Part shown: one piece after another, positions 1 through 64,000 of the stretch | Layout: each line of letters begins with the position of its first letter | Numbering within the stretch: position 1 is the first letter of the stretch | From: an uncultured Bacteroidota bacterium | GTDB taxonomy: Bacteria; Bacteroidota; Bacteroidia; Chitinophagales; Chitinophagaceae | DNA: 64,000 nt | Assembly (NCBI GenBank): GCA_903829015.1 | Contig: CAIKOJ010000155.1 | Coordinates: forward strand, 39,678-103,677 | Direction: 5' to 3' | Notes under the pieces: generated by a model | What the model saw: only the letters and a program-made list of their open reading frames with translations | The model's database searches: none | Told to the model about the DNA's origin: nothing | Position numbers and translations under genes: made by a program

Positions 1-3000
1 AGCCGGCTACACAATGCACAACCGCCGTGCCTGGCGTAGTACCTGTGATAGAATAAGTTCTGTTTGTAGCACCCGGAACCGAAACACCATTCAGGAACCA
101 CTGGTAAGTAGGCACCGGAGCAAGTGAGGTTACAGTTGCAGTGAAAACATCTGTCTGACCAACTCCTATCAGTCCGGTAGACTGAGTGATACTAACCGAG
201 ATAGGCAGCGGGTTCTCAACGTTCAAGTTAATACGGTTACTGTTTACAGTATTAACAGTGCGGCAAGATGCGCTGCTGGCCATGGTGCAATATACATTGT
301 CTCCGTTTGTAGGAGCGTATGTGTAGTTAACACCTGTTGCTACGTTCACACCGTTTTTAGTCCAGGTATAAGTAGGAGGTACACCACCATAAAGCGGATG
401 CGCTGTAAACGTAACATTAGAACCGATACATACAGCTGAAATAGGACTAACTGTGATTCCAACCGTTGGTGTTTCTGTAACATCTACTGTCATTGTAACG
501 CTGTTGCTGATCACAGTAGCTGGCGTAGGACATACATAGCTGCTGGTTAGCGCACAGGTAATAACATCACCATGAGATGGGATATAAGTAAATGGATTGC
601 CACCGCCTGCAGCAGTACCGTTTACATACCATGTATATGCCGGAGTTGTGCCGCCATTTACCGGTACAGCAGTATAAGGAGTCAGATCGCCTATACAAAC
701 TGTATCACCAATGGCACCTGTAGAAATGTAAACTGATGGAACCAATGAAGGATAAACAACAACAGTTACCGTATCATAAACCGTAGTAATAGATGCGCAG
801 GCTGCATTGCTGGTCATTTTAAGAATGAACCTGTCGCCGTTTGAAGGTGTATGGTTGAAAGAAGCACCTGCACCAAGTACAAAACCATTTACCCTCCATT
901 CGTAAACCGGAGCAGTGCCACCATTCAACGGATTAGCGGTATAAGTAACCAGTGTACCTGGGCATGTGTTGAAACCCGGAGTAGCCGTAAAAGTTACTGA
1001 TGGAGTTATGATCGGGTTAACATTGATATTTAATATCGCAGCTATGGTGCCGCAAACACTGGTAACGCTGTAGGAGATGGTTACTGCACCCGCCGTAACA
1101 CCGGTAACAACACCGGTTGAAGAAACTGTTGCGTTCGCATTGCTTGCACTCCATGTGCCGCCCGGAACCGCATCAGTAAGCGTAATTGATGAACCCACAC
1201 AAACGTTTGCAGAGCCAACAATTGTACCTGCATTTGGAAGTGGATCAACAGTAACTGTGTAAGTAGCAACAGCGGTACCGCATGAGGCAACTACACTGTA
1301 CGAAATCACAACGGTACCTGACGTAACACCGGTTACAACTCCAAGCCCTGATACTGTTGCATTGGTATTGCTGGCCGACCATGTGCCGCCGCTGGTAGCA
1401 TCAGAAAGTGTAATTGTAGCTCCCGGACACACATTTGTAGGACCGGTAATAGTACCTGCTGTAGGCACCGCTACCACGTTTACAGTGAACGTTGCTACAG
1501 CCGTGCCGCATGAGTTGGTAACCGAATAAGAAACTACATCAGTACCAACAGTAACACCTGTTACAACACCGCCTGCCACTGAAGCATTACCTGTAGTTGT
1601 AGACCATATACCGCCCGGAGCCGGATCTGTTAGGGTAACAGTACCGCCAGTACAAACGGTAGATGTACCTGTAATTGTACCAGCAGCTGGTAACGGATTA
1701 ATAGTCACCACAACACCTACTGCAGTTGTTCCACAGCCGTTGGTAACCGTATAGCTGATATCATCTGTACCGGCAGTAACACCTGTAACCAGACCTGTTC
1801 CGGAAACAGTCGCATTGGCATTTGTGGCCGACCAGGAGCCTCCCCCTGTAGCGTTGGAAAGCAGAGTTGTTGAAGATTCGCAAACCACAGGAGTACCGGT
1901 AATGGCAGGCACTACAGGCAAGTCATTTACTGTAACAGTAAGTACGGCACTTACCGTACCGCAGCTATTGGTTACGGTATAACTGATATCATCAGTACCA
2001 ACTGTAACACCAGTCACATTGCCCGTACCATCTACAGTTGCATTACTGTTCTGTGCGCTCCATGTGCCGCCTGGGGCAGCATCTGTCAAAGCAATAGAAG
2101 CACCAACACACACAGTTGAAGCTCCTGTTATGCTGCCCGCGTTTGGCAGTGGATTCACTGTTATTGAGTAGACTGAAAAAGCTGTACCGCAGCTGTTTGT
2201 TAAGGTATAGCTGATATCATCAGTACCTGCAGAAACACCGGTTACCGTGCCACCTACTACGCTTGCATTAGCGTTAAGGGCCGACCATGTGCCGGTAGTA
2301 GAATCATTAGAAAGGACTATAGTAGAACCAACACAAACTTCGGTAGCAGTGCCGGTAATAGGTGTCGCTATAGGCAACGGATTAACCGTTACGTTTACTA
2401 CAGTAGTTGAAGTATTGTAGCCATCAGAGATTTGGATAGTAAAGGCATCAGGGCCAGAATAACCAACTGTAGGAGTATATGTAAGACCTGCAGGAGTAAC
2501 TGTGCCGCCGTTTGCAGCTGCAGTTGTCGCAGCGGTTAATGTACCGTGAGAGCATATTGCTACAATGCTCCAGGTAAGTGTTTGACTACGGTCAGAATCT
2601 ACTACTGCAAGCGTTGTATTAATACTATTAGCACCGGAACTCTGACATACAGTCAATGACTGTGTGGCGCCATTTGCAAAAACAGGAATGCAGTTTGGTT
2701 TCACATACCTGATGCGGCTGTTGTTAAAGTCACCAATGTAAAAGTGGTTCATATCCGTGACAGCCAGGCCGAATGGGTTAACCCTTACAGCGCTTGCTGT
2801 TGCAGGTCCGCCGTCGCCTGCAGCACCACCAAAGCCAGATGTACCAGCAACAGTTGTAATGATACCCGCTGCGCTTACCATCCTTACAACGCCGTTACTA
2901 TTATCAGAAATAAACAGATTACCCGCTGCATCAACCTTCACATCTGTAGGTCTGTTTACCTGACATGTAGCCGCTGTTGAAGGGCCGTTATCGCCGGCGT

Positions 3001-3820
3001 ATCCTCCTGTTCCATTACCGGCATAGGTAGTAATAATATTCGTACCGGTAGTTACTTTTCTTACTCTGTTATTGCTTCTATCGGCAATAAATATATTGCC
3101 TGCTGCATCCACACACACGCCTCTGGGGGCATTAAGTTGTGCTGTGGCTGCAGAACCACCATCGCCTGCTGCGCCCGCTGTACCTGTACCTGCAACAGCT
3201 GTTATGATATTGGTAGACAGGTCGATCACACGTACTTTATTGCTGCCTGCATCAGCGATATACAGTTTATTGGAAGCAACAAACAAACCACGAGGTCCAC
3301 TCAACAACGCAGCAGTAGCAAGTCCGCCATCTCCTGTTCCTCCTGCTGTTCCTGTACCCGCAAATGTTGTGATAATACCGGTACCATCAATTTTTCTGAT
3401 TTTATTGTTAGTACCGTCACTAACGTAAATATTGCCCGTGGCATCTACAGCTACGCCCGCTACACCCGGGTTAAAACCACCACCCGCACCAAACTGGCAT
3501 GCTGTTGCCGCTGCGCCGTCACCACCGGTTCCTGTTGTACCGTTTCCAGCTACAAGTGATATAATACCTGTTGTCATATCAACTTTTCTCAACCTGTTGT
3601 TGGAGTTATCACAGATGTAGAGATTGCCTGCCGGATCAAAATTGAGCATTCCGGGGGTATTAACTCTTACCGTTGCTGCCGTTGCCGGACCACCATCACC
3701 TGCATAAGCACCGGTACCATTACCTATATAGGTGGTAATAAGATTTACCTGTGCATGAACGCCTGATACTAAACCCAAAAAACACACAACCGAGGATATA
3801 AGTAAACGCATCTTTTTCAT
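1..3820 (-). CDS. Large secreted protein, 3'-truncated by window edge: signal peptide, N-terminal NHL repeats, then tandem Ig-like repeats
   Basis: ATG at 3820 on minus (MKKMRLLISSVVCFLGLVSGVHAQ-like signal peptide). Frame checked open at several points down to position 2. NHL motifs such as CVDAAGNIFIADRSNNRV at ~3062-3115. Ig-like units with TDDISYTVTNSCG-type motifs about every 228 bp at ~1050-2390. No stop before position 1, so the ORF track omitted it. Confidence 0.9.
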   Translation of the reverse strand, partial: MKKMRLLISSVVCFLGLVSGVHAQVNLITTYIGNGTGAYAGDGGPATAATVRVNTPGMLNFDPAGNLYICDNSNNRLRKVDMTTGIISLVAGNGTTGTGGDGAAATACQFGAGGGFNPGVAGVAVDATGNIYVSDGTNNKIRKIDGTGIITTFAGTGTAGGTGDGGLATAALLSGPRGLFVASNKLYIADAGSNKVRVIDLSTNIITAVAGTGTAGAAGDGGSAATAQLNAPRGVCVDAAGNIFIADRSNNRVRKVTTGTNIITTYAGNGTGGYAGDNGPSTAATCQVNRPTDVKVDAAGNLFISDNSNGVVRMVSAAGIITTVAGTSGFGGAAGDGGPATASAVRVNPFGLAVTDMNHFYIGDFNNSRIRYVKPNCIPVFANGATQSLTVCQSSGANSINTTLAVVDSDRSQTLTWSIVAICSHGTLTAATTAAANGGTVTPAGLTYTPTVGYSGPDAFTIQISDGYNTSTTVVNVTVNPLPIATPITGTATEVCVGSTIVLSNDSTTGTWSALNANASVVGGTVTGVSAGTDDISYTLTNSCGTAFSVYSITVNPLPNAGSITGASTVCVGASIALTDAAPGGTWSAQNSNATVDGTGNVTGVTVGTDDISYTVTNSCGTVSAVLTVTVNDLPVVPAITGTPVVCESSTTLLSNATGGGSWSATNANATVSGTGLVTGVTAGTDDISYTVTNGCGTTAVGVVVTINPLPAAGTITGTSTVCTGGTVTLTDPAPGGIWSTTTGNASVAGGVVTGVTVGTDVVSYSVTNSCGTAVATFTVNVVAVPTAGTITGPTNVCPGATITLSDATSGGTWSASNTNATVSGLGVVTGVTSGTVVISYSVVASCGTAVATYTVTVDPLPNAGTIVGSANVCVGSSITLTDAVPGGTWSASNANATVSSTGVVTGVTAGAVTISYSVTSVCGTIAAILNINVNPIITPSVTFTATPGFNTCPGTLVTYTANPLNGGTAPVYEWRVNGFVLGAGASFNHTPSNGDRFILKMTSNAACASITTVYDTVTVVVYPSLVPSVYISTGAIGDTVCIGDLTPYTAVPVNGGTTPAYTWYVNGTAAGGGNPFTYIPSHGDVITCALTSSYVCPTPATVISNSVTMTVDVTETPTVGITVSPISAVCIGSNVTFTAHPLYGGVPPTYTWTKNGVNVATGVNYTYAPTNGDNVYCTMASSASCRTVNTVNSNRINLNVENPLPISVSITQSTGLIGVGQTDVFTATVTSLAPVPTYQWFLNGVSVPGATNRTYSITGTTPGTAVVHCVAG

Positions 3821-4029
3821 TTGTAATTGATTTAACTATATTTTAAAATTTCTAAAAACAGAGCCTACAATATTACGGAAAAATAACTAAGTATGCAATA
3901 TCAATAACATTAAAAATTCATTTTTTTGTTAGCTAATTATTATGCTGGGATTGGCGAAACGTATGAAGTTTACAGCAGAATTTCTAACAGCATACATTAA
4001 CTTTACACTTTTGTAATTTTCAATATTTA

Positions 4030-5427
4030 ATGGAACAAAACCCATTGCCTGAACATAGTGTGGATTTGGATTTTGGCGGTTTGGTACGCGGGCAATTTTT
4101 CTCTGCGTCAATAGATGCCGCCAGAACTCTTGGTTGGCAATTAATATCTGTTAATGAAAATGTGATTATTTTTCATGCGTCAGACCCTAACCCGGCTTTT
4201 GGAGAAGTAGTAACAATTACAATATATGATGAGCATGCTGTTTTATCAAGCAAGTCGGTAAATGAATATTACCTGAACGACCGGCAAAACGAACTCAATG
4301 CAACTCTTTTTAAAGAAGCCCTCGCTAATATAGCTTTCCAGATTGCGGAAAACGAAAAAAAGAAGCATCCGCATGCCAGGGAGAAATACGGAGCGCTTAT
4401 ACCATCTAAAACATACATTGTTACTCCGGTACTGATATATCTGAATATTCTGGTATTTCTATTAATGGTGTTTTCTGGTATTTCTGTGTTCAATCCCAAT
4501 ACCGAGCGGCTACTTCAGTGGGGAGGCAATTTCAGACCGTTAACAACAACCGGTGAATGGTGGCGTCTATTTTCATTCATGTTTTTACATGCAGGAATAC
4601 TGCATTTGTTAATGAACATGTTTGCACTGGCCTACATTGGTATGTTTCTGGAGCCTATAATGGGCAGGTTTAGGTTTATTTCTGCCTATCTGCTTACAGG
4701 TGTATGCTCCGGTCTTATGAGCATTTATATGCATTCGTATACCGTAGGCGTAGGTGCCTCGGGTGCCATTTTTGGTATGTACGGTGTTTTTCTGGCTACG
4801 CTTACCACTAATTACATTGAAAAAACTGCACGGAAAACCCAGCTGCGCAGCATCATGTTCTTCGTTTTATACAACTTACTGGCTGGTACTGAGGGTAATG
4901 TAGATAATGCAGCACATATTGGTGGCCTTATCAGTGGTATAGTGGTTGGCTACGCATTTTATCCCGGACTGGTGAAAAAACATCAAATTTTTTGGCAGAT
5001 ACTGGTTTCAGCGGTATTGGGTGTTATGGTGTTTTTTCTTACTGTAAATACTTTAAAGTCGCTCCCAAACGATATGGGGGTATACGACCGGAAAATGAAA
5101 CAATTCACAGAAGCCGAAACCCGGGCGTTACAGGTACTGAAACCTGAAAAGACCGATACCAAAGAAATGATACTGAATAAGATCCAAAAGCAGGGAATTG
5201 ATCTCTGGGAAAAGGATCTGCAGCTGCTGAATGACGTTAAGAATCTGGATATCCCGGCTCAAATGAAAGAACGGAACCTGAAACTGGCACAATATTGCAA
5301 ACTGCGTATAGAACAATATAATTTGTTCTATAAAGATGTGGAAGGCAGTGGCACCGATACAGCTAAAATAGGAGAGGTGAACAGAAAGATCAATTTGGTG
5401 ATATCTGAACTGATACCCAACCAATGA
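4030..5427 (+). CDS. Rhomboid family intramembrane serine protease
   Basis: 465 aa; GASGAIFGMYG serine motif, AAHIGGLISG histidine motif, HAGILHLLMNMFAL; multiple TM segments. Confidence 0.92.
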   Translation: MEQNPLPEHSVDLDFGGLVRGQFFSASIDAARTLGWQLISVNENVIIFHASDPNPAFGEVVTITIYDEHAVLSSKSVNEYYLNDRQNELNATLFKEALANIAFQIAENEKKKHPHAREKYGALIPSKTYIVTPVLIYLNILVFLLMVFSGISVFNPNTERLLQWGGNFRPLTTTGEWWRLFSFMFLHAGILHLLMNMFALAYIGMFLEPIMGRFRFISAYLLTGVCSGLMSIYMHSYTVGVGASGAIFGMYGVFLATLTTNYIEKTARKTQLRSIMFFVLYNLLAGTEGNVDNAAHIGGLISGIVVGYAFYPGLVKKHQIFWQILVSAVLGVMVFFLTVNTLKSLPNDMGVYDRKMKQFTEAETRALQVLKPEKTDTKEMILNKIQKQGIDLWEKDLQLLNDVKNLDIPAQMKERNLKLAQYCKLRIEQYNLFYKDVEGSGTDTAKIGEVNRKINLVISELIPNQ

Positions 5428-5500
5428 GTCAAAAACCAATGACGCCTAGTGATGTTTAAATTATAAACGTATCACTACCTTTACACAAATAATTAATTCT

Positions 5501-7369
5501 GTGCCCGACATAATTCACTTACTGACCGACCATATAGCCAACCAGATTGCGGCTGGTGAGGTCATTCAGCGTCCGGCATCGGCGGTAAAGGAATTGCTGG
5601 AAAATGCAGTAGATGCCGGGGCCACAGAAATTCAACTGATCATTAAGGATGCCGGTAAGGAGCTGATACAAGTGATTGACAACGGCAAGGGCATGAGTCC
5701 TACTGACGCACGAATGAGTTTTGAGCGCCATGCCACTTCAAAGATCAGAAGTATCGACGATCTGTTCACCATCCGCACTATGGGTTTCAGGGGTGAGGCA
5801 TTGGCTTCGATTGCCGCTGTGACCCAGGTGGAACTCAAAACAAAGCAGGCCACCAGCGAAGCCGGCTCCCGAATAATAATTGAAGGAACGGAAGTGAAAT
5901 TGCAGGAACCCTGCGCCGGCAATGCGGGTACAAATATCAGTGTTAAAAACCTGTTTTATAACGTTCCGGCCCGCAGGCATTTTCTAAAAAGCACCACTAC
6001 TGAACTTAGGCATATACTCGATGAGTTTACCAGAGTAGCACTAGCTTATCCAAATATCGGTTTCCGGTTCACCAACAACGGTACCGAGCAATTCCATCTG
6101 GTGCCGGGCAGCCTCAAAGCACGCATAGTGGGCTTGCTGGGCAATACCTACGAAAAGAATCTGGTTCCCGCCGAAGAGGATACCGACCTGGTAAAAATAC
6201 ATGGCTTCATCGGCAAGCCTGAATCTGCCACCCGCACACGTGGCATGCAGTTCTTTTTCATAAACGGCCGTTTCATACGCAATCCATACCTGAATCATGC
6301 GGTTACACAGGCATACGAAGGGCTTATTGAAAAAGAATCCTTTCCGTTTTACGTCCTTTTCTTTGAGATCGACCCTAAAAAGGTGGATGTAAATGTGCAC
6401 CCCACCAAGCAGGAAGTGAAATTTGAAGACGACGGTATGATGTACTACTATTTGAAAGCGGCAGTAAAACATGCCCTTGCCAAATACAACATTGCACCCT
6501 CGCTCGATTTTACGCTCAATGCAGAGATACAGCAACTGAGCTCAGTGCAAATGCCGTTTACAGAACGCAACAAAGAAGAAACACAAAAGGGTTATTTATA
6601 CAACACATTCAGCGGTAAAGATCAGGCACATTTTATAGAGCGCAAAGACAGTCTGAAAAGATGGAAAGACCTGTACGAAATTGCACAAACCCCGTCATCA
6701 GGCAGGGAGACATTAACCCCTTCCGACAACCCCAATCAAAACAATCTTTCAGATCCGATACCCTCGCAGGTAAATCTGCATAGCTCCACCGAAACAAGTG
6801 ATATGAGCTCGTCTAATATCATGCACCTACACGGCGATATGCTGTTGACCAGCGTAAAATCGGGGATGATGCTGATACATATTAAACGTGCACAAGAGCG
6901 AATATGGTTTGAACGGCTGCTGGAGCAGTGGAACAACGCAGAGGCATCTTCTCAGCAGATTCTTTTTCCTACTTCTTACGAGCTGTCGCCGCAGGACTCA
7001 CTGCTGCTTGCGCAGGTACTGCCAGACATGGGCAGGATGGGATTTGATATCGCTCCCTTCGGACACAATACTTTTGTGATCAACGGCATACCTGCCGGAC
7101 TGCCCGCCGGAGAAGAGAAGTATGTACTGGACGAAGTAGTGGAACACCTGAAACACGAAGCACCCGATGCGGTGAGCCGCCGCAGCGAACAGTTGCTGGC
7201 AAATATGGCACGCAGGCTCTCCCGCAACAAGCACGCCATTATGCAGCCCGAAGGGCAGCAGGCACTGATCGATGAATTGTTTGCCTGTACCCAACCTGAG
7301 TACACACCCGATGGCAAGAAAGTGTTCGTATTGGTAAAAATGGAAGAACTCGAAAATATGCTGGGCTGA
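5501..7369 (+). CDS. mutL: DNA mismatch repair protein MutL
   Basis: 622 aa; IANQIAAGEVIQRPASAVKELLENAVDAGA, DNGKGM, TMGFRGEALASI; GTG start. Confidence 0.97.
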   Translation: MPDIIHLLTDHIANQIAAGEVIQRPASAVKELLENAVDAGATEIQLIIKDAGKELIQVIDNGKGMSPTDARMSFERHATSKIRSIDDLFTIRTMGFRGEALASIAAVTQVELKTKQATSEAGSRIIIEGTEVKLQEPCAGNAGTNISVKNLFYNVPARRHFLKSTTTELRHILDEFTRVALAYPNIGFRFTNNGTEQFHLVPGSLKARIVGLLGNTYEKNLVPAEEDTDLVKIHGFIGKPESATRTRGMQFFFINGRFIRNPYLNHAVTQAYEGLIEKESFPFYVLFFEIDPKKVDVNVHPTKQEVKFEDDGMMYYYLKAAVKHALAKYNIAPSLDFTLNAEIQQLSSVQMPFTERNKEETQKGYLYNTFSGKDQAHFIERKDSLKRWKDLYEIAQTPSSGRETLTPSDNPNQNNLSDPIPSQVNLHSSTETSDMSSSNIMHLHGDMLLTSVKSGMMLIHIKRAQERIWFERLLEQWNNAEASSQQILFPTSYELSPQDSLLLAQVLPDMGRMGFDIAPFGHNTFVINGIPAGLPAGEEKYVLDEVVEHLKHEAPDAVSRRSEQLLANMARRLSRNKHAIMQPEGQQALIDELFACTQPEYTPDGKKVFVLVKMEELENMLG

Positions 7370-7377
7370 TAACCGCT

Positions 7378-8031
7378 CTACCCCGCTATGTGCTTCATAT
7401 CCGTCTTAAAAAATTTACACACTGATTGCAACCCACATTGTTCGCATTTAGGTCTGCGGGCTATGCAGGTGTACCGACCGTGCAGTATCAGCCAGTGGTG
7501 GGCTATGGGCAGCAGTTCAGCAGGTATGTTGGCCACCAGTTGTTGCTCTGTTTGCAGCGGTGTTTTTGCATTTGTAGTGAGTCCGATCCGTGCCGACACT
7601 CTGAACACATGCGTATCTACCGCCATTCCCGGCTGATTGAATACTACCGATACAATTACGTTTGCCGTTTTGCGACCTACGCCGGGTAGCTGCACCAGAT
7701 CGTCCATTTCCGATGGTACTTCGCCGTTGAATTGCTCCACCAGCATTTTGGCCATGCCTATCAGTTGGCGTGTTTTGTTATTGGCAAAACTAATGCTGCG
7801 CACCAGTGGCTCCACATCCTCAAATTCTGCTTTAGCCAGTAACAGCGGTTTAGGAAACTTTTGGAAGAGCGGAGGCGTAACAATATTCACCCGTTTGTCC
7901 GTGCACTGTGCCGACAGGATTACCGCAACTAGCAGTTCGTACGGATTGCCGTAATGAAGCTCTGTAGCCGCATCCGGCATGTTCTTCTCGAACCAGTCTA
8001 TCACGAATGCGTATCGTTCCTTTTTGGTCAT
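7378..8031 (-). CDS. nth: Endonuclease III
   Basis: 217 aa; HhH LPGVGRKTANVIVS, VDTHVFRVSARIGL, 4Fe-4S cysteines CIARRPKCEQCGLQSVC. Confidence 0.96.
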   Translation of the reverse strand: MTKKERYAFVIDWFEKNMPDAATELHYGNPYELLVAVILSAQCTDKRVNIVTPPLFQKFPKPLLLAKAEFEDVEPLVRSISFANNKTRQLIGMAKMLVEQFNGEVPSEMDDLVQLPGVGRKTANVIVSVVFNQPGMAVDTHVFRVSARIGLTTNAKTPLQTEQQLVANIPAELLPIAHHWLILHGRYTCIARRPKCEQCGLQSVCKFFKTDMKHIAG

Positions 8032-8112
8032 AACAGATTGATAACGGAAGAGTAAAGCATTATTACAATAAGTTTCGGGAGACCCAATAAAACCAGCCTC
8101 CCCGAAACCATT

Positions 8113-9627
8113 TTAGTGTTTAAAATGCCTGATCCCGGTTATTACCATTGCCATATCATGGGCTTTGCAAAATTCAATGCTGTCGTTATCACGGATAGAT
8201 CCACCCGGATGTATCACTGCGGTAATTCCGGCATCGTGTGCAATACTTACACAATCATTGAATGGGAAGAATGCATCAGAGGCCATTACAGCACCATTCA
8301 AATCAAACCCAAACTGTTTCGCTTTCTCAATCGACTGGCGCAGTGAATCTATGCGGCTGGTTTGTCCGCAGCCCTTGCCTGCCAGTTGTTTGTTTTTTAC
8401 CAGTGCTATCGCATTTGATTTCAGATGCTTGCACACAATGTTGGCAAACAGCAGATCTTCTTTTTCCTGTGCGGTGCTTGTTCTGGAGCCGGCTTCTTTC
8501 CACTCGGCGAAGCTTTGGTTGTCTGCATCTTGCACCAGCACACCGTTGAGTATGCGCTTATATTCTTTTACGGGGTAGAATGTTTTTTTCTGCAGCAGTA
8601 GCATCCTGTTCTTCTTGCCTTTCAGCAGTTCAAGCGCATCGGCATCGTAAGATGGTGCAATAAGGATTTCGAAAAACAATTCGTTGATCTTCTGAGCCGT
8701 GGCCAGATCAATATTGCGGTTGGTGGACAGTACTCCGCCAAACGCACTTTCCGGGTCGCCGGCAAGTGCTGCCTCCCAGGCCTGCAGTACATTGTCCCGC
8801 ACAGCCAGGCCACATACATTTGTATGCTTGATTACTGCAAAGGCAGGGTCTTTAAATTCAGAGATGATCTGGCAAGCCGCATCCACATCTACCAGATTAT
8901 TGTAAGAGAGTTCTTTACCGTTCAGTTGTTCAAACAGTTCATCAAGGTCGCCATAAAAGCCTGCCTGCTGGTGGGGGTTCTCGCCATACCTGAGTGATTT
9001 TTTATTGCCAAAAGAAAGCTGGAAATAATTGAAGTTGTTGCTGCTGTTGAAATAATCAGCTATGGCTACATCGTAATGGGCACACTCTGCAAATGCCGCA
9101 GCGGCATAGTGCCTTCTGTCGGCTATACTGGTTTCGCCGTTTTGTGTTTCCAGCATTTCCAGCAAAGCAGGGTATTGCGTGCGTGATGCCACTATGCACA
9201 CATCGTTATAGTTTTTACCGGCGGCACGTATCAGCGATACACCACCTATATCTATTTTCTCAATGATCTTTTTCTCGTCGTCAGTTTGCTTCAGTGTCTC
9301 TTCAAATGGGTAAAGGTCCACAATTACCAGATCGAAAAGTGGAATCTCATATTCACTCACATGCTTCTGATCATCAGCAAAATCCCTCCTGGCCAGTATG
9401 CCGCCAAATACTTTGGGATGAAGCGTTTTTACCCTGCCTCCCAATATCGACGGATATCCGGTAACACTTTCTACTGAGGTGCATGGAATACCTGCCTGCT
9501 CAATAAATGTTTGTGTGCCTCCGGTAGAATAAAGAGTTACCCCAAGTTCGTGCAGTTTGCGTACAATGGGTTCCAGTCCGTCTTTATAGAAAACAGAAAT
9601 AAGTGCTGATTGTATTTTGCGGTTCAT
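8113..9627 (-). CDS. purH: Bifunctional AICAR transformylase / IMP cyclohydrolase
   Basis: 504 aa; STGGTQTFIEQAGI, GGRVKTLHPKVFGGILARR, SLRYGENPHQQA, IKHTNVCGLA, ASDAFFPFNDCV. Confidence 0.97.
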   Translation of the reverse strand: MNRKIQSALISVFYKDGLEPIVRKLHELGVTLYSTGGTQTFIEQAGIPCTSVESVTGYPSILGGRVKTLHPKVFGGILARRDFADDQKHVSEYEIPLFDLVIVDLYPFEETLKQTDDEKKIIEKIDIGGVSLIRAAGKNYNDVCIVASRTQYPALLEMLETQNGETSIADRRHYAAAAFAECAHYDVAIADYFNSSNNFNYFQLSFGNKKSLRYGENPHQQAGFYGDLDELFEQLNGKELSYNNLVDVDAACQIISEFKDPAFAVIKHTNVCGLAVRDNVLQAWEAALAGDPESAFGGVLSTNRNIDLATAQKINELFFEILIAPSYDADALELLKGKKNRMLLLQKKTFYPVKEYKRILNGVLVQDADNQSFAEWKEAGSRTSTAQEKEDLLFANIVCKHLKSNAIALVKNKQLAGKGCGQTSRIDSLRQSIEKAKQFGFDLNGAVMASDAFFPFNDCVSIAHDAGITAVIHPGGSIRDNDSIEFCKAHDMAMVITGIRHFKH

Positions 9628-9646
9628 GCCTTTGTATTATTGAGGC

Positions 9647-9655
9647 GCAAAGATA
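9647..9655 (-). promoter_or_regulatory. Bacteroidota -7 element (TATCTTTGC) of purH
   Basis: Matches TAnnTTTG(C) on minus strand, 20 nt upstream of the purH ATG. Confidence 0.5.
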
Positions 9656-9842
9656 AGTCAAACCTTTATCCTAATGAATTGTGGTGATGAAACTAGGTGG
9701 GCAGAAAAATAAAATATTCAGTCAAAATGCAGCTACTGTACATGTTACTACCAACGAACCCTAATATAGCAATAAAAATGCCGGAACATTCGTTAAGTTG
9801 TGTTATCGGTTAAAAACGACAAATTTTTATTCTGGTTGATTA

Positions 9843-11219
9843 ATGCCCGAAAAATCTACAGTATATATGCCCTCCATACGCAGTTGCTGCCTTTATGCTT
9901 CTTCATTTTTGCTTATCCTTTTAAGCTTTGGCGGCCAAGGGCAGGTTATTACAACGATAGCAGGTGTCGGCATACATGGATATAGCGGCGACGGCGGGCC
10001 CGGCACTGCAGCCAGGCTATTTGAACCCCACGGCGTTTGTGTAGACCGTTCAGGAAACCTATATATAGCAGACTATTTCAACCATGTTGTCCGTAAGTTA
10101 GATACGGCTGGTATTATCACTACAATAGCGGGTAATGGTATTGGCTGGTTCGACGGGGATGGGGGGCCTGCAACGGCAGCGGAATTATTTTATCCTTCCT
10201 ATGTTTGCTTTGATGCAGATGAGAACCTGTTAATTTCAGACTACGGCAATCATCGTATCCGGAAAATAGACCGGTATGGGATTATCAGCACTGTTGCTGG
10301 CAATGGAACTTACGGATACAGCGGAGACGGCGGCCCTGCAACGGCAGCACAGATTTTCGATGCTGCCGGTACTTGCACAGATGCGAGTGGTAATCTGTAT
10401 ATATGTGACATTTGGAACAATGTGATACGGAAAGTGGATACAGCGGGTATTATCAGCACATTCGCAGGCACTGGCTTAGCGGGCTATAATGGCGATGGCG
10501 GCACTGCAACAAATGCACAATTAAATAACCCTGGTGGGGTATGTGTGGATACCGCAGGGAATCTATATATAGGCGACCAGCAAAACCACCGGTTTAGGAA
10601 AGTAAATACTTTGGGTATAATATCCACTTTTGCGGGCACCGGGACACCGGGTTATAACGGCGATGGTGGTCAGGCTACAGCTGCAACACTGAATGTGGCA
10701 GGGATAATACACATAGATAAATTGGGCAATTTTTATATTCTGGATTACCAAAATTTTGTTATCCGTAAAATAACGCCCAGTGGCATTATTACCACAGTAG
10801 CAGGTAACGGTACGTATGGGTACAACGGCGACAATATAGCTGCCACAGCAGCGCAAATTAATTATGCCACCGATGTGTGCTTAGATTCAGCAGGCAACTT
10901 ATACATCGCAGACCATAACAACGAGCGTATCCGCAAGGTAAGTATGCATGTAACCGGTATCAATGATATTGTTAGTCACATTGGTGCTCTTAATGTTTAC
11001 CCCAACCCAAATGATGGGAATTTTTCGGTTGAATTGCCACCGGCTATGAATGGTCAGTGCCATATTACCATCTGCAACGCAGCCGGGCGGCAGGCTAAGG
11101 AAATGTACACCCTCCTGCCAGAGGTGAAAGTAAAACTGTCTGTGCCACCCGGCTTATATATTATCACCGCGACTACAAATGACCGCAGCTATAAAGCTAA
11201 ATTCATAGTAACAAAATAA
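9843..11219 (+). CDS. NHL-repeat secreted protein with T9SS C-terminal sorting domain
   Basis: 458 aa; repeated TIAGNGxxGYSGDGGPATAA...GNLYIADxxNxxIRKVD units; C-terminal VYPNPNDGNFSVELP...PGLYIITATTNDRSYKAKFIVTK. Confidence 0.9.
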   Translation: MPEKSTVYMPSIRSCCLYASSFLLILLSFGGQGQVITTIAGVGIHGYSGDGGPGTAARLFEPHGVCVDRSGNLYIADYFNHVVRKLDTAGIITTIAGNGIGWFDGDGGPATAAELFYPSYVCFDADENLLISDYGNHRIRKIDRYGIISTVAGNGTYGYSGDGGPATAAQIFDAAGTCTDASGNLYICDIWNNVIRKVDTAGIISTFAGTGLAGYNGDGGTATNAQLNNPGGVCVDTAGNLYIGDQQNHRFRKVNTLGIISTFAGTGTPGYNGDGGQATAATLNVAGIIHIDKLGNFYILDYQNFVIRKITPSGIITTVAGNGTYGYNGDNIAATAAQINYATDVCLDSAGNLYIADHNNERIRKVSMHVTGINDIVSHIGALNVYPNPNDGNFSVELPPAMNGQCHITICNAAGRQAKEMYTLLPEVKVKLSVPPGLYIITATTNDRSYKAKFIVTK

Positions 11220-11304
11220 AGTCAGGAGTGTTTAATTGGGATTAACACGATTACTTTCGCCCAATTTTTCCGAAAATTAGATATCGCTGGTTTCAGTATA
11301 ACTA

Positions 11305-11439
11305 CTACCAATAGCGCCCGGCTCCCCGGTACTTATGCTTAGACGGCATTTTCCTATCCGTATGCACAGGGGTGTAGCAACTGCTCAGGAACGAGAGCAA
11401 TAAAACGATGGCTGTCAGTCTGACAATGGTATCCTTCAT
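11305..11439 (-). CDS. Tiny putative lipoprotein (44 aa)
   Basis: Hand-translated: MKDTIVRLTAIVLLLSFLSSCYTPVHTDRKMPSKHKYRGAGRYW*; lipobox LSSC; below ORF-track length cutoff. Confidence 0.6.
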   Translation of the reverse strand: MKDTIVRLTAIVLLLSFLSSCYTPVHTDRKMPSKHKYRGAGRYW

Positions 11440-11505
11440 ACAAGCTTAAAAATAATAAAACAATTGGTTTTTGGAATAATAGTCTACTCAGACATATTCT
11501 TTTGA

Positions 11506-13278
11506 TCAAAAGAAATCATAATCTCTTCTTGCCATATTCAGCCTCACGCCAAAATAAACATAGGTAGTGGTGAGCGGCCCGTACAACGGTCCGGTTGTGG
11601 TGTAATCTGAATTATAGACACCAGTAGTATTAATGTACTTCCGGTAGGTGCCGCCCAGATCAAGGAAAAGGTTTCTGCGAAGCTGGTAAGCGATATTCAG
11701 ATTCATAATGGTGCAGGTGGCTTTAGGCCCGTTAATGGTTTTTACGCCATACTGATGATCGGCTGTGAGATAAGGATTGAAAATATTGTTTCCATAGTTT
11801 TTACCGCCAGTATCTACACCCTGCATATAGTAAGTACCCTTAACAGACAGGTACAGGTTTTTAATAGGATTGTACCTGATCTGCCCTATGCCTTTTATAA
11901 AACCCGAACCCAATGGGTCGGCCAGTGGCTGGTTGTAGTTGGTGTAGTTGGCCATCGTGTCCTGTGCAGCATAGGTGTATGGTCTTACTACGTCTATCTC
12001 CGCCTGCAGGTCAAGGTTTTTAACCGTGAACGCATCGAAGTACTTGCAACCAAACTGTATACCCCATTTATTACCATACCATTTTTTACCACCGGTGAGT
12101 TCTTTGTACCTGAATTCGTTGAACAATATCTGTGCATAAAATTGTAAGTGTTTGGCCGCAATTGCCTTCAGGTTCATACCCAGTAAAGATTTATCTCCTG
12201 CTCCGTTGAAACGGTTGATGGCAGTAGTGAAAATGATGGGATTCAGGTAGGATAGCTCATAATGATCAGGGCGGTCAAATACTTCAGCTTCAAACAAACC
12301 TACGCTTAACCATTTGAAAGTATTTACATTCAGATAATGGATGGTTGAGTACTTGTGTGAGCGTATTGTATCGCCAATGGTTTTGTCGAACTGTGGGGTC
12401 AGCTCCAGATAAAGACATTCATAATTGAGTTTCCACACACGCGCCTGCACTTGCAGAAACGGCATGTTCGACGAATTATCGGTAAGGAAAAGGCTGGTCA
12501 TACCATCGCCAATAAAGTGCTTACCTGAGCCAAAAGTGAGGTTCACATGGTTTTTCACCGCATCGAAATTGATATAGCCGCTGGCCTGCATATAGTCGTA
12601 ATTACCGGTACTGGGGTTCAGAAAGTAGTCGGCACCCGGTACCGCCATACGCTTGCCGTCTTTTTTAACCCAGTTATTCACGAAATAGGGGAACTGCTCC
12701 TGATTGTCTACGATCGACGTATAAAAACCTAACTTCTTCCCGATCCAACCTCTGAGCTCGACACCACGGCCTGAGTAGAAAACAGTGCTTTTTGTAGCCG
12801 CCGGTGTAGGCGAATTCTGCTGGTACATAGCCACCCCACTCAACACCGGGTTAACTACCAGGAAAAAATTCTTATCCAGTACAAAATCATGTGTTTTAAT
12901 ATGAACAAGGTCGTATTGCTTTTTGTAAAAGAACTTAACCCATGGCCTACGAGAATCTATGGTCTCTTCATCCTTCGGTGCCCATTCCCCGTTCTCAGAG
13001 ATCATCTGGTTGATGTTGTATCTGTCTATAGCTGTGAGCTGACTTTTTACATCTTTCTTCGAATTGGTCGATTTGATCATTTCTAGGAAATTAACCGCAT
13101 TTCTCCTCGATTCGGGTCTGTCCCACAAAGCCAGGCTGTCACAAAGCCTGCCCGATCTGGTTTCAAGCCTGTCCAGCAGGTTGTAGTCTTCAGATCCCAG
13201 CGGAACAAAAGTGGTTTGGGCAAAACAAAGCTTAACACTCAATAATAAGAATGGAAGTAAATAAGCTTTTTTAAGCAT
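11506..13278 (-). CDS. Outer-membrane beta-barrel protein, Wzi / gliding-motility RemB-like
   Basis: 590 aa; signal peptide, barrel-like sequence, HVNLTFGSGKHFIGDGMTSLFLTDNSSNMPFLQVQARVWKLNYECLY. Confidence 0.65.
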   Translation of the reverse strand: MLKKAYLLPFLLLSVKLCFAQTTFVPLGSEDYNLLDRLETRSGRLCDSLALWDRPESRRNAVNFLEMIKSTNSKKDVKSQLTAIDRYNINQMISENGEWAPKDEETIDSRRPWVKFFYKKQYDLVHIKTHDFVLDKNFFLVVNPVLSGVAMYQQNSPTPAATKSTVFYSGRGVELRGWIGKKLGFYTSIVDNQEQFPYFVNNWVKKDGKRMAVPGADYFLNPSTGNYDYMQASGYINFDAVKNHVNLTFGSGKHFIGDGMTSLFLTDNSSNMPFLQVQARVWKLNYECLYLELTPQFDKTIGDTIRSHKYSTIHYLNVNTFKWLSVGLFEAEVFDRPDHYELSYLNPIIFTTAINRFNGAGDKSLLGMNLKAIAAKHLQFYAQILFNEFRYKELTGGKKWYGNKWGIQFGCKYFDAFTVKNLDLQAEIDVVRPYTYAAQDTMANYTNYNQPLADPLGSGFIKGIGQIRYNPIKNLYLSVKGTYYMQGVDTGGKNYGNNIFNPYLTADHQYGVKTINGPKATCTIMNLNIAYQLRRNLFLDLGGTYRKYINTTGVYNSDYTTTGPLYGPLTTTYVYFGVRLNMARRDYDFF

Positions 13279-13305
13279 AAAGTAAGTTTTTCAGATGTTC
13301 AATGG

Positions 13306-13314
13306 TAGATTTGC
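13306..13314 (+). promoter_or_regulatory. Bacteroidota -7 element (TAGATTTGC) of dihydroorotase gene
   Basis: Exact TAnnTTTGC, 26 nt upstream of ATG 13341; overlaps the longer ORF-track start at 13302, arguing against it. Confidence 0.5.
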
Positions 13315-13340
13315 ATCTAAGCCGAGACGAAGTTAACAAT

Positions 13341-14672
13341 ATGTTTCCGATACTGATAAAAAATGCGACCATTATTAATGAGGGCCAGCGCCTCATTAAA
13401 GACGTTTTGATCAAAGACAATTTGATAGAGCGCATAGACGATAACATACAGCCCACCGGCAATTGCAGGGAAATAAATGCAGAGGGCTTGTACCTCATGC
13501 CGGGTGTGATAGATGATCAGGTGCACTTCCGTGAGCCGGGCCTTACACAAAAGGCTACCATCGCCACAGAGGCAAGGGCGGCCGTAGCAGGTGGTACTAC
13601 CACCTTCATGGAAATGCCCAATACCAACCCGCCTGCCCTCACCCAGGAACTACTGGAGATGAAGTATGATATAGCTGCCGCCACATCGGTGGCCAACTAT
13701 TCTTTCTTCATGGGTGTCTCCAATACCAATGCCGACGAAGTACTGCGCACCAACGATAAAAAGAACCTGGTGAGCGGCGTAAAGATATTTATGGGTTCCA
13801 GCACTGGCGATATGCTGGTAGACAATTACCTGACTCTATCCAAAATCTTCTCCGAATCCGAACTGCTGATAGCAACCCATTGCGAGGACGAGAATGTGAT
13901 CAACGCCAACAAAGCTAAATACCCCGACGCAGACAATGCTTCCTATCATCCGCTGATTAGAAATGTGGATGGCTGTTTCCAAAGTTCATTTGCCGCTGTA
14001 CAACTGGCAAAGAAGTATAACACCAGGCTACATATATTGCATATCTCCACTGCTAAAGAACTGCAGTTGTTTACCAACATGATACCCCTTACCGAAAAAC
14101 GCATTACGTCTGAAGTGTGTGTACATCACCTGCACTTTACCGCCGATGATTATGCTCAATACGGTAACTTAATAAAATGCAACCCTGCGATCAAAGGGCC
14201 TGAGAACAAATTTGAACTCTGGAAAGCACTGCTGGATGACCGGCTGGATATCATTGCTACCGACCATGCACCACACACGTGGGAAGAGAAACAGCAACCC
14301 TATCAGAAAGCGCCTTCAGGAGTGCCTCTGGTGCAGCATTCACTGCTGCTCATGTTACAATACGTAAAGCAGGGTGCCATATCGGTAGAAAAGGTGGTAG
14401 AGAAAATGTGCCATGCACCTGCACAGTGTTTTCAGATCGATAGGAGAGGCTATATCAGGGAAGGTTATTTTGCCGATGTTGTGCTGGTGGATATGAATGA
14501 AAATACACAGGTCAGCAAAAGCAACATTCTGTACAAGTGCGGCTGGTCACCATTCGAGGGCCACGAATTCCCGGCTGCTGTTAAGTATACCATTGTAAAC
14601 GGACAGATAGCCTACGAAAACGGCACGGTAAACGATACAGTACGTGGCCAACGAATCACCTTTAACAGGTAA
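13341..14672 (+). CDS. pyrC: Dihydroorotase
   Basis: MFPILIKNATIINEGQ...; PGVIDDQVHFREPGLTQKATIATEARAAVAGG, TDHAPHTWEEK; start moved from 13302 to 13341. Confidence 0.93.
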   Translation: MFPILIKNATIINEGQRLIKDVLIKDNLIERIDDNIQPTGNCREINAEGLYLMPGVIDDQVHFREPGLTQKATIATEARAAVAGGTTTFMEMPNTNPPALTQELLEMKYDIAAATSVANYSFFMGVSNTNADEVLRTNDKKNLVSGVKIFMGSSTGDMLVDNYLTLSKIFSESELLIATHCEDENVINANKAKYPDADNASYHPLIRNVDGCFQSSFAAVQLAKKYNTRLHILHISTAKELQLFTNMIPLTEKRITSEVCVHHLHFTADDYAQYGNLIKCNPAIKGPENKFELWKALLDDRLDIIATDHAPHTWEEKQQPYQKAPSGVPLVQHSLLLMLQYVKQGAISVEKVVEKMCHAPAQCFQIDRRGYIREGYFADVVLVDMNENTQVSKSNILYKCGWSPFEGHEFPAAVKYTIVNGQIAYENGTVNDTVRGQRITFNR

Positions 14673-14737
14673 AGGTATAACTGTTCAACTACTGTAAGCC
14701 GGTATAAAACATCCGCTGCCGGCACTAAGAAGTAAAT

Positions 14738-16057
14738 ATGCAAAACGATAAAACCACGCTCAGGGATCTCTCCATCTTCACATCTGAAGGCAGCGGTGGT
14801 GTTTTCGATTTGTTGGACTATACTACCACGCAGGCTGGTAAGGATATGCTTCGGGCGCACATACAAAACCCGCCCGATACTTTTGAAAAGCTGCAACAAA
14901 CACAGGATGCGATCAGGTTCTGGACAAAACATCCCGATCTGTGGCCCGCAATAATTTCTAACGGCACACTGGTAATGCTGGAGCGCTATTTCGAATCCGC
15001 AGATACAATAACGGCGCCTCCATCCGGTTTGGCTATGTCAGTCAATTCGTTCTTTCAGCGCATTTTGAATAAGCAGGAGTATTTTCTCACCCGCTTCTCT
15101 CTATCGCATTTGTCCGACTTTCTGGTTGGTTGTACAAAATTGAGTGAGATCGGAGAGCTTGAGCAAGTGCCCGCACTATTGATGGATGAGATAGGGAAGA
15201 TTAAAAACGAACTCAACCATCGCCTCACGCCAGATGTAATAGCTGCAAAAAAAGAAACAAAATACAAAGTACAGGCTCAGCTAAACTACCGTGCCCGTAG
15301 AGAGATGAAGAATATGGTATACCGGCTGATGCACATATACGCAAGACTGGATGCCTGGCAGGCAATGGCACGGGCAACCATAGACCGGAAGTGGGTATTC
15401 CCTGAATTACTGCCTGCCAAACCTGTTTTGATGGAGGCGGTTGGTCTCTTCCATCCGCTGCTGAGGAAACCGATAGCCTATGATATTTCTTTCAACGCTG
15501 CTTCAAATTTCCTGTTGCTCACAGGCGCAAATATGTCGGGGAAAACAACTTTTTTAAGGGCGTTGGGTGTTGGTGCACTGATGGCGCACCTGGGTATGGG
15601 TGTGCCGGCGAAATCAATGCGCATCAGTTTTATGCAGGGGATCGTTACCAATATGCAGGTAGAAGACAACATTCACAAAGGGGAAAGTTACTTTTTTGCT
15701 GAGGTGCAGAGAATGAAACAGACTGCCGAAAAACTAATGACCGACCAACCACATCTGGTGCTTATGGACGAACTGTTCAAGGGTACCAATGTGCACGATG
15801 CGTATGAATGTACAAAAGCTGTACTGGAGGGTTTAAAGCATCATTCAGGTCATTTGATGGTTTTATCAACGCACCTGTACGAAGTTGCCCAGCAGTTCAG
15901 CGCTAACGACGGTATCATTTTTTCATACTTCGTAACCAACATGAGCGAGAACGGTGGTTATGAATTTACCTACGAACTTAAAGAAGGTATATCCAACGAC
16001 CGGATCGGGTACCTGATACTACAGAAAGAAGGGATTATAGATCTGCTCAAAAAGTAA
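14738..16057 (+). CDS. MutS-family ATPase (lacks N-terminal mismatch-recognition domain)
   Basis: 439 aa; Walker A LLTGANMSGKTTFLRALG, Walker B HLVLMDELFKGT, VLSTHLYE. Confidence 0.85.
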   Translation: MQNDKTTLRDLSIFTSEGSGGVFDLLDYTTTQAGKDMLRAHIQNPPDTFEKLQQTQDAIRFWTKHPDLWPAIISNGTLVMLERYFESADTITAPPSGLAMSVNSFFQRILNKQEYFLTRFSLSHLSDFLVGCTKLSEIGELEQVPALLMDEIGKIKNELNHRLTPDVIAAKKETKYKVQAQLNYRARREMKNMVYRLMHIYARLDAWQAMARATIDRKWVFPELLPAKPVLMEAVGLFHPLLRKPIAYDISFNAASNFLLLTGANMSGKTTFLRALGVGALMAHLGMGVPAKSMRISFMQGIVTNMQVEDNIHKGESYFFAEVQRMKQTAEKLMTDQPHLVLMDELFKGTNVHDAYECTKAVLEGLKHHSGHLMVLSTHLYEVAQQFSANDGIIFSYFVTNMSENGGYEFTYELKEGISNDRIGYLILQKEGIIDLLKK

Positions 16058-16111
16058 CGAATAACCCACCGGTATAAAATCAGGTGAGTATAATAATCAT
16101 AATTACAGATA

Positions 16112-17350
16112 ATGCCTGCCAGGAAAAAGTTCACGAAATTCACGATCGCCGCACTCATTGTTGCTGTTGTTGTGTCCGGTATTTTCCTGGTTCAGCGGCA
16201 TATTAAATACAAAAACGCAATTGCTGCCAACGAGCAAAAGAAAAGGAACAAAGCTATTCCACTTCCTTTCACTTACACCACACCTTCTGTTGATTCCACC
16301 CAGCAGGGCTACATTTTGTTGACTCCCCACCGCCGCTTCAATATGCGAAACGGACGGATAGTAGTTATGGATTTCAAAGGCCGTATTTTATTTGAAAAAG
16401 TTACGCCGGGTACTGCCAGCGACTTTCGGCAATGGATAGTAAACGGCCAGAAAAGATATACCTATGGGATTGATGATCCGGCTGCGGTTCACGTAACACT
16501 GGAAGCAGGATACGTTTTGCTGCTGGATTCGGCACTCAATCCAATGAAACAAATACACCTGAAACCATATAACGACATCACAACCGACAAAGGTCAGGAT
16601 CTGGATCTGCACGACTTTATTTTACTCTCTGATGAGCATTACATTGCAATGGCCGTTTACCCTAAAAACGCCACAAATATTCCGGAAGTACTATCACCCT
16701 CACCTGCAAACAGAACTGCAACCGCAATCATTCAGGAAGTGAACAATGGAGCCGTAGTATGGCAGTGGGATGCCAGTAATTATCAAGAACTCTATACCTC
16801 AAGCACAGCGCGCAACAACTTTCACGATACTGCTGTGCAAGATTACATACACCTAAATTCCATGTGCCTCGATCCGCGTGATAGTAACCTCATACTTTCC
16901 ATGCGCAATCTGAACCAGATAATTAAAATAAACAGGAAGACCGGGAACATCATGTGGCGGCTGGGTGGCAAAAATTCCGACTTTCATCTTACTGCCGAGC
17001 AGGAGTTCCTGCGTCAGCATAACGTTACTCTGACCGATAGCAATCAAACACTGCTTGTATTTGACAATGGCGAAAAAGGCAAAAGAGAAAATTCCCGCAT
17101 ACTTGAATTTAGGTTGGATGAGCAAAAGCGGTCTGTTACCGCATTTAGATCTTTTAGAATTCCTGCACCATTTTCAGAACATGAAGGCTCGGTACAAAAG
17201 TGTGGCAACAACTATCTCATCTCCGGCGGCACAGGCAATTATTTATTGCTGGTAAATCCGGCAACCGGAACAAAAAGAATGGAGCTCAACGCTAACCAAT
17301 GCAACTACAGGGCGTATTGGATAAAAGACATTAACAGTATCCTCAGGTAA
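16112..17350 (+). CDS. Arylsulfotransferase (ASST)-like beta-propeller protein, membrane anchored
   Basis: 412 aa; N-terminal TM; VQDYIHLNSMCLDPRDSNLILSMRNLNQIIKINRKTGNIMWRLGGKNSDF. Confidence 0.75.
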   Translation: MPARKKFTKFTIAALIVAVVVSGIFLVQRHIKYKNAIAANEQKKRNKAIPLPFTYTTPSVDSTQQGYILLTPHRRFNMRNGRIVVMDFKGRILFEKVTPGTASDFRQWIVNGQKRYTYGIDDPAAVHVTLEAGYVLLLDSALNPMKQIHLKPYNDITTDKGQDLDLHDFILLSDEHYIAMAVYPKNATNIPEVLSPSPANRTATAIIQEVNNGAVVWQWDASNYQELYTSSTARNNFHDTAVQDYIHLNSMCLDPRDSNLILSMRNLNQIIKINRKTGNIMWRLGGKNSDFHLTAEQEFLRQHNVTLTDSNQTLLVFDNGEKGKRENSRILEFRLDEQKRSVTAFRSFRIPAPFSEHEGSVQKCGNNYLISGGTGNYLLLVNPATGTKRMELNANQCNYRAYWIKDINSILR

Positions 17351-17385
17351 AACGTGTAATTTTCACGAAAATTCAACTAACTTAT

Positions 17386-18630
17386 TTGAGCAGAGCAGCT
17401 TTCATACGATCTAAGTTTAGCAAAGTAATTATTGCGTTGGTTGCGACCATTGCGCTTGGTTTCTTTGTTTACAAGGTGGTAGTGCATATCAAAGCAAACA
17501 ACTTTCTCGAATTTCAATACGACATATCTACCAGCGATCCGGCGCAAAAAGGATATATCCTCATGGCACCGTACGTCACCACCAGCGAGCGTTTTTCGCG
17601 CCTGGTGATCATGGATTTTGCAGGGCATATTTTAGTAAAGAAAAAAGTAGCCGGAATAGTTAGTGATTTCCGTCAATGGATCATCAACGGCCGGATTCGT
17701 TATTCCTATGCGGTTTATGACCCGTCCATTTTTTTGCAGAATTATTCCAATGGTTCGGTGGCACATGAAGTAATCCTTGACTCCGCACTCAATGAGATCG
17801 GTCAGGTACGTTTGCTTCCTTATGGCGATGTTGTTACAGATAATAAGAAGGGCATCGATCATCACGACTTCATCATGCTGTCTGACAATCATTTTATAAC
17901 GATGACGTCATACATCAAAACCGTAACCAATATCCCTGCTTCATTATCCCCTTCGCCTACCGTTAAGCTGGCAGTTCCTATCCTTCAGGAAATAGAAGAC
18001 GGCACGGTTATCTGGCAATGGGATGCGTCTTTGTATCCCGAGTTTTATGCAGGCAGCATGAAATGGAACAACTACTCAAACGGAAAAGATGTACAGGACT
18101 ATATGCACGTAAACGGTATGATTATAGACCCTGCCGACAGTAACCTTGTTGTATCATTTCACAACACCAACCAACTCGTAAAAATAAACCGGAAAACAGG
18201 AGCCATCATTTGGCGGTTCGGTGGTAAGAACTCCGACTTTAGCCTCAGTGGAGAGCAGTTGTTTTTATGGCAGCATAATCCGGATTTTGCAGATAGCGGC
18301 AGAACTCTGACTTTGTTCGACAATGGCGACAAGGATTCCCGGCATTTTTCCAGAATATTGGAATACAATCTGGACCAACAAAACAAGAAAGTAACAGGGT
18401 TCAGATCATATACTATCCCTGATCTGTTTGCAGAAAATAAAGGATCAGTTCAGGTGTGCGACGGCAACTATTTTATTTGCGGTGGTTCCGGTAATTTTAT
18501 TTTACTCACCGACCGGCACACGGGTACCGTCAAATTCAAAATGACTTACAACCATACCTCATTCCGAGCCTATTACGCCAGTGATATTACAGGTATCACA
18601 ATAAATAAGAACTTCAAAAATTCCGATTAA
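17386..18630 (+). CDS. Arylsulfotransferase (ASST)-like protein, tandem paralogue
   Basis: 414 aa, TTG start; VQDYMHVNGMIIDPADSNLVVSFHNTNQLVKINRKTGAIIWRFGGKNSDF, collinear with 16112..17350. Confidence 0.75.
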   Translation: MSRAAFIRSKFSKVIIALVATIALGFFVYKVVVHIKANNFLEFQYDISTSDPAQKGYILMAPYVTTSERFSRLVIMDFAGHILVKKKVAGIVSDFRQWIINGRIRYSYAVYDPSIFLQNYSNGSVAHEVILDSALNEIGQVRLLPYGDVVTDNKKGIDHHDFIMLSDNHFITMTSYIKTVTNIPASLSPSPTVKLAVPILQEIEDGTVIWQWDASLYPEFYAGSMKWNNYSNGKDVQDYMHVNGMIIDPADSNLVVSFHNTNQLVKINRKTGAIIWRFGGKNSDFSLSGEQLFLWQHNPDFADSGRTLTLFDNGDKDSRHFSRILEYNLDQQNKKVTGFRSYTIPDLFAENKGSVQVCDGNYFICGGSGNFILLTDRHTGTVKFKMTYNHTSFRAYYASDITGITINKNFKNSD

Positions 18631-18655
18631 TTTTGTTGTAATTATACTATTAGAA

Positions 18656-18772
18656 ATGACAGATACAGATTCACGCAGGAAAGGAAGGATCATTGTTGTT
18701 ATTCTGGTCGCAATTTTAATACTGCCACTTTGCTATGCTTTGTTCAAAGAATACGTGATGAAACATCCCTGA
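18656..18772 (+). CDS. Single-TM micro-protein (38 aa)
   Basis: Hand-translated: MTDTDSRRKGRIIVVILVAILILPLCYALFKEYVMKHP*; basic N-terminus plus hydrophobic helix; 25 nt after the ASST paralogue. Confidence 0.45.
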   Translation: MTDTDSRRKGRIIVVILVAILILPLCYALFKEYVMKHP

Positions 18773-18834
18773 TGTTTTCTACGGGCTTGAAAACAGTTGC
18801 TGTATAAGTACATTTATCACTGATAATTTTTACT

Positions 18835-20301
18835 ATGGAATTACCTGAGCATTTATCAATTGAATTTTTCAACACACTTTCTTCCGATTCCCTGGCAGTC
18901 TCTGATGAGGCAGCAAAACGTATTTCAATCAACAGATCCTACCTCGACAATGTGCTGAAGGACGGTAAAACCCACTACGGTATTAATACCGGATTCGGTT
19001 CCCTTTGTAATGTGCGGATCGACGAAGGGGAGTTGTCTTTGCTACAGGAAAATCTGGTTTGCTCGCATGCCTGTGGAATGGGGAATGAAGTACCGGTAGA
19101 AATCGTAAAGCTAATGCTGTTGTTAAAGGTACACGGACTTAGCCTCGGCTACAGTGGCGTTCGCGAAGAAGTGGTTAACCGGCTGGCTGCATTTTATTCA
19201 AAAGGTATTTATCCGGTTGTGCATGAGTTGGGTTCACTCGGTGCTTCAGGCGATTTGGCTCCACTTGCGCATATGTGTCTGCCCTTGCTTGGAAAAGGAA
19301 TGGTGCATTATAAAGGCAGCAAAATACCTGCAATGGATGCGCTTGGAAAAGAAGGGCTGGAACCGATAAAACTGGCTGCCAAAGAAGGTCTGGCACTCCT
19401 CAACGGCACACAATTTATGAGTTCGCATCTGGTACACTCGCTGGTGGCGGCTAAAAGGCTCATAGAGTGGGCAGATTTAATAGGCGGTCTTTCTGCAGAT
19501 GCATTCATGGCCAAAGATGAGCCGTTTCGTGATCCTATACACAGAGTACGACCGCACAAAGGTCAGCGGGATACAGGTGCCAATATGCTGCGCATACTAT
19601 CTGGCAGCGAAATACAGCGGCTGCATAAAGAGCAGGTACAGGATCCGTATTCATTCCGTTGTATTCCTCAGGTACATGGTGCCACAAAAGATGTTTGGGA
19701 CACCGTATCAAGGGTGGTGGAAACAGAGATCAACTCAGTAACAGATAATCCCATCGTATTTCATGATGAAGATGCGATCATGAGCGGCGGTAATTTCCAC
19801 GGACAAACATTAGCCCTCCATGCCGATTTTCTAGCAATGGGTATGGCCGAGCTGGCCAATATCTCTGAGCGCAGAACCTATCTGTTGGTAAGCGGGCAGC
19901 GTAACTTACCGCCGTTCCTTGCCCCCAATGCCGGACTCAACAGTGGTTTTATGATTGCTCAGTATACGGCTGCTGCAATTGTTAGTCAGAACAAACAATT
20001 GTGTACTCCTGCTTCGGTTGATAGTATTGTGAGCAGCAACGGACAGGAAGACCATGTAAGTATGGGTGCCAATGCAGTTACTAAATTAAGGCAGGTTGTT
20101 TTGAACGTTCAGCGCGTACTTGCCATTGAATTACTCACAGCTGCACAGGCCATAGAATTCAGACGGCCGGAAAAAACATCTCCTCTCCTGGAGGAGCTGC
20201 TAAGTGCTTTCAGAAAGGAAATTACGTTTATGGCCAACGACGAAGTGCTGGGCGAGAAGATGCTTCAGGCCGAGACATTTTTGAACCGACGCGCGCAGTA
20301 A
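18835..20301 (+). CDS. hutH: Histidine ammonia-lyase
   Basis: 488 aa; GSLGASGDLAPLAH MIO motif, HYGINTGFGSL, NGTQFMSS, QDPYSFRCIPQVHGA. Confidence 0.94.
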   Translation: MELPEHLSIEFFNTLSSDSLAVSDEAAKRISINRSYLDNVLKDGKTHYGINTGFGSLCNVRIDEGELSLLQENLVCSHACGMGNEVPVEIVKLMLLLKVHGLSLGYSGVREEVVNRLAAFYSKGIYPVVHELGSLGASGDLAPLAHMCLPLLGKGMVHYKGSKIPAMDALGKEGLEPIKLAAKEGLALLNGTQFMSSHLVHSLVAAKRLIEWADLIGGLSADAFMAKDEPFRDPIHRVRPHKGQRDTGANMLRILSGSEIQRLHKEQVQDPYSFRCIPQVHGATKDVWDTVSRVVETEINSVTDNPIVFHDEDAIMSGGNFHGQTLALHADFLAMGMAELANISERRTYLLVSGQRNLPPFLAPNAGLNSGFMIAQYTAAAIVSQNKQLCTPASVDSIVSSNGQEDHVSMGANAVTKLRQVVLNVQRVLAIELLTAAQAIEFRRPEKTSPLLEELLSAFRKEITFMANDEVLGEKMLQAETFLNRRAQ

Positions 20302-20323
20302 TTTCATTAGGATATTGCATAAA

Positions 20324-20352
20324 AAAACGCCTTAGAATTTCTAAGGCGTTTT
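20324..20352. terminator. Bidirectional rho-independent terminator between convergent hutH and clpC
   Basis: AAAACGCCTTAGAA/TTCTAAGGCGTTTT inverted repeat with A and T runs. Confidence 0.85.
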
Positions 20353-20368
20353 CATTTGACATCGATAA

Positions 20369-22915
20369 TTATCCTACACTAGGTTCTTCCTCAATTTTCG
20401 CAGGAGCAATTTCGATATTGAAAATGATCTTGCTGTCTTTTTCATCATAGTCAGCAGTTACGCTATCTCCCGATTTTATCCTGTGGTTCAGTATCTCTTC
20501 TGCCAGCGGATCTTCCAGATACTTCTGAATAGCCCTGTGCAGCGGACGAGCGCCAAACTGCTGATCGTAACCTTTCTCTGCAATGAACTTTTTAGCAGGG
20601 TCAGTAAGGTGCACTGTAAATCCGAGATTATTCAATCGCTTCATTACATCCTTCATGATGATGTCTATGATCAGGTTAATATGCTTCTCTTCCAGTGAGT
20701 TAAAGATCACCACATCGTCAATACGGTTCAGGAATTCCGGAGAGAAAGTTCTTTTCAAAGCCTTCTCAATAACGCCACGGCTTATGTCTTCAGAATTCGA
20801 GATCTTGGTAGCTGTACTGAATCCTACACCCGCACCGAAATCTTTCAATTGCCTTGCGCCGATATTCGATGTCATAATGATCAGTGTATTCTTAAAATCC
20901 ACTTTCCTGCCCAAACCATCGGTCAGCTGACCATCGTCCAGCACCTGCAGTAGTATGTTGAATATATCCGGATGCGCTTTTTCAATTTCATCGAGCAGCA
21001 CTACAGAGTATGGTTTCCTGCGCACTTTCTCTGTCAGTTGACCACCTTCTTCATAACCAACATATCCAGGAGGAGCACCTATCAAACGGCTAAGTGAGAA
21101 TTTCTCCATGTATTCACTCATATCTACCCTGATCAGTGCATCATCACTGTCGAACATGTATCGTGCCAGTGCGCGTGCCAGCTCAGTCTTTCCTACACCG
21201 GTCGGGCCCAGGAATATGAATGAGCCTATCGGTTTGCGCGGATCTTTAAGACCTACGCGGTTTCTCTGTATTGCTTTTACTATCTTGTTGATTGCCTCAT
21301 CTTGCCCTACAACATTATCTCTCAGATCTTCATCCATCCGGCGGAGTTTCACGCTTTCCGCTTCTACCATCCGCATCACAGGTATGCCTGTCATCATACT
21401 GATCACTTCGGCAATCGCTTCTTCATTGATCGGGTAGCGTTTATGTTTCGCCTCTTCCTCCCAGTCTGCTTTTGCTTTATCCAGTTCTTCTCCCAGTCTT
21501 TTCTCCCTGTCGCGCAATGCTGCAGCTTCTTCAAAACGCTGGCTTTTTACCACCTTGTTTTTCTCCTGCTTAATATCCTCAATTTTCTTCTCCAGATCAA
21601 GTATGGTCTCAGGCACATTGATGTTCTTCAGGTGTACCCTTGCGCCAGCCTCGTCCATTACATCAATGGCTTTATCTGGCAGCAGGCGGTCTGTCATATA
21701 TCTGTCGCTAAGTTTCACGCATGCATCTATTGCTTCTGCATCATATAATACGTTGTGAAAGTCTTCGTATTTAGAACGGATGTTGTTCAGGATCGTAATT
21801 GTTTCCTCCACACTTGGTGGTTCAATAAGCACTTTCTGAAAACGACGATCCAACGCACCGTCCTTTTCTATGTACATGCGGTATTCATCGAGTGTAGATG
21901 CACCTATGCACTGCAGGTCTCCCCTCGCAAGTGCCGGCTTGAATATGTTGGATGCATCCAGCGAACCCGATGCGCCACCTGCACCAACTATGGTGTGTAT
22001 CTCATCAATAAACAGGATCACATCACGGTTTTTCTCCAGCTCATTCATAATGGCCTTCATCCTTTCTTCAAACTGACCACGGTATTTAGTACCTGCCACC
22101 AAAGCGGCAAGATCCAGACTGATCACTCTTTTATCAAAAAGTACCCTCGATACTTTACGCTGTACGATTCTTAAAGCCAATCCTTCCACTATGGCGGTTT
22201 TACCAACACCTGGCTCACCTATCAGTATGGGGTTATTCTTTTTACGGCGCGATAATATCTGCGATACACGCTCTATTTCCACATCCCTGCCCACAATAGG
22301 GTCTAGTGTACCCAATTCAGCAAATTTGGTAATATCCCGGCCAAAGTTGTCCAGTACCGGAGTTTTTGATTTTGTATTGCCTGCTGCAGGCTTGCGCTGC
22401 TGCTGAAACTGGCGGCGTTCATCATCATCTTCAAACTCTTCAGAACCCGGATCGTTGAAATCAGCTGTTGGGTTACCCCCCTGTAATATGGCCAGTTCGT
22501 TTTTAAACCGCTCATAGTCCACCTGATAATTATTAAGTATCTGGGTGGCTACATTTTCTTTATTCTTCAATATCGAAAGCATCAGGTGCTCGGTTTCAAC
22601 CGTAGTACTTTTCAGTGCCTTGGCTTCCAGTACCGTAATTCGGATCACCTTTTCGGCCTGCTTGGTAAGCGGCAAACTGTTGATATTGGCGAGGGGTTTG
22701 TTGTTTTTATCTTTTATGGCCAGCTCCAGTTCTTTGCGCAATTCGAAAAAATCGATATTCATATTTTGCAAAACCTTCAGAGCCATGCCATCACCTTCGC
22801 GGATGAGCCCTAGTAACAGGTGCTCAGTCCCAATAAAATCATTACCAAGGCGCAGTGCTTCTTCCCGGCTATAGGATATGATCTCTTTTACTTTTGGCGA
22901 GAAATTAGAATCCAT
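20369..22915 (-). CDS. clpC: ATP-dependent Clp protease ATP-binding subunit ClpC
   Basis: 848 aa; Clp_N repeats, [18 protein letters not shown]-like [36 protein letters not shown]. Confidence 0.95.
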
Positions 22916-23113
22916 TTTGGTCTATTTAAGTTTAAGTAAAGTTAACAATTTTGCAGGTATTTCAATATTGAAGTTCATTATACTGGCATCAGACATTTAT
23001 TCTAATGTATTCCTGTTATACGCTCAAAAAATAAGAACTTTGCAGTGCCAACAAAGCCGTGGATTTGTTATATTTATTGCTAAGTTGCTACCCAATAATA
23101 AACTACCTGGAAA

Positions 23114-23488
23114 ATGAAGTTCAAAATTGATACCAAAGATACTTTTACAATTATTATGCCAGAAGAGGGGCAAATAGATGCTAAAATGACAGCCGCACTC
23201 CACGAACAGTGCCAGGAAATAAGGCAAAGCGGCAGTAATAACCTCATTGTTGATTTTCAAAACTGCAATGAAATGGATGGAACCGCTGTTCAGGGATTTG
23301 TAGAATTACATGAGGAAAGTTATAGTCAGGATATGTCGTTGGTATATACGGGTATTAGTAAACAGGGTATAAATATTTTAAAACAAGATGAAACTGACTT
23401 ATTGATTAATATTGCACCAACCATGAAGGAAGCAATTGATATCATCAGCATGGAGATTCTGGAAAGAGATTTATTTAGCGAAGAATGA
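23114..23488 (+). CDS. STAS-domain protein (anti-sigma antagonist-like)
   Basis: 124 aa; size and pattern of STAS fold (LIVDFQNCNEMDGTAVQGFVELHEESYSQDMSLVYTGIS). Confidence 0.65.
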   Translation: MKFKIDTKDTFTIIMPEEGQIDAKMTAALHEQCQEIRQSGSNNLIVDFQNCNEMDGTAVQGFVELHEESYSQDMSLVYTGISKQGINILKQDETDLLINIAPTMKEAIDIISMEILERDLFSEE

Positions 23489-23510
23489 TCAATCCTGAAA
23501 ATCCTGATCA

Positions 23511-24413
23511 ATGAAAGTAACGATCCTCGGCAATAACTCAGCATTACCAGCTTTTGGCAGACATCCTACCGCGCAGGCGGTATCGGTGTATGGCGAGGTG
23601 CTGCTGATTGATTGTGGCGAGGGCACGCAGTCGCAGATGCAGAAATATGGATTGCGGTGGCGGAGTATGCACCATATTTTCATCAGCCACCTGCACGGCG
23701 ATCACTACTTTGGTTTACCCGGACTCATCAACAGCATGAGCCTGCTGGGTCGCACCGCACCATTGCATTTGTATGCACCTGCCGAACTGAAACCCATCAT
23801 TGATTCAATACTTACGGTTGCAGATACAGTATTATCATACCCTTTTTACTTCCATGCCCTGCCCGAAGGCAAGAGCCTGCTGATTGATGATATTTCATTC
23901 AGTGTTACGGCCTTCCCGGTCAATCATAGAATTCAATGCCACGGCTTTCTGGTGGAACGGAAAACCAGAGGCAGAAAGTTAGTACCTGAGCGGTGTGCCG
24001 AATTTGATGTTCCATCTGAGTTTTATCTGAATCTGAAACAAGGCGAGGATTACATTCGCCCGGATGGTGTAATAGTCAAAAACGCCTGGGTGACAGAAGA
24101 CGGCCCGTCGCCCAAAAAATATGCCTACTGCGCCGACACCTTATTCACAGACAGTTTCTTGGATACGGTACAAGGTGCAGACACCATTTACCACGAGTGC
24201 ACCTATCTCGATGCTGATAAAGAAAAAGCAGCAAAGCGGTACCACAGCACTGCGGCACAGGCCGCAGAACTGGCGAAAATGGCAGGTGCAAAGCAATTGC
24301 TGCTGGGCCATTTTTCATCAAAGTACAGAGACCTGGAACCTTTCAGGGAAGAGGCTTCTATCATTTTTCCAAATACACAGGTGAGCATGGAGGGTACTGC
24401 TTATGAGGTGTAG
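23511..24413 (+). CDS. rnz: Ribonuclease Z
   Basis: 300 aa; ISHLHGDHYFGLPGLINSM, YCADTLFTDSF, LLLGHFSSKYRD. Confidence 0.95.
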   Translation: MKVTILGNNSALPAFGRHPTAQAVSVYGEVLLIDCGEGTQSQMQKYGLRWRSMHHIFISHLHGDHYFGLPGLINSMSLLGRTAPLHLYAPAELKPIIDSILTVADTVLSYPFYFHALPEGKSLLIDDISFSVTAFPVNHRIQCHGFLVERKTRGRKLVPERCAEFDVPSEFYLNLKQGEDYIRPDGVIVKNAWVTEDGPSPKKYAYCADTLFTDSFLDTVQGADTIYHECTYLDADKEKAAKRYHSTAAQAAELAKMAGAKQLLLGHFSSKYRDLEPFREEASIIFPNTQVSMEGTAYEV

Positions 24414-24438
24414 TAATTAAGTGGGGAAATGGAATCTG

Positions 24439-24831
24439 CTACTTACTCAAAATAGTAAGAACCTCATTTATTAAATTCTGTGCTGGCTCTCTAAGTGCTA
24501 TAACGTCTTCTTCATCGTTGTCAAAGTAATCTTCATAGTCACCTTTATGCCTCATGGAGAATATCTTCTTGTAGTAATGCCCGGCTTCCCTTGAGACAAT
24601 ACCAGTGTCCACAAAATGCAAGCCAAACATTTGACGAGCGCCGGCATGTGTTTTTGTATGAACATCGATATGCAGCAGAAGGGCACTAACTGCATAATAA
24701 CATGCATAATATAGTCTGTTTACGGAGATGTTCCACAACCGGTTCTGGATAAGGACATCAACTTCAAGCAAAGTCTTTTTAGCGTTCAACAGCCTATATT
24801 CAATAAGGTCCCTTTTTTGCTCACTTGTCAT
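24439..24831 (-). CDS. HEPN-domain protein (putative toxin of MNT/HEPN pair)
   Basis: 130 aa; NRLYYACYYAVSALL...GLHFVDTGI...SMRHKGDYEDYFD; start overlaps the upstream NTase by 4 bp. Confidence 0.85.
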   Translation of the reverse strand: MTSEQKRDLIEYRLLNAKKTLLEVDVLIQNRLWNISVNRLYYACYYAVSALLLHIDVHTKTHAGARQMFGLHFVDTGIVSREAGHYYKKIFSMRHKGDYEDYFDNDEEDVIALREPAQNLINEVLTILSK

Positions 24832-25142
24832 AGCACTAAACCTTCATTATTTACGTTCTCATAAAATGGCGTTACCCTGTGGTTTTTCCATGCTTCTTTT
24901 GTATAAACCATAGGGTTAATGGTTGTACCCACAATCGGTTCAATATCGTACAAAGGGAATGTGATCTTGTCCTCAGCAGCATGTGTTATTTTTTCAGCAT
25001 CTACAAGAATGAGCAAGTCAATGTCTGAATCAGGGCGCTGGTCGCCGCGGGCGTAGGAGCCATAGAGAATCAATGTCGCTCCGGGGGCATTGATAGCTAC
25101 CGAATTTTTTATGAGAGAGAATATGTGATTTTTGTCTGCCAC
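24828..25142 (-). CDS. MNT-type minimal nucleotidyltransferase (putative antitoxin)
   Basis: 104 aa; GSYARGDQRPDSDIDLLILVD. Confidence 0.9.
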   Translation of the reverse strand: MADKNHIFSLIKNSVAINAPGATLILYGSYARGDQRPDSDIDLLILVDAEKITHAAEDKITFPLYDIEPIVGTTINPMVYTKEAWKNHRVTPFYENVNNEGLVL

Positions 25143-25187
25143 ATAGCAAAATTACATAATTCGGGGAAACTTCAACACCCTATTTAT

Positions 25188-25207
25188 AATACGTAGGGTA
25201 TTACCCT
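25188..25207. promoter_or_regulatory. Inverted repeats between divergent MNT/HEPN and oxidoreductase genes (candidate operator)
   Basis: ACCCTA-N11-TAGGGT and AGGGTA-T-TACCCT, overlapping. Confidence 0.3.
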
Positions 25208-25279
25208 AATGGCGTACTTTTGCTGGGCGTAATCAAACTTTTATTCCGTTATAGCGGGACAAATTTACAAATAAGAAAC

Positions 25280-25996
25280 ATGCTCCTACAATGGCAAACA
25301 GGAATTGTAAAACGAATTGAACAGGTAACATCCAATACCCGCAGGTATTGGGTAGAACTTCCGGAAACTGCGTCCTTCGACTTTAAGCCGGGCCAGTTCA
25401 TTACGCTCGACCTGCCCATACACGAGCAGCGCAATAAAAGATGGCGCAGCTACAGCATTGCCTCTATGCCCAATGGCAGTAATATGATAGAGCTGCTGAT
25501 CGTGCATCTTGAGGGCGGTAACGCATCTGCATATATTTTCAATGAAATAAAAGAGGGTAGCACCCTTACGCTCAGAGGTCCGCAGGGAGTTTTTGTATTG
25601 CCCGACATTGCGCAGAGAGACATCTACATGGTGTGTACCGGTACCGGTATTGCGCCTTTCAGGAGTATGCTGCGGTACATTCAGGAGTACGAAATTCCTC
25701 ACAAAGATATACACCTGATATTTGGCACACGCACTCAACAAGACATTTTGTACCGCGATGAAATGGAAGAATTGCAAAAGTCAATGCCCGGTTTTTATTA
25801 CCACCCTACTTTATCCCGCGAGGAATGGGAAGGAAACAAAGGCTATGTGCACACTGTATACGAGCGATTAGCTACATCCATGCAGCCGTCTATATTCATG
25901 CTCTGCGGCTGGAGACCAATGATAGACGAAGGCAAACAACGTATACAGGCCATGGGCTACGACAAGAAGGATATTATAGCAGAGCTGTATGGGTAA
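25280..25996 (+). CDS. FAD-dependent oxidoreductase (ferredoxin/flavodoxin-NADP reductase family)
   Basis: KRWRSYSIASMPN, VCTGTGIAPFRSMLRYI, FGTRTQQDILYRDEM; start set at MLLQWQTGIVKRIEQV. Confidence 0.88.
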   Translation: MLLQWQTGIVKRIEQVTSNTRRYWVELPETASFDFKPGQFITLDLPIHEQRNKRWRSYSIASMPNGSNMIELLIVHLEGGNASAYIFNEIKEGSTLTLRGPQGVFVLPDIAQRDIYMVCTGTGIAPFRSMLRYIQEYEIPHKDIHLIFGTRTQQDILYRDEMEELQKSMPGFYYHPTLSREEWEGNKGYVHTVYERLATSMQPSIFMLCGWRPMIDEGKQRIQAMGYDKKDIIAELYG

Positions 25997-25997
25997 C

Positions 25998-26753
25998 CTA
26001 CAACACAGTCCACCAGATATTTCTTGGTGCCAGTTTGCCCCAGTCTTTAAAACTGCTTCTTACCGTTTCTCCCAGTTCAGCCTCTGTCGTTTTCTTACCT
26101 TTCTCAGGTATAACAAAGTCTGTTTCCTTAGGTACTATTAGTTCTACTTTGTCTGCTACCCAGGTAGTATGCAGTCTGGGTATGGCCAGTTCCAATATCA
26201 TACCCGGCAGGCCGCCAAACATTTCAGGCCCACCGCTTACCACAATATCCTCTGTATAAAAAGCCACCACATACACCGAGTCGCACATCCTGCCTACTGC
26301 TTTGCGGCATTTGTAATTGGCTATGGTGCGTATTTCATCCTTTATCATCCAGTCCATTTTTCGCAGACTATCCTGCACCAAAAATTTCTGTTCATAAACT
26401 TTTTTGTTGGCAGTTACTTTGCCACCCACAAAATCTGAATACACAACATTTTCCATTGCAGGTCCGCCGCCAAACATTTTCAGCATACTGTTGCCCTCTA
26501 CTTCCTTACCGGGCTTATACAGGCTGCGTGCAGTATCAAATGTTAGATCAAAGAAACTGCTGCTGAATTTTGGTATCTGGGCCTTCAGCCTTTCAAACCA
26601 TTCATTATTTTCCATTTCCGCCATCTGGGCGTATATGTTCACTTTGCGTTCGTATTCTATCTTGCCTGTAGTGGTAAACTGCGCTTTGAGGGCAGTGACT
26701 GTAATCAGCAAAAAAACCGGTATTAAAAAAAGTCGTTTCATAGTTGTTGGCAT
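25998..26753 (-). CDS. GLPGLI family protein
   Basis: 251 aa; signal peptide; characteristic GGPEMFGGLPGMILELAIP. Confidence 0.92.
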   Translation of the reverse strand: MPTTMKRLFLIPVFLLITVTALKAQFTTTGKIEYERKVNIYAQMAEMENNEWFERLKAQIPKFSSSFFDLTFDTARSLYKPGKEVEGNSMLKMFGGGPAMENVVYSDFVGGKVTANKKVYEQKFLVQDSLRKMDWMIKDEIRTIANYKCRKAVGRMCDSVYVVAFYTEDIVVSGGPEMFGGLPGMILELAIPRLHTTWVADKVELIVPKETDFVIPEKGKKTTEAELGETVRSSFKDWGKLAPRNIWWTVL

Positions 26754-26754
26754 T

Positions 26755-29592
26755 TTAGTGCATCATCATCATTGTGTTGTTCTGTTGCGGCGCGCCTGCT
26801 GGTGTATGGGTAAAGTTCCAGATCAGGTTCAGCATCCCATATCGTCTTATGGTGTTGTAATTATCCTGAGTGATCATGTTATTGTTTGATGTTCTGTTGT
26901 AGCCAATATTCTGATTTAGTATATCAAATACTGATGCTCTAAGTTCCAGCTGGCTTTTCTTCAGGAATTTTTTGCCTACCCAGGCATTCCAAATAACAAC
27001 ATCATTATTGTTGGTAAATACTGTCGTTTTTTCACGGTACTTAAGATTTACCGAACTGCCTATTTCAAATTTAAGTGGCAGTTGTACCGTGCCTCTAAAA
27101 TCGCAGCTGAATACGTAGTAATTGGTTGACGCAGTTCCAACTGTTGAGACATTGCTGTTGTAGTTGATCCCCGGTTCCAGGCTAAAGTCGTACTTATCAG
27201 TTTTGCTGTGATTCGCATAAAGCGATACATTGATGCTGTTGTTATCGTTGGAATTATCCACGTAGATCAGTTTACCCGATGCATCTGGTGTGCCGATCTT
27301 ACTATTAGTATGGTCTATTCCCCCGCTTATATGTACACCGGCATCAACATCCAGTTTTTTCAGCTTCATACCGTACCCAACAAAACCCCATCCCGAATAA
27401 TTGCCCTGTACATTTATATACTTTGCCGAGTCGATACCGTTGAAGTAAGAGTGCTGCATAGAAATAGCATTGTCGTGGCTCCAGAAAGTAAAACTACTCC
27501 ACATATACCGGCTCTGCAGCACCTTGTAATCATTGAACCTTAAACTGACTTTATGGTCAAATCCCTGTTTCAGATCCGGATTACCCACAGTTATATGCAG
27601 TGGGTCTGAGTTCTGTGTAAGTGGTTGAATGTAGTTAAATGTGGGCTGTACAGTGCTACCTGAATACGAAAAATTAAAGCTGGTCTGCTTGCTTAATTTA
27701 TAGGAGAAATTAACTTTCGGAAACAGATTGAGGTAATTGTAAGTGTTAGTTGTTCCTCCGGCAAGTACGTTTGTCTGATGGTAGTTCGCGTTCGAAACAT
27801 CGCTGCCAAAAGAGAAGGTTATTTTTTCATAGTTGAACTTGAAGTTCAGACCACCGGTGTTGGAAAGGATGTTATATTTATAGTCGCTGCTGTATCCCCG
27901 GTCGATAGCATCATAGGCGTTTGTGGCCGTGTTCTTATTGTACGATTTGTTGGAGCCTTCGTTGTTGTTTATCGTAACGCCATAGTCGATTTCGGCGAAA
28001 ACCTTTTTGGAAAGAGGCTCGGTATAAGTAGCTTTCGCTGAAAAAGCCAGCGTATTGGATGCGTTTTCTTTTCTCTGGTCTATGCGGGTAGTGTCATTGA
28101 TCAGCCGTTCGATTGTAATTGATGTCAGCTGCCCGACACTTTTCGAGTCCTTATAGTTTTCTTTTACATCAACAGATACCGTTCTTCCTTTTTTCCTGAA
28201 TTTCTTTTTCAGCAGCAGATCAGCATTTACAAACGCAGCATCTGCAGTACTGGTAATAAGCCTGTCATTTGTGTTTACGTCAATTGTATTTGAATCGGTT
28301 TTAAAACTACTAATAGTTGCATAGTCCGATGATATTTCTGTGTGTTTCAATCCTGCACTGGCTGTTATTTTCAGTGTGGTCGTGCTGTCCAGCTTCACTT
28401 CATACATAGCATCAAACCCATGCCTGATTCCTTTACTGGCTTGTTGTTTTTGCTGATTATTGATATTGCTGGTGTCGCCATTCAGCACTGTCTGTACAAT
28501 GTTTCCACCTTCGATGTTAACATTCTGCTGTGCGGCCCTATAATTTACTGTAACGTGGTTGATGTCTCCGTTCCATTTGTCTGCAAAGTGTACCCCGCCG
28601 GTGAGCGTTTTTGGCAACCCCTCTCCATTGTATTTCCCGCTCCACCCATTAAAATCATCGTCTGAGTTGTTGTAGTAGGTTACGATTCCACCTTCTTCAG
28701 TGATCTCGGTTGTGCCGCCGTTGCCGCCACCAAACTTGTCAGCATCCTGCCAGCCCAGACCCACCTTATCTGTATTAGATCCCACCGCAAACGCCGACAG
28801 TTGCCTTTTGGCTTTGAAGGCATTGATCATACCCTGCTCCTGATAATAATTATCCGTTCCTGCACCCGCATCCAACTTTCCGAAGTACCCTTTCTTTTTA
28901 TCTTCTTTCAGCTCCAGGTTAATTGTTTTGGTTTTTTGCCCATCATCGATCCCGGTAAACTCAGCCTGCTCACTTTTTTTGTCGAATACCTGTACTTTGC
29001 TTACCGCATTGGCTTGCAGACCCTGTGTCACTACTTTCGGGTCATCAGAGAAAAACTCTTCTCCATCCACATATATCTTCTGCACCGTTTCGCCTTGCGC
29101 TGTTATGTTGCCATTTTTATCTACCTGAATGCCCGGCAGCTTCTTCAGCAGGTCTTCAACGGTTGCGTTTTCTTTTACCTTAAAGCTGTCAGCCATATAC
29201 TCTGTAGTATCACCCTTGATCTTTATAGCGGCTATCTGCTGAGTAAGTACAAACTCTTTCAGCAAATGCTCTTTTGATACCAGCGGCTTTTCGCCCAGAT
29301 CCGTTGTTGTTTTTTTAATATCCAGCAAGTCCAGAAAATCAACGAAACCGGGATAGGAAATGCGCAGCATATACTTTCCTTTCTTTCCTGTGCGGACCTC
29401 AAACCTACCGTCCATGCCTGTGCGGGTATAAGATTCTATCACAGAATCACTGCTGCGGATAAGAACAATAGATGCCCTGTATAGGGGAGTATTAACAAAG
29501 GTGTCTATTACAGAACCTTTGATAGTATAGGTTTGTGCATGGCTGTTTTGTGCAAACCAAAGCAATAGTATTATAGAAAGCAGGTTTTTCAT
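26755..29592 (-). CDS. TonB-dependent receptor-like outer membrane protein with carboxypeptidase-like N-terminal domain
   Basis: 945 aa; N-terminal GSVIDTFVNTPLYRASIVLI, plug-like ATVEDLLKKLPGIQVDKNGNITAQGETVQKIYVDGEEFF, C-terminal barrel. Confidence 0.9.
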   Translation of the reverse strand: MKNLLSIILLLWFAQNSHAQTYTIKGSVIDTFVNTPLYRASIVLIRSSDSVIESYTRTGMDGRFEVRTGKKGKYMLRISYPGFVDFLDLLDIKKTTTDLGEKPLVSKEHLLKEFVLTQQIAAIKIKGDTTEYMADSFKVKENATVEDLLKKLPGIQVDKNGNITAQGETVQKIYVDGEEFFSDDPKVVTQGLQANAVSKVQVFDKKSEQAEFTGIDDGQKTKTINLELKEDKKKGYFGKLDAGAGTDNYYQEQGMINAFKAKRQLSAFAVGSNTDKVGLGWQDADKFGGGNGGTTEITEEGGIVTYYNNSDDDFNGWSGKYNGEGLPKTLTGGVHFADKWNGDINHVTVNYRAAQQNVNIEGGNIVQTVLNGDTSNINNQQKQQASKGIRHGFDAMYEVKLDSTTTLKITASAGLKHTEISSDYATISSFKTDSNTIDVNTNDRLITSTADAAFVNADLLLKKKFRKKGRTVSVDVKENYKDSKSVGQLTSITIERLINDTTRIDQRKENASNTLAFSAKATYTEPLSKKVFAEIDYGVTINNNEGSNKSYNKNTATNAYDAIDRGYSSDYKYNILSNTGGLNFKFNYEKITFSFGSDVSNANYHQTNVLAGGTTNTYNYLNLFPKVNFSYKLSKQTSFNFSYSGSTVQPTFNYIQPLTQNSDPLHITVGNPDLKQGFDHKVSLRFNDYKVLQSRYMWSSFTFWSHDNAISMQHSYFNGIDSAKYINVQGNYSGWGFVGYGMKLKKLDVDAGVHISGGIDHTNSKIGTPDASGKLIYVDNSNDNNSINVSLYANHSKTDKYDFSLEPGINYNSNVSTVGTASTNYYVFSCDFRGTVQLPLKFEIGSSVNLKYREKTTVFTNNNDVVIWNAWVGKKFLKKSQLELRASVFDILNQNIGYNRTSNNNMITQDNYNTIRRYGMLNLIWNFTHTPAGAPQQNNTMMMMH

Positions 29593-29732
29593 TGTGTGTG
29601 GTAATTCTCCGTTTCAGGGAATTGCCATAAAACAACGAAATATTTGCTATTTGTTACGCATAGTAGGGGGTGATTGATAGGGTTAGATGATAATTATTAA
29701 CATTACTTTATGGCTTAGGAGCATCACTTAAC

Positions 29733-32700
29733 TTACTTACCTGCTCCGGTCTGTGCTTTATACCCAGTTGGCCTGTCGTGGTTCACCGGAATGCCAAACG
29801 CTTCATAAATATAATCCTGTGCTGTAGTTCTCACATTCAGCTTGTTGATCTTAGTGTTGGAGCCCGACGGATACACCCTGTTCGATAAAAACACAAATAC
29901 AATGCCTGTCGCAGGGTCCGCCCAGGCACAGGTACCTGTAAAACCCTGGTGGCCAAATGCATCTGCACTGCAGCGGTCGCCCGCTGGTCCGCCATCATCT
30001 TCGTTCGGCAGGGGTTTATCAAATCCCAGACCGCGGTGACTGATCCTGCTGTTGTATGCCGTGAACAGATTCACTGTCGAAGCTTTATAATAACGCTTAC
30101 CGCCATACACACCCTTGTTGAGCAGCATCTGAAAAATAGCACCTACGTCTTGGGCTGTAGCAAAGAGGCCTGCATGTCCACCTACACCGCCCAGCATTGC
30201 GCCACCCGGGTCATGCACATAACCACACAACAACTGGCTCCTGAAACTGAGCTCCTGCTCGGTTGGCGCAATCTGTGTACTGTCAAATTTATGCCGCGGA
30301 TTATAGGTGATCCTTTTCAGCCCCATTGGTTTATAAAATTCTTCATCTGCATACTTATCTATTGTCTTGCCGGTGATCTGTTTCACAATAGCCGCCAGAA
30401 AGAAAAAGTCCAGATCGCTGTACACCATCTTACCCGCATTATCCAGCGGACTGGCGTATATCTTCGCCCACATCGTATCAATATAATCGTTGCGCATGTA
30501 TATATTCCGCGCAACTTCTACTGTAAATCCGTCTGTGGATTTACCTCTGAACAGCCGCTCTTTTGCCTTTCCATCCTCATCGATCACGTCTTTGTAAAAC
30601 GGGATCCATCCTCTCAAACCCGCCTGATGCAGCAGTATGTCTTTTATTTTCAATCCTGCTTTATTGGTGCCTATTGCCTGCGGCAGATAATCGCCTATAG
30701 TCTTATCCAGACTAAGTTTTCCCTGCTCATACAGGCGCATCACAGCCAGAGTAGTTGCCAGTACCTTGGTGCAGGATGCCATATCATACAAAGTGTTGGT
30801 ATCCACCTTTCTCATCTTATCGTACTTCTGATACCCGAATGCCTTGTCATAAAATATCTTTCCGTTTTTGGCAGCTAGTACCCTACACCCCGGAAACACC
30901 CCTTCGGCAATATTGCGTGCCATAAACATGTCCAGCTTGTCCAGCGATTTTTGGTCCACTACACCCGCATCAACCGGATAAAATACTTTTCTGTACGGAA
31001 ATGCAGGTTCATTGGCCATCTCAGGCAGCTTCACAGTTACAGGGCAGATACTCTTTCCGTTCACACATGCGTTCACCGGCAGCTTGCCTTTGGGTTTTGT
31101 TTTCTTCAGCAGCATTTCGGCAACTGTTCGCTGTGTGATAGTATCATCTTCATATCCCACCATCACAGACCCCGCTCCGCAGAAGTACTGCATCACATAG
31201 GCATTACCCATCAGCACCACCATCACATTATTCCTGCACCCGGCATACTGAAGAAAAGCTATGGCTTCGCTGCTAAGACCATAATTGCCACCCTGCGTAA
31301 AATTAAGATTGTGCACTGCCACGATTGTCGCGTCGTAGTTCGATATAGAATTCAGAATAGTCTGTGCACTGTCTAGTGTACTTCCCTTTGGCAGCCATTG
31401 TGCACGTACGTTATCAAATTTGTCATTCAGTGCTTCATACAATGGAGTAGAATTAGATGCGTTGATACCCACATACCCAATACGCATATTCTCATTTATT
31501 TTTTTGATCACCTGGTTTTCATCCCTCACCAGAGTAACAGCAGATTTTGCCACCACCGACCGCATAGGGTCTACATACTGGTTCAGGTCGTTGGCAATAT
31601 TCTTTACTTCAATATCGTTCCATTTGGCCAGGCCCATATCATATTTTGCTGCCAGTATTTTCTTTACACTTGTTTCAAGAGCGGTCATTGGTACGGTCCC
31701 GTTGCCCAGTGCCGATTTGATCTTTGCCGTAGCGGCAGGTATATCTGGTGCCATAAGCAGTATATCATTGCCTGCGGCGAATGCTCTCAGTTCTGCTTCA
31801 CCATCTGTAAAGTATTTCGTCAGGCCCGTCATGTTCAAACCGTCGGTGATCACCAGCCCTTTGAAACCCAGTTTTTCTCTCAGTAGGCCTGTTACCGTAT
31901 TTTTAGACAGCGTTGTAGGTACATGTGGTTCTCTTTCAAGTGCAGGCACTTCAAGGTGTGCGATCATGATGCTCTTGATCCCCGCTGCTATCTCCTGCTT
32001 GAAGGGGACCAGCTCCATCGTATCAAGTTGCATGATAGGCTTTGGTATCAGTGGAAGATCGCTATGCGAGTCTACATTCGTATCGCCATGTCCCGGAAAA
32101 TGCTTGGCACAGGCTATAGCACCATTGGCCTGCAGACCGCGCATATAAGCCACTCCCAGCTTTGATACCCATGTCTTGTCTTCCCCAAACGAGCGCGTGT
32201 TGATCACCGGGTTATTTACATTGTTATTGATGTCCACATCCGGCGCAAAATTGATATGAACGCCCAGCCTGGCACATTGCCTGCCTATTACACCACCTAT
32301 ATTAAATGCTATAGTTGTATCTCTGGTGGCACCTATCATCATTTGTCTGGGCAGGCTTTTTACGCTGTCCAGCCTCATGCCTATTCCCCACTCCGCATCC
32401 ATGGCTATGAGCAGTGGCACCTGAGCCATCCGCTGGTATTTGTTGGTAAGTATTGCCTGTCTGCCCGGTCCGCCCTGCATAAATATCAGCCCACCCACCT
32501 TATGACCGTCGATCAGTTTTGTAATGGCTTCTTCATTGTAGTTTTTACCACCCGAATAGGCTGCCACCATAAACAGTTGCCCTATGCGCTCGTCATCATT
32601 CAGCATATTGTACATGCTGTCTACCCACTTGCTTTTCATAGCAGCCAACGCAGCAGCGTCCGGCTGTTTGGGTTTGCTTTTTTTCTGGGCAAAAGAATTG

Positions 32701-32753
32701 GTAAACAGTAATAATGAAAGTGCAGCTAGTGCAGCTGTGCGGAATGACCTCAT
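29733..32753 (-). CDS. Glycoside hydrolase family 3 / beta-lactamase-family serine hydrolase fusion
   Basis: 1006 aa; GH3 KHFPGHGDTNVDSHSDLPLI, GLVITDGLNMTGL; C-terminal class-C SxxK (MASCTKVLATTLAVM), YSDLDFFFLA. Confidence 0.92.
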   Translation of the reverse strand: MRSFRTAALAALSLLLFTNSFAQKKSKPKQPDAAALAAMKSKWVDSMYNMLNDDERIGQLFMVAAYSGGKNYNEEAITKLIDGHKVGGLIFMQGGPGRQAILTNKYQRMAQVPLLIAMDAEWGIGMRLDSVKSLPRQMMIGATRDTTIAFNIGGVIGRQCARLGVHINFAPDVDINNNVNNPVINTRSFGEDKTWVSKLGVAYMRGLQANGAIACAKHFPGHGDTNVDSHSDLPLIPKPIMQLDTMELVPFKQEIAAGIKSIMIAHLEVPALEREPHVPTTLSKNTVTGLLREKLGFKGLVITDGLNMTGLTKYFTDGEAELRAFAAGNDILLMAPDIPAATAKIKSALGNGTVPMTALETSVKKILAAKYDMGLAKWNDIEVKNIANDLNQYVDPMRSVVAKSAVTLVRDENQVIKKINENMRIGYVGINASNSTPLYEALNDKFDNVRAQWLPKGSTLDSAQTILNSISNYDATIVAVHNLNFTQGGNYGLSSEAIAFLQYAGCRNNVMVVLMGNAYVMQYFCGAGSVMVGYEDDTITQRTVAEMLLKKTKPKGKLPVNACVNGKSICPVTVKLPEMANEPAFPYRKVFYPVDAGVVDQKSLDKLDMFMARNIAEGVFPGCRVLAAKNGKIFYDKAFGYQKYDKMRKVDTNTLYDMASCTKVLATTLAVMRLYEQGKLSLDKTIGDYLPQAIGTNKAGLKIKDILLHQAGLRGWIPFYKDVIDEDGKAKERLFRGKSTDGFTVEVARNIYMRNDYIDTMWAKIYASPLDNAGKMVYSDLDFFFLAAIVKQITGKTIDKYADEEFYKPMGLKRITYNPRHKFDSTQIAPTEQELSFRSQLLCGYVHDPGGAMLGGVGGHAGLFATAQDVGAIFQMLLNKGVYGGKRYYKASTVNLFTAYNSRISHRGLGFDKPLPNEDDGGPAGDRCSADAFGHQGFTGTCAWADPATGIVFVFLSNRVYPSGSNTKINKLNVRTTAQDYIYEAFGIPVNHDRPTGYKAQTGAGK

Positions 32754-32889
32754 AAAACAAAAATAATCTTATTCAGATTATTTCGAACCAGCCCCTCAAT
32801 AAAATATCGGGAATCACTTATGCAAACGCCAGGAAGCTAAAAATAACAAGGAAGTTCATTCTATCTCTCATTTGAGGAAACTTTAGGAA

Positions 32890-33205
32890 AACGAGTACAT
32901 ACGCAACATCTCCCGCCGCGGCGGGCCGGGCTTGTCAGCCGATAGGCAGGGTTTTTCGGCAAATGAGTTCATACTCAACACTACCTTTAGGGTCGGGCTT
33001 GTATGCCGACAGTCAGGGCTTTTCCGCCAATGAGTAAACACGCAACACCTCCCTTTAGGGCCGGGGTTTATTGGTCAATGAGTGCAAAATAATAATCGCC
33101 CTTTAGAGCTGGGCTTATCTGCCAACAGGCAGGGTTTATGTGTAAATTAGTACATACTCAACACCTCCCTTTAGGGCCGGGGTTTATGTTTCAACACCCA
33201 CACTC
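32890..33205. repeat. Degenerate tandem intergenic repeat (about 5 units, ~48-72 bp)
   Basis: Units of ATGAGTxxATACxCAACACCTCCCTTTAGGGCCGGG...CAGGGTTT. Confidence 0.75.
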
Positions 33206-33235
33206 CCTCTGCGGAGTTTATTTGATTCAAATAGC

Positions 33236-34324
33236 TTACCGCTCATCAAAATCTATCACCACTCTTTCTGTGCGAGGGTGCGACTGGCAGGTAAGTACAT
33301 AGCCTTTTTCCACCTCGTAGTGTTCCAGTGCATAGTTTACTTCCATCTCAACTTCACCTTCCATTACCTTGGCACGGCAGGTGCAGCACACACCTCCCTT
33401 ACAGGCATACGGCAGGTCTGCACCATTTCTAAGCGCGGCATCTAATATGCTCTCGCCGTTAAACGGTACATCCATATTGAAGGTTACACCATCTAGCGTA
33501 ATGCTCACCTTACTTTTCGGACCGCCCTCGTCTTTATGAGTGCTTGCCCATTGTTCATGTGTTGCTTTTGGCTGTTCCGGCGAACTGAACAGTTCCAGAT
33601 GCACATTTCCAGCCGGCATACCTAATTGCACCAGTTTCTCTCGCACCGGCAGTATCATTTCTTCCGGTCCGCAAATAAACGTCTCGTCTATCGATGTTAT
33701 ATCTACCAGCGTTTTACAAAACTCCTCGCATTTTGGCGCGTCTATTCTGCCGCTGAACAACGGCACATCCATATATTCCCTGCTCAGCACATGGAATAAG
33801 CGCAGCCGTTGCATATACTTGTTCTTATAGCCTTCAATTTCCTCTCTGAATATCACACTGCTTTTAGACCTGTTGCCATATATCAGTGTGAAATTACTTT
33901 CTGGCTCCGCTTCCAGCACCCATTTCATGATACTCATTATGGGTGTGATACCGCTGCCCGCAGCAATGGCCAGATATTCCTTACGCCCGGCTTTCGGATG
34001 CTTGATCACAAAATTGCCCAGGGGTGGCATGGTGTCCAGCACATCCCCTGCTTTCAGTTCGGCATGTGCATAACCCGAGAACTTACCCTGCTCCACCTTT
34101 TTAATAGCCACACGTAGCTCACCTTCCTTTGGGCTGGAGCAAATGGAGTACGATCTGCGCAACTCAGCATCGCCCAGCTGTTTTCTGAATGTTACATACT
34201 GCCCGGGCACAAACTGAAACTTATCCTGCAGATCAGCAGGCACCTCCAATGCCACAGAAATACAATCGGCCGTTTCCCGGCGAACATCCTTAACCTTCAA
34301 TGGGTAAAACCTGAGTGCAGACAT
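33236..34324 (-). CDS. PaaE-like ferredoxin-NADP reductase with C-terminal 2Fe-2S domain
   Basis: RRSYSICSSP, AAGSGITPIMSIMKWVL, C-terminal PYACKGGVCCTCRAKVMEGEVEM...LTCQSHP; start set at MSALRFYPLKV, next to a TACATTTGC -7 box. Confidence 0.9.
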   Translation of the reverse strand: MSALRFYPLKVKDVRRETADCISVALEVPADLQDKFQFVPGQYVTFRKQLGDAELRRSYSICSSPKEGELRVAIKKVEQGKFSGYAHAELKAGDVLDTMPPLGNFVIKHPKAGRKEYLAIAAGSGITPIMSIMKWVLEAEPESNFTLIYGNRSKSSVIFREEIEGYKNKYMQRLRLFHVLSREYMDVPLFSGRIDAPKCEEFCKTLVDITSIDETFICGPEEMILPVREKLVQLGMPAGNVHLELFSSPEQPKATHEQWASTHKDEGGPKSKVSITLDGVTFNMDVPFNGESILDAALRNGADLPYACKGGVCCTCRAKVMEGEVEMEVNYALEHYEVEKGYVLTCQSHPRTERVVIDFDER

Positions 34325-34333
34325 AATATGGGT

Positions 34334-34342
34334 GCAAATGTA
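34334..34342 (-). promoter_or_regulatory. Bacteroidota -7 element (TACATTTGC) of PaaE-like gene
   Basis: Exact TAnnTTTGC on minus, 9 nt upstream of ATG 34324. Confidence 0.45.
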
Positions 34343-34458
34343 ATAAAAACCCCAAACCTCCACCCAAACCAACTCCAACAGCAATTGGGTTTTTGCAGAT
34401 TTGCATCGAATTTTATGTTATTTCTTACGCCAAAGGACCCCGGAAACTACTTGGCTGG

Positions 34459-34562
34459 CACTCAACACCTAATTTAGAGGCGGGATTGCCGAGAAGCAGG
34501 GTTTATTACCAAATGAGTTCTTGCACTCAACACTTCCCTTTAGGGCTAGGGTTTAAGTTCGT
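34459..34562. repeat. Two further units of the 32890..33205 repeat family
   Basis: CACTCAACACCTAATTTAGAGGCGGGATTG...CAGGGTTTATTACCAAATGAGTTCTTGCACTCAACACTTCCCTTTAGGGCTAGGGTTTA. Confidence 0.65.
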
Positions 34563-34675
34563 CACCCACGCACTACTCTGTTCCCACCCAAACCCACTCC
34601 TGTGTTTTTACAGATATGTTGCTTATTTAAATGCTATTGTCAAAAAATGGCTAACTTTATGCTAATACAACTTCT

Positions 34676-36658
34676 ATGAGATCCATCCTTACCCTTTTGG
34701 CAGCAATCATGCCTTTTGTTTGTGCAGCACAAGCCCCTTACATACAATGGAAAAAGTGCTTCGGAGGCACCAGCGGAGATTATGGTAAAACCATTCTGCA
34801 AACCACCGATGGCGGCTATGTGCTCGGCGCTATGTCTATTTCCACAAGTGGCCAGGTAACAGGCAACCATGGCGGTGCCGATTTCTGGATCGTGCGCATG
34901 AACGACACCGGTGCAATCCTCTGGGCGAAATCTTACGGCGGCAGCGCGAGCGATAACCTCATGAATATCCTGCAGACTTCCGATGGTGGTTTTATTGCAG
35001 TGGGCAATACCAGTTCAAATGATAGTCAGGTATCGGGCAATCATGGTATGTCGGATGTTTGGGTGTTGAAAATTTCAGACACAGGGCGGTTGCAGTGGCA
35101 AAAATGCCTGGGTGGCAGCGGCAACGACAAGTGCAATTATATACAGCAAACCACCGATGGTGGCTACATCCTCACCGGTGGTAGCAATTCATCAAACGGC
35201 GATCTTACCGTCAATCATGGTGGCTTCGATGTGTGGCTGGTAAAATTATCGGCAACGGGCAGCCTGCAATGGCAGAAATCTTTTGGCGGCAGTAACGACG
35301 ACAACGGCGCAGCAGTAGTACAAACAGCCGATGGCGGCTATCTGGTTTCTGCAAATGCCGGTTCCAACGACGGCGATGTAACTTTTACACACGGCGGTAA
35401 CAACGACTACTGGGTAATAAAGGTGTCCGACACAGGGCGCATACAATGGCAGAAAACCTACGGAGGCAGCAGCGACGACAACGTGACCGATGAGACGGGC
35501 CCAGGCGCATTGCAACGCACTACCGATGGTGGCTATGTATTGGCGGGTTGGAGCAATTCAACCAATGGCGATGTTACCGGCAACCACGGCAGCTACGATT
35601 ACTGGGTGGTAAAAATTTCAGATACCGGACGGCTGGAGTGGCAGAAGTCACTTGGCGGCACCGGCGATGATGAAGCCACAGCAATTGTGCAGTCGGCCGA
35701 TGGCGGCTATGCAGTGGGCGGACTTACCATTTCAAACAATGGCGATGTTTCCGGCAACCATGGCAACTACGATTATTGGGTAGTAAAAATCTCAGACACC
35801 GGCCACCTGCAATGGCAGAAATGTATGGGCGGTGCCAACTATGTTCCCGACGACTGTATCAATTCACTCATTGCAGCAGCAGGCGGGGGTTATGTAGTAA
35901 CAGGTTTCACCAATTCCACCAATTTCGATGTTACAGATAACCACGGCGATTACGATGCCTGGGTAGTAAAGCTCAACTGCACCATGCCTGTCAACGGTCC
36001 CGTTACCGGACCTTCACAACTCTGCGTGGGCACCACCATCACTTTGGCCGATACTGCTGCGTCAGGTATCTGGCGTGCATCAAACAGCCATGCCACCGTT
36101 GCGGGCGGCACCGTCACCGGCGCATCTGCCGGTATAGATACTATCAGTTACAGTATTGCTAACACCTGCGGCGGTGTCACAGCCACAAAAGCCGTTACTG
36201 TCAACCCACTGCCTGTTCCGGTTGTAACACTTACTGGTGCTATACTCAGCACAGGCACTGGTTATACAACTTATCAATGGTTCTTCAACGGCACAGCTAT
36301 TACCGGAGCCACAAACGCCACCTACACCTTCACTCTGAGCGGCAGCTATTCTGTAACTGTTACAGATGCCAACGGATGCACTGGTTCCTCTTCAGCATTT
36401 ACTGCTCACAATGTAGGCGTGCAAAACATCACTGCAGCACCTGGAGTGAGCATATACCCCAACCCCGCCACCGACCGCATATACATAACCGCCCCCGAAA
36501 CCACCACCGCCCACCTCACCAACGTGCTCGGCGAAACCGCGCTTCGGACCACAGGTACCAGCATCAATATTGCCGCACTTCCGCCCGGTGTGTATCTCAT
36601 TACATTAACCAACAAAGAAGGAGAAATTTTGCTGAGAGATAGAGTGATGAAGTGGTAG
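34676..36658 (+). CDS. Secreted repeat protein with T9SS C-terminal sorting domain
   Basis: 660 aa; repeats of WQKxxGGSxxDxxxxIxQTxDGGYVxxGxSNSxNGDVTGNHGxxDYWVVKISDTG; Ig-like segment; C-terminal IYPNPATDRIYITAPE...GVYLITLTNKEGEILLRDRVMKW. Confidence 0.9.
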   Translation: MRSILTLLAAIMPFVCAAQAPYIQWKKCFGGTSGDYGKTILQTTDGGYVLGAMSISTSGQVTGNHGGADFWIVRMNDTGAILWAKSYGGSASDNLMNILQTSDGGFIAVGNTSSNDSQVSGNHGMSDVWVLKISDTGRLQWQKCLGGSGNDKCNYIQQTTDGGYILTGGSNSSNGDLTVNHGGFDVWLVKLSATGSLQWQKSFGGSNDDNGAAVVQTADGGYLVSANAGSNDGDVTFTHGGNNDYWVIKVSDTGRIQWQKTYGGSSDDNVTDETGPGALQRTTDGGYVLAGWSNSTNGDVTGNHGSYDYWVVKISDTGRLEWQKSLGGTGDDEATAIVQSADGGYAVGGLTISNNGDVSGNHGNYDYWVVKISDTGHLQWQKCMGGANYVPDDCINSLIAAAGGGYVVTGFTNSTNFDVTDNHGDYDAWVVKLNCTMPVNGPVTGPSQLCVGTTITLADTAASGIWRASNSHATVAGGTVTGASAGIDTISYSIANTCGGVTATKAVTVNPLPVPVVTLTGAILSTGTGYTTYQWFFNGTAITGATNATYTFTLSGSYSVTVTDANGCTGSSSAFTAHNVGVQNITAAPGVSIYPNPATDRIYITAPETTTAHLTNVLGETALRTTGTSINIAALPPGVYLITLTNKEGEILLRDRVMKW

Positions 36659-36830
36659 AGGGAGCAAACCGAAAGTTGCCGAGTGAGCCTGCATATGTAA
36701 ACTACCTATAAACTTCGCCAAAATCAATAAAGGCAGTATTTTTATACAGATCTTAAAAATATTTAGGGCAGTATTGAAACCCAACTATAAAAGCAAAGAC
36801 ATTCGTCTTTGTAGTTCAACAGCTATTAGT

Positions 36831-37703
36831 ATGAAAATCTACATCCGGTGTTTGTTGCTCATATTGTTTACTAACAGTGCCTTTTCAGTAAGAGCACAAT
36901 ACTTCACATCCACTATTATTGGTGGCAATGATACCGCTACCACCTTTATGGATGGCATACCGGCAACAAATGCTGCAATTATGGGCAGTGCCATTGCAGT
37001 AGATGCGGCTGGCAATGTTTATTTCCTGCAAGACTACCGCATTCGTAAGATAAGTGCTGCCACAGGCATAGTCTCTACCATAGCAGGCACAGGCTCTGCC
37101 GGATTTTCGGGCGATGGTGGCCCCGCTACCAGTGCGCAATTCGACTGTAGTTTGATCTCAGGACAATATGGAGGGCTATATTCTGACCCTATCGGAAATA
37201 TCTATCTGGCTGATTATAACAACAACCGGATACGTAAAATAAACGCAGCTACTCATATTATTACTACCGTAGCAGGTGGTGGCACCGGCGGCCTGGGCGA
37301 TGGTGGCCCGGCAACCAACGCCACAGTCGGAGCCCCTCATGCAGTTACATTCGATGCCCCGGGCAATATGTATATAGCTGGCGGCGATTACAGGGTGCGG
37401 AAAGTAAATACATCTGGCATCATCAACACTGTCGCAGGCACAGGCATAGGTGTCATTGGTTTTTCCGGCGATGGCGGGCCTGCGCTCAGCGCCGACCTTG
37501 GATCTGATGTTTTCGATCTTAAGGTAGATGGCTCGGGCATTTTATATATAAATGATTGGTCTAATCACAGGATCCGCAAAGTGGAAGCAGCAACCGGCAT
37601 CATCACCACGGTGGCCGGCAATGGCACCATGGGTGGCAGTTGCCCCGACTTTACGCCTGCTACATCCTGTATTTTCTTACTTCTCTTACGGAATTGCTGT
37701 TGA
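36831..37703 (+). CDS. NHL-repeat secreted protein, N-terminal fragment of a frameshifted gene
   Basis: Signal peptide MKIYIRCLLLILFTNSAFSVRAQ, NHL repeats; ends GSCPDFTPATSCIFLLLLRNCC* just after the frame break. Confidence 0.8.
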   Translation: MKIYIRCLLLILFTNSAFSVRAQYFTSTIIGGNDTATTFMDGIPATNAAIMGSAIAVDAAGNVYFLQDYRIRKISAATGIVSTIAGTGSAGFSGDGGPATSAQFDCSLISGQYGGLYSDPIGNIYLADYNNNRIRKINAATHIITTVAGGGTGGLGDGGPATNATVGAPHAVTFDAPGNMYIAGGDYRVRKVNTSGIINTVAGTGIGVIGFSGDGGPALSADLGSDVFDLKVDGSGILYINDWSNHRIRKVEAATGIITTVAGNGTMGGSCPDFTPATSCIFLLLLRNCC

Positions 37704-39252
37704 CCCAACTGGCAACCTGCTGATAGCAGACGGTGGGTACGGGCAGATACATAGCGTAGACTCCGGTACAGGCATTCTTCATTCGCTTGACTTTACAGTC
37801 ACCAGCTCCACGCCACCGTCCGAATTTTATCTCTGCACAGATACCGCCGGTAATATATATTTCACAGGATACTTAGGGAAGATCTTCAAACTCAACCCTC
37901 ACCCCTCCATCAGCGCTTTCTTTTATGTCGACATGAACACCAACTGTTCCTACGATGCCGGCGACAACTACATATTTTTACCGGTTACCGCCGAGATCGA
38001 TTCCAACGGCGTTCCGGTCGATACTATCACCACCACATCAGGCTTCAGCTATGTACCACTCGGAAGTTCCGGCGATATTTATGCAATAAAAATACTGACT
38101 TCGCCCACGGCATTATCGCCATCCTGTCCGGCTACAGGTATTGTTTATGACACCCTCTCTTCCACAGCATATACCTACCCCACTAAATACATGGGCTTCA
38201 ACTGCAGTTCTGCGTCCGGCTACGATCTTGGCATTGTTGCAGCATTCTGCCCCGGGCCAGCATTTGCTGCCGGTACTATGCTTGTATACAATATGAACTG
38301 CACTCCGCAGCCCGATACCGTTATTGCGAACGTTAGTCCTAAATACCAATATCTGGGGGCCTATCCCGCACCTTATTCTTTTGCAGGCGGCAATATGAGA
38401 TGGGCTTTCAGCGGTATCTCTTACGCCACGTCACCACCCACAGTCATAAGTTTCAGCATGATGTCCGATCCAGATACACTGGTATACACTCCGGGAGACA
38501 CGGTGCATTCCAATTATACTGTTTACCCCATCGCCGGCGACATCAGCCCGGCAAACAATACGGTTGCTCTTGTCGATACTGTACTGTCTTCGTACGACCC
38601 GAATTTTATGGCCGTAGCCCCAGCCGGCTACATCAGCGCCGGTACACGGTTGCAGTACACTATCCGTTTCGAAAACACCGGCAACGACACCGCACGAAAT
38701 ATCTTTATTCTCGACACCCTTTCCGACTACGTAGACATTAACACCTTTAAAATGGTAGCGTCATCAGCCGCTATGATGCTCACGGTGTACACCGTGAACG
38801 GGCACAACGCCGTAAAATTCAGCTTCCAAAACATCAACCTGCCCGACAGTTCCCATCATAACCTTTGCGATGGCATGGCCGTATTCACTGTTAAGACTAA
38901 ATCGGCTCTGGCATCAGGAACAACTATCTTAAACTCAGCTGGAATATATTTTGATCAGAACCCGGTAGTAGCTACCAATACTGTTCAGGATATTATCGGT
39001 TTTCCGGCCTGTGCTCCTTTTGTAAAAACCATACAAAAAACTCAAATCTTCCCCAACCCCGCTACCGACCACATATACATAACCGCCCCCGAATCCACCA
39101 TCGCCCACCTCACCAACATGCTCGGCGAAAACGTGCTCCGGACCATAGGTACCAGCATTGACATTGCTACATTGCCGCCCGGTGTGTATCTCATTACATT
39201 AACCAACAAAGAAGGAGAAATTTTGCTGAGAGATAGAGTGATGAAATGGTAG
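37552..39252 (+). CDS. C-terminal fragment of the same gene: NHL remainder, repeat domain, T9SS sorting tail
   Basis: Homologous reading resumes at ~37675 (FSYGIAVDPTGNLLIADGG); DPNFMAVAPAGYISAGTRLQYTIRFENTGNDTARNIFILDTL; C-terminal IFPNPATDHIYITAPE. The first ~40 codons of this track ORF are probably out-of-frame noise. Confidence 0.75.
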   Translation: MIGLITGSAKWKQQPASSPRWPAMAPWVAVAPTLRLLHPVFSYFSYGIAVDPTGNLLIADGGYGQIHSVDSGTGILHSLDFTVTSSTPPSEFYLCTDTAGNIYFTGYLGKIFKLNPHPSISAFFYVDMNTNCSYDAGDNYIFLPVTAEIDSNGVPVDTITTTSGFSYVPLGSSGDIYAIKILTSPTALSPSCPATGIVYDTLSSTAYTYPTKYMGFNCSSASGYDLGIVAAFCPGPAFAAGTMLVYNMNCTPQPDTVIANVSPKYQYLGAYPAPYSFAGGNMRWAFSGISYATSPPTVISFSMMSDPDTLVYTPGDTVHSNYTVYPIAGDISPANNTVALVDTVLSSYDPNFMAVAPAGYISAGTRLQYTIRFENTGNDTARNIFILDTLSDYVDINTFKMVASSAAMMLTVYTVNGHNAVKFSFQNINLPDSSHHNLCDGMAVFTVKTKSALASGTTILNSAGIYFDQNPVVATNTVQDIIGFPACAPFVKTIQKTQIFPNPATDHIYITAPESTIAHLTNMLGENVLRTIGTSIDIATLPPGVYLITLTNKEGEILLRDRVMKW

Positions 39253-39319
39253 AGGGGCAGATTAAACTGAGCAAGAACAGTACTGGCAAAAATGCTGTTC
39301 TTTTTATCTTCTTAATTGT

Positions 39320-39631
39320 TTACGACAGTTGCTTTTTAAGATTCCTTTTGATTTTGGATGCGCTTGTGGCAGTGCCTTCCAGAATATCTTCTATGCGCGA
39401 ACGGGCTTCTTCACTCAGACCTTCAATTTCGTTGCTGAGCAGGTGCTTCAGATCTGCCATGGTATCTGATGTGTCACTGTTGATCCTTGCTAATTTGTTT
39501 TTCAGTTTTTTAGCATTTTTTCTGGCGGTCTCTTCCATATCCTGCCTCATCTGATTAGCCTTATCAGAGGTAAGCAACAACACTGCGGCTACGCCCAGGG
39601 CCGTAACGAGAATATATTTTGTAGTATTCAT
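39320..39631 (-). CDS. YtxH-like small membrane-anchored coiled-coil protein
   Basis: MNTTKYILVTALGVAAVLLLTSDKANQMRQDMEETARKNAKKLKNKL...; start set at internal ATG. Confidence 0.65.
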   Translation of the reverse strand: MNTTKYILVTALGVAAVLLLTSDKANQMRQDMEETARKNAKKLKNKLARINSDTSDTMADLKHLLSNEIEGLSEEARSRIEDILEGTATSASKIKRNLKKQLS

Positions 39632-39817
39632 AAAAATGCAATTATTTTTTAAAAGTGATAACCAGTTCGTTATTGACTTAATCGGAAACAAAAGTAACTG
39701 CCACCAAGGGAGATCCTGTTACACTATTATTACTTCGATTTACATGATTTACAGTTGGAGGAAATGCTGCAATTTTATCCAGAAAATCTCCCCACTGATC
39801 CTGCTGCTACGAGTATC

Positions 39818-39852
39818 TAACGGAAACGCGATTAAGGGATATTTCGAACACC
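39818..39852 (+). repeat. Dispersed repeat X, copy 1 (lacks one palindrome arm)
   Basis: TAACGGAAACGCGATTAAGGGATATTTCGAACACC. Confidence 0.6.
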
Positions 39853-39902
39853 GGCTTCCCCCGTTCTCTTTCATGTTGCGCAAATAAAAAAATAATATTT
39901 CT

Positions 39903-39956
39903 GTTGGGCCTAAGTCTCCCAACTACATCCTTGCGGCTGGCAATCTCCAGATTGCC
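39903..39956. repeat. Pair of small hairpins
   Basis: GTTGGG-CCTAAGTCT-CCCAAC (39903..39923) and GGCAATCT-CC-AGATTGCC (39939..39956). Confidence 0.65.
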
Positions 39957-40083
39957 TCTTGGTACCGCTAAGCCTCATTTGCAACCTACATCATGCTATG
40001 TAGCTATTTAAAGCGAATTCATTATTTTTATTTAGCTTTGATACAATATAACCCATCGTTTTTAAAATACAGAATTATCTGAT

Positions 40084-40269
40084 ATGCCTAAAGTAAGTAG
40101 ATATAATAATTTTGAAACACTAAAGTCTGCAACTGCGCTGCCTGTAAGTGCCAGCAGCACTACGTTTCAGGATTACAAAAGCTTTATCGAGCAGCTGCGG
40201 CTTTCATTAACGTCCAGAAGTAAGAAAACTTCAGTACCCGCCAATAAAAAGAGTAGCAATGGAAAATAG
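40084..40269 (+). CDS. Small conserved-looking protein, possible partner of downstream NTase-like protein
   Basis: 61 aa; MPKVSRYNNFETLKSATALPVSASSTTFQDYKSFIEQLRLSLTSRSKK...; overlaps next ORF by 11 bp. Confidence 0.55.
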   Translation: MPKVSRYNNFETLKSATALPVSASSTTFQDYKSFIEQLRLSLTSRSKKTSVPANKKSSNGK

Positions 40270-40765
40270 TTTCCAACAAAGTCTTTTGAAAGTTTGTACA
40301 ATTCTCAATAAGCATCGTGTAGAATATTTGGTTGTTGGCGGAACTGCGGTTGCGTTGTACGGCTTTTATAGAATGTCAATTACTTCGCTTGGCACACCAG
40401 CGGATAAGCCTGATCTTGATTTTTGGTATAACCCAACATACAAAAACTATTTTAATCTGCTCAATGCAATTGAGGATTTAGGTGAGAATGTATCAGCATT
40501 CAGAAGGGAAAAAACACCCAATCCCGGGAAGTCATTTTTTAAACTGAATTTTGACGAATTTACAATTGACTTTTTACCTGAATTACCAGGACTCTCCAAA
40601 TTCAGATATTCCTTCAAAAAGAAAGAAGAACTAGAGGTTGACGGAGTGGCAATCTATTTTATTAATTTCGATGATTTAATAACGAACAAGTTGTCTATGT
40701 CCAGAGAAAAGGATTTGACGGATTTAGAAGCACTTAAAAGAATTCACAATAACGACAGTAAATAA
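40259..40765 (+). CDS. Nucleotidyltransferase-fold protein (AbiEii/DUF6036-like)
   Basis: 168 aa; HRVEYLVVGGTAVALYGFYR...PDLDFWYNPT...FTIDFLPEL...FDDLITNKLSMSREKDLTDLEAL. Confidence 0.75.
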   Translation: MENSFQQSLLKVCTILNKHRVEYLVVGGTAVALYGFYRMSITSLGTPADKPDLDFWYNPTYKNYFNLLNAIEDLGENVSAFRREKTPNPGKSFFKLNFDEFTIDFLPELPGLSKFRYSFKKKEELEVDGVAIYFINFDDLITNKLSMSREKDLTDLEALKRIHNNDSK

Positions 40766-40786
40766 TGCCCCACCGGTCCCCCAACT

Positions 40787-40833
40787 GGTCTCAGCGTCTC
40801 GCTGAGTCCGATCTATTTGAAGCGTCCCGCTTC
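40787..40833. repeat. Double-hairpin repeat, copy 1
   Basis: GGTCTCAGCG-TCT-CGCTGAGTCC + GATCTATTT + GAAGCG-TCC-CGCTTC. Confidence 0.75.
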
Positions 40834-40852
40834 CGAACATGATTCAACTCCA

Positions 40853-41881
40853 CTACTTCATCCTTACCCCCAGCCCATGCATACCACTCAGTTGTATCGT
40901 GCCGTTGTCGTAGGTCAGTCCGGTGGCTATGTCTTCTTTAAGCAGCAGCGGGCCATCTGCGTCTACTTCATCCAGCAGCGGCAGCATATTGGCTATGGCG
41001 GCGGTGCCAATGGTACTCTCGTTCATAGAGCCCATCATTACCTTCATACCCAGTGCGCGTGCTTCTTTTATCATGCGCAGTGCCGGGGTTATGCCTCCGC
41101 ACTTGGTTAGTTTTATATTGATACCATGAAAACTGCCTGCGCATTTTTTCACCTCGTCTTCTGTCCGGCAGCTTTCGTCGGCGTACAGCGGAATGGGCGA
41201 GAGGGCCATCAGTTCCTTCATGGCGTCATACTCGCTTCTGGGCAACGGTTGTTCTATAAGGGTCACATTCAGTTGCTGCATTTCAGGTATGAGCATGCGG
41301 GCCTGTTCAAATGTCCAGCCCTCATTTACGTCTATTCTGAAAGGTGCAGATGTATGCGCACGTAGTGCCCTCAGCAGATCAATATCATCGGGTGTGCTTA
41401 CTTTTATTTTGTATATCGGCCAGGGATGCGCCTGCAGCTTGGCCACCATATTTTCCGCAGTATCAAGGCCTATGGTGTAATCCGTAAGAGGCATGTCCTT
41501 CCACTGTAGCCCCAGCATCTGGTAAAGTGGTTTGCGGCTCATTCGGGCAAACAGGTCCCAGCCTGCAATATCCAGTGCGGCAGTAAGGAAGTGTTCCCCG
41601 GGTATCAGGTGATGCAGAAAGTGCCAGAATCTGCCGGGGTCGGTGAGTGCATATCGCTCTATCATGCCCTTTTTAGATTCCAGCGTTGCCGCCATCTGTT
41701 CTACAGAAACATTGTAATAGCTGATGGCCGGAGCCTCGCCGTATCCGATCAGGTTGCCCAGCCCCAGCGATGTGATCAGTGTAGGCTGATGTGTTTTGCT
41801 GCCGTGGCTGGTTACGAACGGATATTCAAACGGCAACTCAAAGGAATAGTGTTTTAACTGCAGCATCGCATAAAATGGCAA
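40853..41881 (-). CDS. Dipeptide epimerase (enolase superfamily, L-Ala-D/L-Glu epimerase-like)
   Basis: 342 aa; YKIKVSTPDD, FRIDVNEGW, LIEQPLPRSEYDAM, YADESCRTEDEV, NIKLTKCGGITPALRMIKEARALGMKVMMGSMNEST. Confidence 0.92.
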   Translation of the reverse strand: MPFYAMLQLKHYSFELPFEYPFVTSHGSKTHQPTLITSLGLGNLIGYGEAPAISYYNVSVEQMAATLESKKGMIERYALTDPGRFWHFLHHLIPGEHFLTAALDIAGWDLFARMSRKPLYQMLGLQWKDMPLTDYTIGLDTAENMVAKLQAHPWPIYKIKVSTPDDIDLLRALRAHTSAPFRIDVNEGWTFEQARMLIPEMQQLNVTLIEQPLPRSEYDAMKELMALSPIPLYADESCRTEDEVKKCAGSFHGINIKLTKCGGITPALRMIKEARALGMKVMMGSMNESTIGTAAIANMLPLLDEVDADGPLLLKEDIATGLTYDNGTIQLSGMHGLGVRMK

Positions 41882-41960
41882 CTATTTTCGTTGCCTGAAA
41901 ATTCTGTTTTATACTTCAAGCGGCATAGTTTAGTGCATTTTCAATGCTCATTCGACCTCA

Positions 41961-41991
41961 CCCTCTCCTTTGGAGAGGGCTGGGGAGAGGT
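41961..41991. repeat. Palindromic intergenic repeat
   Basis: CCCTCTCCTTTGGAGAGGGCTGGGGAGAGGT; second copy inside icmF at 59308..59338. Confidence 0.85.
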
Positions 41992-42055
41992 CAAACACGG
42001 ACACTTAACAAATGCACTTAACTATACCTTTTAAATTTTGGTAGGGTAGCTTCTG

Positions 42056-42775
42056 CTACTTGAACTGTTTGAAATAATACTTGATGCCTTCTTCTTCCAG
42101 TATCATTTCACCCTTCTGGCACTTGACCACCTTAAGTATTCGCTTGCCCTTCCCATCGCAGTCGAGCACCTGGTCATTGCCCAGCGATTTTATGTACCAC
42201 GATGGCGAATTGGACGGATCGCTGCCGCTGTATACGTAGCCTTGCTTGCCGTCTGTAGATGGCCCGGTGATATACACAGTTCTCAATGCCACCGCATTGT
42301 CTATCGGCCCTGATGACGGGTCTTTTGCCTGTCGTTTATACACCGACCACCTACCTATCATCACATCTATGTTGGTTACAGGCAGAATTTTCTCGTCTTT
42401 GTCCAGCACAATTATTTTCATCGTGTCGGTCGAATCTCTCACCATCCGGTACAATCCCTGATCATTTACCAATACCAGGCTGGTGGGCTTGCGCTCCAGT
42501 ATCTTGTACCGCACAGTGCCAAAGTCAAGCAGACTGTCCTCGTTGATCGTGTAGTTGCCGTTATAAATAAACCCATTCTTGTTGTGGTAAGAAAAAGAGT
42601 CCTTTACCCTGAATGAAATGAAAAGCGTATCTGTGAAAGCAACGATCGACGAATCGGGTCTCATCCTTTGTGCCTCCCGCCATCTGCTCACCGGCATAGG
42701 CTTCGGTTTGCGTTTATCAACACAATACCCAACTATCGGGGACAACAATAAAAATAAAAACAATACCTTTTTCAT
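42056..42775 (-). CDS. Hypothetical secreted protein
   Basis: Signal peptide MKKVLFLFLLLSPIVGYCVDKRKP; full-length ORF; lipocalin-like in appearance only. Confidence 0.7.
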   Translation of the reverse strand: MKKVLFLFLLLSPIVGYCVDKRKPKPMPVSRWREAQRMRPDSSIVAFTDTLFISFRVKDSFSYHNKNGFIYNGNYTINEDSLLDFGTVRYKILERKPTSLVLVNDQGLYRMVRDSTDTMKIIVLDKDEKILPVTNIDVMIGRWSVYKRQAKDPSSGPIDNAVALRTVYITGPSTDGKQGYVYSGSDPSNSPSWYIKSLGNDQVLDCDGKGKRILKVVKCQKGEMILEEEGIKYYFKQFK

Positions 42776-42836
42776 ACCCGTTTCGATCATCTCGCCTTAA
42801 CCCTGTTTTATACAAAAATAACCTAACTGCCTGTTA

Positions 42837-43041
42837 TACCAATTACAATTTGATAAATTAGGATCACTGATGAAGTAAATTGGTTAAGTTGACGAAGTTA
42901 TTTTTCTTTTATGCGAGGCGATAAAGTCGCGAATAATGAATTATTTAAGAACTTTAGCAACGAAGCAGAAATGGAAAAGAACGAGTCAGGTTGCCCAATT
43001 TATTTCATCATTGATGCTTAGTTAATAATTTTAAACCAATA
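42837..43041. mobile_element. MITE-like element with 47-bp imperfect terminal inverted repeats
   Basis: 42837..42883 versus reverse complement of 42995..43041; best core GGATCACTGATGAAGTAAATTGG / GCATCAATGATGAAATAAATTGG (20/23). Confidence 0.5.
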
Positions 43042-43055
43042 CGATTTTAACTATT

Positions 43056-43063
43056 TACATTTG
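43056..43063 (+). promoter_or_regulatory. Bacteroidota -7 element (TACATTTG) of nitrilase-family gene
   Basis: Overlaps the TTG at 43061 used by the ORF track; favours ATG 43073. Confidence 0.45.
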
Positions 43064-43072
43064 AGTACCAAT

Positions 43073-43855
43073 ATGGCAGCAGATCAATTACATATAACGC
43101 TCGTACAGCCAGATATAGTATGGGAAGACAAAGCCGCAAACCTGAGCCAGTACGAAAAGACCATTTCCGAAATTTCAGGTACTAAGCACGTTGTTGCACT
43201 CCCCGAGATGTTCAGCACCGGTTTCAGCATGGCACCCGAGCGGATGGCCGAGCCAATGGATGGGGCTACGGTAAACTGGATGGCAGCCATGGCGGTTAAA
43301 CATCGGTGCATACTTACTGGTAGCCTTATTATTGAAGACGATGGTAAGTACTACAACCGTACACTTTGGGTGCAGCCCAATGGGCAGATAGGGACTTACG
43401 ACAAACGCCACCTGTTTGGTCATGCCGGCGAAGACAAGCACTATACACACGGAGATAAGAAGTTTATTGCCAGTGTAAACGGTTGGAGGATAAAACTACT
43501 GATCTGCTACGATCTGCGGTTTCCGGTATGGGCCAGAAACCAGAGCGATGAATATGATGTACTGCTGGTAGTGGCAAACTGGCCGCAGGTAAGGAGCCTT
43601 GCCTGGAAAACGCTTTTGCAGGCAAGAGCAATAGAGAATCAGTGCTATGCTGTAGGAGTCAACAGAATTGGCACAGACGGCGCTGGATTCAAATATATAG
43701 GCGAAAGCAGCGTATTCGGTCCGGCTGGTGAATTGTTATACCAGCAGCCAAACATTGCAGACTGCCACACGGTTACTTTAGAAAAAGCAGAGCTGGAAAC
43801 TTTAAGAAAAAAGCTGCCCTTTCTCAACGACGCCGATAAGTTCCTTATTTTATGA
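43073..43855 (+). CDS. Nitrilase/amidohydrolase family protein (omega-amidase-like)
   Basis: HVVALPEMFSTGFSM, YDKRHLFGHAGED, LLICYDLRFPVWARN; start set to ATG 43073. Confidence 0.9.
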   Translation: MAADQLHITLVQPDIVWEDKAANLSQYEKTISEISGTKHVVALPEMFSTGFSMAPERMAEPMDGATVNWMAAMAVKHRCILTGSLIIEDDGKYYNRTLWVQPNGQIGTYDKRHLFGHAGEDKHYTHGDKKFIASVNGWRIKLLICYDLRFPVWARNQSDEYDVLLVVANWPQVRSLAWKTLLQARAIENQCYAVGVNRIGTDGAGFKYIGESSVFGPAGELLYQQPNIADCHTVTLEKAELETLRKKLPFLNDADKFLIL

Positions 43856-43929
43856 CCGGTGCCTGCACCCATGCAGCTACCGTAACGAACTAAATGTGTA
43901 GCAAACGGATAACAGTATAATTTTACAAC

Positions 43930-46155
43930 ATGAAACGGGCGTTACGGAAAGTCTATTATTTTTTACCGGTACAGCTTTTGCTGCTCCACTTCCGTAAGTA
44001 CCAGTTACTGCTTGTATTCTGGCTTATTTTGCTGCTCACGGTTACTGGCCGGTTTGCGTCGCACTTCGGGGCATCTTCTTTGTTTCTGGCGCCCGAGTAT
44101 TCGGGCAGCATCAACTTTATGAGTATGTTTTTGCTGGGTTGTGCCATGTGCGTGTTCATCATGACGTGGCACATCACCACCTTTATCATACACAGCAAGC
44201 GCATTCCTTATATGGGCGCTACAAGGCTGGCATTTGTAGTGTATACTTTCAATAACTCTATCATTCCACTCTCGTTCCTCACATTTTTTTCGTTTGTTAC
44301 CGTCCACTTTCAATGGTTCAACGAGCAATACAGCGTTAAGGATATCGTGCTGCTGCAACTCGGTTTTTATCTGGGCATCATCATTATTATTCTGGTGTCC
44401 TTTGTTTACTTTTTCAGGGTCAGCCGAGACTTCTTTAAAACAGTATTGAGCAAGATCACAAATCCATCGCGCATCAGGGGCTTCATCCCCTACGATTCGC
44501 TCGACTATGAAATTGATATACTGCCTGCACAGTCTTACCTTTCTGTAGATCTTAAAATAGAAAGTGTTTCAGACCTGCAGCCATATCACCCCAGGGTCAT
44601 GAATACCATTCTGCGCAGGCATCACCGCAACGTTATTTTCGCGGCTTTGTTTTCCTACATACTGCTGCTCGTATCAGGTGCATTTATGGATATACCCCTG
44701 CTGCGTGTGCCGGCAGGAGCCAGCTTCCTGCTGTTCTTTTCAATCATTCTGGGTGTGGCTGGTGCATTCAAATATTTCCTGAAAAGCTGGGAAGCTCTGG
44801 GCTGGGTGATGCTGTTTCTTGTACTGTCTGTGATGGTTTCGTACAAAATATTTGACCTCAGGAGTGTAGCTTACGGAGTTAACTATAAGCAGGCTCCAAC
44901 CAATCAGCCTGAATACAATTACGAAACACTGCACAACATTTTTTCTAAAAATAAATACCTGTCTGACAAAAAAATTGAGGAGACAAGGTTGCAACTATGG
45001 AAAAATAAGATCACCAACGATTCAGCTAAGCCTCCACTCGTCATCATATCCGTAAGCGGCGGTGGATCCAGATCGGCATACTGGACCTTTCATGCACTGC
45101 AGTATATAGACAGTGTAACCAATGGTCGCCTGTTTAAAAGCACTGTGCTGATAACCGGCGCATCGGGCGGTATGATAGGCGCAGCATACTGGCGCAGCAT
45201 ACAGGATGCCAACGACCGTGGTATACTGAACGACAAGTACAGCCCCCGTTACCAGAACAATATGGGTAAGGACCTGCTCAACTCTATCATTTTCTCGCTG
45301 GTAAGCGTAGACCTCGTCTCCCCCTTCAACGACATATCTCTGGCCGGATATTCCTACACCAGAGACCGCGGTTATGCACTGGAACAGGAATTGATCAGAA
45401 ATACCGACGGTATGTTTGATCAGAATATCGGTTACTTCAAAGAGCGGGAAGCGACAGGAAAAATACCCATGCTACTGATCAACGGCACCATTATTAACGA
45501 CGGTAGAAAGTTGCTCATATCCGGTCAGCCGGTATCGTATCTCACACAGCCAGAATATTCCATCAGCGATCCACTGCCCCCTATAGATGCTGTCGATTTC
45601 TCTGCTTTTTATTCCAGACAAAACCCCTACAATCTAAGGCTCACATCAGCATTGCGAATGAATGCTACATTCCCTTTCATTTTGCCGGTGGTAAAACTGC
45701 CTAGCAAGCCACGAATGAACATAATGGATGCCGGGCTGAGTGACAATTTTGGAACTGACCTGTCCAGCCGGTACCTGTATGTTTTTCGCGAATGGATAAG
45801 AAACAACACCAGCGAAACCATATTTCTGCAGATCAGGGATACCCGGGAGAACGATGTGAGTTCCAATTCAGATGAATCTTCTCTGGCAAACATGATCACA
45901 GATCCGGTATTCGTAATTCAAAACAAATGGGAGGCACTGCAATCATATGCTCAGGATTATCTTAAAGATTTCAGTAAGTCATCGGCTATAGGCAATCTGC
46001 ATTTCGTAACGCTGCAGTATGTACCAAAGGAATCTAAGAAAGTTGCAGCCCTCAATTTTCACCTCACTCAAAAAGAGAAAGAAGACCTGTTCCAATCCAT
46101 CTATAATCCCGAAAACAAAGCGGCTATCGATACGCTCGTTAAATACATTAAGTAA
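43930..46155 (+). CDS. Patatin-like phospholipase with N-terminal multi-TM region
   Basis: 741 aa; VSGGGSRSAYW oxyanion hole, TGASGGMIGA (GxSxG), MDAGLSDNFG (DGG/A-like); several N-terminal hydrophobic segments. Confidence 0.85.
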   Translation: MKRALRKVYYFLPVQLLLLHFRKYQLLLVFWLILLLTVTGRFASHFGASSLFLAPEYSGSINFMSMFLLGCAMCVFIMTWHITTFIIHSKRIPYMGATRLAFVVYTFNNSIIPLSFLTFFSFVTVHFQWFNEQYSVKDIVLLQLGFYLGIIIIILVSFVYFFRVSRDFFKTVLSKITNPSRIRGFIPYDSLDYEIDILPAQSYLSVDLKIESVSDLQPYHPRVMNTILRRHHRNVIFAALFSYILLLVSGAFMDIPLLRVPAGASFLLFFSIILGVAGAFKYFLKSWEALGWVMLFLVLSVMVSYKIFDLRSVAYGVNYKQAPTNQPEYNYETLHNIFSKNKYLSDKKIEETRLQLWKNKITNDSAKPPLVIISVSGGGSRSAYWTFHALQYIDSVTNGRLFKSTVLITGASGGMIGAAYWRSIQDANDRGILNDKYSPRYQNNMGKDLLNSIIFSLVSVDLVSPFNDISLAGYSYTRDRGYALEQELIRNTDGMFDQNIGYFKEREATGKIPMLLINGTIINDGRKLLISGQPVSYLTQPEYSISDPLPPIDAVDFSAFYSRQNPYNLRLTSALRMNATFPFILPVVKLPSKPRMNIMDAGLSDNFGTDLSSRYLYVFREWIRNNTSETIFLQIRDTRENDVSSNSDESSLANMITDPVFVIQNKWEALQSYAQDYLKDFSKSSAIGNLHFVTLQYVPKESKKVAALNFHLTQKEKEDLFQSIYNPENKAAIDTLVKYIK

Positions 46156-46169
46156 CCAACTGCAGGGTA

Positions 46170-47066
46170 TCAGATCTGCTTTTGCATCTCAGCCCAATCA
46201 GGCAAAGTCAGATCCCAATTTGTTTTCGTAAGCATATCAGTAAGCTTCCTGTTGCCAAGAAAGGCAACCTTTTGCTGCATCAAATTGTCGAGGGTTATGA
46301 GCGTACTGTACTCGGTTAGTTCAGCCCAGTTACTGTTTTTAAAATAGCTAAAGAACGACGCCAGCAATTGCCCAGCTTCTTTCAGGTTCCAGTAATGAAA
46401 AATGCTGTAGGCTGCCGCTTTTATGTTTACCGTATCCTGAAAGTAAACAGAGAATGCAAACTGCTCTATTATGTGCTTCGGGAATTGAGGATATTCACGG
46501 TCTGTAAATTCAAGCACGTTTTTCAGCAGGTGGTTATACTTTGTATTAAAGCCCAGCACCCCTGCATTCCACATCATCATTTCATTCAGCGGCTTGCTGT
46601 TCAGCTCCAGCTTATTGCTTTGCAGGAACCTGTTCATTTTCGTGAACAATGGGTTAGCCATCTGGCTGATCCTCGACTCTGCAATATGCATATACAGGCT
46701 GCCCGCCGCAATATTCTTAAAGATAGTTTGCAACCCGCCGGTGAATACAATATCAGAATCTACGTAGAGTATGTTACCGTTTCTGGTACTCGTAAAATCC
46801 AGCAGGGTTTCGATCTTTACCCGGTGTACAAAATCAATGTCACCGCGCCACTGTTTGATCAGGGAACTGTCCAGCTCGCGAAAGTGCAGCGGCAGTGAGC
46901 AATCTTTAAACGTCTTGAACCATGGCGCGTTGTCGGTGTATATCCAGATCTCAGTGTCTTTTAAGCCATCTGCGCCGCATACCCTTGCAAGCGAGAGCAG
47001 TGCATACACACACTCATGAAATACCCTTTGATTGGTACCATAGCAGAGAAAAACCAAGTAATTCAT
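46170..47066 (-). CDS. Glycosyltransferase-like protein (GT-A, DxD-type)
   Basis: 298 aa; NGNILYVDSDIVFTGGLQTIF, MMMWNAGVLGFNTKYNHLL. Confidence 0.65.
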   Translation of the reverse strand: MNYLVFLCYGTNQRVFHECVYALLSLARVCGADGLKDTEIWIYTDNAPWFKTFKDCSLPLHFRELDSSLIKQWRGDIDFVHRVKIETLLDFTSTRNGNILYVDSDIVFTGGLQTIFKNIAAGSLYMHIAESRISQMANPLFTKMNRFLQSNKLELNSKPLNEMMMWNAGVLGFNTKYNHLLKNVLEFTDREYPQFPKHIIEQFAFSVYFQDTVNIKAAAYSIFHYWNLKEAGQLLASFFSYFKNSNWAELTEYSTLITLDNLMQQKVAFLGNRKLTDMLTKTNWDLTLPDWAEMQKQI

Positions 47067-47087
47067 TTGCGAGATCAGACTAACCTA

Positions 47088-47273
47088 CTACCAATAACCA
47101 CCCCTGTGGGCACGCGGACGGTAATGGTGTGCATGCCAGCCATACCAGTTGGTTTTGTACTTAAGATACTTTGTGCTCATGTATCTCTTTTTCCTGTACA
47201 CGGTAGTTCCGCAACTACTTACTAGTACAATTACAGCTATTATTGCTACAAGAACAGCAAACTTATTTTTCAT
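47088..47273 (-). CDS. Small putative lipoprotein
   Basis: 61 aa; MKNKFAVLVAIIAVIVLVSSCGTTVYRKKRYMSTKYLKYKTNWYGWHAHHYRPRAHRGGYW; lipobox VSSC. Confidence 0.7.
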   Translation of the reverse strand: MKNKFAVLVAIIAVIVLVSSCGTTVYRKKRYMSTKYLKYKTNWYGWHAHHYRPRAHRGGYW

Positions 47274-47423
47274 CAGATACTAATTACTCCAAAAATACCT
47301 TTTTATTTTATATTCAGGTAGTGTTGCAATATTTTTATTTTGGCCTCCCATGGCTTGTATTATGGTTTAACATTTTCGTTGAAACTATTTGCGGACATTT
47401 ATCGTTTATAATCCGAAACACAA

Positions 47424-47939
47424 ATGCATATGAAAACCACAAAGATCATTTCTTTACTACTGGCTATGCTGTCCGGGTCCTATGGCGCATCGGCACAGCA
47501 GCAGGACGAAGCCAAGAATCCGTATTACAAACCGGGCGATAACAGTAAACTAGCCGTTACGGATGCACAGTGGCAGAAAATACTTTCTCCAAAAGTTTAT
47601 AATATAATGAGGGAGAAAGGCACCGAGGCACCCAACACCGGACCCTATGTGCACAACGATAAAAAGGGTATGTACCATTGCGCAGCCTGTGGCAATCCAC
47701 TATTCAACTCAGGTACAAAATTCGACAGCCACACCGGCTGGCCTAGTTTTTACCAGGCGCTCAACAATAACAGCCTCGCCGAGAATAAGGACGAATCTTA
47801 CGGCATGGTAAGAGACGAAGTACTTTGCAAAAGGTGCGGCGGCCATCTGGGTCATGTTTTTGATGACGGTCCTGCCCCCACGCATCTGCGCTACTGTATG
47901 AATGGGTACGCACTTCACTTTGAACCGGGTACCAAATAA
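47424..47939 (+). CDS. msrB: Peptide-methionine (R)-S-oxide reductase, exported
   Basis: 171 aa; YHCAACGNPLFNSGTKFDSHTGWPSFYQAL, RCGGHLGHVFDDGPAPTHLRYCMNGYALHF; N-terminal signal peptide. Confidence 0.95.
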   Translation: MHMKTTKIISLLLAMLSGSYGASAQQQDEAKNPYYKPGDNSKLAVTDAQWQKILSPKVYNIMREKGTEAPNTGPYVHNDKKGMYHCAACGNPLFNSGTKFDSHTGWPSFYQALNNNSLAENKDESYGMVRDEVLCKRCGGHLGHVFDDGPAPTHLRYCMNGYALHFEPGTK

Positions 47940-47940
47940 A

Positions 47941-47970
47941 AAGGTTGCTTCTTTCGAAGCAACCTTTTTT
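47941..47970. terminator. Terminator between convergent msrB and ppiD-like genes
   Basis: AAGGTTGCTTC-TTTC-GAAGCAACCTT followed by T run. Confidence 0.85.
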
Positions 47971-48004
47971 CTGCCGCTCTGTTTATGAGCGCGGCAATTA
48001 TTTT

Positions 48005-50200
48005 TTAGAAGTTATCAGCGTTATACTTTACGTCTGCCTTTTTGATCATTGTTTGCTGGAGCAACTGAGAAACTGAATTCCTCAACTGACCTTCCTGCTG
48101 CCTGCGCTGTTGTGGCATGATCATGTTCATGATGTTGGCATCGATCTGGCTTGGTGTGCGCCTTGTAACGCTAATGAAATAAACACCACCCTGACCTTTG
48201 ATACCAGGAGATACGGCATTCATCTGGAAGGCATTGCAGAATGCATAACCTGTAACCTTAGGCTCGAAACCTAAACCTGGTATAAAGCCTGCTGCAAGTG
48301 TTAAAGAATCAGAAGCCTGAACTGTCTGACCTGCTGCTGCTGCAATACCATCCAATGTACCAGATGCTCCGAACTTCTTAACTATAATGTCTGCTTTCTT
48401 TTCTTCTTTTATCTTCTGCTCCAGCATTGGGCGGTTAGCTGCAGTTACAGCCATCAAACCTGGCTCCTGTATAGATGCTAACTTAGCAACTACATAGCGC
48501 TGCTCACCTAACTGGAATACATTTGAAATGTCGCCCACCTTGTGGTTGTATGCCCACCTTACGATCTCTCTTGAAGAACCTAAACCAGCGATAGAGAAGT
48601 TATTAACCTTGATGTTGTCTCCAACTCTTTTATCCAGATTCATTTTCTTAACAGCAGCATCAAATTCTGTAGCGGTTGGGTTTTTACCGGCAAACTCATT
48701 TGCACGACCATAGATAGCGTTCACTGTGCTGTCGCTTGGTGCCAGTACTTTCGATATGGTAGCCATCTGTACAGAAGGTGCAATACCTTTCTGATCGAGG
48801 ATAACTATGTAGTGATAACCAGCGTAGTTGTCGTTAGATACTTTAATGGTTTTCTTATCTCCTTTGCTGCCTTCGAAAATAAAGTCGCCGAATTCTTTAG
48901 AGATAGTAACCCTCTGCTGCAGTGTGAACCAGTATTCGCCACCTTTATCTTTACTGCCTTCGTCTTCAGAGTATTTTGCAACTACCGAATCAAATGGAGC
49001 ACCTGCGTTGATCATTGCAATAGCGCTGTCCAGTCTTGCTTTAGCAGCAGTATCAGACATTACGTCTTTACCTCTGTCTTTAGTACGAACCAGTATGTGC
49101 TTGCACTGTACAGAATCAGGAAGTGTTTTACGATCTGTTACTTTCGTCATTTTGAAAGCACCGTTGTCGAAGTAAGGACCATAAATAGAACCTACTGCCA
49201 AACCTGAAATAGAATCAGAGTACCTGCTCATGAAAGTCCTTTTGTTCTGGTACACTTCTGAGTAAGAATTGATCTCATCAGATTTGCTGTTTACAAAAGT
49301 CTTGTTGTCTTTAGTTGCTTCAAATTCAGTTTTCAGATCCATCAATGCATTTACCTGACGTGCAGTATCAGCCGATGATGGGATGATATCGAACGATACG
49401 TACTCAATGTTTCTTGTAGGCTGATCGTTTTTGTAATTAGCAGCATGCTTCTGCATGTAAGCTGTAATTTCTTCGTCAGTTACTTTTACTTCGTTATCAG
49501 ATACTGCTGTGTAAGGAACCTTTACAAACTTGATACCTGCAGTAGAGTTCTGCTCATTCACTGCTTTCTTAGCAAGGTATGTAGGTGCATACACCGAGCC
49601 TGCATAGATAGTGTTGTACTTGTTTACACGTGCCATACGCTTCACGTATGATTTTACTACTTCCCACTGCTCGCGCACTTTGCCTGTAGGATCGTATTTC
49701 TGAGGATCTTCAGACACTGCTTTTTCAAACTGCTTTACGATTGCAGGATCGAACTGATTGGTTTGTGGGTTGATGAACACCTGCTGTCCTTCTACCTGAA
49801 ACTGGCGAACGATAGGATCAGCGTTCTCACCGTAAATGAGTTCTTTAACTTCGTCTGGCGAAGTCTGGATACCCAGTTTATCGCACTGCTCAGCTACTAC
49901 TGTTTCGTACACCAGCATCTGCACAACCTGCTCATTCATCTGAGACCTTGTAGCTTCATCAAGCGGACGATTCTTATTGAACATACTGTAGAGTGTTTCA
50001 TACTCTTTCAGATGCGACTGATATTCTTTCGGATCTATTTTAGTTCCGTTGACTGTGATAACGGTGTTATCGTTACTCCTGAAGAAATTACCAAATGAAC
50101 CGTTGCGTGCATCTGAGATAATAAAGCCAACGAGTGCCAGGGCAATAAGTGCACCCGCTATTTTTCCGTATTTGTTCCTGATTGTTTGTATTACAGACAT
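48005..50200 (-). CDS. SurA/PpiD-like peptidylprolyl isomerase
   Basis: 731 aa; N-terminal TM IRNKYGKIAGALIALALVGFIISD, SurA-N like region, parvulin VQCKHILVRTKDRGKDVMSDTAAKARLDSAIAMINAGAPFDSVVAKYSEDEGSKDKGGEYWF. Confidence 0.92.
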   Translation of the reverse strand: MSVIQTIRNKYGKIAGALIALALVGFIISDARNGSFGNFFRSNDNTVITVNGTKIDPKEYQSHLKEYETLYSMFNKNRPLDEATRSQMNEQVVQMLVYETVVAEQCDKLGIQTSPDEVKELIYGENADPIVRQFQVEGQQVFINPQTNQFDPAIVKQFEKAVSEDPQKYDPTGKVREQWEVVKSYVKRMARVNKYNTIYAGSVYAPTYLAKKAVNEQNSTAGIKFVKVPYTAVSDNEVKVTDEEITAYMQKHAANYKNDQPTRNIEYVSFDIIPSSADTARQVNALMDLKTEFEATKDNKTFVNSKSDEINSYSEVYQNKRTFMSRYSDSISGLAVGSIYGPYFDNGAFKMTKVTDRKTLPDSVQCKHILVRTKDRGKDVMSDTAAKARLDSAIAMINAGAPFDSVVAKYSEDEGSKDKGGEYWFTLQQRVTISKEFGDFIFEGSKGDKKTIKVSNDNYAGYHYIVILDQKGIAPSVQMATISKVLAPSDSTVNAIYGRANEFAGKNPTATEFDAAVKKMNLDKRVGDNIKVNNFSIAGLGSSREIVRWAYNHKVGDISNVFQLGEQRYVVAKLASIQEPGLMAVTAANRPMLEQKIKEEKKADIIVKKFGASGTLDGIAAAAGQTVQASDSLTLAAGFIPGLGFEPKVTGYAFCNAFQMNAVSPGIKGQGGVYFISVTRRTPSQIDANIMNMIMPQQRRQQEGQLRNSVSQLLQQTMIKKADVKYNADNF

Positions 50201-50235
50201 TGTAGGTTTGTATTATGTTAATTTTATTAAGGACG

Positions 50236-50244
50236 GCAAATTTA
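50236..50244 (-). promoter_or_regulatory. Bacteroidota -7 element (TAAATTTGC) of ppiD-like gene
   Basis: Exact TAnnTTTGC on minus upstream of ATG 50200. Confidence 0.5.
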
Positions 50245-50454
50245 TGGTAAAAATTGTGATTATACGCCATTGTTACGGCTTTCTCGCCCTTATTTTTAAA
50301 TATAAAACTTCGTATTATCTGAATAGCAACAGGTATTTGGGGTGATAATTTTCATGGGTAGTACACATTTGGGATTTATGGTGTATTTGTATACTGACTT
50401 GATTGCTTCCGAGCGGCGCCCTTTCACTTGCTCATCCAAAGAGGGGAGGTTACT

Positions 50455-50502
50455 GGTGATAGGAAATATACCATAATCGCGTTTCAAACGCTTTTCCGTT
50501 AG
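50455..50502 (-). repeat. Dispersed repeat X, copy 2 (inverted)
   Basis: Reverse complement CTAACGGAAAAGCGTTTGAAACGCGATTATGGTATATTTCCTATCACC; contains palindrome GCGTTTCAAACGC. Confidence 0.75.
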
Positions 50503-50597
50503 GTACTCGGCGCAGACGAGGATCAGCAAGGCAACCAAAAACAATGCCAGCGGAATAAATATCTTTCATAACTTGGCCTGAATTAATAATTATTGAA

Positions 50598-51302
50598 ATG
50601 AAAATACTGACTTGGAATTGTAATGGCGCATTCAGGAGAAAATACGAAGCAATTAATAAACTTGGTGCCGATATTCAAGTTATACAAGAATGTGAAGATC
50701 CGTTAAGAACTACGGATGAAAAGTATAAAGCGTGGGCAAAGAATTACTTATGGACTGGCGAAAATAAGAATAGAGGATTAGGTGTTTTTGCAAATGAGGG
50801 AATCCTGATTAGTGATTTGAAATGGGAAGCAGATGGTCTGAAATATTTCCTATCCTGCAGAATCAACAAAAACTTTGACTTAGTTGCGGTGTGGACTACG
50901 AGAAATAATTCAATTACATATAGATATATTGGGCAATTATGGAAATATCTTCAAATCAATAAGGCGAAAATGACAGGATGCATAATTATAGGTGATTTCA
51001 ATAGCAATAAAATTTGGGATGAACGGAAGAGGACATGTAATCATTCCCATGTTGTGAGGGAATTGGCTGATATAGGAATTTCAAGTCTCTACCATGATTA
51101 TTACAATAGTGCTCAAGGCGAGGAAATGCATCCTACATTTTACCTGCAGCGGAAAATAGATAAACCCTATCACATTGACTATATTTTTGCTTCAACAGAA
51201 ATAGTTGATAAAATAACTAATTTTGAGATAGGATTGAGGGATGAATGGTTGCAAATTAGTGATCATTTACCTGTATTGTGTGATATAATTAAAAAAATAT
51301 AA
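50598..51302 (+). CDS. Endonuclease/exonuclease/phosphatase (EEP) family nuclease
   Basis: 234 aa; MKILTWNCNGAFRRKYEAI, DIQVIQECED, CIIIGDFNSNKIWD, HIDYIFASTEI, LQISDHLPVLCDI. Confidence 0.88.
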   Translation: MKILTWNCNGAFRRKYEAINKLGADIQVIQECEDPLRTTDEKYKAWAKNYLWTGENKNRGLGVFANEGILISDLKWEADGLKYFLSCRINKNFDLVAVWTTRNNSITYRYIGQLWKYLQINKAKMTGCIIIGDFNSNKIWDERKRTCNHSHVVRELADIGISSLYHDYYNSAQGEEMHPTFYLQRKIDKPYHIDYIFASTEIVDKITNFEIGLRDEWLQISDHLPVLCDIIKKI

Positions 51303-52163
51303 ATGGCATTCGGGAAGACAATTAAGATATTTCTTATGGATGGGGATCCCAATGGACGAATGAGTTGTGAACTTTCAAATTGGACAGGGAAGGCATATAA
51401 AATACCAAGAATTAAAATTAAAGAATGCTCTGACCGCGATGACTTATCTAATACGGGGGTATACTTGCTATTCGGTAAAGACGATGAAGGGAAAGATCAA
51501 GTATATATTGGGGAGGCAGAATCAATATTAAAAAGGCTTCATCAACATTTAGTCCAGAAAGACTTTTGGAATGAAACAATCGTTTTTATTAGTAAAGATG
51601 ACAACCTAAATAAGGCTCATATAAAATATCTCGAAAACAGATTGCATAGTATTGCTACTGCAGCAAATCGATATAAAATTGAGAATTCAAGCACCCCTAC
51701 ACAATCTTCCATTTCAGAATCCGATAGAGCTGAAATGGAAGAATTTATTGAGTATATAAAAATGCTTGTAAACACCCTCGGACATAAAGTGTTTGATGAA
51801 AAACGTGAAATTAAACCCAAGCAAAAGCAAGAGATATTTTTTATTAAAGCCGCACGTGGTGCAGATTCACAGGGTGAGCCAACTTCAGAAGGGTTTGTAG
51901 TGTTCAAAGGTTCAAAAGCAGCAGGTTCAACAGTAACGTCAATTACATCGAGTTTTCAAGCATTAAGACAAAAGCTAATAATCGATGGTGTTTTGGTACA
52001 AAAGGAAGATTACCTATTGTTTCCAGATGACTTTATTTTTAGTAGTCCATCAACGGCGGCATCAATTGTTCTAGGAAGAAATGCCAATGGTTTGACAGAA
52101 TGGAAGCTAATAAATGGTACTACATTAAAAGAATATGAGACAAATGAAAAACAGCCAAGGTAA
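51303..52163 (+). CDS. GIY-YIG nuclease family protein (DUF4357-like C-terminus)
   Basis: 286 aa; GVYLLFGKDDEGKDQVYIGEAESILKRLHQHL; ATG directly follows the EEP stop codon. Confidence 0.88.
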   Translation: MAFGKTIKIFLMDGDPNGRMSCELSNWTGKAYKIPRIKIKECSDRDDLSNTGVYLLFGKDDEGKDQVYIGEAESILKRLHQHLVQKDFWNETIVFISKDDNLNKAHIKYLENRLHSIATAANRYKIENSSTPTQSSISESDRAEMEEFIEYIKMLVNTLGHKVFDEKREIKPKQKQEIFFIKAARGADSQGEPTSEGFVVFKGSKAAGSTVTSITSSFQALRQKLIIDGVLVQKEDYLLFPDDFIFSSPSTAASIVLGRNANGLTEWKLINGTTLKEYETNEKQPR

Positions 52164-52225
52164 GGTCGCCGGTTCATATATTTTCATTAATATTTCAGCT
52201 TTTGTTGTGTAATTTTCTCTCCTCT

Positions 52226-52271
52226 GGTCGAAGCGTCTACTTCGTCCTGTTATTTTGAAGTGTCCGCTTCC
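52226..52271. repeat. Double-hairpin repeat, copy 2
   Basis: GGTCGAAGCGTCTACTTCGTCC + TGTTATTTT + GAAGTGTCCGCTTCC; same layout as 40787..40833. Confidence 0.75.
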
Positions 52272-52312
52272 CCCACTGGTCCCCACTAGTCCTCATCTGT
52301 GAGGAGGATTTA

Positions 52313-52357
52313 TCGGTAAAGCGTTTGAAACGCGATTAAGGTATTTTTTCCCATCAC
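52313..52357 (+). repeat. Dispersed repeat X, copy 3
   Basis: TCGGTAAAGCGTTTGAAACGCGATTAAGGTATTTTTTCCCATCAC; inverted relative to copy 2. Confidence 0.75.
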
Positions 52358-53084
52358 AGGCCCGCACCGTCCTGTCATAGGCCGTATACGTCCTGTCATA
52401 GATTTTAAATTTTGGCATTTCCAGCCAATACACGATATTTACATAAAGCTGGCACCCATTTCCTAAACAGGAAATTTCCGGTACCAAGTTTTCCGGCAAA
52501 ACCCGCAATTCACACACAATTAATTGATTTTCAATTAATTAAGCCACTTCTGGCTTGTCTGCCGATATAGGCATGGTTTTTCCGGTACCGGAAGAAACCG
52601 GAAGAAAACCCGCAATTTGCTTCCGGCCTGTCTGCCGCTAGGCATGGCTCGCCTGCCATTAGGTATGGTTTGTGCAATACTAAAAGACTGTTTTGTATAA
52701 TGAAAGAAAATCTGTGGAATCCGAGAAAACTGAACCACCCATACCTGACAACCAATTTCAGGACTAACCATCTTGAAAATCCAAAGATCCGGAAAATCCT
52801 GATAGTGTAGAAAGTGGGGAGAAAATGGGGAATTCTTATCCACATTTCCAGTGCAAAGTGTTGATTTTCAACATTTTAATAAAAACAACACAAATAATTC
52901 CCCACCTGGGGAATTTTGAAAAATGATCCTGTAAATCCCATCAAACTCGCGACCAACTACTAACTACTATCTACTGATTCCCAATTGGGTAGTTTTTGGG
53001 AAATTTTTCCAAAACAAACTATTGATAATCAATGTTTTACTGCTTTTTACAACTTATCGCAAAAAGTGGGAAATTTTCCTTTGC

Positions 53085-53214
53085 CCGCCGTAGCTTTTCC
53101 TATTAGAAGCCATAGTTTCAACGACGGCTTCAGCGAAGGAGGGTCGCCCGCAGTATCTTTTTTTATTAACTGCCATAGTTTCAACGACGGCTGTATCGAA
53201 GGAAGGTCCGGCAT
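53085..53214. repeat. 63-bp direct repeat, two copies
   Basis: GCCATAGTTTCAACGACGGCT at 53109 and 53172, with preceding GCCCGC(C/A)GTA...TATTA also shared. Confidence 0.8.
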
Positions 53215-53364
53215 GTAGAGAGCAGATAACAGGAATGCTATTTGACTGAGTGCAAATGCTCAGCATCACCCTTCGGCACGGCTCAGGGCGACATATCTTT
53301 ATTTGGCTGGTGTCACCACCGTAACCAATGTTATAGACATTAGCCAGTTTGGGGTTTTTAATTT

Positions 53365-53373
53365 TACCTTTGC
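53365..53373 (+). promoter_or_regulatory. Bacteroidota -7 element (TACCTTTGC) of PLP-dependent gene
   Basis: Exact TAnnTTTGC, 18 nt upstream of ATG 53392. Confidence 0.5.
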
Positions 53374-53391
53374 CACCTACAATACTATAAG

Positions 53392-54546
53392 ATGGCAGAC
53401 AAGAATTATAAGCTGAATACCAAACTGATACATGCAGGGGTGCATCCCGACCCAACAACAGGCGCTATTATGACGCCTATTTACCAGACGAGCACCTATG
53501 TGCAGGCTGGTCCGGGCGACCACAAGGGATATGAATATGCCAGAACCCAGAACCCTACAAGAACGGTACTGCAGGATGCACTGGCTGCCATAGAGAATGG
53601 TAAGTACGGTTTGTGCTTCGGCAGCGGCATGGCAGCTACCGATGCCGTAGTAAAGCTGCTGGCTCCGGGCGATGAGGTAATAGTATCGAACGATCTGTAT
53701 GGTGGTACTTACCGCCTGATGACAAAGATCTTCGCTCAGTACGGTATCAAGTTTCATTTTATAGGTATGCACGATGCGCACAATATTGTGCGCCATATTA
53801 ATAACCGCACCACAATGGTATGGGTGGAAACACCAACCAACCCATTGCTGAATGTAATAGACATTGCTGCCTGCGCCGATATTTGTAAGAAACACAAACT
53901 GACGCTGGTAGTAGACAATACGTTTGCATCGCCCTACCTGCAAAACCCGCTTGACCTGGGCGCAGACATAGTGCTGCATTCTGCTACCAAGTATCTGGGT
54001 GGCCATAGCGATGTGGTGCACGGCGCACTGGTTATGAACGATGCCGGTCTGGAAGAGCGTCTGCGGTTTATACAAAACAGTTGCGGTGCAGTGCCGGGTC
54101 CGCACGACTGCTGGCTGGTGCTACGTGGTATAAAGACCCTGCATGTGCGTATGCAGCGGCATTGCGAGAACGGCGAAGCAGTGGCTCACTACCTGCGCTC
54201 TAACCCCAAGGTGGGTAAGGTGCTGTGGGTGGGTTTTGAAGATCACCCCAATCACGATATTGCCAAAAAGCAAATGAGGGGATTCGGTGGTATGATCTCG
54301 TTTACACTAAAAGGTGATAATATAGATGATGCACTAGCGGTACTGAAGAAAACTAAACTCTTTGCACTCGCAGAATCGCTGGGTGGTGTAGAATCGCTCA
54401 TCGGTCACCCCGCTACCATGACCCATGGTTCTATACCCAGGGAGCAGCGCATAGCCAATGGCCTGGGCGACTCATTGATAAGACTAAGTGTGGGAATTGA
54501 AGATGTTGAAGATCTGATAGATGATCTGAAGCAGGCGATAGGGTAG
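53392..54546 (+). CDS. Trans-sulfuration PLP-dependent enzyme (cystathionine gamma-synthase/lyase family)
   Basis: 384 aa; TPIYQTSTYVQ, YEYARTQNPTRTVLQ, VLHSATKYLGGHSDVVHGAL, SLGGVESLIGHPATMTH. Confidence 0.94.
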   Translation: MADKNYKLNTKLIHAGVHPDPTTGAIMTPIYQTSTYVQAGPGDHKGYEYARTQNPTRTVLQDALAAIENGKYGLCFGSGMAATDAVVKLLAPGDEVIVSNDLYGGTYRLMTKIFAQYGIKFHFIGMHDAHNIVRHINNRTTMVWVETPTNPLLNVIDIAACADICKKHKLTLVVDNTFASPYLQNPLDLGADIVLHSATKYLGGHSDVVHGALVMNDAGLEERLRFIQNSCGAVPGPHDCWLVLRGIKTLHVRMQRHCENGEAVAHYLRSNPKVGKVLWVGFEDHPNHDIAKKQMRGFGGMISFTLKGDNIDDALAVLKKTKLFALAESLGGVESLIGHPATMTHGSIPREQRIANGLGDSLIRLSVGIEDVEDLIDDLKQAIG

Positions 54547-54610
54547 TTGATTAGTTGATTGGTTGGTTAGTTGATTGGTTGGTTAGTTGATTGATTGGGT
54601 GGTTGATTAG
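54544..54610. repeat. Low-complexity tandem repeat of TAGTTGATTGGTTGG-type units
   Basis: tagttgattagttgattggttggttagttgattggttggttagttgattgatt... Confidence 0.8.
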
Positions 54611-54649
54611 TAGGAAGGGAGACCATTAAAGGCTATAGCAAATCATATT

Positions 54650-54949
54650 TTATCTTCTGAATTTTAGACGGGGGTTTCTTTTCGTATGAAAGACGAAAGA
54701 GATAAAAACAACTTTTTGCTTTTCTAAAATCTGATAAATAATTGTGTACGGAAAGTCCTGTACCACAGCGGCTCTGTAACTCCCTTTTTTCTTGGCATAC
54801 AGCTCGGGGGTATAAGACAGCTTATCGAATTTATTTTGAACTGCAGCTAAAAATCTTTGTCCCAGTCCTTCTGAACATTCTTCATACCATTGAAATGACT
54901 GGTTGAGTTCCAGTAATGCGTCGGGATGAAGCACTATCTGGTAAGTCAT
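54650..54949 (-). CDS. RelE/ParE-family toxin
   Basis: 99 aa; YQIVLHPDALLELNQSFQWYEECSEGLGQRFLAAV...YRAAVVQDFPYTIIYQI; overlaps antitoxin ORF by 4 bp. Confidence 0.88.
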   Translation of the reverse strand: MTYQIVLHPDALLELNQSFQWYEECSEGLGQRFLAAVQNKFDKLSYTPELYAKKKGSYRAAVVQDFPYTIIYQILEKQKVVFISFVFHTKRNPRLKFRR

Positions 54950-55191
54950 TTCTTTTTACTTTTTGAGGAAGCCATTATTTTCAATTTTGCTTCTTCCCAA
55001 GGTATGCCTTTCACCTTACCACTTTTATAATCGGCTGAGCGCCTATCCAGTTCTGCCAGAAATTCCTTGTCTTTTGACCATTCATAGTCTCCAATCTCTC
55101 CTTCAACCATCGTGAATATGGCTTTCACTTTTTTTTCATCGGCAATACGAATATATTCATATAGTTTCTGCCGTATCAATGCCGTGGTCAT
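54946..55191 (-). CDS. Putative antitoxin of RelE/ParE pair
   Basis: 81 aa; SKDKEFLAELDRRSADYKSGKVKGIPWEEAKLKI, typical addiction-module C-terminus. Confidence 0.82.
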   Translation of the reverse strand: MTTALIRQKLYEYIRIADEKKVKAIFTMVEGEIGDYEWSKDKEFLAELDRRSADYKSGKVKGIPWEEAKLKIMASSKSKKK

Positions 55192-55226
55192 ATACTCTTC
55201 TTTTTATCAAAATTAAGTGTTATTGC

Positions 55227-56390
55227 CTATCTCAGCAAAATATACGATTCCACATCCTTTCTGGTGATGGTTTTATCAGAGAGGATAATGAGGCGTTCTA
55301 CCACGTTGCGGAGCTCACGGATGTTGCCGGTCCAGTTGTATTCCTGCAGGGCTTTAACAGCATCGGGTTCTATGTCCTTTACGGGTTGTTTGTATTCTTC
55401 GCAAATCTCTTTCAGGAAGTGCATGATGAGTGCCGGTATATCGTCGCGGCGGGCATTGAGTGAAGGCACCTGAATGAGTATAACACTGAGCCTGTGGTAG
55501 AGATCGAGCCGGAATTTTTTTGCTTCTACTTCTTCGAGCAGGTTTTTGTTGGTTGCCGCAATAACGCGTACATCTACTTTAATTTCTTTCTCGCCACCTA
55601 CACGGGTTATTTTACTTTCCTGCAGGGCACGGAGCATTTTGGCCTGGGCATCGTGGCTCATGTCGCCGATCTCATCGAGGAACAATGTTCCGCCATTAGC
55701 CTGCTCAAACTTGCCTATGCGCTGCTTAATAGCCGATGTGAAGGATCCTTTTTCGTGGCCAAATAATTCGCTCTCTATAAGCTCGGAGGGTATGGCTGCA
55801 CAGTTCACCTCTATCATAGGTCCGGCACAGCGGCTGCTGAGGTCGTGAATACGGCGGGCAACTAGTTCCTTACCCACACCATTCTCACCGGTAATTAAAA
55901 CACGGGCATCGGTAGGTGCTACCTTGGCAATGGTCTCCTGAATGCGCATCATACCATCGCTCGCACCAATCATCTCGTAACCACGCGAAATGCGTTTGCG
56001 TAGCTGTTTGGTCTCAGCTACCAGCAGCTTTTTGTCCATAGCGTTGCGAAGGGTTATGAGCAGCCTGTTCAGATCAGGTGGTTTGGAGATATAATCGTAC
56101 GCACCTTTTTTCACTGCATCAACCGCAGTCTCTATATTCCCATGACCCGAAATGACAATGAAAGGAATATCAGGCCGAACCTCACGGGCTACTGCCAGTA
56201 CCTCCATACCATCCATTTTAGGCATTTTGATATCGCAAAGGATACAGTCGTAGTTGTTTTCCCTGATCTTTTTAGCGCCCTCGGCACCATCTGCAGCTTC
56301 ATCAACCGTGAAGCCTTCGAAGGCAAGAATTTCGCCAAGGGTTTTGCGTATCGCTTTTTCGTCGTCTATTACCAGTATGTTTTGGGCCAT
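55227..56390 (-). CDS. Response regulator with receiver and sigma-54-type AAA+ domain, no recognisable HTH
   Basis: 387 aa; NILVIDDEKAIRKTL, CDIKMPKMDGMEVL, Walker A ITGENGVGKELVARRIH, ELFGHEKGSFTSAIKQRIGKFEQANGGTLFLDEIGD; ends shortly after AAA+ domain. Confidence 0.9.
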   Translation of the reverse strand: MAQNILVIDDEKAIRKTLGEILAFEGFTVDEAADGAEGAKKIRENNYDCILCDIKMPKMDGMEVLAVAREVRPDIPFIVISGHGNIETAVDAVKKGAYDYISKPPDLNRLLITLRNAMDKKLLVAETKQLRKRISRGYEMIGASDGMMRIQETIAKVAPTDARVLITGENGVGKELVARRIHDLSSRCAGPMIEVNCAAIPSELIESELFGHEKGSFTSAIKQRIGKFEQANGGTLFLDEIGDMSHDAQAKMLRALQESKITRVGGEKEIKVDVRVIAATNKNLLEEVEAKKFRLDLYHRLSVILIQVPSLNARRDDIPALIMHFLKEICEEYKQPVKDIEPDAVKALQEYNWTGNIRELRNVVERLIILSDKTITRKDVESYILLR

Positions 56391-56603
56391 TTTTTGTTAG
56401 TAGTTAGTCTTTAGTAGATAGTAGTTGGTCGTGAGTATATGTTGTGGTTTTGAAAGTGCCAAATTACCTAAATTATTGGTCTTGGGAATTAACTAATTCA
56501 GGGTAATGTCTGTTTATGAGGAGGAAATTCTGCAACTTTGTCAGGTACAGAGGTGGGGTATGGCAATTGCATGTATGTACATGTAACCAAAAACAAATCA
56601 AAT

Positions 56604-57320
56604 ATGGCAACTACAATTTTTCATCCGGCAGATAAAAGGGGGCATGCCAACCATGGCTGGCTGGACGCCCATCATTCATTCAGTTTTGCCAACTGGTATG
56701 ACCCTGCAAAGGTGCATTTTGGCATGCTTAGGGTACTCAACGACGATATTGTGGCACCGGGCATGGGCTTTGGCCGGCACCCGCATGATAATATGGAGAT
56801 CATCACAATCGTGCTGGAGGGTGCCTTAGAGCATAAAGACAGCATGGGGCATACACAGCAGATAGTACCTGATGAGGTGCAGGTGATGAGTGCGGGATCG
56901 GGAGTGACACACAGTGAGTATAACCCGGATGCAAACAAGAGAACGAATCTGCTGCAGACGTGGATATTTCCGGATAAAAAGAATGTGACACCGAGGTATG
57001 ACCAGCGTACGTTTCCGGCAGGTGAGCGGATCAACAGACTGCAGGCACTGGTATCGCCTATTGACAACGAAGACGGAGGACTGAAAATACACCAGAACGC
57101 CTGGATATACAGAACCACACTAGAAAGCGGTAAAACGCTGACCCACACAATGCACAGTGCGCAGCATGGTGCCTATGTATTTGTAATAGAAGGTAAAGCT
57201 GCGATCGGAGATCAGGTACTGGCCAGAAGGGACGCACTAGGGATATCTGATACTGAACAGTTTGACATGACCGCAGAAACTACCAGTGATATACTGATAT
57301 TTGAAGTGCCAATGCGGTAA
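56604..57320 (+). CDS. Pirin family protein
   Basis: HHSFSFANWYDPAKVHFGMLRVLNDDIVAPGMGFGRHPHDNMEIITIVLEGALEHKDSMG; start set at MATTIFHPADKRG. Confidence 0.94.
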   Translation: MATTIFHPADKRGHANHGWLDAHHSFSFANWYDPAKVHFGMLRVLNDDIVAPGMGFGRHPHDNMEIITIVLEGALEHKDSMGHTQQIVPDEVQVMSAGSGVTHSEYNPDANKRTNLLQTWIFPDKKNVTPRYDQRTFPAGERINRLQALVSPIDNEDGGLKIHQNAWIYRTTLESGKTLTHTMHSAQHGAYVFVIEGKAAIGDQVLARRDALGISDTEQFDMTAETTSDILIFEVPMR

Positions 57321-57354
57321 GCACGTGGGAGTAGCAAAAGACCATTAAGCAAGA

Positions 57355-57996
57355 TTGAATTATACAGAAACCATATCGAGACTGCGAGAGCGCCTGGCAC
57401 AACCACTGCCAGGCCTCAGCGCGCAGGAGCGCATGATGGGGCGTGTAGTAAAGATGCCACTCACAGTACCAGATAATGCAAAGCTGAGTGCTGTACTATG
57501 CCTGTTGTTTCCGGTGGAAGATGAACTGCATGTGCTGTTGATGAAAAGAAAAGAAGACAGGACGGCGCATAGCGGGCAGGTGAGTTTTCCGGGAGGGAGA
57601 TTTGATGAAACCGATGCCAATCTAAGAGCTACGGCGTTGAGAGAAGCCAAAGAGGAAGTAGGCATTAATGAACACGAGGTAGAGATATTGGGTAGTTTGA
57701 CTTCGCTGTATATACCGGTGAGTAATTTCAATGTATTTCCATATGTAGGTTTTGCGAGGCAGCAGCCGGTGTATAATCTAAGCCAGAATGAAGTTGCTTA
57801 CACACTCGAGGTGCCCATCAAAGAACTACTGCACCCGGACCGGAAGATAGTAACTGATGTAGTATCGCCGGCGGTGCCAGACGTAATAAGACAAGTAAGA
57901 GCCTATAACCTGGAAGACGGCACCATTATATGGGGTGCCACAGCCATGATGATCAGTGAACTGGAAGCGGTGCTGGGGGAGATAGGGAATGGTTGA
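57355..57996 (+). CDS. NUDIX hydrolase (CoA pyrophosphatase-like)
   Basis: 213 aa, TTG start; HSGQVSFPGGRFDETDANLRATALREAKEEVGI Nudix box. Confidence 0.92.
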   Translation: MNYTETISRLRERLAQPLPGLSAQERMMGRVVKMPLTVPDNAKLSAVLCLLFPVEDELHVLLMKRKEDRTAHSGQVSFPGGRFDETDANLRATALREAKEEVGINEHEVEILGSLTSLYIPVSNFNVFPYVGFARQQPVYNLSQNEVAYTLEVPIKELLHPDRKIVTDVVSPAVPDVIRQVRAYNLEDGTIIWGATAMMISELEAVLGEIGNG

Positions 57997-58040
57997 TTAC
58001 GAGGTTAATAAACACTTATATCAAATAATTCTGCAGAAAT

Positions 58041-58072
58041 GAAAAGTGCCGACTTATTGGTCGGCACTTTTC
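58041..58072. terminator. Terminator between convergent NUDIX and icmF genes
   Basis: GAAAAGTGCCGAC-TTATTG-GTCGGCACTTTTC. Confidence 0.88.
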
Positions 58073-58091
58073 TAAATTCGGAAAATCCTGA

Positions 58092-61000
58092 TCACATGTT
58101 CCTCCTGTACTGACCGCCTACTTCAAACAATGCTTTGGTAATCTGTCCGAGGGAGCAATATTTAGCTGTCTCCATCAGTGCTTCAAAGATGTTGTGATTG
58201 TGAACGGCTGTTTGCTGGAGTTTGTGCAGCATATCTGCGCTCTTATCCTCGTTACGTTTCCAAAGGTTTTGAACCGTGGCTATTTGGAATTCCTTTTCTT
58301 CTGTGGTAGAGCGGATCACCTCCTGTGGAATGACAGTTGGTGAGCCTTTTGAACTCAGGAACGTATTAACGCCAATGATCGGGAATTCGCCGGTATGTTT
58401 TAAGGTCTCGTAATAAAGGCTTTCTTCCTGGATCTTGCTGCGCTGGTACATGGTTTCCATGGCACCCAAAACACCGCCACGTTCTGTAATACGGTCGAAC
58501 TCTGACAACACCGCTTCCTCCACGAGGTTGGTCAGTTCTTCAATGATGAATGATCCCTGCAGCGGATTTTCATTTTTTGCAAGCCCCAGCTCTTTGTTAA
58601 TGATGAGCTGGATGGCCATGGCACGACGTACACTTTCTTCGGTAGGGGTGGTTATAGCCTCGTCATAGGCATTCGTATGCAGTGAGTTGCAATTATCGTA
58701 AATAGCGTACAATGCCTGGAGCGTCGTACGTATGTCATTGAAATCAATCTCCTGGGCATGTAGTGAGCGGCCTGATGTCTGGATATGGTACTTGAGCATC
58801 TGAGAGCGCTCATTGCCACCGTATTTTAGCTTCATTGCCTTAGCCCATATACGGCGTGCCACCCTGCCTATAACGCTGTATTCAGGATCGATGCCGTTGC
58901 TGAAGAAGAATGACAGGTTGGGCGCAAAATCATCGATGTGCATGCCCCTGCTCAGGTAATACTCTACGAACGTAAAACCATTAGATATAGTGAATGCCAA
59001 CTGTGAAATAGGATTTGCACCTGCTTCGGCTATATGGTAACCGCTGATAGATACAGAATAGAAGTTGCGCACCTTATTGTCAATAAAGTACTGTTGCACA
59101 TCGCCCATAACTCTCAGTGAAAACTCGGTAGAGAAAATGCAGGTATTCTGTGCCTGGTCTTCTTTAAGTATATCGGCCTGAACAGTACCGCGAACGGCTT
59201 TGAGAGTGTCTACTTTGATCTTCTCATACACATCGGCAGGCAATACCTGATCTCCGGTAACGCCCAAAAGCATTAGTCCCAGGCCATCGTTGCCATCGGG
59301 CAGGTTAACCTCTCCCCGACCCTCTCCAAAGGAGAGGGAGGCGTTGTAACGTGGACGGTCTAATCCTTTGGCTGCAAATATTGAATCTATCGTTTTATTT
59401 ACTTCCTCTTCAAGTCCGTTTGCTTTTATGTACAGCTCACATTGCTGGTCTATTGCAGCGTTCATAAAGAAAGCAGTAATAGTAGGCGCAGGACCGTTAA
59501 TGGTCATTGATACAGAGGTCTTCGGATCGGCCAGATTGAAACCGCTGTATAGTTTCTTGGCATCGTCCAGACAACAAACACTTACACCTGAATTACCTAC
59601 TTTACCATAAATATCGGGGCGGTGGTCTGGGTCCTGACCATACAGGGTCACACTGTCGAAGGCCGTGCTTAGCCTTTTAGCAGGCAAGCCGGAAGAGACA
59701 TAGTGAAAACGTTTGTTCGTACGTTCAGGACCGCCTTCACCGGCAAACATCCTTGCAGGATCTTCACCTTCGCGTTTGAACGGATAGATACCGGATGCAT
59801 AAGGAAATTCGCCCGGGAAATTTTCGGCTAATGCCCACTGTAGTATTTCGCCCCACGCCTCGAACTGAGGCACGGCTACTTTGGGTATCTGCAAATGCGA
59901 CAAAGACTCGGTGTGCGTTTTAATTTTGATCTCTTTGTCGCGTACTTTATAAGAATAAAAATCGCCTGTGTACTGCGCTTTCTTTTCCTGCCAATGCTCT
60001 AGCAAGAATTTATTTTTCGGATCCAGGTCCAACTCAGTTTTAGCGTACACTTCCTGCAGCACCTTTATCAGTCTGTCTTTATCTTCAACAGTAGTTGCAT
60101 TTAGTGTTTCAATAGTTTTTGTGATGGAGAACAACTTCTGGGCAACGTTGCTTTGGTCCTTAGCCCACCTATCGTACTTGCGGTTGTTTTCAGAGATCTC
60201 ACTTAAGTACCTGGTGCGTGATGGCGGAATGATAAATATTTTTTCGCTCATCTCATCGGTGATCACGTACTTAGAGTGCAGTGGCGTACCTGTTTTATCT
60301 GCCAGCAGGTCCATCATAGCCTTGTACATGGAGTTTGTACCCGGATCGTTGAATTGAGAAGCAATGGTGCCATATACCGGCATGTCGTCTGCTTTCTTTT
60401 CAAATAATTTATGGTTGCGCTGATATTGTTTTTTCACATCTCTCAATGCATCCATTGCGCCTCGTTTGTCGAATTTGTTGATCACGACAATATCAGCGAA
60501 ATCGAGCATGTCGATTTTTTCAAGCTGTGTAGCTGCACCATATTCCGGAGTCATCACATACATACTCATATCGCAGTAGTCGGTGATCTGGGTATCGCTC
60601 TGGCCAATGCCTGAAGTTTCGAGAATGATCAGATCATACTTAGCCGCCTTCAGGATGCTTATGGCATCGTGAATATGTTTTGAAACGGCAAGGTTACTTT
60701 GGCGTGTAGCCATAGAGCGCATATACACTCTCTTGTTCCTGATCGCATTCATACGAATACGGTCGCCAAGCAGTGCACCGCCGGTTTTCTTTTTTGTTGG
60801 GTCAACGGAAATGATACCAATATGCTTGTCGGGGAAATCGAGCAGAAAGCGACGAACCAATTCATCGACCATGGAACTTTTACCAGCACCGCCGGTACCT
60901 GTGATACCTAAAACCGGTGTATTGCTGGTTGCTGCCTGTTCGTTTACCTTTTTTAGTGCCGATTGTGTTTCGGGTAGTGTTGAATAGTTTTCGGCCGCAG

Positions 61001-61499
61001 AAATAAGACGAGCAATAGATTTTACGTCTCTTTCAATCAGATGTCCGGGCTCGCCGTTTAGTTGGTTACCTGTTGGATAGTCGCTTTTTTCGAGCAGATC
61101 ATCGATCATGCCTTGCAGACCCAGCGAACGACCATCATCGGGAGAGTATATGCGTGTGATGCCATAGTCTTCCAGTTCTTTGATCTCTGTAGGCAGAATA
61201 ACACCACCACCGCCACCGAATATTTTTATGTGCCCGCAGCCTGCTTCTTTCAGCAGATCGTACATGTATTTGAAGTACTCTACATGGCCTCCCTGGTATG
61301 ATGTAATAGCGATCGCATTTGCGTCTTCTTGTATTGCACAATCAACCACATCCTGCACACTCCTGTCGTGGCCTAAATGAATAACCTCTGCACCACTTGC
61401 CTGCATAATTCGGCGCATGATATTAATGGAGGCATCGTGGCCATCGAATAGAGATGCGGCCGTAACAAGGCGAATTTTATTCTTAAGAGAATAAGACAT
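58092..61499 (-). CDS. icmF: Fused isobutyryl-CoA / methylmalonyl-CoA mutase family protein (B12-binding + G-protein chaperone + mutase)
   Basis: 1135 aa; N-terminal [24 protein letters not shown]12 domain; [22 protein letters not shown] domain; mutase region [33 protein letters not shown]-terminal [13 protein letters not shown]. Confidence 0.95.
59308..59338 (-). repeat. Copy of the 41961..41991 palindromic repeat inside the icmF coding sequence
   Basis: Minus strand CCCTCTCCTTTGGAGAGGGTCGGGGAGAGGT; encodes ..[11 protein letters not shown].. between RPRYNA and [15 protein letters not shown]. Confidence 0.85.
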
Positions 61500-61628
61500 A
61501 TGTTGTATATATTGAAACGAAGGGTAAAGTTACAAAGATACTCTGTAGTAAAAAGCATCTACGGTCACGCATTTGGTTGCATGAAAATCATACACATGTT
61601 TGGTGTGTACAGTAAAAAGACAGGAACT

Positions 61629-62282
61629 TTATTTAATGCCCAGCTTTGGGGAATAGAAACGGCAGGAAAAACCCAAACTGAAAATGCTCTGCTTATCGTA
61701 ACCGATATCGCCAAAGAGGCTGAATTTATCGGTGATATAATAGCGGGCACCAAGCTTCAGGTAAGGTGATACGTTGTGCTCTTTGCGGGCCAGTGTGCTG
61801 TCGCCCTGTGGATATGCGCTGTAGCTGACATTGTTGAGTGATAAACCTACTCCAATGAACGGATCTAAATGTTTGCTGTGAATAACATGGTTGAGGTGGT
61901 AAAACGCACCTACACCACCACTAAATACTTTTGTTTTATTGGTTTTATACCGGGTAAACGGGCCGTTGTTGCCTGTATATTCCTGCCTGAAATTATAATA
62001 AAAGGCATCGTAACTAAACATTGCCGCGAGGCTGACATGCTTATACAAGGCATATTCAACCCTGGCGTAAACGGGGGCAAAGCCTGAAGTATTACTTTTC
62101 TGAAAGCCAAGCGGCAGGGAATAGTTTTGTTTATAATCGTCGAGAAAACCTATAGAAACCGAAGCGGAAATAGAGCGCCTGGCATAGGTTGGATGGGACT
62201 TTGCGGCATTATTTATGGAATCCTGCTGGGAAAGACCCATCATGGAAACAAGAATACATAGAAAAGAAAGAATGTACTTCAT
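61629..62282 (-). CDS. Hypothetical outer-membrane beta-barrel protein
   Basis: 217 aa; signal peptide MKYILSFLCILVSMMGLSQQ; FGDIGYDKQSIFSLGFSCRF. Confidence 0.7.
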   Translation of the reverse strand: MKYILSFLCILVSMMGLSQQDSINNAAKSHPTYARRSISASVSIGFLDDYKQNYSLPLGFQKSNTSGFAPVYARVEYALYKHVSLAAMFSYDAFYYNFRQEYTGNNGPFTRYKTNKTKVFSGGVGAFYHLNHVIHSKHLDPFIGVGLSLNNVSYSAYPQGDSTLARKEHNVSPYLKLGARYYITDKFSLFGDIGYDKQSIFSLGFSCRFYSPKLGIK

Positions 62283-62410
62283 ATCAGCGGCAATGTAACA
62301 AAGGTAATGATGTTGTCAAAATAAATGCATCAATCCTGTAAACAAACGGAAAATCCGGCAGAATATTATGTTCCGGACTTACTAATGGTATTTGGGCATC
62401 ACTTAAAATA

Positions 62411-62436
62411 AGATGTCCCGCATTTGCGGGACATCT
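62411..62436 (-). terminator. Hairpin downstream of 62461..63198
   Basis: Perfect inverted repeat AGATGTCCCGCA-TT-TGCGGGACATCT. Confidence 0.65.
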
Positions 62437-62460
62437 GGTATATTTTTCAAAGGATAATTA

Positions 62461-63198
62461 TCACTCGTCATCATCCCTGTTTCTTTCTTTTTTCTTTGGT
62501 TTTGGAGCTGCATCATCTTCATCTTCCATTTTGTCAGCTTTACGACGGTGAACTTCGTCGCCTGGCTCGTGATGGCTGTGCATTTTGTGACCAACATTGA
62601 AGTTTTTGCTGATACCTACATTCACCTGATGACCGAATGTGAAGTTGAAAGTATTAGTAGCATAAACTACGCCTTCAGTTTTGTCGGTTGTGTAGTTGAT
62701 ACCGCCGATAGCGAAGTTAAGACCCATTCCTTTACCAACATTGATACCCAGTGCAGGATAAACACCTACATAGATGCCATTGTGCTTGCCGGTTGCTGCT
62801 GCACCTTCTGCTGTATGGTATCCACCATGGTAATCAAAATCGATCTGAGAGTAGTAGTAGAAAGTTTCGCTCTTGCCGATGTAATGAGAGTAACGTGCAA
62901 AAGGACCAACCATGTAATTGTTGTTAGTGTTTTTGTGACCTGCATAATCTTTGTATGCATCCTGGCCCCACATAACCTGAAGACCAATTGTCCAATGACG
63001 GTTGAACTGATAGCCAATACCTATGTTGGCGTCCCACATAGTGCTTTTTGCAGGATGATTGTAGCTAGAACCGCCGAGCGTGTCATGAGAATTAGAAGTG
63101 AAATCAAGATTCCCGTATAACAAGATACTATGTGGTTCCTGAGCGTTAGCTGTTGTAATTGTTCCCGCAGCTAATAAAGCGAGGATCAGTTTTTTCAT
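62461..63198 (-). CDS. Hypothetical outer-membrane beta-barrel protein with charged C-terminal tail
   Basis: 245 aa; signal peptide MKKLILALLAAGTITTANAQ; barrel-like; tail HHEPGDEVHRRKADKMEDEDDAAPKPKKKERNRDDDE. Confidence 0.75.
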   Translation of the reverse strand: MKKLILALLAAGTITTANAQEPHSILLYGNLDFTSNSHDTLGGSSYNHPAKSTMWDANIGIGYQFNRHWTIGLQVMWGQDAYKDYAGHKNTNNNYMVGPFARYSHYIGKSETFYYYSQIDFDYHGGYHTAEGAAATGKHNGIYVGVYPALGINVGKGMGLNFAIGGINYTTDKTEGVVYATNTFNFTFGHQVNVGISKNFNVGHKMHSHHEPGDEVHRRKADKMEDEDDAAPKPKKKERNRDDDE

Positions 63199-63221
63199 AC
63201 AGAGTGCGTTTTATTTAGACA

Positions 63222-63230
63222 GCAAATATA
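63222..63230 (-). promoter_or_regulatory. Bacteroidota -7 element (TATATTTGC) of 62461..63198
   Basis: Exact TAnnTTTGC on minus; TTG-rich region about 18-20 nt upstream. Confidence 0.5.
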
Positions 63231-63363
63231 ATAGGCTTTTTGAAAAAACAATAACTTTGTTAAATAGTTTTTTTAACAAAGTGTTAGGTGTGGCAGCGAA
63301 AATAGTCGATTATCTCCCATTTTGAACAAATATCGGGTGTGCGGTATAAATTGAAAACCGGGC

Positions 63364-63876
63364 TTACTTAAACCACGAACTATACATGAGGTAATTTGTG
63401 GCTATGCGTTCTACCTCGCCTTTGAGCAGTTCGGGACTGATATCTTTTACTTTTTTAGCGGGTACACCGGCAAAGATACATCCGGGTGGCACGACGGTGC
63501 CTTCCAAAACCACGGCACCGGCGGCTATAATACAGTTTTCGCCTACTACCACATTATCCATGATAATGGCACCCATACCTACCAGCACATTGTCGGCAAT
63601 ATTGCAGCCATGAACGATAGCGTTGTGACCAACTGAAACATTATTGCCGAGTACAGTTTTTGTTTTCTCGTAAGTACAGTGAATACATGCACCGTCCTGA
63701 ATGTTCACTTTATTTCCCATGCGAATACTGTTAACGTCGCCGCGCACAACAGCGTTAAACCAGATGCTACACTCTTCGCCAAACACAACATCTCCCACAA
63801 TAGTGGCATTTGGAGCAACAAAACAACTCTCGGGAATGGTTGGAGCAACACCCTTTACAGGCAGGATGACGGGCAT
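63364..63876 (-). CDS. Gamma carbonic anhydrase family protein (left-handed beta-helix)
   Basis: 170 aa; FVAPNATIVGDVVFGEECSIWFNAVVRGDVNSIRMGNKVNIQDGACIHCTY, VSVGHNAIVHGCNI. Confidence 0.95.
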   Translation of the reverse strand: MPVILPVKGVAPTIPESCFVAPNATIVGDVVFGEECSIWFNAVVRGDVNSIRMGNKVNIQDGACIHCTYEKTKTVLGNNVSVGHNAIVHGCNIADNVLVGMGAIIMDNVVVGENCIIAAGAVVLEGTVVPPGCIFAGVPAKKVKDISPELLKGEVERIATNYLMYSSWFK

Positions 63877-64000
63877 AAAACAAATATTTAGAAATGGGAT
63901 GAAAAGGAATTAAAATCAGAACGGTTCAAAAGTAAGGAATGATGGCTAAATAAATTACATCATCTTTCTCGTTCTTTTCCATTTTTTCGTTGTTGTAAAA

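Follow-up and report, generated by a model that had tools for sequence, protein, structure and literature searches.

Abutting EEP and GIY-YIG/DUF4357 genes in a REP-bounded insert of a Chitinophagaceae bacterium: probably two independently mobile accessory nucleases

The analysis of the window, by which we mean the whole stretch of 64,000 nucleotides under study, pointed to a horizontally acquired insert bounded by REP-like repeats in which two independently mobile accessory nucleases have probably been stacked, a reading that we favor with reasonable rather than high confidence. The two open reading frames abut, the ATG of the GIY-YIG gene following at the very next base after the TAA stop codon of the EEP (endonuclease/exonuclease/phosphatase) gene (51302/51303), exactly where the original prediction had placed them. 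The locus comprises the following features:

50598 to 51302, + strand: EEP gene, 234 aa, with an ExoIII/APE/LINE-1-endonuclease-like fold (Pfam, profile search, AlphaFold2/Foldseek)
51303 to 52163, + strand: GIY-YIG gene with a C-terminal DUF4357, 286 aa, PADLOC family PDC-S14 (PDLC04925, DUF4357, phrog_12629)
50464 to 50522, - strand: left inverted repeat, REP-like, 59 nt (model R1, 58.1 bits, match at 50472-50528, - strand)
52290 to 52348, + strand: right inverted repeat, REP-like, 59 nt (model R1, 67.5 bits, match at 52284-52340, + strand)
50464 to 52348, no strand: insert absent from the sister genome G032 (alignment to L214, G032:C92; left edge within 50320-50480)

The locus is an insertion, accessory and horizontally variable. 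The closest sister genome, G032, conserves the flanking genes, with 85-89% DNA identity to the flanks of the window and about 95% identity in the isomerase protein, and lacks both the EEP and the GIY-YIG genes between them. This empty syntenic site, along with a patchy distribution, bears out the accessory character that had been proposed and indicates that the locus is not core in close relatives. The right edge of the insert is clear, as the homology to G032 resumes at the outer end of the right repeat. On the left side, the segment 50330-50464 aligns to G032 no better than shuffled sequences do (51 of 500 shuffles reach its score), so its homology to G032 was rejected and the left edge could be placed only within 50320-50480; the best-scoring junction joins 50476-50480 to 52344-52348. 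The GC content of the gene pair is 34-36%, against 42-50% in the surrounding DNA, which agrees with the AT-richness noted originally. The supposed lack of housekeeping context did not hold, since 0.4 kb to the left is the start of a gene for a SurA/PpiD-type isomerase and 1.2 kb to the right that of a gene for a PLP enzyme of Cys/Met metabolism (both by Pfam). Purifying selection acts on both genes, which alike exhibit pN values of 0.13-0.26 against saturated pS values of 0.76-0.84. We also observed, on the right side of the insert and ahead of the Cys/Met enzyme gene, a 63-bp tandem repeat (53083-53208; two copies, 83% identical) that is not found in G032.

The two repeats at the edges of the insert, which the original prediction did not mention, are 81% complementary over their 59 nt and belong to a widespread family. 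A covariance model detected this family in 33 of the 35 genomes of the genus, with 0 to 37 copies each, where all copy numbers, including those used in the enrichment estimate given below, are lower bounds with 150 candidates scored per genome. In three of these genomes (G002, G008, and G021; loci L245, L248, and L251), inverted copies enclose a Y1_Tnp gene of 184-186 aa. This arrangement, in combination with the dispersal of the copies, marks the family as one of REP-like elements belonging to a RAYT (IS200-like HUH transposase) system. By analogy, it probably belongs to RAYT subclass 2.6, which is rich in Bacteroidetes and has atypical REPs (PMC6006769). Structured inverted repeats around an IS200-like Y1 transposase, with dispersed copies, are thus shared between the genus of the window and the RAYT/tnpAREP REPtrons, whereas the repeats in the window frame nuclease genes and no RAYT. 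An integron attC-like nature was rejected because the repeats, on inspection, form two distinct hairpins and not a single long imperfect palindrome, and because RAYT genes lie between copies; a repeat specific to the EEP gene was likewise ruled out by the dispersal across the genus. A search for structured RNA at the locus yielded no Rfam match. A third close copy occurs in the same genome on contig C105 (L235 7335-9288, G000:C105), in a segment whose place is taken by unrelated DNA in G032.

An alternative that we regard as somewhat unlikely is that two unrelated accessory genes came together by chance at an intergenic site that tolerates insertions, with the REPs as bystanders or later arrivals. 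The REPs are intergenic and dispersed through nearly all genomes of the genus, and they are usually missing at other EEP and GIY-YIG loci: a REP lies within 500 bp at just 4 of the 18 loci of these genes in the genus, and no such repeats were found at the two further EEP-GIY pairs described below (L120 and L082), so the genes can move without REPs. Furthermore, a toxin-antitoxin pair located 2.5 kb away is likewise missing from G032, which shows that the region is variable; this pair (54650-55191) consists of a ParE toxin (PF05016) and an addiction-module antitoxin (PF09720), and its absence is precise, with positions 54599 and 55227 mapping to adjacent bases of G032. Against a mere coincidence stands the position of the inverted REP pair at the very edges of the insert. 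The same two-hairpin family brackets the lone EEP gene of G020 in an identical frame, within the order REP, EEP, REP, intact RAYT, and three REPs, and in the window as well as in G020 both repeats point their CACTCGTC-like heads toward the genes. Window-type repeats also surround the EEP gene of L044, which is the most similar to that of the window among the matches listed, and in G029 a REP and a truncated RAYT lie ahead of the lone GIY-YIG gene. Excluding the window, REPs were found within 500 bp of EEP or GIY-YIG genes at three loci against 0.08 expected from the lower-bound copy numbers (P = 9e-5 uncorrected, or 5e-3 after a fourfold correction for intergenic position).

A broader generalization, that REPs of RAYT systems can bracket and mobilize unrelated accessory nucleases as passengers, with EEP and PDC-S14 as repeated passengers in this Chitinophagaceae-like genus, is a tentative idea that we consider rather unlikely to hold. 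Mobile insertion cassettes are passenger genes bounded by MITEs. The window resembles them in that inverted repeats frame passenger genes without a transposase and differs in that the repeats derive from a REP family instead of an IS, with no target-site duplication established. REPtrons, for their part, are reported not to transpose as a unit (PMC6006769). In other regions of the genus (L244-L263), REP-like repeats often bracket single accessory genes, such as DUF5946 (L250), an AbiEii-type toxin (L258), and duplicated lipoprotein genes (L247), and a Zeta toxin is encoded near such repeats (L246).

According to the original prediction, the two genes, if they formed a stable pair, would be a candidate for an undescribed defense or DNA-processing module. 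Their adjacency proved rare in other genomes, an outcome that the prediction itself had named as a refutation, and the reading as a stable module is largely refuted. Among 61 relatives, EEP was detected in 15 genomes and GIY-YIG in eight (some of these matches being weak), and the genes are adjacent in the genome of the window only; one relative, G034, harbors both on different contigs. Across 395 genomes of the class, GIY-YIG occurs in 25, EEP in 21, and both in two including that of the window, close to the approximately 1.3 expected under independence, with adjacency again restricted to the genome of the window. A sample of 391 genomes from another order added no pair among its additional GIY-YIG loci, and the adjacency amounts to 1 in approximately 50 sampled GIY-YIG loci. 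In addition, a genome-wide EEP scan matched 347 relatives, of which 80 loci were studied. The GIY-YIG gene lies directly downstream, in the same order and strand, at two of these 80 other EEP loci:

L120 pair, Sphingobacteriales, from the EEP scan: gap of 6 nt between EEP and GIY-YIG; identity to the window 53% (EEP) and 79% (GIY-YIG)
L082 pair, Maribacter, from the EEP scan: gap of 109 nt between EEP and GIY-YIG; identity to the window 53% (EEP) and 37% (GIY-YIG)

Including the window, pairing is therefore found at 3 of approximately 83 EEP loci (covering 80 of the 347 scan relatives). The distribution among the 61 relatives, the 395 class genomes, and the EEP and GIY-YIG loci led us to reject a conserved two-gene operon, and the adjacency constitutes a rare, weakly recurrent tendency. 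In the trees, the paired EEPs fall in three different groups and their closest relatives are mostly unpaired (one close relative, L107, stops at a contig edge), from which it follows that the pair formed at least three times. Random placement predicts approximately 0.001 for the two pairs outside the window, and the excess persists (P = 5e-4 to 2e-3) even when adjacency is raised 50-fold to allow for the clustering of accessory genes, so the genes may have a slight affinity, whether functional or mechanistic. In the vicinity of the L120 pair, we also found a Schlafen-group-3 helicase protein (10758-12968) that matches PDC-S14 at its N-terminus (E = 2e-7) and AbiO in one region.

These observations bear on a second alternative, a genuine two-component defense operon in which both nucleases cooperate, for example with GIY-YIG cutting modified phage DNA and EEP degrading or processing the ends. 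The zero gap between the genes, the shared order and strand of the L120 and L082 pairs, the repeated independent formation, and an adjacency far above the random expectation are all consistent with such an operon; since three pairs with a common gene order are more than random placement would give, some functional EEP-GIY link may exist, and this counts against the stacking of independent genes. The scarcity of the pairing among both EEP and GIY-YIG loci, the mostly unpaired closest relatives of every paired EEP, and a co-occurrence near independence nevertheless make a cooperating operon unlikely. A phage- or plasmid-borne pair was rejected, given that EEP has no phage match and that, on the few viral contigs where one gene occurs, the other is missing.

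Catalytic motifs had been recognized in both proteins, and the active-site residues of each were invariant among its relatives. The EEP protein matched the Exo_endo_phos family (Pfam: PF03372) above the gathering score (E = 9e-7) and combines a DNase I-like fold with the N/E/D/N/D/H active site that characterizes the superfamily, the invariant residues being N7, E31, D133, N135, D194, D222, and H223. A profile search of solved structures matched LINE-1 endonuclease and ExoIII chains, and the AlphaFold2 model (pLDDT 89.9) had NExo, LINE-1 EN, and XthA as its top Foldseek matches (E = 2e-13 to 1e-12). No match was found in the PADLOC or PHROG models, and a search of phage and plasmid sequences returned no phage match and only seven weak plasmid matches. 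In other genomes, EEP genes are mostly located behind ordinary metabolic genes, including SelO, enoyl-CoA hydratase, and old yellow enzyme, with defense-like neighbors at only some loci, which weakens the defense reading for EEP. Among the matches listed (L044-L123), lone EEP genes very often come next after a gene on the same strand in unrelated contexts (at a gap of 150 nt or less in approximately 50 of 83), a placement that looks like insertion at operon ends. The sister genome also contains, at a different site (L038 8251-8954, G032:C77), an EEP gene disrupted by internal stops.

The metabolic neighbors, together with a fold nearest to NExo, XthA, APE1, and LINE-1 EN, are compatible with a third alternative, in which EEP would be a nuclease of DNA-repair or housekeeping type and the GIY-YIG gene merely inserted behind it. 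This is improbable, as the protein remains far under the cut-off of the NCBIfam exodeoxyribonuclease III equivalog (TIGR00633; 33.1 bits against 99.05) and its presence in just 21 of the 395 class genomes is at unrelated sites. The EEP of the window thus shares its fold and active-site residues with the ExoIII/APE and LINE-1-type endonucleases and differs from them as a stand-alone accessory gene of 234 aa without a reverse transcriptase, and from exodeoxyribonuclease III in scoring below its cut-offs.

The GIY-YIG protein, by contrast with the part of the prediction that called the module undescribed, belongs to a family already cataloged, which limits the novelty to EEP and the pairing. Over residues 1-282 of 286 it matches the PADLOC model PDLC04925 (PDC-S14) at E = 8.4e-123, and is hence a full-length member of this candidate defense family, in line with the defense association suggested originally. 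It also matches DUF4357 (Pfam, E = 1.4e-21) and phrog_12629 (E = 2e-90), and the Pfam GIY-YIG model below its gathering score (E = 0.004). The superfamily motif is present (GVY 52-54, YIG 68-70, R78, and E111), with Y54, Y68, G70, R78, and E111 invariant among relatives. No solved-structure relative was found by sequence, and none by fold at E <= 0.001. Relatives occur in two phages and 56 plasmid records, all below 60% identity. PDC-S14 was predicted through guilt-by-embedding, without experimental validation, and overlaps GAO_29, which is called restriction-like in the same work (PMC10855318). The window protein shares with this family the single-gene architecture and the intact catalytic residues, and differs in that its gene lies directly behind an EEP gene. 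DUF4357 is also an extra domain of GmrSD type IV restriction enzymes (PMC4619093). In PD-T4-3, phages are reported to be limited by a single GIY-YIG nuclease gene (PMC12409345); the similarity is one of kind only, as the PD-T4-3 model was not among the PADLOC matches of the window protein at E <= 1. A defense role of the PDC-S14-family protein is plausible. Another lone GIY-YIG/DUF4357 gene (L137 1483-2358, G213) has a Y1-transposase-like gene approximately 0.5 kb downstream.

Returning to the stacking of two independently mobile nucleases, we propose that an insert of approximately 1.9 kb was acquired horizontally between two housekeeping genes, and that REP/RAYT activity or recombination between REPs probably assisted in its placement, duplication, or recombination. 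Most likely, the GIY-YIG/DUF4357 protein would need no partner and would cut the incoming DNA of phages or plasmids in a restriction-like manner, DUF4357 being the putative DNA-reading part, and EEP may be an ExoIII/APE-type nuclease also working on its own. When together, both genes would presumably share a transcript, and their products could attack the same invading DNA through nicking and end processing.

The novelty of the locus is modest, as it presents a new member of a known candidate family, PDC-S14, whose REP-bounded surroundings are unusual. What had been proposed as a module of two nucleases is in the main a pair of genes that move independently, a finding that spares effort on a false operon, and the modest recurrent EEP-GIY association remains of interest. 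If the passenger reading is true, the supposedly non-cargo, domesticated REP/RAYT system would be a vehicle for candidate defense genes, and the carriage of accessory genes by REP/RAYT would offer a testable route for the spread of single-gene candidate defense systems in Bacteroidota without a recognizable transposon.
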